Shown here in pieces: positions 1-29,813 of a DNA stretch of 29,813 nucleotides. The notes below the pieces were generated by a model that had not been told where the DNA came from, ran no database searches, and was given only the letters and a program-made list of their open reading frames with translations. The position numbers and the translations under genes are program-made. Positions within the stretch are counted from its first letter, which is position 1, and each line of letters starts with the position of its first letter. The stretch spans positions 1-29,813 of IMG/VR virus record IMGVR_UViG_3300031952_000101. One strand, written 5' to 3'. Origin of the DNA: a virus.

Positions 1-281
1 TATCACAGTACTTATGGCAACTAACGGCAACTGAAGCAATTACACATTCTGGCGCTTCTGTTACTGCACAAGTAGGTGACGTTCAGAACCTGTTCTTCGC
101 TGTACCTTCTGCTGACTTTGCACCATTCCGTGGTGTTATGCGTAGAGCACCTAGAACAGAGCCTCAACGTGATGCAGTGAAAGGTGGTGGCATGGAAACA
201 TTAGTAACAACGATGCGTTTCGGTGTGAAACTTTTCAGGCCTGAGAACATGGTTGCTATTAACACTAACGCTGCACTATAA
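1..281 (+). CDS. Probable major capsid protein, C-terminal fragment
   Basis: An open frame enters from the left edge (first full codon at 3) and stops with TAA at 279-281, leaving the last 92 residues. The visible part is hydrophobic/polar mixed sequence ending in RFGVKLFRPENMV followed by a short tail. A closing FGVKLFRPEN-type segment is common at the C-terminus of phage capsid subunits. The genes downstream (decoration-like proteins, then tail tubular A and B) fit a capsid gene here. The N-terminal two thirds are missing, so the fold (HK97-type or P22-coat-type) cannot be settled. The call rests on position and the C-terminal pattern; another structural protein is possible. Confidence 0.6.
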   Translation, partial: SQYLWQLTATEAITHSGASVTAQVGDVQNLFFAVPSADFAPFRGVMRRAPRTEPQRDAVKGGGMETLVTTMRFGVKLFRPENMVAINTNAAL

Positions 282-294
282 GGGGTATATTGAT

Positions 295-828
295 ATGACC
301 GTTTACACAAACTCTGATGGCTTGGTACAATTCTACGGGCCACGTTCGACAAACGAAAATGCTGTTGCTAGACAGTATATTAACGATGCTGGTTCTGAGA
401 GGTCTATTGAGATTGATGTTGAGTATACACACATCGGCTCAGGTATTAGTACTTTTCTTGACCAGGACTCAAACTTCAACGGGTCTAACGACAGTTTTAG
501 TAGCGCACACGCCTATATCCCTGCAAATGCTATTATCGTTGACGCTAAGTTCTACGTTAAGACTGCATTCACGTCAGGCGGGGCTGCTACCTTAGATGTG
601 GGCTTGTATGCTAAAGCTGGTGGAGCTATTGACGCTGATGGCTTTATTGCAGCGCAAGCTGTTGCTGGCCTTACCGCTAATACAGCTATTGTAGGTGCTG
701 GTGCGTTAGCTACCAATGATAGCGTAGGCACTGCAAACGCGTATATTGGTATGACATACGGAACTGCTGCTTTCACAGCTGGTAGTGGCCGTCTTGTTGT
801 TAGGTACGTCCCACAAAGACCGCAGTAA
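295..828 (+). CDS. Putative virion decoration/head-associated protein
   Basis: A 177-residue protein. An upstream in-frame ATG at 253 lies inside the capsid frame. The ATG at 295 is preferred because it follows the capsid stop by 13 nt and has AGGGG at 281-285 as ribosome binding site. The sequence is rich in Gly, Ala, Thr and Ser with alternating hydrophobic residues, and lacks Cys, charged helices, signal peptide and membrane segments, as expected of a beta-sandwich virion protein. A central stretch (IPANAIIVDAKFYV, then LDVGLY) resembles beta-rich proteins encoded right after capsid genes in several marine podoviruses. It may decorate the capsid surface. No catalytic motif is visible. The function is inferred from position and composition. 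Confidence 0.5.
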   Translation: MTVYTNSDGLVQFYGPRSTNENAVARQYINDAGSERSIEIDVEYTHIGSGISTFLDQDSNFNGSNDSFSSAHAYIPANAIIVDAKFYVKTAFTSGGAATLDVGLYAKAGGAIDADGFIAAQAVAGLTANTAIVGAGALATNDSVGTANAYIGMTYGTAAFTAGSGRLVVRYVPQRPQ

Positions 829-835
829 TGTGTTA

Positions 836-898
836 GGCAGCCAAGGCTATGTGCATTAGCACACCTCAAACCGGCTGCCACTGCTAGCGCCAGCAGCC
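836..898 (+). promoter_or_regulatory. Overlapping alternative stem-loops between two structural genes
   Basis: The 120-nt gap between stops and starts at 829-948 contains no credible gene. GGCAGCC at 836-842 can pair with GGCTGCC at 873-879, enclosing a small hairpin TGTGC/GCACA (850-854/859-863). The same GGCTGC (873-878) can instead pair with GCAGCC at 893-898, enclosing CTGCT/AGCAG (881-885/892-896). The two folds exclude each other. No U-tract follows, so neither is a classical terminator; RNA processing, partial termination or translational control are possible. The downstream gene has its own AAAGG site at about 938-942. Confidence 0.5.
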
Positions 899-948
899 TG
901 TCTTAAGCAGGAATAGGCGCACTAATTCTATACCCATAAAGGCATAAA

Positions 949-1605
949 ATGGCAAACATTGAACACAGCACAATGGGCCACAGCTCAGTGCACGAGCCTA
1001 AGCATATAACAATATCTACCACAGCAGACGCTGGTAAAGTAATCACTAGCAGCAGTGCTACCAATGCTGTAAGTGTGTACCGTAAGCTTGGTGTACATGA
1101 GCTTGATGCTGCACTTGCAGGCCAAAACCCTTTTACAGGTTTTCAGTTATGGTCTGATAGCCAGTATGTTACTGGGGCAAGGCGTGCAATAAGTGCTACA
1201 ACCCGTACTTCACTGACCATTAACGGCACAGGTGCTGGCCAAGTTACGACTTACACAGCCAGTGGTTCAGGTAATTGGTACAATACATCTACCAATAAAA
1301 TAACACCTACCAGCCTAAATGATGCTTACCTGTGTGAGTTGTACTTTACTATAAAGATTCCTGTAGGCACTAGCCCTTACGTCACTATAGACTTTGATGT
1401 AGCTGGGACAACTGGTGTAATACGTGAAACGACGCGAAGTGTGGCTAAAGGGGCAGCTGTTGACGAGAAGATGTCATTCCCTTTCCTAATGCATGCTACG
1501 GCAGACTTTAAGAACAACGGTGCCGTTATGAATATAACAACCAGCCATGCTGCTGAGCTTTTCGATATAAGACTTATAGTTACAAGACTACATAGGGCAG
1601 TATAG
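949..1605 (+). CDS. Putative virion protein with HEPK motif (decoration or head fibre)
   Basis: A 218-residue protein starting at ATG 949, preceded by AAAGG six bases upstream. The N-terminus carries MANIEHS followed within 20 residues by VHEPKHI. Short 'leads to HEPK' N-termini recur in small structural proteins next to capsid or tail genes of podoviruses. The rest is Thr/Ser/Gly-rich with beta-strand-like alternation, and ends in an amphipathic segment with Arg/His. There is no enzyme motif, signal peptide or membrane helix. It follows the structured 829-948 gap and precedes tail tubular protein A with a one-base gap, so it belongs to the head-tail block. Decoration or short head fibre is the best guess; it could also be a connector accessory protein. 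Confidence 0.5.
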   Translation: MANIEHSTMGHSSVHEPKHITISTTADAGKVITSSSATNAVSVYRKLGVHELDAALAGQNPFTGFQLWSDSQYVTGARRAISATTRTSLTINGTGAGQVTTYTASGSGNWYNTSTNKITPTSLNDAYLCELYFTIKIPVGTSPYVTIDFDVAGTTGVIRETTRSVAKGAAVDEKMSFPFLMHATADFKNNGAVMNITTSHAAELFDIRLIVTRLHRAV

Positions 1606-1606
1606 T

Positions 1607-2344
1607 ATGCAAATGACTTTGCTGGACATTACACAGGATATATTGTCTGACATGTCTTCAGACAATGTTAACAGTATTAATGATACAGAAGAATCTTTAC
1701 AGGTTGCCCGTATTGTACGTACTACCTTTTTTGAGATTATCTCAGGGGCTGACTGGCCTCACCTCAAAGAGATATTCCAACTAACAGCGTTAGGTGACGC
1801 TAATAAGCCTACACATATGCGCCTACCTACAAGCATCTCAAAGGTAGAGACAATTAGGTATAATATGTCTATAAATGGACAGGTTGAGTGGGGTGATGTT
1901 AAATTTGTTGATGCAGAGTACTTTTTAGAGTACGTATCCAGGTATGACAGTTCCAGTGCCAGCAACCAGTTAGTTACAGATATTACAGGCATCCAGTTTG
2001 CTGTTAGTAAATCAGATATGCCTAGCATTTGGACAAGTTTTGATGATGACTATATTGTGTTTAACGGTTATAATAGCACCGTCGATGGCACGTTACAGCA
2101 ATCTAAAACACTGTGTACTGGCTACCGTGAAGCAACGTTTACCTTGACAGACAATGCAATACCTGACATGCCTGCCAAGATGTTCAGCTTGCTGCTTGCT
2201 GAAGCTAAAAGCACCTGCTTTAACGCTTTAAAGCAACAGCCTAATGCTAAAGAAGAGCAGCGTGTAAGGCGTCAAAGGTCTTGGCTTGGGACAGAGAGAC
2301 ATAGAACAATATCAACTATTGAGTACCCAGATTATGGCAGATAA
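1607..2344 (+). CDS. Tail tubular protein A (T7 gp11-like, head-to-tail adaptor)
   Basis: A 245-residue protein. The N-terminus is typical of gp11-like adaptors of T7-type tails: a helical opening with LDITQDILSDM, then SINDTEESLQVARIV, an aromatic TFFEII and WPHLKE. This pattern (two helices with a short-residue turn, then 'W..L') recurs in podovirus head-tail adaptors that sit between the portal/head and the nozzle protein. It is followed, after one small gene, by the large tail tubular B gene, the usual T7 order. Two starts are possible, ATG 1607 and ATG 1613; AGGG at about 1594 favours the first weakly. It forms the ring through which DNA leaves the head. Confidence 0.75.
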   Translation: MQMTLLDITQDILSDMSSDNVNSINDTEESLQVARIVRTTFFEIISGADWPHLKEIFQLTALGDANKPTHMRLPTSISKVETIRYNMSINGQVEWGDVKFVDAEYFLEYVSRYDSSSASNQLVTDITGIQFAVSKSDMPSIWTSFDDDYIVFNGYNSTVDGTLQQSKTLCTGYREATFTLTDNAIPDMPAKMFSLLLAEAKSTCFNALKQQPNAKEEQRVRRQRSWLGTERHRTISTIEYPDYGR

Positions 2345-2531
2345 AAAAGAGATTTATACCAAAGAAGATTTTGTTGTGTTATTTGACCGTTCACGTAACC
2401 TGCATTTAATTGAAATGAAAACTGACGTTGAAAAGCCTCTGCCAGCAGCTTTAAGTGAAACGTCTTATACCCGCCATGACTTTGCTAGAGTCGCCATTGA
2501 AAACTTTGTAAGATCACAGAAGAAGGTCTAA
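2334..2531 (+). CDS. Small conserved-position protein between tail tubular A and B
   Basis: A 65-residue protein beginning ATG GCA GAT AAA at 2334, overlapping the tail tubular A stop by 11 nt and ending in TAATG, so its stop overlaps the next start by one base. A longer frame from 2286 would lie deep in tail tubular A and is less likely. The protein is acidic to neutral and probably helical (MADKKEIYTKEDFVVLFD, then a Arg/Asn turn and HLIEMK), with a basic C-terminus (RSQKKV). It has no membrane helix, Cys or recognisable domain. Overlap on both sides suggests translational coupling with the tail genes. A tail-assembly helper or small virion component is plausible, but this is inferred only from context. 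Confidence 0.65.
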   Translation: MADKKEIYTKEDFVVLFDRSRNLHLIEMKTDVEKPLPAALSETSYTRHDFARVAIENFVRSQKKV

Positions 2532-4792
2532 TGCCTGCACAGTACCTGCTACCGTTTGTAAAAGGTCTTAATACTGACCAAGGTGTGATAACAGGAGATA
2601 GCGGGTTTACCCGTGACGAGTCTAACGTTGTCCTGCAAAAAGATGGATCTAGGAAAGTAAGGCTAGGCCTGGACTATGAGTCTAGTACACTGCAAGGCCT
2701 TACTGGGACGACTATTAATACAACCGCCTTCACAAGTTACACATGGGAAGCTGCCGGGAACAAAGATAAAACATTTATAGTAATGCAGCAAGGCTATAAA
2801 TTGCATTTCTTTGACGCGGGTTCTAGCAGTATTATTGCCGGCTTTCACAGTACAATAGAATTGACAACTACACCTTACTATAATACTACAACAGCCAGCG
2901 ACTGCCGTGTAGAGTATGCACCTGGCAATGGCAGCTTGTTTATTGCTGGCCTTAAGTTTGAACCTTGCAGGATTGGCTACAACGGTACTACTCTTAATAA
3001 GGTTGACATAGTTATTGAGACACGTGACTACTATGGCATCCCTGACGGTGTAGAGCCTGATGTTAGGCCTGCCAGTCTGTCTAATGATAACAAGTATAAC
3101 CTGTTTAACCAAGGCTGGTATCAGAAAGCTAATAACCGCAGTGGCACTGTAGTTAACGTTATTGATGAGTTCTATACAAAAGAGCTAGACTTTCCTGCTA
3201 AGATTTACCAGTGGTGGCGTGGCAAGCGTGAAGCTAACTATGGACAGTTCTTCTCTGAAGATTTACGTAACATTTACTCAGGCCGCCTAGAAGCACCTAA
3301 AGGTCATTTTGTAATTGATGTATTCAGACGCAATTACAGTAGGTCTGTGAAAACAAATACCACTACAAAGCAAGAGTTTTTCGGTAATAGCGTGAATGGC
3401 CCAGCTGCATTTAGCTATGGAAGCAAAGATGAAGAGCGTAACAGGCCAGCAGCTGTAGCTTGGTATGCAGGTAGGTTGTTTTGGGCTGGGGCTCTTTCAG
3501 ATATTGATGGTGCGCTAGTCAGTAGCCCTGACTTAACGGGTTACCTGTTCTACAGCCAAACAGTAAGGTCTGAGTTAGATTACGGCAAGTGCTACCAAGA
3601 AGCAGACCCTGCAAGTGAAGAAGACAGTGACCTTGTTGCCTCTGATGGTGGTTACATGGTATTCCCAGGTGCAGGCCGTGTACAAAAGCTGGCTGTGATT
3701 ATGGACAGCCTTATAGTGATGACTGATAAGCAAGTATTGGCTATACGGGGTGGCGATGCAGGCTTTACTGCTGAAGCACAACAGTCATACAAAATATTAG
3801 ATGTTGGTATTGCAGGTCCAGGTTGTGCGGTAATAGCTGAAGGCAGCTTATTCTTATGGGCTAAGGATGGTATTTACAGTGTAGGCTATAATGGACAGTC
3901 AGGTGGTATATCAGCTCAGAACCTGAGCTCAGGTAAGATACAAGACTATCTTACCCAAATAAACCCTATACAACAAGCTTATGTGCAGTCAGTGTATGAC
4001 TCACTCAATAAGAAAGTTAGTTGGTGGTACAATTCAGACAACAGTTTTAATGGAGTCATAGACACAGGCAAGTTGGTTACAGAGCTGAGTTATGATATAC
4101 TGTTACAGGCATTCTGCAAGAACACACTAGCATCAAATAATAATTACCTTGCTACATCCCCGTTCTATACAGTAAGTCCGCGTGTTAGCGTTATAGCTAA
4201 TAATGTTACTTCAGGCGCTGACACAGTTGTATCAGGTTCTGACAATGTAACTGTAGGTGGTTCAGGTTACAGCTACACAGCTAACAAAGTTTTCATGTTC
4301 CTTATCAATACTTCAACAAGTACACTAGGGGTGTCTTACTACAAGAACACATCCTACAAAGACTATGGACTAACGACTTACACTGCATTTTTGCAGGGCA
4401 ACAACGATATCCTTGGTGACGCAACAAGTAAGAAGTACCCTCTGTACTTTAGGTGTCAGTTTAGGCGTACTGAGACTGCTTTCATTAATAACGGCTCAGG
4501 CCAGCCTGCACTAGACTTCCCTAGTAGCTGCAAGATGCAGGCTAAGTGGGACTATAGTGACTCTGATAACAGTGGCAAATGGTCTACTGAACAAGAAATT
4601 TACCGCTTTACCCGTGCTTATATGCCTGGGGCAATAGGTGATGCTTTTGATTATGGGCAAGAAGTGATTACAACTAAAACTAAACTACTGGGTACTGGGC
4701 GTTCTTTGTCTATGAAGTTTTCAGCAGTGGCGGGTAAAGGGTTTCATTTACTAGGGTTTGGTTTTGAAGGGGTGGTTAATAATGCGTTATAA
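2531..4792 (+). CDS. Tail tubular protein B (T7 gp12-like nozzle protein)
   Basis: A 753-residue protein, close to the ~790 residues of T7 gp12. The N-terminus has the pattern of podovirus nozzle proteins: a hydrophobic start (YLLPFVKGLN), a Gly/Asp stretch, then DESNVVLQKDGSRKVRLGLDYE. The long body is beta-rich with many aromatic and Gly/Asn turns, fitting the propeller-like nozzle. It is the second largest virion gene here. It starts one base inside the previous stop (TAATG) and overlaps the following gene by 11 nt. In T7-type particles this protein forms the six-fold tail tip below the adaptor ring and anchors the fibres. No depolymerase or peptidase motif is evident. Confidence 0.8.
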   Translation: MPAQYLLPFVKGLNTDQGVITGDSGFTRDESNVVLQKDGSRKVRLGLDYESSTLQGLTGTTINTTAFTSYTWEAAGNKDKTFIVMQQGYKLHFFDAGSSSIIAGFHSTIELTTTPYYNTTTASDCRVEYAPGNGSLFIAGLKFEPCRIGYNGTTLNKVDIVIETRDYYGIPDGVEPDVRPASLSNDNKYNLFNQGWYQKANNRSGTVVNVIDEFYTKELDFPAKIYQWWRGKREANYGQFFSEDLRNIYSGRLEAPKGHFVIDVFRRNYSRSVKTNTTTKQEFFGNSVNGPAAFSYGSKDEERNRPAAVAWYAGRLFWAGALSDIDGALVSSPDLTGYLFYSQTVRSELDYGKCYQEADPASEEDSDLVASDGGYMVFPGAGRVQKLAVIMDSLIVMTDKQVLAIRGGDAGFTAEAQQSYKILDVGIAGPGCAVIAEGSLFLWAKDGIYSVGYNGQSGGISAQNLSSGKIQDYLTQINPIQQAYVQSVYDSLNKKVSWWYNSDNSFNGVIDTGKLVTELSYDILLQAFCKNTLASNNNYLATSPFYTVSPRVSVIANNVTSGADTVVSGSDNVTVGGSGYSYTANKVFMFLINTSTSTLGVSYYKNTSYKDYGLTTYTAFLQGNNDILGDATSKKYPLYFRCQFRRTETAFINNGSGQPALDFPSSCKMQAKWDYSDSDNSGKWSTEQEIYRFTRAYMPGAIGDAFDYGQEVITTKTKLLGTGRSLSMKFSAVAGKGFHLLGFGFEGVVNNAL

Positions 4793-5090
4793 CTTACACC
4801 AAGACAACGACGTGAAACTTGATGTAGAAGAATTTAGAGGAGTCGCCTACCTGCACTGTGAAGTACTTGGTAAGTTCACAGTAAGCCGTTACAAGAAATT
4901 CCTTGTAATATTTACGGCTGCCCTCGAAACTTTAAAGAGAAAGTATACAGCTGTCAGGGCTATGATCCAAGCTAGCAATAACAAACTTGCACGCTTTGCT
5001 GAGATGTTCCAATTCGAGAAAATAGGCTTTACCCCTAAAGACGGTAACAGACCTTCTTACCATATATATGAGGTACAATATTATGGGTGA
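4782..5090 (+). CDS. GNAT-like small virion-assembly protein (position of T7 gp13)
   Basis: A 102-residue protein starting ATG CGT TAT AAC at 4782, overlapping the nozzle gene by 11 nt. An upstream in-frame ATG at 4758 is buried in that gene and is not preferred. The C-terminal third reads NKLARFAEMFQFEKIGF followed by a Tyr-rich end, which matches the last helix-strand of GNAT acyltransferases (the usual 'N..a.rfaek.GFe..g' segment). The middle (VSRYKKFLVIFTAALETL) could be the core strand-helix. The canonical acetyl-CoA loop (Q/RxxGxG/A) is not visible, so catalysis is doubtful. T7 gp13, needed for correct internal-core assembly, lies at exactly this place between gp12 and gp14, and I infer the same role. 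Confidence 0.55.
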   Translation: MRYNLHQDNDVKLDVEEFRGVAYLHCEVLGKFTVSRYKKFLVIFTAALETLKRKYTAVRAMIQASNNKLARFAEMFQFEKIGFTPKDGNRPSYHIYEVQYYG

Positions 5091-5598
5091 CCCGATAACT
5101 GCTGTTCTAATCGGCTCTGCTGTACTTGGTGTAGGCAGTGCAAGTCAACAACGTAAAGCACAGAAAAAAGAAGGCCGTGAGCAGCAGAAGCTTGCAGCAA
5201 TGGAAAACAACAGACGTATACGTCAAGCACAAAGAGAAACCAGGCGTGCTAGGGCTGTTACAGAAGCTCAAGGGAGTATGTCTGGGCAGTTAGGTAGCAG
5301 CAGCACTATAGGTGTACTTGGTAACCTACAGAACCAACTAGCTAGTAATATTGAGTACATGGATAATGCGGCTGACTTAAATAAGCGCGTGCAGAATGCC
5401 AGGCAAAAGCAGGCTGACTGGGCTTTTGTCGGTCAGATGGCTTCATTAGCAGGCAGTGCAGCTTCCTCCTTTGGTAAGCCTGCTGGACTAACTACCACTA
5501 CTGGCTCAGCAGCTAAGCCAGGTGTGCCTAGCGCGAATTACACAACCACGCCAGCAATACAACGACCAACAGTTAACAGTTCCAGCATTTACGGGTAA
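5083..5598 (+). CDS. Internal virion protein, T7 gp14-like (ejection protein)
   Basis: A 171-residue protein. The start at ATG 5083 is chosen over in-frame ATG 5068 because GAGG lies at about 5070-5073. It overlaps the previous stop by 8 nt. Residues 3-20 (DPITAVLIGSAVLGVGSA) form one small-residue hydrophobic helix. This is followed by a long, highly charged Gln/Arg/Glu-rich helix (about 22-60), then a Gly/Ser/Ala/Thr-rich C-terminus. A single N-terminal hydrophobic helix and a coiled-coil-like middle are the hallmarks of gp14-type proteins. These leave the virion first and form a channel in the host outer membrane. The neighbours (gp13-like before, large ejection protein after) agree. Confidence 0.7.
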   Translation: MGDPITAVLIGSAVLGVGSASQQRKAQKKEGREQQKLAAMENNRRIRQAQRETRRARAVTEAQGSMSGQLGSSSTIGVLGNLQNQLASNIEYMDNAADLNKRVQNARQKQADWAFVGQMASLAGSAASSFGKPAGLTTTTGSAAKPGVPSANYTTTPAIQRPTVNSSSIYG

Positions 5599-5603
5599 AA
5601 TTG

Positions 5604-8600
5604 ATGTCATACTTTGGTGATGAAGTAACGCAAGCTGATGTAGACTATATTTTCAATGATAAGCCGTACAGGCCTGTTGTAGACCTTCGTGAGCAGTTCT
5701 ATGCTGACCTAGCCACCAGACAACCACAGGCCTACAGACGCATGCAAGATGAAGCCGCTGTAGGTGTAGATACGACCTACCAGACACTAACTGCTGATGC
5801 CACATCTGAACGTAAAGTAGCTTTAAACAAAGGTTTGCAAAGTGCCTTATTGGCTGCGCCTGTAGAAGAGGCCCAAGGTATTGTAGACAACTTTTCTGAC
5901 AAAGCTAACCAGCCCTTAACTATGCGTGAAATGTTCTTCGAGCAGCAAGGTATTGAGTTAAAGGATGACTTAGAAGTGGCCAGGAATCTGCTGTCTGAGA
6001 CGTCTGCTAAAATACCTACCAACCTAATTAACCGCGCTAAAGCTAGAGCTACAACCAGCCAAATTGGTGCAGGTGCAGACCCTGGCAGTCTTATAGCTGA
6101 AGCAGGCAGGGAACAAGCCTACTTTGAAGGTTCAGACAAGCAAAGCCAGCAAGCTTTTATACAAGAAGAACAGGACATAGCGTCAGCTCAAGGCGGCCTA
6201 ATAAGGTCAATGCCAGCATTCACTATGGCGTGGATGTCACAGGCTGCTAAAGAAGTTACTGGTGAGCAATCTTACCTTTACGGGAATGCTGTAGAGGCTC
6301 TGGCTGCGCACATATACTACAGCCCTGACCGTGCTAAAGCTACAGAGGCAGTTATTACCAGTGTACGTAAGCACAGTGGCCTGCTAGGTGAAAATGAATT
6401 TGATGTAGCCTCTACGCTGGATTTAGTTAATGACTATGTAGGCAAGATTGATGAAGGCACCACTGAAGAGTGGCGTGCTAAACTGCAAAACTTCATGCTT
6501 AACACCTTTGCTATTATAGACTTTATACCTGACTGGGTGCCTAACTTTAACAAGACCATTAAAACAGCTAAAGCTAATAGTGCAGCTGCCCCTTTAGGGC
6601 GTGGTATTGACACCCCTTTGGGTGACATAGCTGCAAATGATAAAGCTGCTGGTGACATACTAGCCAGCGCTGTATTGCAAGAACCTAGTGGCCAAGCAGG
6701 GAATGTATTAGGTGTAACTAAAGAGCAAGCTGCTATAAACAGTGTGCCAGGCTTTGAGTATGACGGCCTACGCGTTGCTGGGCAAGACGGCACTAAAGAG
6801 CTTAACGACAATGTAGCTGTGGCACTAGCTACTGCTGAGAACATTACACCTGCAAGTTTGTACCCGTTTGTAGATGCATCTAAGCAGGAAAAGCAGCTAG
6901 AAGGTGTGTTAACACAGTTACCTAAAGACGGCCAATTACCCCCTTACCAATCTGACCTGACTTTAAGTATTTTTAAGAAGTCTGATGACGGCTTTTTAAG
7001 GTACGGCTCTGTGTATGGTAAAGCAGACGGTTCAAGTTTTACGTCTTATGACGAGGCTTTATCAGCTTCACAAGGTATTAGGCAACAGTTTGGTGCTGGC
7101 CCTTTTGAGACTGAAGGTGTGACTATACTTGAGCGTGTTGGTGGTGGCAACACCTGGTCTACTCTTCAAGGTGCACCAACTGAAGGTGCAGAGTTTAAAG
7201 TGCAGTTAGATGTTAAGCAGCGCATGCGTTGGGATACTGACCATGTAATACCTGAAGAGGCTGTAACACCAGCCCTCTTTGGCACCAGGTACTTTCAGAA
7301 TATACACGCAACGTTGTCTAGTGACTATACTACCGCGTTAGTAGTATCTAATGAAAGTGCTTCTAGGTTACAGTCAGATATACTACGTATTAATGAGCCT
7401 ATTTTTAAGCTGAACGAGTTTAAGAAGCAAGGCGTACTTAAGGCTATTGTAGACGGTGGGGAACAAGAGCGGGTATTTAACGACACTGAACTTGTGGCTA
7501 TGTATAAACTAGACCAAGACCAAATACATGCCTACCATTCTGAGAGGGCTATGTGGGATGTTATACACCAAATAAAGAACAAAGAAGAGTACACCACCAA
7601 ACTGTCTGAAGGCTACGTACGCCTCAAGTCTGATGCAGACGACGGTACGCAGGCTGTTGATACCATGGGTAAGGCTGTTGACTTAAGTAACTTCACTGGT
7701 GTGGAGAAGGTCGCTGTGATAGATAAAGGCCAGGTTACTGTTGTAACAAGAGCAGAAGCTGACCAGTTCAAACAGCAAGGCTACCAAGCTTATGCCTTAG
7801 CTGACGTACATAATGCGGCTGGGGATAAACGCTACAAGTTTATGATGGCTAAGCCTACAGAGCATGTGCAACCACTGCCTGAGCAGATGCTCCCGTACCG
7901 TAAAGGGTACTATTATAAAATAAACAAAGGGAAGTACTTCATTGAAAAAGAGTTCCCAGGTGAACTGAACGGTGTTGCTCACAGCTTTAAGCGTGCTGTT
8001 GCTATTGCTGACAGCCCTGCTGCTGCTGAAATGGCAGTTAAGCAAGGTATAGGCACAGGTTATAAGGTAGACGAGAACCTTGTGAACAACCATGACTTCG
8101 CCAACTGGATTGAGATTAACACCCCTACTACAGGTTACTGGTACTCTGCAAGGCAGCCACAAATGCCTACATACAGTGTAGACATGGCTAACCAATTACA
8201 ACGTGTGACCAGTAAGTCTGAAGACCCTTTGTCTGCGGCAGAAGCTGCTGCTGCTAAAGTCAGTAACTTTGTTGCATGGCGTGACACAATCAAAACATAC
8301 GAGCAATTACACAAGAACACCTACCCTGAGCTTTGGACAAGTGATGGTGCAAGGTCTTTGTACTTAGGTACGCAGGCAGCTGACAATACTGCACGGGTAA
8401 GAGCTGCTAACGCTATGTTTGAGCACATGACCAGCCTGACAGGCTATGCTAGCCAAGTTGATGCTACTTGGAATAACTGGATGGTGTCTATGGATAAGCT
8501 ATTCAGTAACCACAGGTTAGGACAACACACATCTAAACTATTCCTTGATGCAGGTGTTAAAGCTAACCCTGCAAGGCTGTTAACTAGCGGCACTTACTAC

Positions 8601-10349
8601 ACACAAGTGGTTTCTGCCCCTTTCAGGCAGTTCTTACTTAATATTATGACGCCCACATTGTACGCAGGTGTTGCACCTGTAACATGGGCTAAGTCTATTA
8701 AAGAGGCTTACTTTGTTTACGCCAAGCTAACAGGCGGGCATTTACCTTTGCGCAGCGTGCAAATTGATAATGCATTACGTACAACTGGTGGTGTTGTTGA
8801 CGACATTACAGAAGTAGCTAGGCAGTTCGTAAAGACGGGTAAGATTGAAACAGTTGACAGCCATGTACAACTACATAACGAAATGTTAAAGGCCTTTAAA
8901 GGTGGTTCTGATACTAAAGCAGAAGCGCTGTTCAGGGAGTCTGTTAAACCTCTTAAAAAGGTCGTTGGTTTTGTTAGAGAGCAAGGTGTTGTGAAAGGCG
9001 AATTATTTAACAAGGTATTTAGTTTTGTTTTCTCTAAGAATATGCTGCAAGCTGACAAGAAAGTCCCTCTTAAGGGCAACTGGTATGACAAGGCCAACCT
9101 GGAGCGTATAAGTAACAAAGCTAACCAGTTAGGTTTAGATATGACTAAAGTTGGGGCTTATGCTTACCAAGGCGGACTTGCTAGACCTCTTACCCAGTTC
9201 TTAGGTGTTATGCACCAAGCTATGGGTGTGTTGGTGCCTAAAATACCTGGTGTAGTGCGTGGCAACAGAGCTTACGATGGTAAGCGTGCCGCTGTGCTAC
9301 TTGGCCTTTTCTCTTTATGGGGTGCACAAGGCTTGCCATTCAGCCCTGACGAGCTTATTAATGGCGTACTAAGGCAGCAGCTAGAAGATAATGGCATTGA
9401 CCTGTCTGTATTAGACAATGGCACATCATATGCTTTGATGGAAATACTACTAAGAGGTGCGCTGGGGGCTTCATTTGCTGAAGTTATGCGCCTCGCCACT
9501 GGCCAAGAAGAGTCTGTTACTTCTGAATTCAGTGGTGTCATTAGCCCAGTAGCTTCAGGTGCTAACCCGTTTGTAGAGCGCCTACTTACATCTGAAGGTA
9601 CTTTGCTTGAGCTGCTAGCAGGGCCTAGCTTGAACTTTGTAAATAATGTCAGCGCTGCTGCTACAAGTACAAGGTTACTTATGTATGGCTATAAGCCTGA
9701 CGAACTTAGCTTAGAAAAGCTTAAGGACATTGCTGTAACATGGGCTGGCATCTTACCTAGCTTCTCTAATTATATGCAGGCTTCAGCATCTATTAAGTAC
9801 AAGCAGGTTGTGGATGACTACTATAGCTTCAGTAAGAAGGATGTAAGATTGCAGTCCAATATGGGCGAGCAGCTTATTAAAGCTTTTGTCGGGATTAAAC
9901 CAGGTAATGAGCAGACTTTTTACGACATGCTAGGTGATAACAAAAAGATGGAAGAGGCAGCAAAGCAAGATGTTGCTATTATTAAGGGTATGTGGTTGCG
10001 TATAGCTACAGATAACACATTGACAGATGAGCAAAAACAAGCTAAAATTGCAGGCATTAGCAGTGTACTAAGTAATAACCAATTATATAACAATAAGATA
10101 CTAGACACACTGGCAGTTGAGCTTGTTAACGACAGTACATTAGAGCCTATTGTTACTGCTTTTATTACCAAAAACCTACTAGACACACCTGAAAAGTCCA
10201 TAACTGCTACCGAAAGGGAGTTGGACAGGTTCTTCTTAGGACACCCTTTAGTCCCTAAAGAAACTCAAATAAAAATACGTGAGATGGTTAAGACATACGC
10301 TGAAGACGCTAGAGCTGCAATAGAGTTAAATAATGCCACAACAAATTGA
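5604..10349 (+). CDS. Large internal virion (ejection) protein, T7 gp15/gp16-like
   Basis: A 1581-residue protein, the largest in the window. The frame opens at TTG 5601 but ATG 5604 is taken as start. Only a weak GGGTA precedes it. The protein is soluble-looking with long helical stretches and many Ala, Gln and Lys residues. A hydrophobic patch near residues 1220-1245 (AAVLLGLFSLWGAQGLPF) could touch membranes. T7 gp16 (1318 residues) is the closest in size and position, but I see no lytic transglycosylase motif. The muralytic activity appears to have moved to the GH24 gene two genes downstream. Such proteins form the inner core on the portal and are ejected with the DNA to span the periplasm. 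Overlap with the next gene is 17 nt. Confidence 0.7.
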   Translation: MSYFGDEVTQADVDYIFNDKPYRPVVDLREQFYADLATRQPQAYRRMQDEAAVGVDTTYQTLTADATSERKVALNKGLQSALLAAPVEEAQGIVDNFSDKANQPLTMREMFFEQQGIELKDDLEVARNLLSETSAKIPTNLINRAKARATTSQIGAGADPGSLIAEAGREQAYFEGSDKQSQQAFIQEEQDIASAQGGLIRSMPAFTMAWMSQAAKEVTGEQSYLYGNAVEALAAHIYYSPDRAKATEAVITSVRKHSGLLGENEFDVASTLDLVNDYVGKIDEGTTEEWRAKLQNFMLNTFAIIDFIPDWVPNFNKTIKTAKANSAAAPLGRGIDTPLGDIAANDKAAGDILASAVLQEPSGQAGNVLGVTKEQAAINSVPGFEYDGLRVAGQDGTKELNDNVAVALATAENITPASLYPFVDASKQEKQLEGVLTQLPKDGQLPPYQSDLTLSIFKKSDDGFLRYGSVYGKADGSSFTSYDEALSASQGIRQQFGAGPFETEGVTILERVGGGNTWSTLQGAPTEGAEFKVQLDVKQRMRWDTDHVIPEEAVTPALFGTRYFQNIHATLSSDYTTALVVSNESASRLQSDILRINEPIFKLNEFKKQGVLKAIVDGGEQERVFNDTELVAMYKLDQDQIHAYHSERAMWDVIHQIKNKEEYTTKLSEGYVRLKSDADDGTQAVDTMGKAVDLSNFTGVEKVAVIDKGQVTVVTRAEADQFKQQGYQAYALADVHNAAGDKRYKFMMAKPTEHVQPLPEQMLPYRKGYYYKINKGKYFIEKEFPGELNGVAHSFKRAVAIADSPAAAEMAVKQGIGTGYKVDENLVNNHDFANWIEINTPTTGYWYSARQPQMPTYSVDMANQLQRVTSKSEDPLSAAEAAAAKVSNFVAWRDTIKTYEQLHKNTYPELWTSDGARSLYLGTQAADNTARVRAANAMFEHMTSLTGYASQVDATWNNWMVSMDKLFSNHRLGQHTSKLFLDAGVKANPARLLTSGTYYTQVVSAPFRQFLLNIMTPTLYAGVAPVTWAKSIKEAYFVYAKLTGGHLPLRSVQIDNALRTTGGVVDDITEVARQFVKTGKIETVDSHVQLHNEMLKAFKGGSDTKAEALFRESVKPLKKVVGFVREQGVVKGELFNKVFSFVFSKNMLQADKKVPLKGNWYDKANLERISNKANQLGLDMTKVGAYAYQGGLARPLTQFLGVMHQAMGVLVPKIPGVVRGNRAYDGKRAAVLLGLFSLWGAQGLPFSPDELINGVLRQQLEDNGIDLSVLDNGTSYALMEILLRGALGASFAEVMRLATGQEESVTSEFSGVISPVASGANPFVERLLTSEGTLLELLAGPSLNFVNNVSAAATSTRLLMYGYKPDELSLEKLKDIAVTWAGILPSFSNYMQASASIKYKQVVDDYYSFSKKDVRLQSNMGEQLIKAFVGIKPGNEQTFYDMLGDNKKMEEAAKQDVAIIKGMWLRIATDNTLTDEQKQAKIAGISSVLSNNQLYNNKILDTLAVELVNDSTLEPIVTAFITKNLLDTPEKSITATERELDRFFLGHPLVPKETQIKIREMVKTYAEDARAAIELNNATTN

Positions 10350-12120
10350 CCTCAACCAGATCCAATACCAAGCTGCGCAAGTAAGGCCTGTTGATAACAG
10401 TGCCTTTGTAAATGCTACGAGCAATCTTATTGATGCTGGTGCTCTACTGCAAGAGCGTAGTGCTTTTAAGTCTTTGCAGAAAGATGTGTCTAGCCTTGAG
10501 CAAGACTACCAGAATGAAAAGCAGGCAGATGCTACAGCATTTGCTGACGTGCGTGCACAGCTAGCTAATGGCACTAAAGCTGACAGCGACACAGCAGAAC
10601 TGCAAGCACATGCTGTTAAGCTCGCTAACAAGCTTAGGCAAGGTGGTAATAGCCTTGACTACGTGACCAAATTACAGTTAGCGACCAAGCAAGCTAAGAT
10701 GCGTGCCCCATGGGCAGCAGACAAGCTAGAAGCTACATTCCAGCAGTATGTGGGTAGTGAAGGTAGCAGTATGATATATACTGACTACCAGGCTAGTCAA
10801 AAGCTGCAACAGCAGTACCAGCAGCAGCTGCTTAGTGATGCCTCTGAAATGGGCTTACACCCAGCCGACCCTTTCTTAGAGCAGAAAGTATTGCAAGGTA
10901 AAGCTGAAGCCTACAAGTTAAAGACAGACATGCAGAAAATGCAGGCTGTTGGTGCATCAGATGAGCTAGTGTCAAGGTCTGTCATTAATGCGTCTGTTAC
11001 AGGTATTGACAACCAAATAGAGTCAGTTATCTCTGCTGCTGTATCACAGTATGGCAGTTTAGATAAGGTGCCGGTAGAGCAGCAAGCTATGTACGTACAA
11101 CAGCTTGCACAGCTTAAAGCTAATGCACGCCTCAGTATTGAGAATTCTGTTACACGCAGTGGGCTTATTAAGCCTGACAAAGAACACCTTAACAGTATTG
11201 GAGCATCTCTTAATAGTAAAATTGATTTGATGACTGACATGCTTAATGGCAAAGTATCTTCAGATATTATAAAGAATGGATATAGCATTGCTGAGAATAG
11301 TGTAATGCTTGATCTTTACAAGAAAGATATTAACCTTTTCAAAGCTGTGTCACTTATGGCTAAAGCACCTAACGCACCTTTCTCAAGTTCTGTGCAGAAC
11401 GCTAAGTTGGGTGGTCAGATGATTAACTTCATTAACGGCGAATATCCTACGGATGCCAAAGAACGCAATGCAACTGTGAGCGCAGTTACGTCAGCCATGC
11501 AGCATAAAGATACAGCACCAGAAACACAGGCACAGCTAGGTTCGGCTATTGTTGATGCCCTTGATAAAGGGGTGAGATCCCCTGGTACTATGACTGTGGC
11601 TGACAGAGACATGCTGATTGATGCGTACCGTAACCCAAGAAATAAGCCTGTCTTTGATAAAGACCCCAAATCCTTGCAAGTTCTTGAAAGAGCTGTGCAA
11701 CATAAGATGTACCAAGAAATCCCTGGTGTACTTAAGAGCCGCTATGAGCCTACAGAGTTGAAGCAAGTGCAAGCAACTGTCAGTACTAATGGTGCATTAC
11801 AGTTTGTGCCGTTAAAGACAGATGGCGGTGACTTTAACAGAGCAAGTGCTATTGCCAGTGAATTAAATAAGCATGTAGCACCTAAAGTAAATAAGACCTT
11901 AGATACATGGTCTGCTTACAGTGGTGCGCAGGGTAAAATCACTATTAATCCTTACGCCAAACTACGCAACATTATGCCTGTGATAGGTGCTGAGGATGTC
12001 GTTATACAGCAACCGCAGCGAGCAGCAGCGCCACAAGCAGCGCCTGCACCTGAGCAGCCTAAAGTAAGGCGTGTTGTAAGGAAAGCTGACGGCAGTGGCT
12101 TTATGTATGGTGACCAATAA
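10333..12120 (+). CDS. Internal virion protein, helical, T7 gp15-like
   Basis: A 595-residue protein starting at ATG 10333 within the end of the large ejection gene. The first ~330 residues are Gln/Ala/Lys-rich helices with heptad-like spacing (LQKDVSSLEQDYQNEKQ; QKLQQQYQQQLLSDASE), consistent with coiled coils. Residues from about 555 form an Ala/Pro/Gln linker (QQPQRAAAPQAAPAPEQP) followed by a short basic tail. The start of the tail resembles a flexible virion-targeting end. No enzyme motif is seen. Size, helical nature and location between the large ejection protein and the lysozyme fit an inner-core/ejection protein of the gp15 kind (747 residues in T7), though the order is reversed relative to T7. 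It may help carry the lysozyme into the cell. Confidence 0.6.
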   Translation: MPQQIDLNQIQYQAAQVRPVDNSAFVNATSNLIDAGALLQERSAFKSLQKDVSSLEQDYQNEKQADATAFADVRAQLANGTKADSDTAELQAHAVKLANKLRQGGNSLDYVTKLQLATKQAKMRAPWAADKLEATFQQYVGSEGSSMIYTDYQASQKLQQQYQQQLLSDASEMGLHPADPFLEQKVLQGKAEAYKLKTDMQKMQAVGASDELVSRSVINASVTGIDNQIESVISAAVSQYGSLDKVPVEQQAMYVQQLAQLKANARLSIENSVTRSGLIKPDKEHLNSIGASLNSKIDLMTDMLNGKVSSDIIKNGYSIAENSVMLDLYKKDINLFKAVSLMAKAPNAPFSSSVQNAKLGGQMINFINGEYPTDAKERNATVSAVTSAMQHKDTAPETQAQLGSAIVDALDKGVRSPGTMTVADRDMLIDAYRNPRNKPVFDKDPKSLQVLERAVQHKMYQEIPGVLKSRYEPTELKQVQATVSTNGALQFVPLKTDGGDFNRASAIASELNKHVAPKVNKTLDTWSAYSGAQGKITINPYAKLRNIMPVIGAEDVVIQQPQRAAAPQAAPAPEQPKVRRVVRKADGSGFMYGDQ

Positions 12121-12839
12121 TGCCTGTTATAGAATATGAAGGTCAGCAGTACGAATTCCCTGAAGATGCTAGTGACGAAGAGATCTTTGATTTCTTAGGT
12201 AATGAGCCTGCCAGTGAAGCGCCTACTGACGACGTGCCAGAGCCTTTGCTGCCAGAGGGTACATCAGACTATATAAAGCAGAATGAAGGTTACAGAGCAA
12301 AACCTTATAAGGACAGTTTAGGCATACGTACTATAGGTTACGGTTTTAACTTACAAGACCAGTCTAACCAGGCATTAGCTCAACGTCTAGGTGTTAAGTT
12401 TGATAAGCCTTTAAGTGCACAGGATGCTGATAAGCTTTTTAAGCACAGTGTCATTGCAGCTGAAGATTCATTACGAAACTTAGACCCTGAGTATGACAAT
12501 AGACCTGACGGGGTTAAGAAAGCTTTACTTGATATGTCGTACAATCTTGGGGCTAACCGATTAGGTGAGTTTGAAGATATGTTTACAGCTATTAAGTCTG
12601 GGGACTATAAGCAAGCAGGCTTTGCAGTTACGAAGTCGCTATACGCGTCACAGGTGCCTGTACGGGCACGTAATAATGCCAAGCTGCTAATGCAGGCGTC
12701 AATGCAGGCAACCGAGCAGCGTTATGCAGTACAGCAGCCTGTACAGTCTTACAGCGAAGGTGACTATGAAGACGAAGCTGGTAACCCGTTCTATGTAGAT
12801 TCTAATGGCCAGGTTAACCCAGCCAGGTATGCACCATGA
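12120..12839 (+). CDS. Virion-associated GH24 (T4-type) lysozyme
   Basis: A 239-residue protein. Residues 48-195 match glycoside hydrolase family 24, which cleaves the MurNAc-GlcNAc bond of peptidoglycan. The catalytic triad is present with T4-lysozyme spacing: E56 in KQNEGYR, D65 in YKDSLG and T71 in RTIGYG (9 and 6 residues apart). LDMSYNLG further on is the usual second conserved block. Before the enzyme lies a 45-residue acidic leader with [12 protein letters not shown], a short segment that also begins other phage tail and internal proteins. The start overlaps the previous stop by one base. The leader and position between ejection and fibre genes argue that it acts from outside during entry rather than in lysis. 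A separate GH19 endolysin exists on the other strand. Confidence 0.85.
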
Positions 12840-13312
12840 CAAGTCCAGTAGGTAAACTAACTAAGATAGTACACAAGCCTGGCACTAAAGGTGACCAAGG
12901 CCCAAGAGGCTTTGACGGCATGCCAGGCCTAACAGGCCAGCAAGGCCCTGTAGGTAAACAAGGGATACCTGGCCTACAAGGGCCACAAGGCGAGCCAGGT
13001 CTTACACCTGAGCATGAAGTACAGCAAGGCATGGTTAGGTTTAAAAAGCCTGACGGGTCTTGGGGTCAGTGGGTACAGCAAAGGCCTGGTACAGGCAGTG
13101 GTGGTCACCCGCCTTACCTAGTTAAGTACCACGCTATAACTACTAATAACTACCGCATAACACGTGACTCACTTGTGTGGGGCAATAACATATTTGGGGT
13201 GCGCTATGCAGGGGCAATAACAATATACATACCACCAGCAGCAGACGTACAACAACTTATGTTCTTTAAAGATGAATTAGGCACAGCAACAATAACATTA
13301 ACAGCAAGCTAG
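12836..13312 (+). CDS. Collagen-like fibre protein
   Basis: A 158-residue protein. It begins in an ATGA overlap with the lysozyme stop. Residues 1-15 form a short lead. Residues 16-57 are fourteen uninterrupted Gly-X-Y triplets (for example [10 protein letters not shown] and GPQGEPG), rich in Pro and Gln, which should form a collagen-type trimeric stalk. The remaining ~100 residues contain [14 protein letters not shown] followed by a beta-rich C-terminal domain ([22 protein letters not shown]), likely a trimeric tip or attachment knob. Such proteins serve as short phage fibres or fibre connectors. It is the first of a run of probable fibre/baseplate genes. Confidence 0.75.
12881..13006 (+). 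repeat. Collagen-type Gly-X-Y triplets (14 units)
   Basis: The codons for residues 16-57 of the fibre protein have Gly at every third residue without a break. The DNA is degenerate between units, so this is a selected protein repeat rather than a recent expansion. Confidence 0.85.
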
Positions 13313-13321
13313 GACACAACA

Positions 13322-13780
13322 ATGGCACAAGGCGATATTATTCTTTTTGATCAATTCATGGTTGATTTAGGTGAAAAACTACATGACTTAAGCTCTGATG
13401 TCTATAAGCTAGGTTTGGTTACCTCAGTGACTACGCCTACAGCTACAACAGCAGATCCTAGATGGGGTGCAGGCGGTACAACCAACTTCGATACGAATGA
13501 GTGTACAGCAGGTGGTAACTATACAGCTGAAGGGCAAACCTTAGCGAGCGTTACGTTTACATTAACAGGCGGTAAAGCTGTGTTTGATGCTGCTGACCTG
13601 ACAATACTTCAAAACGCTAGTAACCCAACTAATGCTAGGTGGGCTATTGGCTATAACAGCACTGATGCTGGCAAGCGTGCACTGTTTGCGGTAGACCTTG
13701 GCTCTGCCTTTGACCTCACTACTGGTGACCTTGTATTCACATGGAATGCTGGTGGTATATTTGATATTAACCAGGGGTAG
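13322..13780 (+). CDS. Fibre/baseplate-region structural protein (phage IgG-like small family)
   Basis: A 152-residue protein with AGGA seven bases before ATG 13322. It matches a widespread small phage structural family. The N-terminus sets out a helix with LHDLSSDVYKLGLVTS, then TPTATTADPRWG. A YTAEGQTLASVTFT strand follows, then a W/Y-rich middle (RWAIGYNSTD) and a C-terminal AGGIFDINQG. In that family the order is 'iKvaLvts..TP', 'Y.a.G..l..v', 'a.iYd', 'f.i.WnaaGi', all of which I see here. Members sit among tail-fibre or baseplate genes and are found in virions. Their exact role is not established. The location between two fibre-like genes supports a part in the adsorption apparatus. Confidence 0.6.
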   Translation: MAQGDIILFDQFMVDLGEKLHDLSSDVYKLGLVTSVTTPTATTADPRWGAGGTTNFDTNECTAGGNYTAEGQTLASVTFTLTGGKAVFDAADLTILQNASNPTNARWAIGYNSTDAGKRALFAVDLGSAFDLTTGDLVFTWNAGGIFDINQG

Positions 13781-13783
13781 TCT

Positions 13784-14638
13784 ATGACAGCGACCAGAGT
13801 TAAAGAGACAGCAACTACCACTGGCACAGGTAACTTCACTTTAGCTGGTGCGGTCACAGGCTTTGTTACATTTAACACAGCCTATGGCACTAGCAGACGC
13901 TTCCTCTATTTCATTGAAGGTGTGTCTGGTGAGTGGGAGTCAGGCTTCGGGTACTTGTCAGCATCGACAACACTTGTAAGAGAGCAGATAAGGCAAAATA
14001 GTTCAGGCACTACGACTGCACTCAACTTCAGTGCTGGTACTAAGAATGTGTATATGGCCGTTACAGACCGTTCAATTATCCAGCCACCTCAAGGCTGGCA
14101 AAATGTATCAACAAAAGGTGTGCCAAGTGCTCACATTTCCGCATCAACACCAAGCGCCGTGCAATCTGCTGGGTCTGATAAGATGCGAATGACACCATTT
14201 GAACTAGCGTTCCCGATGGTCGCTACTGGAATTCGTGTAGAAGTTACAACAGCGGCAGCTTCTAGCAAAGGGCGTATGGCGCTGTATGAAGTAAAAAGCA
14301 ACGGCCTGCCAGGTAATATAATAGTGGAAACTGGCAACATAGACACTACAACTACCGGCATAAAGACAGGGACTTTCACTGCAAAGTTCATACATGCAGG
14401 CACGTACTGGTCTGCATGTGCACAAGATCTGTCAGCTGTTGCTTTTAGACGCTATTCACAAGGTGGATTCAGGGGGAGTGTGGCTGGAGGTAATACTTCC
14501 ACAGCTGCTCACGACTCCGGGATAAACCACTCTCTTACTGGGGGGTGGACGACACTGCCTACAGCAGATCCTACTGGGTCAGTCTTAGATGACTCTTCAG
14601 GGTGCCTTTTCTTAAACTTAGTGGGAGACATGATCTAA
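13784..14638 (+). CDS. Tail fibre-like protein
   Basis: A 284-residue protein with GGGGTA just before ATG 13784. Residues 1-100 form a recurrent phage fibre N-terminal domain. It opens with RVKETATTTGTG, then TLAGAVTGFVTF, a YFIEG strand, EWESGFGYLS, and a terminal TKNVYMAVTDRS. This layout is found in virion proteins of many phages as an attachment module. Residues ~105-284 are Thr/Ser/Gly-rich and beta-stranded, with ATGIRVEVTTAAASSKGRMALYEV resembling a jelly-roll type fibre tip, and may contact the host receptor. It overlaps the next gene by one base (TAATG). Receptor specificity cannot be read from the sequence. Confidence 0.65.
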   Translation: MTATRVKETATTTGTGNFTLAGAVTGFVTFNTAYGTSRRFLYFIEGVSGEWESGFGYLSASTTLVREQIRQNSSGTTTALNFSAGTKNVYMAVTDRSIIQPPQGWQNVSTKGVPSAHISASTPSAVQSAGSDKMRMTPFELAFPMVATGIRVEVTTAAASSKGRMALYEVKSNGLPGNIIVETGNIDTTTTGIKTGTFTAKFIHAGTYWSACAQDLSAVAFRRYSQGGFRGSVAGGNTSTAAHDSGINHSLTGGWTTLPTADPTGSVLDDSSGCLFLNLVGDMI

Positions 14639-15099
14639 TGCCTATTGTATATATTAACAAGCCAGGAATTTATGAGTACTTAGGAAAGTTCAACTTGCGC
14701 CTAGAGCAAATTGGCTATACTTGGGTAGGGTACGAAGTTATTAATGGCATTGACACAGTGGGAACTGACGAAAACGGCATTAACGCCAAAGTAAATGCTA
14801 AAATTGTGGAATATAACCCTCTAGCATATTGTAAAAAGGTTCAAAAGTTTAACGTAAGAGATAAGTTTCAAGATATCGTTTCACTAGAAGTACGTCCCAT
14901 GACGCTTGATGAAATTGATACTCTGCTTGATTTGTGGCGATCTATTACCCCCGCTTCCCGTAACCCAACAGCTACATTTCAGAAGATATTAGATATTAAC
15001 ACCCAGGCAAAGGGCTTTCAGACATCAATTAACGCCGCAACAGTCTGGCAAACACTTTGGGCAATTGATTACATGGCCGATGCAACATGGGGTAGATAG
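14638..15099 (+). CDS. Hypothetical fibre-region protein
   Basis: A 153-residue protein. The start at 14638 overlaps the previous stop (TAATG). An in-frame ATG at 14602 lies within the fibre gene and is not used. The N-terminus (MPIVYINKPG) and the Gly/Asn/Asp-rich segment VGTDENGINAKVNAK suggest a small beta domain. The middle is mixed alpha/beta with FQDIVSLEVRPMTLDEIDTLLDLW, and the C-terminus has TVWQTLWAIDYMADATWGR with several Trp. I do not recognise a family. The position among fibre genes suggests a fibre chaperone, adaptor or small baseplate part; none of these is shown by a motif. Confidence 0.6.
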   Translation: MPIVYINKPGIYEYLGKFNLRLEQIGYTWVGYEVINGIDTVGTDENGINAKVNAKIVEYNPLAYCKKVQKFNVRDKFQDIVSLEVRPMTLDEIDTLLDLWRSITPASRNPTATFQKILDINTQAKGFQTSINAATVWQTLWAIDYMADATWGR

Positions 15100-15101
15100 G
15101 T

Positions 15102-15836
15102 ATGTTACTAGGCAGCTCACCTTTAGGCGCTGTTGCGTTAGGAGAACTGCCTGCGGTCGCTGGCAGTGGCCTTACTTTAAGTGTAGCGCTTGGCCACGTA
15201 GTTGTCACAGGTTATGCAGTTGCCATTAATAGTAAGCGTACCCTCCAGGCCGCTACAGGGCATGTGCTTGTAACACCTTACCAGGCCAGTGTCAGGATAG
15301 GGAAATCTGTCAGTGTAGCTGCTGGGCATGTCACTGTTACGGGCTACCCCGCCAGTATTAACAGTAAACGTAATGTCATTGCTGCCACTGGGCATGTGGC
15401 AGTTACAGGGTATGCTGCTACCGTGACGACAGGGGCGAGCCGCACAGTCAATGTTGTTAAGGGTGCTGTCCTTGTAACCAGCTATGCAGCTAGTGTTAAA
15501 CGTAGTAGGGGCGTAATTGGTGCAGCGGGACATGTAGTAGTAACGCCATATGCAGCTACGTTAGGTAAGGTTCGTAGAGTAACTGCGACTAAAGGTTCTG
15601 TTTTAGTCACAGGCAGGCAGGCAGTAATAAAAACTAACAGACAGGTGCAAGTTGCAGCTGGGCATGTTATAATCACAGGCAAGGCGGCTACGGTAACCTT
15701 GGGTGGCACTGCCTATACAGGCGTAAAAATTGATGGCCAACAATACAAGTACACTAATACCGCCTACCAATCTTTAACCCTGTACTGTAACGGTACAGAC
15801 TATTTTACATTAGAAGGTTTTACATGGAATCCTTAA
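15102..15836 (+). CDS. Repeat-built fibre-region protein (eight ~22-residue units)
   Basis: A 244-residue protein two bases after the previous stop, with ATAGG before ATG 15102. Residues 3-18 (LGSSPLGAVALGELPA) form a short Gly/Leu/Ala opening seen at the start of some phage tail-region proteins. Residues 24-202 are eight repeats with consensus V-x-A-A-x-G-H-V-x-V-T-G/P-Y-x-A-x-V/I followed by a basic turn. The repeat Gly falls at residues 31, 53, 75, 97, 121, 143, 165 and 187. The C-terminal 40 residues (YTGVKIDGQQYKYTN onward) are a different Tyr/Thr-rich domain. Regular hydrophobic alternation with basic turns suggests a stacked beta structure such as a fibre shaft. Role inferred: variable-length spacer between virion and tip. 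No catalytic site is seen. Confidence 0.65.
   Translation: MLLGSSPLGAVALGELPAVAGSGLTLSVALGHVVVTGYAVAINSKRTLQAATGHVLVTPYQASVRIGKSVSVAAGHVTVTGYPASINSKRNVIAATGHVAVTGYAATVTTGASRTVNVVKGAVLVTSYAASVKRSRGVIGAAGHVVVTPYAATLGKVRRVTATKGSVLVTGRQAVIKTNRQVQVAAGHVIITGKAATVTLGGTAYTGVKIDGQQYKYTNTAYQSLTLYCNGTDYFTLEGFTWNP
15171..15707 (+). repeat. Eight tandem ~66-bp coding repeats
   Basis: The repeats correspond to residues 24-202 of the protein starting at 15102. Spacing between the key Gly codons is 66, 66, 66, 72, 66, 66 and 66 nt. Units 1 and 3 share INSKR at their ends, and units 1, 3 and 4 share VTGY, suggesting duplication of blocks followed by divergence. Confidence 0.85.
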
Positions 15837-15976
15837 TCGACGTCATGGCAATTGTTAGCCATATTATTGCAGTAGCATCTATTGTTGTTAAGATCACCCC
15901 AGACCCTAAAGATGACAAAGCGCTTGAGAAAGTTGTTAAGATCCTTAAGTTCTTAAGTTTAAATAAAGCTACCTAA
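15824..15976 (+). CDS. Small one-helix membrane protein (holin-like candidate)
   Basis: A 50-residue protein starting ATG GAA TCC at 15824, overlapping the repeat-protein stop by 13 nt and ending at TAA 15974-15976. Residues 8-24 (MAIVSHIIAVASIVVKI) form one hydrophobic helix. It is followed by TPDPKDDKALEKVVKIL and a terminal FLSLNK. A hydrophobic helix, then a 'TP.PKDD' turn and a short amphipathic Lys-rich helix, is a recurrent layout of tiny proteins at the end of late operons in marine and other phages. Some of these are annotated as holins. It is the last gene before the terminator. A holin or lysis-timing role is inferred; the endolysin is on the opposite strand, so co-expression is not shown. 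Confidence 0.7.
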   Translation: MESLIDVMAIVSHIIAVASIVVKITPDPKDDKALEKVVKILKFLSLNKAT

Positions 15977-16006
15977 GACAATATTACCCACCCCGCTAGC
16001 TTAATG

Positions 16007-16033
16007 ACGCCACTTAATTGTGGCGTTTCTTTT
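16007..16033 (+). terminator. Rho-independent terminator of the virion operon
   Basis: The stem ACGCCAC (16007-16013) and GTGGCGT (16020-16026) is a perfect 7-bp match around the loop TTAATT, followed by TTCTTTT. It lies 30 nt after the last + strand stop and just before the convergent endolysin gene. On the other strand no U-tract follows, so it acts mainly for rightward transcription. Confidence 0.85.
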
Positions 16034-16063
16034 AAGGTCACCTGACCTTTTACCTGACCTTTT
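16034..16063. repeat. 12-bp exact tandem repeat with overlapping inverted repeats
   Basis: ACCTGACCTTTT occurs at 16040-16051 and again at 16052-16063. AAGGTCA at 16034-16040 can pair with TGACCTT at 16043-16049 or at 16055-16061. Each alternative is followed by a T-run on the + strand. This may be a back-up terminator in the convergent zone; the second copy ends on the endolysin stop codon (16062-16064). Confidence 0.6.
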
Positions 16064-16691
16064 AAATTGTGCTGTATACTACTAATGCAGTAGCTACACG
16101 CTCGTCCATCTTCAGACCTGCCTTATTAATCTTATAGCACAGTGCTCTAATATTGTCAGTGCTCTTTACGTCTGTTATGGCAGGCAATTGCCACTTAGGG
16201 CTACGCACATATGCAAGCCAGTATGCTATAGCAGTCACTTCGGCATGGTTAGCAGCAGAGTACAGCCTCGGGCTTGGTGGGTATGCAGCAGTAGTAAGGC
16301 CTGCTTTGTACATCAGCACGTGCATTTGGTATATATTCTTGTACGTAATAGCCCCTGTAATCTGCATTGGGCCTAAGCCTCTATAAGTCCAGCCATCATT
16401 AGTCGCTTTGTCACCATTACCTAGTTTATTGGCGTATACAGTATTAGCAATTGCAATGGGCCTGTGCGCTAACTCTTCAGCTAGTTCAGGCCGCTTTTTG
16501 AATATGCTTGGCCATGTCCTAGCAAGGCCCATCTGCGAGTAATTAAGGTTTTCCCTGTAGAAGCTGAATTGTGTTTCTACCCATGCGTTACCTAGTAATA
16601 CAGCTGTCTCTTCTTTGTTAAGGTTAGCTATATTACATGCAGCAAGGAGTTTGGAATAATTAGTCTTCTGTATTTTTGTTGTAAGTTTCAT
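16062..16691 (-). CDS. GH19 (chitinase-type) endolysin
   Basis: A 209-residue enzyme of glycoside hydrolase family 19, which in phages cleaves peptidoglycan glycan strands for lysis. Visible landmarks in order: NAWVETQFSFYRENLNYS (E39 is the probable catalytic acid), the middle NTVYANKLGNGD, and YRGLGPMQITG near residue 107. The first and last are the strongest family signatures. There is no signal peptide or membrane anchor, so it needs a holin for release; none is obvious on this strand. The start at 16691 has GAGGG seven bases upstream and overlaps the preceding stop by one base (TAATG). It is the last gene of the leftward unit. The length is normal for a single-domain phage enzyme without a cell-wall binding domain. 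Confidence 0.85.
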   Translation of the reverse strand: MKLTTKIQKTNYSKLLAACNIANLNKEETAVLLGNAWVETQFSFYRENLNYSQMGLARTWPSIFKKRPELAEELAHRPIAIANTVYANKLGNGDKATNDGWTYRGLGPMQITGAITYKNIYQMHVLMYKAGLTTAAYPPSPRLYSAANHAEVTAIAYWLAYVRSPKWQLPAITDVKSTDNIRALCYKINKAGLKMDERVATALVVYSTI

Positions 16692-17137
16692 TATAAAACC
16701 CTCTTGCAGTGAGTTGATACGAAAGCCTCAAGCCCTGCCATACCGTTAACTAAGCCGTCATAAGCAAATATAAGGTAGTCTGCTATTATGTTCTCATAGC
16801 TTCTCTCCCTTATGGCTGCATCTAGCCTTACATGTGCATGCTCTGTAAGCATAAAGCGCGTAACCCGTGGTTTCCAGCCTTCGACGTGCCTGAAACGCTC
16901 TACAAGCTGTGCATGGTTGCCAATCCATCCAAGCCTGAAACGCTCTACAAGCTGTGCATGGTTGCAAAGCCATTCATGACTACAAGTGTCACCTGTGTCT
17001 AAGCCTTGGGCATCTAAGAACGCTTCTGTCGTTGTGCGTAGTAGGTAGAATTCGTCTTCATCCGGGTGGTGTGGCGATGCAGCCCTGTAGTAGTGCTGCA
17101 TAGCTGTAAGAACTAGACAAACCTTAAGTGTTAACAC
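16691..17137 (-). CDS. Hypothetical protein with recent internal duplication
   Basis: A 148-residue protein. The start is GTG at 17137, with AGGGGG five bases upstream and 14 nt overlap with the RuvC-like gene. An ATG at 17101 has no good binding site. It is His-, Arg- and Glu-rich. Near the middle, NHAQLVERFR occurs twice, 15 residues apart, from a direct DNA duplication. The C-terminal part (YENIIADYLIFAYDGLVNGM) looks helical and amphipathic. It has Cys at several places but no recognisable zinc motif. I do not recognise a family. It lies between the resolvase and the endolysin and is translationally coupled to both, so it is expressed with them. No function is proposed. Confidence 0.65.
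   Translation of the reverse strand: MLTLKVCLVLTAMQHYYRAASPHHPDEDEFYLLRTTTEAFLDAQGLDTGDTCSHEWLCNHAQLVERFRLGWIGNHAQLVERFRHVEGWKPRVTRFMLTEHAHVRLDAAIRERSYENIIADYLIFAYDGLVNGMAGLEAFVSTHCKRVL
16888..16965 (-). repeat. In-frame 45-bp-period duplication (two 33-bp identical copies)
   Basis: The 33 bases at 16888-16920 are repeated exactly at 16933-16965, giving a period of 45 bp (15 codons). The 12 bases between the copies differ from the flanks. Perfect identity over 33 bases, including silent sites, shows that the duplication is recent. Confidence 0.95.
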
Positions 17138-17648
17138 CTTTACCCCCTAAATAAGCTTCAAGCACACCAAGTGCGTCAGCTATGTGTTCATTCTTTGAGA
17201 TGGTGACTTTACCATTGTGTCTAAACCATTGCAAGTTCTTGCCGTACTTTTTATGCATGACTGCAATCATCTCTGCTTTACTCGCTTTAAGTGGCAAACC
17301 TGCTGCTGCTTTTACCTGCTTAGCACTTACATAATGCACAGGCACTTTGTTTACAGCAAAGAAAGCGGCCAGCATGTAGACACTGAATTTACTTGCTGCT
17401 GCACTTTCAGACCTGCATACATTAGGGCTTTCAATAACTACTTGCTGCGGGTAGTACTTGTGTAATAGGTAGTGACCTGTGGATAGGATGTTAGCAAACA
17501 CAGCATGCTTGCAGGTTTTGTCCTGCTTTCGCTGGACCAGGCCAACAGCAACAACCTCAGACACTGCTGCGCCTATACATTTTCCATACACAGCAAAGCC
17601 TGTATTACAAAGGCTGTGATCAAGCGCTAGGGTCGTGCTGTTAGACAT
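17124..17648 (-). CDS. RuvC-like Holliday-junction resolvase
   Basis: A 174-residue protein of the RNase H-like RuvC family, which cuts four-way junctions in replicating or concatemeric phage DNA before packaging. Acidic residues are at expected places: D10 in LALDHSLCNTGFAV, E73 in VVIESPN, and H155/D158 in EHIADALGVLEAYL (the H-x-x-D end motif). A Lys-rich segment (VSAKQVKAAAGLP, then SKAEMIAVMHKKYG) matches the DNA-binding helices. The start at ATG 17648 is chosen because GGGAG lies ten bases upstream and D10 is then placed normally. The frame runs on to 17756 without support. It overlaps the peptidase gene by 8 nt. It probably replaces the T7 gp3-type endonuclease. Confidence 0.8.
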   Translation of the reverse strand: MSNSTTLALDHSLCNTGFAVYGKCIGAAVSEVVAVGLVQRKQDKTCKHAVFANILSTGHYLLHKYYPQQVVIESPNVCRSESAAASKFSVYMLAAFFAVNKVPVHYVSAKQVKAAAGLPLKASKAEMIAVMHKKYGKNLQWFRHNGKVTISKNEHIADALGVLEAYLGGKGVNT

Positions 17649-18150
17649 GATTGTAAAACTCCCACTTTTCGCAGTTAAATGTCTTGGTGGCACTGCCTGT
17701 GTAAGCGTCCATGTGAGACACTTGCTCAATAACTTCGTATGTGTCACCTCTACCATTCCTGTCGTAAAGTAACATCAAAGCCATGTCACCACCACTACCT
17801 ACCGCTACGTAAGGGTCGATCACCTCTACAAACAGAGTCCTGTGTTTACCTCCAGCGCCCGCACTGCTTACTGCGCGAAATGTACGTAAGCTACCACGCA
17901 ATACCATGACAGCCTGCATGTCATAGCTTTGGTCGGTTGTTAGGCAGTAGTATTGTGATGACGGGTCTATTACGAGCTTACTGAACTCATCAAAGAACAG
18001 ATGACAGTCTGCTGCATCTCCCGACAGTCCCATTGCAAAATTAGCTGTAGTTAATATCTTAGATGCAGCTGTATACTTGTTATTGGCTATAGTAAATTGC
18101 AAGTCGCAGCATAATTCTGCCCTGTGGCGGTTAAAAACTATAGTAGTCAT
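17641..18150 (-). CDS. HslV-like Ntn-hydrolase peptidase
   Basis: A 169-residue protein resembling HslV, the proteasome-type subunit of the HslUV protease. After the initiator Met it begins TTIVFNR, as mature HslV begins TTIV. Thr2 would be the N-terminal nucleophile. The next landmarks are a CCDLQFT segment (D at mature position 15, close to HslV D17) and SKI (K at 30, close to K33). Further on, YVAVGSGGDMALMLL matches the 'aiGSGg.yA..a' strand, followed by VIEQVSHMDAYTGS. The length equals HslV (~175). GGAG precedes ATG 18150 by seven bases. No HslU/ClpX-type ATPase is in the window, so it may use the host's, or act on phage proteins alone. Substrates are unknown. Confidence 0.7.
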   Translation of the reverse strand: MTTIVFNRHRAELCCDLQFTIANNKYTAASKILTTANFAMGLSGDAADCHLFFDEFSKLVIDPSSQYYCLTTDQSYDMQAVMVLRGSLRTFRAVSSAGAGGKHRTLFVEVIDPYVAVGSGGDMALMLLYDRNGRGDTYEVIEQVSHMDAYTGSATKTFNCEKWEFYNHV

Positions 18151-18251
18151 ATTAAAACTCCGAAAGTTAGTGTTAGGTAAGTAGTACGTTCACTACTCCT
18201 GGTGATTCCATCCTTCTTGAGGAATAAAACATAGTACGATTTTTAATCACA

Positions 18252-18270
18252 CCCCTAAATGCTTTAGGGG
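18252..18270. other. Perfect 8-bp hairpin in the leader
   Basis: CCCCTAAA (18252-18259) and TTTAGGGG (18263-18270) are exact complements around a 3-base loop. On the leftward transcript it is followed by TGTGATTAAAAATC, which is too U-poor for a strong terminator, so a weak terminator, RNase site or mRNA-stabilising stem is likelier. Confidence 0.7.
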
Positions 18271-18303
18271 CGATAAAAAGAGAGTGTTGTATAGATTGTT
18301 CGA

Positions 18304-18312
18304 ACCTCCTTA
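18304..18312 (-). promoter_or_regulatory. Orphan perfect Shine-Dalgarno
   Basis: TAAGGAGGT reads on the - strand nine bases after the 80-residue gene's stop. All nine bases complement the 16S rRNA tail. No ATG, GTG or TTG occurs within 35 bases downstream. An ATC eight to nine bases on opens a ten-codon frame that ends in the hairpin stem. Confidence 0.6.
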
Positions 18313-18320
18313 ATAAACTT

Positions 18321-18563
18321 TTAGCGGCCATGCTGTTCTTCCTCTATCTTTATAAAAGCAACCACTTTCCTATAGCCAATATCGCTGCCACCCTGCGATG
18401 GAAAGTATAACGTGCCGTCGTCTGAGATTTCCGGCCTTGTTACGTCGTAGTAGACGGTATACTGTTCAGATACCGTCTTTACCAGATACAGTACACCCAG
18501 AGACCTGACCAGGTCTCTACTTGTATTCCCTTTAGTCCATCGCCAAGCTGGGATCGCGCTCAT
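18321..18563 (-). CDS. Hypothetical small protein after NrdA
   Basis: An 80-residue protein. ATG 18563 is the start because GGAGGT lies four bases upstream. The frame also extends to a TTG at 18575 which would place that site inside the gene. It starts MSAIPAWRWTKGNTSRDL and continues with two likely beta-hairpins (LGVLYLVKTVSEQYTVYYD; GTLYFPSQGGSDIGYRKVVAFIKI), so a small beta-barrel-like fold is possible. It ends with a charged EEEQHGR. It has no Cys, membrane helix or known motif. It follows NrdA by 16 nt and precedes the structured leader. A glutaredoxin for the RNR might be expected here, but this protein lacks any CxxC and is not one. Confidence 0.65.
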   Translation of the reverse strand: MSAIPAWRWTKGNTSRDLVRSLGVLYLVKTVSEQYTVYYDVTRPEISDDGTLYFPSQGGSDIGYRKVVAFIKIEEEQHGR

Positions 18564-18579
18564 ATTCACCTCCAATTAA

Positions 18580-20262
18580 TTAACCGTCACAAGCGTCACA
18601 TACAGGCGTAGGCATAGGCTTCTCTGCTGGCCTTAGATAGTACAAGCCAAGTACATTGTCATTACTTATAGCATAGCTGTGAACTTTAGACAAGTAAGCT
18701 TGGTCACCACAATTGTATAGGTTTAGTGACTGCCCTTGGTCTAAATACTGCTGCCTGATACCTGCATGCCTGACAATCTGCATCTGATCAATCTCGTAGC
18801 CAGTTTTGAAGACTTGCTTTTCGTGGTCAGTAAACTGCTCTAAGTGCTGTATACTGCCGTTATTTGCATTAATATCTTCAATCAGGCCTTTGCTGTTTAT
18901 ACCCTTTTCTTTCATTAAGTCTAGGGGTACAGGGTTAACGCGTGACACAATACCTCCTGCCATTTCCTGACTGTAAACGTTACTGAAGACAGGTTCAATA
19001 CCACCTGACACGCCGCCCATGATCAAACTGGTACTTAGTGTCGGTGCTACAGCGCACAATGCCCAGTTGTACTGGTCACCAAATGCAACCTTACCGGTAT
19101 GTTGTGCAAGTGCACGGCTAACACTAATACCTGCCTGCTGTATGCGGTGAAAGATGCTCTTATTCACACGATCTTGTGCATGGAATGGTATACTTTTGCT
19201 TTGCAAGTAAGTGTGGTACCCCATAACACCCATACCTAATGCACGGTATTCCTTGGCAAACTTTAGTGTCCTGGACAGCTCTATGTCATTCCCCCAACCT
19301 TTCTGTGTAGCAAGGTCAACGAACAGTTCGTTTATTGCGTTTAGTACAATAAAAGAATCAGTCAAGACTGTTGGGTGATTACACCACTCGTCATACTTGG
19401 CTAGATTCAGGCTAGACAGTACGCATGTAAATGACAAGTCAGGCGCTGATGGCAAATGGATTTCATTACAAAGATTACTTGCCCTGAAATTTGCTGGCCG
19501 CCCCTGTGCTGCCCAACGGCGCTCAATTAAGTCACGCTTTATCAAGTAGCCTGTGCCTGTTTCTGCTCTTAGCTTCGCCCACGTCTGTAAGCGACGCATA
19601 GCGTCTGCATCGTTGTTGCGAACGGTTTGCATGAATTTATCTGTTAAGATAAAGCCTGCATTCTCTTTAGGGTTGTGTGTAATGTGCTGGCAGTATTCAT
19701 AGAAGTCACCGTGCTCAAATGTTAAATAGCCTGCCCATGCACCTGCTCGGTTTTTCCCTTGACTTACCATACTAGTAGTCTTGTTTATAAGTTCTACAAC
19801 AGGCAGTACGCCTGCTGCTTTTAGGCCGTTAGAAACTAGTGTCCCTCGTGGTCTGATGTCAGACAGGTCTGAACTGGTGCCGAACCCTTCTTTAGTTAGC
19901 TGAGCTATTTCTTTTGCTGCACTGAAAAAGCCGCTAACACTGTCTTGTACATAGTTGCCTGTGCAACTAACAGGCATGCCTTTGTTGGCCTTACCTATGC
20001 TGGTAAGTGCAGGTGTTGGCAATGACAGCCAACCATTCCAAAGCAGGTCAGATACCCGCTCTTGTGTGATAGGTAAAATGCTGTACTTAGGCTGTGACAA
20101 TACAGCCGCGACAGCCTGGAACCTGTCTTTAGGCGTCTCGTCTGTCTCTAGGTAGTTCTTGTTGTATAGCAACTGATACCCTGCTGTTGTCATCCACATA
20201 GGAACTGTTTTACGTGCTTGTGCCGCCTTGCGACGCTCTGAATATATGTCGTACTTACTCAC
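18580..20262 (-). CDS. nrdA: Class I ribonucleoside-diphosphate reductase, alpha subunit
   Basis: A 560-residue subunit that reduces ribonucleotides to deoxyribonucleotides for phage DNA. The active site is clear: C100 (VSCTGN), N263-x-C265-x-E267 (NLCNEIHLP, thiyl radical Cys with Asn/Glu), and C280 (CVLSSLNLAKYD), forming the redox pair with C100. The C-terminal relay pair is C555/C558 (CDACDG). There is no room for the ~90-residue ATP-cone at the N-terminus (E. coli NrdA has 761 residues), so dATP feedback inhibition is probably absent, as is common in phage enzymes. The start codon is GTG at 20262, with GAGGG seven bases upstream. It lies two bases after nrdB. The gene order beta then alpha is reversed relative to E. 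coli. Confidence 0.95.
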   Translation of the reverse strand: MSKYDIYSERRKAAQARKTVPMWMTTAGYQLLYNKNYLETDETPKDRFQAVAAVLSQPKYSILPITQERVSDLLWNGWLSLPTPALTSIGKANKGMPVSCTGNYVQDSVSGFFSAAKEIAQLTKEGFGTSSDLSDIRPRGTLVSNGLKAAGVLPVVELINKTTSMVSQGKNRAGAWAGYLTFEHGDFYEYCQHITHNPKENAGFILTDKFMQTVRNNDADAMRRLQTWAKLRAETGTGYLIKRDLIERRWAAQGRPANFRASNLCNEIHLPSAPDLSFTCVLSSLNLAKYDEWCNHPTVLTDSFIVLNAINELFVDLATQKGWGNDIELSRTLKFAKEYRALGMGVMGYHTYLQSKSIPFHAQDRVNKSIFHRIQQAGISVSRALAQHTGKVAFGDQYNWALCAVAPTLSTSLIMGGVSGGIEPVFSNVYSQEMAGGIVSRVNPVPLDLMKEKGINSKGLIEDINANNGSIQHLEQFTDHEKQVFKTGYEIDQMQIVRHAGIRQQYLDQGQSLNLYNCGDQAYLSKVHSYAISNDNVLGLYYLRPAEKPMPTPVCDACDG

Positions 20263-20264
20263 TG

Positions 20265-21254
20265 CTAAACCCTCACTAAGTCGTAAAAATTGAAACCCTC
20301 TAAAGAATACCCTTTTTGGTATTTAGGTATTGTGTCAAAGAAGTCTACTAATGTAAGTCCTTGTGTAGACTGCTCGAACCAGCCGCTAATCTGGCTGCGA
20401 TTTATATCATACATGCGTGGCAGGTGCAATTGTTTTAAGCAGTGGTTAACACGTTCCCTCACCCAGGTTTGCATGTCGATCTTGTTAACACCACAAAATT
20501 CACCGTGCTCAAATATTAAGTTAATAATGTGATCTTCGTGGGCTACAAGCTTACGCACAGCAGGGTACAGCCTATCTTCAAGCCAGTTACTGCCTTGTGC
20601 TTGCTTACCGTATTTACGTGTTACGTGGTAAAGCCATGCACCACCTGCACTATGTAATGCTTCATCCCGCTCACTGAAATTAACACCATTAGCAATGGCT
20701 GGCATCTTATTATACCCATTAGACCTGAAAGCTTTAAGTACAGCAAAAGCACTGTATAAAGCAGCGCCTTCAATCATGCTGAAGGTCGCTAAGCTAAGTA
20801 GTAAGTCATTGCCTGTGGCTGCTTCATCAACAAATGCCATATGCTCTGCTAGTACAGGATCTTTCAGGTATTCATTATAAAATGCAGCATCATTAACAAA
20901 CATCACTTTATTAACGGTGTCATAGAAAGGGGCATGTACGCATGTTTCCATAAAGCCAAACATAGTTGCCATACGCTTTATTTCAAGAGGCGCAAATGTA
21001 TTAAGCACCTTTCCTAACCAGTAATCCCCGCCTGCACGTACTTCATAGTGTGTGAATGTCTTAAGTATCGTAAGTAGTGCATGCTTTTCTGCCGGTGTTG
21101 TGTCAGTCAGTACAGCGTGCTTGTCTTGTTCAACAAGCATTTCATCTGCACGCCAATTGAAGTCAAGCTGCTGCTTTTCAAATGCCAATGCTTGCTCAAG
21201 CTCTGGGGTGTGCACGTAGGCACGGTTGTTAGTGTCAGTAAATAAGTCAATCAC
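20265..21254 (-). CDS. nrdB: Class I ribonucleotide reductase, beta (radical) subunit
   Basis: A 329-residue ferritin-like subunit that makes the radical for NrdA. Metal ligands and radical site are visible: E71 in THYEVR, E103, H107 and Y111 in METCVHAPFY, E162 in MIEGAALYS, and E198/H201 in RDEALH. The RDEALH motif is typical. Y111 is a candidate tyrosyl radical. E103 and H107 are four residues apart, while E. coli E115/H118 are three apart. I read this at DNA level (ATG GAA ACA TGC GTA CAT) and it is not a frame error. The start codon is GTG at 21254 with GAGG nine bases upstream, one base after the preceding stop. It is co-transcribed with nrdA. Confidence 0.93.
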   Translation of the reverse strand: MIDLFTDTNNRAYVHTPELEQALAFEKQQLDFNWRADEMLVEQDKHAVLTDTTPAEKHALLTILKTFTHYEVRAGGDYWLGKVLNTFAPLEIKRMATMFGFMETCVHAPFYDTVNKVMFVNDAAFYNEYLKDPVLAEHMAFVDEAATGNDLLLSLATFSMIEGAALYSAFAVLKAFRSNGYNKMPAIANGVNFSERDEALHSAGGAWLYHVTRKYGKQAQGSNWLEDRLYPAVRKLVAHEDHIINLIFEHGEFCGVNKIDMQTWVRERVNHCLKQLHLPRMYDINRSQISGWFEQSTQGLTLVDFFDTIPKYQKGYSLEGFNFYDLVRV

Positions 21255-21255
21255 G

Positions 21256-21546
21256 TTAAACTGCCTCTATTTCAAAATTGTGGTTAGAGCAAATTATAGC
21301 CAGCATAGCCATGCAAAGTTCTTTATCCCATATTGCCGACTTCTCGCACTTCATTAGCAATATCTGCTTAAGCTTAAGTAGCTCGGTGTCATCTTGAGAA
21401 GGGACAAAGATGTCCCATAGCATCTGGGCAAGGTCATAGCAGTCTAAGCTATACAAGTCTTTGCCTGTTAGCCAACCGGCTAGCTCGCATGCCATTGCTT
21501 GCCCGTGCATCCTGCACTTTAGCGCTTTTAAATAGTGTTTTGTCAT
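21256..21546 (-). CDS. Hypothetical protein between FEN nuclease and NrdB
   Basis: A 96-residue, helix-rich protein with several Cys and Met residues. It starts ATG ACA AAA CAC in an ATGA overlap with the upstream exonuclease, with GAGG seven bases before. The sequence has a basic N-terminus (TKHYLKALKCRMHG) and hydrophobic helix-like middle (LDCYDLAQMLWDIFV), then LLKLKQILLMKCEKS and a C-terminal MLAIICSNHNFEIEAV. Cys residues are scattered and do not form a zinc knuckle or a thioredoxin CxxC. There is no signal or strong membrane segment. The context suggests nucleotide metabolism or replication, but nothing in the sequence shows a role. Confidence 0.65.
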   Translation of the reverse strand: MTKHYLKALKCRMHGQAMACELAGWLTGKDLYSLDCYDLAQMLWDIFVPSQDDTELLKLKQILLMKCEKSAIWDKELCMAMLAIICSNHNFEIEAV

Positions 21547-22361
21547 AATGGAACCTCTAAGTCTGTGATCATTTTAAGTAACTGTTTGTTCTTAGCAAAG
21601 TCTGCTAACCTGCCTGAAGAAATATAGTACTCTTTGACTGTGCTGTCCAGGTACTTTTGTAGCTTTTTGTTACAGTGTGTATCGGCGAGATCTAAGGGTA
21701 ATGCCTTTGCTGTCTTTACAGGGCCTACACCTTTAATGCCAATTACATTATCAATATCATCGCCCATTAATACCTGCCTGTAATAGTTAAGTAACGCTTG
21801 GGCTGGCGTAATTGTATAAGCAATTTTCTTGTCAGGGTTATAGTGGGTGCCTACTACCGTATCAAGGTCTTTGTCTATGTGCACAAGTACAGAGTCAACA
21901 GCTGCCCGCTGACAGGCGACATGCGCACTGCTGCACACGTCATCCGCTTCATACCCTTCCATTATGATAGGTGCGTAGCGGTGTAAAAACCACTGCTTTA
22001 GATCTTTAAGTAGTAAAGGCTTAGGCTGCGTTCTGTTCGCTTTGTATTGCGGGCATATGCCTAGCCTGAAGTTTGTGCTGCTAGATATGTAAGTTTTAGT
22101 TACGTAGTCATCACAGGGCCATAGCTTTGCTACATTTTTGTGTATAGAACTTATCAGCTGCTTTATAATAGACATAGCAGATTCGAGAGCCTGCTCTTCA
22201 GGCTCTTTGAGCACAACCTGCCTGGTGTGCTCAGTATGTCCTGCTGCTAATAGGTCAGGCAGACTGTCGTACACACTGCCGTCAGGCGCTGTGTGTACTG
22301 TTTGCTGTAAAGACCCTGCTGCTTTATAGAGCATGCTGTCCGCGTCAATGTGTATGTACAT
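21543..22361 (-). CDS. 5'-3' exonuclease / flap endonuclease (T7 gp6-like)
   Basis: A 272-residue nuclease of the FEN/PIN family, which removes RNA primers and degrades host DNA 5' to 3'. Landmarks in order: the N-terminal metal site IDADSMLYKAAG (D6, D8), a RLGICPQYKANRTQPKP arch region with basic residues, the acidic cluster EGYEADDVCSS, a second cluster HIDKDLDTVVG, and GDDIDNVIGIKGVGPVKTAKAL. The last is the third acidic site joined to the helix-two-turn-helix (GIKGVG). All are in the normal order and the length is normal. ATG 22361 has AAAGG ten bases upstream. It ends in an ATGA overlap with the following small gene. Confidence 0.9.
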   Translation of the reverse strand: MYIHIDADSMLYKAAGSLQQTVHTAPDGSVYDSLPDLLAAGHTEHTRQVVLKEPEEQALESAMSIIKQLISSIHKNVAKLWPCDDYVTKTYISSSTNFRLGICPQYKANRTQPKPLLLKDLKQWFLHRYAPIIMEGYEADDVCSSAHVACQRAAVDSVLVHIDKDLDTVVGTHYNPDKKIAYTITPAQALLNYYRQVLMGDDIDNVIGIKGVGPVKTAKALPLDLADTHCNKKLQKYLDSTVKEYYISSGRLADFAKNKQLLKMITDLEVPL

Positions 22362-22385
22362 GCAGTATTAACCTTTTAAGTGGAT

Positions 22386-22703
22386 CTAAGGTAACTTACC
22401 ACGGTCACGGTAAGCCAGGAAAGCCGGTATTGCTGCTGTTGGAAGGTCTGACTCTACTAAGTATTCCACGAAATCCCTACTAACCCAGTCGGCGAAGTTG
22501 TAGTCTTCCAGGGCTTGTAAGGCTATCTTCCTAGCAAGCTCTGCATCTAACCCCTCTAACAGGTCCTTAGCATTTCGGTACTCATACGCCATGGCCATAG
22601 CATTCACTGCTATAATAGCAGCCTCTTTAAGACAATCCCGCCTGGTTTGTGCTATCGCACTCATTAACATTCCTGCTACATCTTTGTCTGTGTATATCTT
22701 CAT
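22386..22703 (-). CDS. Hypothetical Ala-rich helical protein
   Basis: A 105-residue protein with GAGG five bases before ATG 22703, eight bases after the primase-helicase stop. It is mostly helical: MKIYTDKDVAGMLMSAIAQTR, then EAAIIAVNAMAMAYEYRNAKDLLEG and LARKIALQALEDYNFADW. The C-terminus (LPTAAIPAFLAYRDRGKLP) has a Pro-delimited helix. Small residues alternate with hydrophobic ones, which could form a helical bundle but not a membrane span. It has one Cys and no known motif. It is expressed with replication enzymes and might modulate one of them; this is only context. Confidence 0.65.
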   Translation of the reverse strand: MKIYTDKDVAGMLMSAIAQTRRDCLKEAAIIAVNAMAMAYEYRNAKDLLEGLDAELARKIALQALEDYNFADWVSRDFVEYLVESDLPTAAIPAFLAYRDRGKLP

Positions 22704-22710
22704 AAATACC

Positions 22711-24387
22711 TCAAGTTGGGTCGGTTGTTAATACCATATGGCCTGTATTAGGGCATACAGTTATGTGGTCAGCCGTGCCTTCTAAGCCCACTTCCCTATT
22801 CTTGATTACGCTTATGCGTGTAACCCTATTGCTGGTCTGCTGCCCTGGTGTAATCAGCGGGCTTAAAGCTACAATAATGTGCGACACCATAGCATAAGCA
22901 GCGCTGCCCCGCAAATCTGACTGAGCTATTGGCTCAAAGAAAGGTGGTGGTGGTTCATCGTCTTCCTTCTTCTTCTGCCATCTTGGTGGCACCATGTCAC
23001 GCTTCTTCATGTGTACGACAACAAATATAGTGCAACTGCCACTTTTAAACTCTCTAAGACTTGACATAAAGTCATCAATGAACTGTCTTTCACCTTCATC
23101 TTTGCCGTTATCATTTACCAGGTAACTTATAGGGTCAAGGACAATCGCATCGCACTTCTCAACGTCAACCAGGTAGCGTAACGTATCTTTAATACCTTCC
23201 AAGGTGAACTTGGTATCTTCAGGTATGAAAAGGCTGCCACCTTCCTTAAGCTTGCGCTCCATTTCATCAACAGCAGGTATAGTGCCACGTGCTGGTGGGT
23301 TTTGACGCCATGCCCATAAAGGCATTTTACCTGCAAGTGCAAGCATACCTTGCTTAGTCTTGGTAACTGTTTCTTCAAGGTGTATAAAGCCGATCTTCTT
23401 ATCTTGCATAAGAAAGTCATACTCAATCTGGCGCATAAAAGTAGTCTTACCGCCACCAGGCAGTGCTGTTATTATCACAATCTCACCACCTCTAAAGCCT
23501 TTGGTAATACTATTAAGGCAAGGGAAGCTGGGGACTTTTACACCTTCTTTAATCGGCTCATAGCAGCCTGCAATGTCATCACTATACAGTGCGCTGTCTA
23601 GCTGGTACTTCTTCGCTTTGTTAACAGCGTCAAAAAATACTTGGTGCTTGCCTTGCTTCAATAAGTCATTAGCGTCCTTGTTGTTACCTTTAATGTTATC
23701 CCATGACATTATGCGTAATTCAGCAATAGGGCTGTAGCGTTTTGCAACTGCATTAGCATAAGACCGCCCAACTAAGTCCATGTCAAAGCAAAGGCATATT
23801 ACTGCATACTGCTTTGCCAGCAGCTGCATTAGCGCTGACGTGTTCTTACTAACACCGCCTGTGCTTGCACCGTCTGCTATAGACACAACATTATAATCTT
23901 TACCGCACTGTTCCAGCATGTACTTAGCTGCAAGGCAATCTTCCTCACCTTCGGTGACGATAACGAACTTGCCGCGCTTCAACTGGTCATTACCGAAACC
24001 TGTGTCAAGTTTACCGACGACATATGTACGGTCTTTGTCATTAATATGCTTAACCTTGTAACCTCGCAGTGCCCCATTCTCACTAAAGAATGGGTAGGCA
24101 ACCTGGTCTACAGCCCCTGTGCGTGGGTTGCAAAGTTGCTTTACACTGAACTGCTTTGCTATATGTGCAGGTATAGCCCTGTGTTTTAGGTCAGCGAATG
24201 GTGCTGCCTGTATGATATCGACGGTTAACCCGTCATAATTGCTGGTCACTTTCTTACCCTCATAATTAGTGCCTACTTTAACCGATTGCTTACAACTAAA
24301 ACAGTAAGCCCCTTTATCCTCACCATAGACAGTCACTGCATCACTGCTACCGCACTTAGGGCACGGTAGCCTGCTTTGTCTATTCAT
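22711..24387 (-). CDS. Primase-helicase (T7 gp4-like)
   Basis: A 558-residue bifunctional enzyme, close to the 566 residues of T7 gp4A, which synthesises primers and unwinds DNA as a ring. The N-terminal zinc finger has C9, C12, C29 and C32. The TOPRIM primase follows (VTEGEEDC near 145-151, then CFDMDLVGR with the acidic DxD near 202-204). The DnaB-type helicase has a Walker A loop ALPGGGKTT near 308-316, HLEETVTKTKQGML as the H1a region, Walker B CDAIVLDPISYL near 415, and VVVHMKKR as a sensor/arginine region. The start at 24387 overlaps the previous gene (ATGA) with AAGGGG five bases upstream. All key residues are intact, so it should be active. Confidence 0.95.
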   Translation of the reverse strand: MNRQSRLPCPKCGSSDAVTVYGEDKGAYCFSCKQSVKVGTNYEGKKVTSNYDGLTVDIIQAAPFADLKHRAIPAHIAKQFSVKQLCNPRTGAVDQVAYPFFSENGALRGYKVKHINDKDRTYVVGKLDTGFGNDQLKRGKFVIVTEGEEDCLAAKYMLEQCGKDYNVVSIADGASTGGVSKNTSALMQLLAKQYAVICLCFDMDLVGRSYANAVAKRYSPIAELRIMSWDNIKGNNKDANDLLKQGKHQVFFDAVNKAKKYQLDSALYSDDIAGCYEPIKEGVKVPSFPCLNSITKGFRGGEIVIITALPGGGKTTFMRQIEYDFLMQDKKIGFIHLEETVTKTKQGMLALAGKMPLWAWRQNPPARGTIPAVDEMERKLKEGGSLFIPEDTKFTLEGIKDTLRYLVDVEKCDAIVLDPISYLVNDNGKDEGERQFIDDFMSSLREFKSGSCTIFVVVHMKKRDMVPPRWQKKKEDDEPPPPFFEPIAQSDLRGSAAYAMVSHIIVALSPLITPGQQTSNRVTRISVIKNREVGLEGTADHITVCPNTGHMVLTTDPT

Positions 24388-24776
24388 TCTGTCCCCTTGC
24401 AGCGTTGCTGCTCAAACCACAGTAGAAATGCCGCATTACACATTACATGCGCAAGGTGTGGCAATCCTGAATCTCTGTCAAAAGACTCCCCTGACCTGTA
24501 CCAGGCCAAGTGCCGCATAAGCGCATCGTAATACCTGTCCTCTGCATTGTCCACTAATTGCCAGTTATTAGGCGCGTACTTAGTTGCCCCATGTTCGAGC
24601 ACTTGCACGATTGCCTCTAAAGCCCCTTTAGGCAGTAAGCTGTAGCGCAACTTGCCTGAGTCATACTTCTTGCCTGCTGGATGCTCAGTATAACCCCCTG
24701 TAGTTAGGGCTGTCCCGTTGGGTAACATGTGTGCACATTTACTACTCAGCTTTCCGTCTCTATTGTCTGTGGTCAT
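24384..24776 (-). CDS. dATP/dGTP diphosphohydrolase-like protein (DUF5664 type)
   Basis: A 130-residue protein. From residue ~35 it follows the small phage family annotated as dATP/dGTP diphosphohydrolase N-terminal domain (formerly DUF5664): KKYDSGKLRYSLLP, LEAIVQVLEHGATKYAPNNWQ, a DALMRHLAWYRSGE helix and SGLPHLAHVMCNAAFLLWF. It is MazG-like in being an all-helical NTP pyrophosphatase, with the conserved Glu and His residues as metal ligands. It would hydrolyse purine dNTPs, shaping the pool. A MazG-like gene sits next to it. ATG 24776 has AAGGGG six bases upstream. No PurZ-type gene is seen, so base substitution with 2-aminoadenine is not implied. Confidence 0.75.
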   Translation of the reverse strand: MTTDNRDGKLSSKCAHMLPNGTALTTGGYTEHPAGKKYDSGKLRYSLLPKGALEAIVQVLEHGATKYAPNNWQLVDNAEDRYYDALMRHLAWYRSGESFDRDSGLPHLAHVMCNAAFLLWFEQQRCKGTE

Positions 24777-24786
24777 AAATCACCCC

Positions 24787-25206
24787 TTAATATTTGCAAT
24801 TGTCTATATCTGTATGTGTAAGCTCGATGAACCCAGCAGGTTTTTGTATTTTTGCGTTAGGATTCACCACAACAAACATACTCCCCTCACCAAAAGGCTC
24901 TATACCACAATTAAGTTTATGGTGGTTATACATGTCGTCACTTGCAACTTCTAGTGATAGATAAACCTTGCTTGCATTATTAGTAGCAAGCAGTTGCATA
25001 ACCCTCTCAGAATCATACCCCAACTTCTCCATCATTGCAGTTGCACACCAAATTACGTCAGCAAGCTCTTTAATAAGCCATGCAGGGCTATGCGGTTGGG
25101 TGAGCAACTCGACCTGCAACTCCCCTAGCTCCTCTTCTAAGCAGGCCTGTACGGCCTTCACAGTCTGTAGCTGGTTACTTGCTTCTATAAATTCAAACAT
25201 CTGCAT
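24787..25206 (-). CDS. MazG-like nucleotide pyrophosphohydrolase
   Basis: A 139-residue protein. Residues 15-85 match the MazG fold: EEELGELQVEL (E25, E26, E29) and, after a loop, KELADVIWCATAMMEKLGYD. The EExxE and ExxD motifs bind Mg2+. The domain end has NNASKVYLS, as in MazG-type enzymes (N.sK). The C-terminal ~50 residues (SDDMYNHHKLNCGIEP onward) are Asn/Asp-rich and not part of the fold. Phage MazG proteins have been proposed to lower ppGpp or dispose of noncanonical dNTPs; which applies here is unknown. GAGGGG lies five bases before ATG 25206. A second ATG at 25200 is possible. Confidence 0.85.
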   Translation of the reverse strand: MQMFEFIEASNQLQTVKAVQACLEEELGELQVELLTQPHSPAWLIKELADVIWCATAMMEKLGYDSERVMQLLATNNASKVYLSLEVASDDMYNHHKLNCGIEPFGEGSMFVVVNPNAKIQKPAGFIELTHTDIDNCKY

Positions 25207-25208
25207 AA

Positions 25209-25496
25209 CTACCCCTCTTTCTTGTATAAAAATCTAATAAGCCTAATGCCTGTAAGTGGCAGCCTTGCGTAAACATGCTGCCTGTCGGTGGCGTCAACAA
25301 CTGCTGCCTCAAAGTAAGGCATACCTTCAAGCAGGTAGGTATCGTAAGTTACCTCAACGTGCCCGTCAATTACTAAAGTGTTACTTGTTTTGTTAGTGTC
25401 CCTGTATAAAATCTCCACACCAATGTTAGGTGTGATGGTAGCGGCAGCCCTAACTTTTGTTAGGGTTGTGATGTTCTCCTTATTTGTTCCTGTCAT
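25209..25496 (-). CDS. Hypothetical beta-rich protein between exonuclease and MazG
   Basis: A 95-residue protein with GAGGG seven bases before ATG 25496, overlapping the exonuclease stop by 4 nt and ending two bases before MazG. The N-terminus MTGTNKENITTLTKVRAAATITPNIGVEI is followed by alternating strands: NTLVIDGHVEVTYDTYLL, YFEAAVVDATD, HVYARLPLTGIRLIRF and a basic KKEG end. It lacks Cys, and no catalytic or binding motif is evident. A small beta-sandwich or OB-like protein is conceivable. The function is unknown. Confidence 0.65.
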   Translation of the reverse strand: MTGTNKENITTLTKVRAAATITPNIGVEILYRDTNKTSNTLVIDGHVEVTYDTYLLEGMPYFEAAVVDATDRQHVYARLPLTGIRLIRFLYKKEG

Positions 25497-26233
25497 AATT
25501 GTACCCTCGTGTGTCTGCTTTGATTTAAACGCTCTGATTGTCTATGTCTAAACCAAGTGTAGCACTTGTTACAGTTATACAAGGTGTATTTACGTGATTC
25601 TGTGTAATAAAACCCCTTCTCTTTGTAATTTTGTGTACCACAGGTTGGGCAGCACATTGAATTACTTAGTGTTGACAGGTTTACACCATGCAACCAAGGC
25701 AGTAACTTATTGTATACCTGCTCAAGTAGTTGTGTGTCCTGCTTGTTATATCGCTGCATCATACGCCATGCAGCTTTATCACCTGCCATGCAACGCACCC
25801 ACAAATCATGGCCTGTATGCTTGACTTTACCCTTCAAGCCTAGCATGCGTGCTACGTACTCAAGCTTGTTACTGGGTAGCCTGAAATTACGCTTCACTAC
25901 CTGGTACAAATCTATCTGTTTGAATGGCTTTGCTGGCGGGAGGCCTAGCTGTAAGAATGCGCTGTTAAGCACAGGAATATCAAATCTCTTCCCATTGTAA
26001 TGCAACACTGCGTCAGCTTCTGATAGTAGTGTGTGTATACGCCTTATCATAAGCGAGTGCTTATTGCTGTTACAGTCCATGTACTCAGTCTGCTTACTGC
26101 CAAGCCATTTAGCTGACCAGCACAATATGTAGCTGCTGCTAATAAGCTGTGCCAGACTGACGTTCTGCCCCCACAGTGACCATACATGCGCCGTATTAGG
26201 TGCTGTTTCCACATCTAAAAGTAGGATTTTCAT
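25493..26233 (-). CDS. DnaQ/RNase H-like 3'-5' exonuclease with zinc ribbon
   Basis: A 246-residue protein. The exonuclease domain has motif I D7-x-E9 (LLLDVETAPNT), motif II around LHYNGKRFDIPVLNSA, and motif III YNKQDTQLLEQVY (Tyr-x3-Asp). That makes it a DEDDy-type exonuclease as in many phage replication modules. Residues ~200-230 add a zinc ribbon with CCPTCG and CNKC, likely for nucleic acid binding. ATG 26233 is chosen: it overlaps the HNH stop (ATGA) and restores the normal MKILLLDVE start. An in-frame ATG at 26245 lies inside the HNH gene. No DNA polymerase is in the window, so a separate proofreading role is inference. Its start appears rebuilt after HNH insertion. Confidence 0.85.
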   Translation of the reverse strand: MKILLLDVETAPNTAHVWSLWGQNVSLAQLISSSYILCWSAKWLGSKQTEYMDCNSNKHSLMIRRIHTLLSEADAVLHYNGKRFDIPVLNSAFLQLGLPPAKPFKQIDLYQVVKRNFRLPSNKLEYVARMLGLKGKVKHTGHDLWVRCMAGDKAAWRMMQRYNKQDTQLLEQVYNKLLPWLHGVNLSTLSNSMCCPTCGTQNYKEKGFYYTESRKYTLYNCNKCYTWFRHRQSERLNQSRHTRVQL

Positions 26234-26661
26234 ACGTACCCCCATGCCCTGCTTAGGTAATTCCCGCCTGTGTTTATTGCCCGTTTTATATTTCCTTGTT
26301 TACCTCCTAAAACCTTTGCCGCCTCTGCTTGGGACTCAAAAACTTCACCTTTACAAGTTTTAACAGGAGTCATCCCCCAAGCGGTCAACCCACTCCGCGC
26401 AGCGTGCAGTAAATTATCTCTTCTAGAACACCACTCAAGATTGTCTAGGTTGTTATTGAGTTTATTACCATCTTTATGGTTGACAGTCTCTAAATTACCA
26501 GGGTTTGGTATATACTTGACTGCTAAAAGTCTATGGACTGTTGCCCAGCCAGATTTTAATCTTACTTTTAAATAGCCATTATGTAGTGTGTGCTTTAGAA
26601 GCGCCCCTCTGCTGCCGTAAATGTCCCCGTTTCTTTCGATATCTACTAACAATATTTTCAT
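26230..26661 (-). CDS. HNH homing endonuclease using the exonuclease's start
   Basis: A 143-residue protein of the free-standing phage HNH_3 type. VHRLLAVKYIPNPGNLETVNHKDGNKLNNNL is followed by LEWCSRRDNLLHA. The HKDGN and N-LEW elements are the metal-binding His-Asn-His core. The C-terminal half (KGEVFESQAEAAKVLGGKQGNIKRAI, ending in WGYV) resembles the NUMOD-type DNA-binding helix-turn-helix of homing enzymes. The first nine residues, MKILLVDIE, equal the exonuclease start MKILLLDVE with two conservative changes, before the usual HNH lead NGDIYGSRG. The upstream SD-like sequence (GAGTAGG) is probably the original exonuclease site. The whole insert is coding, so a group I intron is excluded. 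Confidence 0.85.
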   Translation of the reverse strand: MKILLVDIERNGDIYGSRGALLKHTLHNGYLKVRLKSGWATVHRLLAVKYIPNPGNLETVNHKDGNKLNNNLDNLEWCSRRDNLLHAARSGLTAWGMTPVKTCKGEVFESQAEAAKVLGGKQGNIKRAINTGGNYLSRAWGYV

Positions 26662-26664
26662 AAC

Positions 26665-26901
26665 CTACTCTTCACTGATGTTTTTAGACAAATACCCTAT
26701 AAGCTCGACTAAGTCGCAGTAACCGACACGCCCTTTCTTCACGTCCTGCACAAACTGCGCAGCACCGGTGATATCAAAAAGCCCATATTTTTCCTTCCCT
26801 TTCACCAAGATGCAGCCATTTTCAAACTGTCCATCATAAAGTATGGCCAGATTACTCAATGCTCCAGCAGTCAACATATCCAATGCTCCAGAAGTCAACA
26901 T
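26665..26901 (-). CDS. Hypothetical small protein with duplicated start
   Basis: A 78-residue protein with AGGGGG four bases before ATG 26901. The N-terminus is duplicated: MLTSGALD is followed directly by MLTAGALS. If translation began at the second ATG (26877), the remaining 70-residue protein would keep all other features, but it has no binding site of its own except the same upstream one. The body NLAILYDGQFENGCILVKGKEKYGLFDI looks like a small beta domain, followed by TGAAQFVQDVKKGRVGYCDLVELIGYLS with a helix. It has no known motif. It sits between the SSB-like gene's hairpin and the HNH gene, three bases before the latter. Confidence 0.65.
   Translation of the reverse strand: MLTSGALDMLTAGALSNLAILYDGQFENGCILVKGKEKYGLFDITGAAQFVQDVKKGRVGYCDLVELIGYLSKNISEE
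26854..26901 (-). repeat. 24-bp tandem duplication at a start codon
   Basis: On the - strand two consecutive 24-base units (26901-26878 and 26877-26854) both begin ATGTTGACT and share GGAGCATTG near their ends. They differ at only a few positions. The duplication doubles the first eight codons, giving two in-frame ATGs. Confidence 0.9.
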
Positions 26902-26924
26902 AATACCCCCTAATTAAAATGGTA

Positions 26925-26949
26925 GGCAGTGCCTGTGTGCAGCACTGCC
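26925..26949 (-). terminator. Possible intra-operon terminator or processing stem
   Basis: GGCAGTGC (26925-26932) and GCACTGCC (26942-26949) are perfect complements around a 9-base loop. On the - strand the stem follows the SSB-like stop at 26960-26962 and precedes TACCATTTTAATT and the next gene's AGGGGG site. The U-run begins five bases after the stem, so termination may be partial. Confidence 0.55.
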
Positions 26950-26959
26950 ATTACTACTA

Positions 26960-27559
26960 CTACTGCTCAAATGGTAGGTCATCAGCCTCAAAGCTAGGCT
27001 GCTGAAATGCACTGTACTTAGCAGCTGGGGCAGGCTTAGGCTTTACTACGGCCTGCTGTACTGCTGCTTGCTGTACTGGTACAGTTGCAGGTATAAAGCC
27101 GTCTTTAATTACGTCATACAACTGCCCTGCTACTGATATCATACTGTCAACGCTACCCCCTTTATCAAAGGCTACAGCTAGTGTTAGGGCATTGTATCTA
27201 AGCTTCTGCTCTGCCGTCGTGTCATGATCACCGCGCCCACTGTTATAGCTATTAGGCTTGTAAGCAGGTGCAGGCGGTGCGGCAGGTGTTGGAGGTGTTG
27301 CAGGTGCAGCATAAGCCTGCTGTTGTACTACTGGTGCATGCGCTTGCTGTATTGGTTGCTGTGCTGGCTGTGCATAACCAACTGCGTGCAGGCCAGTAAC
27401 TTCGTACCGGGGTGCCCCGTTCTTGGCAATACCTTGTGTAATTTGCCCTTCAACTGTTGAGCCTTTAGGTGGTATAAAGGTTCCCCTTGGTACGTTATAC
27501 CAAACGCCGCCTGCCTTAAAACCTAACCCATTACTTGCCAACGCTTCTATAACCAACAT
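26960..27559 (-). CDS. SSB-like single-stranded DNA-binding protein
   Basis: A 199-residue protein. ATG 27559 is preferred over 27598 because AGGAG lies eight bases upstream and the longer frame runs into a small membrane gene. Residues 1-60 (MLVIEALASNGLGFKAGG, then VWYNVPRG, STVEGQITQGIA, RYEVTG) could be a short OB-like beta domain. Residues ~70-120 form a Gln/Ala/Pro linker. Residues ~122-165 form a helical block (AEQKLRYNALTLAVAF; SMISVAGQLYDVIKDG). A second Ala/Val/Pro linker leads to the acidic end FEADDLPFEQ, reminiscent of the DDDIPF tip by which bacterial SSB recruits partners. Its place beside replication genes agrees. The unusual layout (short fold, middle helices) makes it a divergent or analogous SSB. 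Confidence 0.6.
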   Translation of the reverse strand: MLVIEALASNGLGFKAGGVWYNVPRGTFIPPKGSTVEGQITQGIAKNGAPRYEVTGLHAVGYAQPAQQPIQQAHAPVVQQQAYAAPATPPTPAAPPAPAYKPNSYNSGRGDHDTTAEQKLRYNALTLAVAFDKGGSVDSMISVAGQLYDVIKDGFIPATVPVQQAAVQQAVVKPKPAPAAKYSAFQQPSFEADDLPFEQ

Positions 27560-27560
27560 A

Positions 27561-27725
27561 CTACAATCTCCTAATAAAATTAAACCAAAATACAGCAATT
27601 AAACTATAGCTGACAAAAGTTATTAATAAAAAGAACTCTTCGCCTAGCTCGAACTTTAACGCCACAATAAAAACCAACCACAAACACAACAACACCACTC
27701 CACAACACATTCCAAAGTTGTACAT
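27561..27725 (-). CDS. Two-helix membrane peptide between ThyA and SSB-like gene
   Basis: A 54-residue protein starting ATG TAC AAC TTT at 27725. The site TAAGGTGG overlaps the thyA stop, and the gene is eight bases after it. It ends TAG at 27563-27561, one base before the SSB-like ATG, and its last codons carry that gene's AGGAG. Residues 5-22 (GMCCGVVLLCLWLVFIVA) form one hydrophobic helix. A short charged turn (LKFELGEE) follows, then residues 31-49 (FFLLITFVSYSLIAVFWFN) form a second helix and RRL ends it on the basic side. This looks like a hairpin with both ends on one side. Tight coupling on both sides shows that it is a real gene. A holin or antiholin is possible; a superinfection-exclusion or membrane-tether role cannot be excluded. 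Confidence 0.75.
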   Translation of the reverse strand: MYNFGMCCGVVLLCLWLVFIVALKFELGEEFFLLITFVSYSLIAVFWFNFIRRL

Positions 27726-27733
27726 AAACCACC

Positions 27734-28600
27734 TTATATTGCGACTGGTGCAGGAATCTTAGTACCTGTACTATACGCTGTCAAGTTAAAAAGTGTAGCA
27801 TCTAACCTAAAGTTATCTAAGTCAAAATACTCGAACCGTATTTGCTGCATGTCAAGCACAGGTGGCATTGCAACTTTGTACGTAGGCCTTGCTATAAAGC
27901 TTGACCAGGCTGTCGCCCTGCTCAACTGCTCCTTAGCTGCATCAAGGTGGTTAGCATACAAGTGCAAGTTACCGAAATGATAGATAACCCTGCCTGAATT
28001 TAACCCTAGTGCATTAGCCACTATGTGTAGTAGTAATGTATAGCTGCATAGGTTGTAAGGTACACCAAGGAATATGTCAGCGCTACGTTGGTGCGTTAGC
28101 ATATGCAGTGTGCCATTGTCTACGTGGAACTGTATAACAGTACCATGGCAAGGCGGTAGCTTACACTGACTTACGTCAGCATTAGCCCAGAGTGCTAATA
28201 CATGCCTGCGAGATTCAGGGTTAGTCAATAACCCGCGTAACAGGGTCATAAATGCGTCTGTACCTGCTCTAAACTGGTAGCCGTATGTTGGGCCTAGTTC
28301 ACCGTCAGCCCCTGCCCATGGCCGCCACAAGTGCTGCCATTTAGGTGGTAGGTCGTTAACGTTTGTACTGCCTGACAAGAACCAAAGCAACTCAGCTACA
28401 ACAAAGTCAAAAGACATATGCTTACTGCTAAACATAGGCACTGTACGCTGCCCTTGCTGGTTAGTTGTATCAAACTTTATAGTGTCACCAAAACGGCACC
28501 ACATGCCTGTACCGGTACGCTCTTGTGTAGGCTTGTTAGCCTTAGCCTGCTTCACTAGCTTAGCTAATAGCGCAAGGTATTGCGGCTCTGCTGTCTTCAT
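27734..28600 (-). CDS. thyA: Thymidylate synthase (ThyA type)
   Basis: A 288-residue enzyme that methylates dUMP to dTMP using methylene-tetrahydrofolate. Landmarks: R28 in QERTGTG (phosphate binding), the RRHVLALWAN block near 131-140, C151 in KLPPCHGTVIQF as the catalytic nucleophile, then QRSADIFLGVPYN and LHLYANHLDAAKEQL. The C-terminus ends in a short APVAI, the conserved tail that closes over the active site. ATG 28600 is preferred over ATG 28606 because AAGGA then lies seven bases away instead of one. The upstream gene ends 15 nt before it. It pairs with NrdAB to supply dTTP. It is not the flavin-dependent ThyX. Confidence 0.95.
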   Translation of the reverse strand: MKTAEPQYLALLAKLVKQAKANKPTQERTGTGMWCRFGDTIKFDTTNQQGQRTVPMFSSKHMSFDFVVAELLWFLSGSTNVNDLPPKWQHLWRPWAGADGELGPTYGYQFRAGTDAFMTLLRGLLTNPESRRHVLALWANADVSQCKLPPCHGTVIQFHVDNGTLHMLTHQRSADIFLGVPYNLCSYTLLLHIVANALGLNSGRVIYHFGNLHLYANHLDAAKEQLSRATAWSSFIARPTYKVAMPPVLDMQQIRFEYFDLDNFRLDATLFNLTAYSTGTKIPAPVAI

Positions 28601-28615
28601 TTGCATGTCCTTATG

Positions 28616-28783
28616 TTAGGGTTGAAACTCTCTATCCAGCTCAATTGTAAGCATGTCTAAGTAATCCAATGGGTTACTGTCAATGTCAAAGCTGGCATTA
28701 TCAGCAGCATGGCTGTTTAGCCACTGGTCAGTAATGCAATTGACTTTATGCACCACTGCATCTCTAAATTTTAATACGTGCAT
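28616..28783 (-). CDS. Small acidic protein upstream of ThyA
   Basis: A 55-residue protein read directly from the sequence. It starts ATG CAC GTA TTA at 28783, overlapping the pentapeptide-protein stop by 13 nt, and stops TAA at 28618-28616. AGGAG lies about eleven bases upstream. It opens with a short basic helix (HVLKFRDAVVHKV), then a Trp-containing middle (TDQWLNSHAAD) and an acidic end (FDIDSNPLDYLDMLTIELDREF). It has one Cys, and no membrane segment or known motif. The overlap, and only 15 nt to thyA, support a real gene in the operon. Function unknown. Confidence 0.6.
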   Translation of the reverse strand: MHVLKFRDAVVHKVNCITDQWLNSHAADNASFDIDSNPLDYLDMLTIELDREFQP

Positions 28784-29169
28784 AACTCAGACTCTCCTAC
28801 TCTAAAAAAATTTGCTGGTAGTATGTTTGATGTTGGGACATCGACATACTGTGTTGTGTGCACGAAACCTGAGTCCCTTTCCCATTCTCGCCTTGTTCCT
28901 ACGTGTGATACAAAATTAGCGTCATTGTCTGTACACCCCATGACCTCTAACCCTTCAGACATCGTTGCGCGAAACTTAAAGCCACTGGGAAAATTACAAT
29001 ATAGAAATTTTACATTTGTAATCTTAGAAAACCTAAATTCTGCATTGTGAAATGTACAGTACTTAAACTCGCATCCACTCAAATCAACCTTTGCCCAGGA
29101 GTTGTTAAAAGCCAATCCCCACAATACAAGCCCGTCTAGTGTTAGATATGCCTCCCTTTGTCTCTTCAT
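28771..29169 (-). CDS. Pentapeptide-repeat-like protein
   Basis: A 132-residue protein with AAGGAG seven bases before ATG 29169. Residues ~25-72 have the spacing of pentapeptide repeats (A/x-D/N-L/F-x-x): KVDLSGCEFKYCTF, HNAEFRFSKI and TNVKFLYCNF, with Leu/Phe centres every five residues over about nine turns. Such repeats form a square right-handed beta-helix. In some phage and plasmid proteins the helix mimics B-form DNA and binds gyrase, but the run here is short. The remaining ~60 residues (REWERDSGFVHTTQYVDVP) are not repeats. A protective or anti-gyrase role is only a possibility. It overlaps the preceding ORF by 65 nt. Confidence 0.65.
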   Translation of the reverse strand: MKRQREAYLTLDGLVLWGLAFNNSWAKVDLSGCEFKYCTFHNAEFRFSKITNVKFLYCNFPSGFKFRATMSEGLEVMGCTDNDANFVSHVGTRREWERDSGFVHTTQYVDVPTSNILPANFFRVGESELCTY

Positions 29170-29323
29170 CTGCCATCTCCTTAAATTCGTCTGTTAACTC
29201 GCCTAGATCTAATAAATCTGAATCAGAATCAAAACCACCGTACAATGGTAAGTCATTCTCCCTAACTTCAAAGTCACCGTTCCATTTGGTGCCTATGTAA
29301 ATTTGAGTGGGCTTATTAGCCAT
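29105..29323 (-). CDS. Hypothetical acidic protein overlapping the pentapeptide gene
   Basis: A 72-residue frame starting ATG GCT AAT AAG at 29323. It overlaps the upstream DUF1874-like candidate by 31 nt and the pentapeptide gene by 65 nt. It has no clear binding site (only a weak AATTGA). The first ~50 residues look like real protein: ANKPTQIYIGTKWNGDFEVREND, then an acidic run FDSDSDLLDLGELTDEF. The last ~20 (GGISNTRRACIVGIGF) lie in the overlap and may not be under their own selection. The gene may be real, with re-initiation from the upstream gene, or end differently in relatives. Possibly a phosphate-mimic or DNA-mimic acidic protein; uncertain. Confidence 0.5.
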   Translation of the reverse strand: MANKPTQIYIGTKWNGDFEVRENDLPLYGGFDSDSDLLDLGELTDEFKEMADEETKGGISNTRRACIVGIGF

Positions 29324-29616
29324 ATTTTGTCAATTACAGCACCACCTTGATGGTAATGTGCATCTATAACTAATACGGTAGTGTCGTAGTGCAGTTTTAT
29401 CTCTTCAACTTCACGTGAAAGGGTGTGCATACTTATTTCCAGTACTTTACCAGCGTCGTCAGGACGTATGCCTGTGTAGTAATAATCTGACCACACCACC
29501 TCATACGGCACTACCTTCAGCAGCTGTATGGCTGTTTCAAGGCTAATTGATTTAAATTCTATGTCACAAGACTCTGTGAGCATGTCTAAATCAAACATGT
29601 CTGTTACTATTAGCAT
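29293..29616 (-). CDS. Hypothetical protein, possible divergent DUF1874/AcrIII-1 relative
   Basis: A 107-residue protein with GAGG eight bases before ATG 29616. The N-terminal half follows the DUF1874 pattern: a hydrophobic strand and F-x-hydrophobic-x-M-L (MLIVTDMFDLDML), a strand (CDIEFKSI), and the helix SLETAIQLL. The second half has GKVLEISM and a strand, TTVLVIDAHYHQ, near the expected positions. DUF1874 proteins include AcrIII-1 ring nucleases, which degrade cyclic tetra-adenylate made by type III CRISPR systems. The catalytic G-H motif of that family is not present at the expected place (I read IRPDDAGK instead). The similarity is therefore partial. It could be an inactive relative, or a chance likeness. 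Confidence 0.55.
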   Translation of the reverse strand: MLIVTDMFDLDMLTESCDIEFKSISLETAIQLLKVVPYEVVWSDYYYTGIRPDDAGKVLEISMHTLSREVEEIKLHYDTTVLVIDAHYHQGGAVIDKIWLISPLKFT

Positions 29617-29621
29617 TTCAT

Positions 29622-29798
29622 TTACCTCTTAAGTTGTTTAATTACCCTGCCTACACTTTCAATTATAGGGCAGCCTGCAAAGCTTGCAAGCAGGGAATTG
29701 TTACGAATTGTAATGTGTGAGTGGTTAGTAACTGCCGTCGTGACTAAGCGGTCGCAAATATAGTTTGCTAAAACTGGCTCAGGGGTTGATTCCCCCAT
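29622..29798 (-). CDS. Hypothetical 58-residue protein
   Basis: Read directly from the sequence: ATG GGG GAA TCA at 29798 with GGAG (CAGGAGTCT) four bases upstream, stop TAA at 29624-29622. Its end codes the GAGG site of the next gene, six bases on, as is usual in this operon. The protein is small and mixed: PEPVLANYICDRLVTTAVTN looks helical, then HITIRNNSLLAS, a short AGCPIIESVGRVIKQL helix and a KR end. Two Cys, no membrane segment. No family recognised. It is the first gene of the leftward unit visible in the window. Confidence 0.6.
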   Translation of the reverse strand: MGESTPEPVLANYICDRLVTTAVTNHSHITIRNNSLLASFAGCPIIESVGRVIKQLKR

Positions 29799-29813
29799 AG
29801 ACTCCTGCTATAT

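Follow-up and report, generated by a model that had tools for sequence, protein, structure and literature searches.

Homing endonuclease genes that travel outside introns and inteins are generally expected to occupy mostly intergenic sites, since an insertion into an essential gene would be lethal to the host. The phage locus analysed here raises the question of how an HNH endonuclease gene and the exonuclease gene that follows it come to open with such similar codons, and to which of the two genes this start originally belonged. The window, i.e. the whole stretch of viral DNA that was analysed, spans positions 1-29,813 (29.8 kb) of IMG/VR record IMGVR_UViG_3300031952_000101. The relevant features are listed below, with L001 to L004 designating relatives that are introduced further on.

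26665..26901, minus strand: ORF of 78 aa directly upstream of the HNH gene, with no Pfam or PHROG match.
26661..26230, minus strand: HNH_3 endonuclease ORF (143 aa; translation MKILLVDIERNGDIYGSRG...WGYV*).
26635..26661, minus strand: putative captured start, the nine first codons of the resident exonuclease (MKILLVDIE), now opening the HNH gene; 9/9 residues and 23-25/27 bases shared with L001, L003 and L004, the highest mean identity among the starts tested.
26230..26634, minus strand: remaining part (body) of the HNH_3 endonuclease; a NUMOD-like match at its C-terminus is weak and falls below the cut-off.
26207..26233, minus strand: putative restored start, MKILLLDVE, a divergent version of the nine codons with which the exonuclease now begins; 19/27 bases identical to the HNH-side copy, ATGA overlap with the HNH stop.
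25496..26233, minus strand: 3'-5' exonuclease (DNA polymerase exonuclease subunit); phrog_403 at 2.5e-84, RNase_H_2 at 2.8e-16, D-x-E at residues 7-9.
25901..26233, minus strand: predicted foreign 5' tract of the exonuclease gene; mismatches to L001 are dense as far as 25958, a last one lies at 25901, and the following ca. 3.8 kb are free of them.

The sharing of a start by the HNH gene and the exonuclease gene is real in the window. The HNH protein begins with MKILLVDIE and runs directly into RNGDIYG and the HNH_3 domain. The exonuclease reads MKILLLDVETAPNTAHVWSL... from the ATG at 26233 (minus strand), with the N-terminal sequence MKILLLDVETAP; an alternative start of this ORF occurs four codons earlier, at 26245. 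Its D-x-E is presumably catalytic motif I of the phrog_403 exonucleases. Between the two nine-codon copies, four codons are identical, three synonymous and two non-synonymous, and at the junction, GT-ATGA, the exonuclease ATG is overlapped by the TGA stop of the HNH gene. These observations confirmed the original prediction as to both starts, their 19/27 identical bases and the ATGA overlap. The prediction had also assigned the upstream SD-like sequence to the HNH copy, which stands for that copy but not exclusively: an SD-like run, CATGGGGGTACGT, also precedes the ATG of the exonuclease copy, so that a ribosome site is not a property of the HNH copy alone.

Neither an intron nor an intein accounts for this arrangement, as had been proposed. 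A group I intron carrying an HNH ORF was rejected, with no Rfam match at E<=1 in 25300-27700 (an absence that is weak evidence against unusual introns) and an exonuclease that is complete without splicing. An intein was also rejected, since the HNH frame stops at the TGA overlapping the exonuclease ATG and there is no in-frame continuity on both sides; the insert is coding and has its own stop. The encoded protein has the nuclease domain of a free-standing HNH homing endonuclease, and its gene lies inside neither an intron nor an intein. The Pfam match to HNH_3 reaches 9.8e-9, and 1u3e, an HNH homing endonuclease that we take to be I-HmuI, matches at 2.9e-7 from residue 8 and over the VNHKDGN motif; no other solved structure was found at E<=0.1. 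Matches to phrog_59 (3.5e-33) and phrog_959 start at residues 10 and 8, and homology to the HNH family thus begins at residues 8-10, where the captured part ends.

Database searches in IMG/VR revealed four closely related loci (L001, L002, L003 and L004) in which the exonuclease start is covered and this HNH gene is absent; two truncated loci (L005 and L009) and three distant ones (L006-L008) were set aside. All four exonucleases encode MKILLVDIETAPN and start with MKILLVDIE-TAP, the start of L002 being the same as that of L001. The HNH-side copy shares 24, 23 and 25 of 27 bases with L001, L003 and L004, with 9/9 residues and no non-synonymous difference, and the exonuclease-side copy only 20, 19 and 20. 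In the relatives, the start codons are directly followed by ACC/ACA GCA CC, and in the HNH-side copy of the window by the HNH body. An uninterrupted allele in which the HNH-side codons join ACA GCA CCT had been foreseen and was borne out in this form; the converse, HNH-less relatives matching the downstream copy, did not occur among these four. When 133 other exonuclease starts were compared (L001-L004 and their duplicates excluded), none reached the mean identity of the HNH-side copy to L001, L003 and L004 (24.0 bases), and 82 were at least as close to them as the exonuclease-side copy (19.7). By best single match, two of these starts, L121 and L133, do as well as the HNH-side copy (25/27). 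The peptide MKILLVDIE by itself is not diagnostic, as it also occurs in three of the 133, the more distant exonuclease loci L119, L167 and L173. Judged by these comparisons, the HNH-side copy is the resident exonuclease start, since the HNH-less relatives match all its residues and most of its bases. A caveat is that the captured stretch would measure only 27 bases. BLAST found no alignment to L001-L004 between 26663 and 26910, and this stretch without counterpart in the relatives is filled by the 78-aa ORF and the HNH gene.

The downstream copy belongs to a longer divergent tract, of ca. 275-330 bp, at the 5' end of the exonuclease gene. Downstream of 25901, the window and L001 are identical for ca. 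3.8 kb; within the exonuclease gene they differ by 69 mismatches, one at 25901, and BLAST against L001 gave no alignment from the exonuclease start up to 26911. Identity between the window and L001-L004 is 73-83% in three 100-bp blocks of this 5' end, as against 90-94% between L002 and L004; L003 is also more divergent, with 81-85% identity to L001 in the tract. In 30-base bins compared with L001, the first has 22/30 identical bases and the next eight have 20-27/30, except one at 19. The proposal that the target had been recoded to avoid self-cutting found no support in this comparison: the divergence of the start copy does not exceed that of the remaining tract, nor is the first bin more different than those after it, so that the copy is not specially recoded. 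The downstream start thus looks imported rather than rewritten. The foreign tract fits co-conversion during homing, and immunity to self-cutting may follow from the imported start. A donor phage carrying this foreign exonuclease 5' end was not found.

The same tract bears on two other accounts of the locus. A gene flanked by two copies of one short coding stretch is what an insertion with target-site duplication would leave, the copies then diverging in place. Such an event predicts a resident-like downstream copy, but it is the upstream copy that is resident-like, the downstream one being divergent together with the next ca. 250 bp, which makes a target-site duplication very improbable. The second account concerns the edge of the tract. 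L001, the closest relative, is identical (100%) to L002 throughout its own nuclease tract and to the window (100%) downstream of it. Either natural recombination or contig chimerism has thus occurred at this edge, and L001 or the window is possibly an assembly chimera. That the shared start itself results from an assembly artefact joining two phage alleles is scarcely credible: alleles do coexist at the site, with L001 changing from identity with the window to identity with L002 across it, but both reading frames are intact, the ATGA overlap is exact, and the same layout recurs in three loci from separate records (L010, L054 and L384, see below).

Other nuclease genes also occur beside exonuclease starts. 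In L001 and L002, a recombination endonuclease VII gene lies directly upstream of the exonuclease gene, with an ATGA overlap too (L001:1936-2343; Pfam 1.6e-23 in L001), and an annotated endonuclease overlaps the exonuclease start in L095. Among the exonuclease matches listed, 16 of 40 have an "endonuclease VII" annotated under the match, irrespective of side (13 Pseudomonas and 3 Pseudoalteromonas phage records). Because endonuclease VII and annotated endonuclease genes adjoin exonuclease starts, a donor in which the nuclease gene abuts the exonuclease gene is plausible.

We consider it likely, on the sequence comparisons above, that a free-standing HNH homing gene entered the conserved 5' end of the exonuclease gene, appropriated the start found there and rebuilt the exonuclease gene by means of a foreign start. 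The donor phage would have carried the HNH gene directly upstream of an exonuclease gene, as do other nuclease genes at these loci. The HNH enzyme would cut the start of an uninterrupted exonuclease gene, and repair would copy the HNH gene together with the 5' end of the donor's exonuclease. On the right side, joining would be homologous, within the exonuclease gene; on the left side, it would be illegitimate, of a microhomology type, immediately after the E codon of D-x-E and inside the N-terminal codons of the nuclease. The left joining would remove the start of the HNH gene, which would gain the resident start, in frame, and its expression. The target would survive because the donor's start came along: behind the HNH stop, the exonuclease is whole, with a divergent start and ca. 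300 bp of divergent 5' coding sequence. Differences between the two starts might block both self-cutting and loss by direct-repeat recombination.

A survey of HNH genes indicated that the window is not the only case. Among 197 unique HNH ORFs, the window included, 174 could be compared with a downstream start, and four of these have a start in common with the next gene (prefix score of at least 32): the window (37), L010 (32), L054 (33) and L384 (48); the other 170 score at most 27. In a control of 28,730 mismatched pairs of HNH and downstream regions among these 170, the four candidates being excluded, 9 reached 32, 2 reached 37 and none reached 48.

In L010, the HNH protein, 46% identical to that of the window, starts with MKILLLD-YSVTEDG and the exonuclease after it with MKILLLDIES; the shared start covers 7/7 residues and 18/21 bases, again with an ATGA overlap. 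In L054, an HNH gene with a GTG start (MRVLDLF-KGYRIREDG) precedes a C5-methyltransferase gene starting with MRVLSLFAGIGG. In L384, the HNH start is MKLEKQVVSLELARRLKEPL and that of the next gene, of unknown function, is MKLEDQVVSLELAKKLKALN; across the 20 shared codons, 2 are identical, 12 synonymous and 6 non-synonymous, 14/20 residues are identical, and an ATGA overlap is also present. In the window, L010, L054 and L384, homology to phrog_59 sets in at residues 10, 7, 7 and 25, and homology to phrog_959 at residues 8, 7, 5 and 24; for phrog_99, the onset in L010 is residue 5. The first 12-19 positions of phrog_959 are absent in the window, L010 and L054, and only the first 5 in L384. Since HNH homology begins near its end, the shared start appears to lie mostly outside the HNH family, with an overlap of 1-5 residues, which amounts to 1-2 for the window and L010 and to as many as 5 for L054. 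The join falls at the exonuclease D-x-E in both the window and L010, and the MRVL-LF-G of the L054 target is presumably motif I of C5-methyltransferases.

A coincidental likeness, in which the HNH family natively opens with an MK-hydrophobic-D strand that happens to resemble the exonuclease start, is improbable for the window. Starts of this kind do exist, as in L419 (VKIAIID) and in L425 (MKFVFID, beside ribonucleotide reductase genes), but coincidence would have to account for 9/9 residues and up to 25/27 bases shared with the exonuclease start of relatives. In addition, the HNH start of the window scores 37 with its own downstream gene, versus at most 29 with 170 other downstream regions, and L384 shares 20 residues (14 identical) of quite different sequence. 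For individual loci the picture is more nuanced. The L010 and L054 cases rest on 7-9 residues, and the L010 case is weakened because some HNH genes natively open with MK-hydrophobic-D-like stretches (L016 and L425). Comparison of L010 with L109 and L183-L186 gave no evident co-conversion or foreign exonuclease tract, and neither of its start copies is clearly resident, the HNH-side copy being nearest to L186 (20/21 bases) and only 15/21 to the closest relative, L183. For the L384 target, no uninterrupted relative was matched in INPHARED, and among 98 genomes related to the L384 record only the record itself was found.

Starts might also be shared through ordinary mosaic recombination of phage genomes at conserved gene starts, with the nuclease playing no part in its own spread. 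Non-nuclease neighbours do share starts: the adjoining EaF- and EaD-like genes of Salmonella phage epsilon34 both open with MSNIDK (score 30; L424:3146-3560, EU570103.1), which suggests that starts may be exchanged between non-nuclease genes too. The gene after the HNH gene in L384 (L384:1914-2276) likewise matches phrog_31971 only over residues 1-30, a start resembling a shared module. On the other side, among 1742 pairs of neighbouring ORFs (mechanical ORFs on both strands, from a set of loci that is HNH-rich by design), six score at least 30, and all four scoring at least 32 are the HNH genes of the window, L010, L054 and L384; the edge of the foreign tract is also close to the nuclease, as co-conversion predicts. 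We therefore regard mosaic recombination as unlikely, though deserving of attention, and retain homing with start capture as the preferred explanation of the window.

Whether the four loci represent a recurrent class is a more tentative matter, to which we would give slightly less than an even chance. Members of this putative class of phage HNH "home-and-rescue" elements would invade the first codons of conserved genes and there acquire both the start and the expression of the resident gene. The divergent 5' end that they bring along would restore this gene, and would also shield the element from its own enzyme and from loss by direct-repeat recombination. In three of these four loci, the invaded codons presumably lie at or close to motif I of the encoded enzyme. 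Deletion of the nuclease would leave a scar such as may be present in L106. At L106:1948-2027, a second start is found 53 bases upstream of the exonuclease start, with the same seven residues and 14/21 bases; 26 bases follow it, and then the same ATGA overlap. This locus may be the scar of a lost start-capturing nuclease; among the loci compared it has no uninterrupted close relative, the best being 64% identical. It emerged from a survey of 170 exonuclease loci, reduced to 136 unique ones and 2 truncated ones after 32 duplicates were dropped, 134 of the 136 having a comparable upstream start. An upstream copy of the exonuclease start with 7/7 residues was found in two of the 134 (L114, which is L010, and L106), the other 132 having at most 5/7. 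When IMG/VR was scanned for an HNH motif flanked, at set distances, by two exonuclease-type starts, only the L010 contig was returned, in a scan that may omit the record of the window itself. A second scan, in which no HNH motif was required, returned only L257, a plain tandem duplication with no HNH gene, which was discarded.

The original prediction knew of no described mechanism with this exact arrangement. Searches of open-licence PMC papers, as far as the accessible text goes, turned up no description of start capture with start restoration (PMC10448857, PMC2248197 and PMC5626475 included), but the mirror image is documented at 3' ends. Fungal mitochondrial mobile ORFs (mORFs), presented in the accessible text of PMC3630166 for atp6, atp9, cox2 and nad3 of Glomus sp. 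and for atp6 of Allomyces, are endonuclease ORFs that sit in a conserved gene and carry a divergent foreign copy of the displaced piece, by which a hybrid gene is rebuilt; between the two atp6 copies, identity is 63.5% at the DNA level and 91% at the protein level. The element of the window similarly brings a divergent copy of a displaced coding end and the gene is rebuilt. In mORFs, as that text has it (PMC3630166), the 3' end and C-terminus are replaced by LAGLIDADG or GIY-YIG elements and the native end is left behind (unexpressed in atp6 and cox2), whereas in the phage window an HNH element replaces the 5' end and N-terminus, and the native start that it displaces serves as the start of the nuclease gene. 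Since the rebuilt end is the N-terminus and not the C-terminus, the element resembles an mORF in its working but is not one as described, and the best reading of the outcome, by analogy, is a 5' mirror of these fungal elements.

Other known systems share parts of the arrangement. The HNH and GIY-YIG genes of the mob and seg families in T-even phages are stand-alone nuclease genes beside conserved phage genes, with co-conversion tracts and translational overlaps, and one-sided illegitimate repair with microhomology, by homing endonucleases, is documented for T4; they are intergenic, however, and none of those described in the accessible part of this source starts on the target gene's own start (PMC2988022). 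The ShiLan domain, an HNH domain inside a phage methylase gene, also lies within a coding sequence with no intron or intein, but it is out of frame in an uninterrupted host ORF, and the accessible text reports no restored start copy (PMC11855218). A hidden insertion of the ShiLan type was rejected for the window, where the HNH gene opens with the resident start and is closed by its own stop codon, and the exonuclease restarts. Synthetic home-and-rescue gene drives likewise combine homing into an essential gene with the rescue of its function; as described in the available text, they are engineered Cas9 systems in flies, working by design, and the analogy is only functional (PMC7968924). Phage epsilon34 gp31, annotated as "EaE-like protein inframe fusion with HNH endonuclease" (EU570103.1), is similar in that an HNH domain continues the reading frame opened by the start of a different phage gene, but the next two annotated genes carry no copy of the EaE start. 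This in-frame fusion (L424:2345-3037) raises the question of a start capture without rescue.

If the proposed explanation of the window is true, stand-alone nucleases can colonise coding sequence directly and be expressed from the target gene. They would then correspond, at 5' ends, to what the fungal elements are at 3' ends, and home-and-rescue drives would have a parallel in nature as well as in the laboratory. Such elements could be searched for by a simple signature, namely a nuclease gene that opens with codons similar to those at the start of the gene behind it.

Several further loci were considered. In a member of the Zobellviridae (L419:2001-3249, PQ867851.1), an HNH gene overlaps the start of an exonuclease subunit gene; its start resembles that of the exonuclease but has the look of one native to the HNH family, as it probably is, and the locus was dropped as a capture for this reason. 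L420 was rejected, its next gene being on the other strand. Among HNH genes matched from near query residue 1, those of L423, L425, L426, L431 and L432 share no start with the next gene. In L431 (845-2363, PQ867849.1), the endonuclease gene lies between pieces annotated as DNA primase/helicase, which points to a split gene or an unannotated intron.
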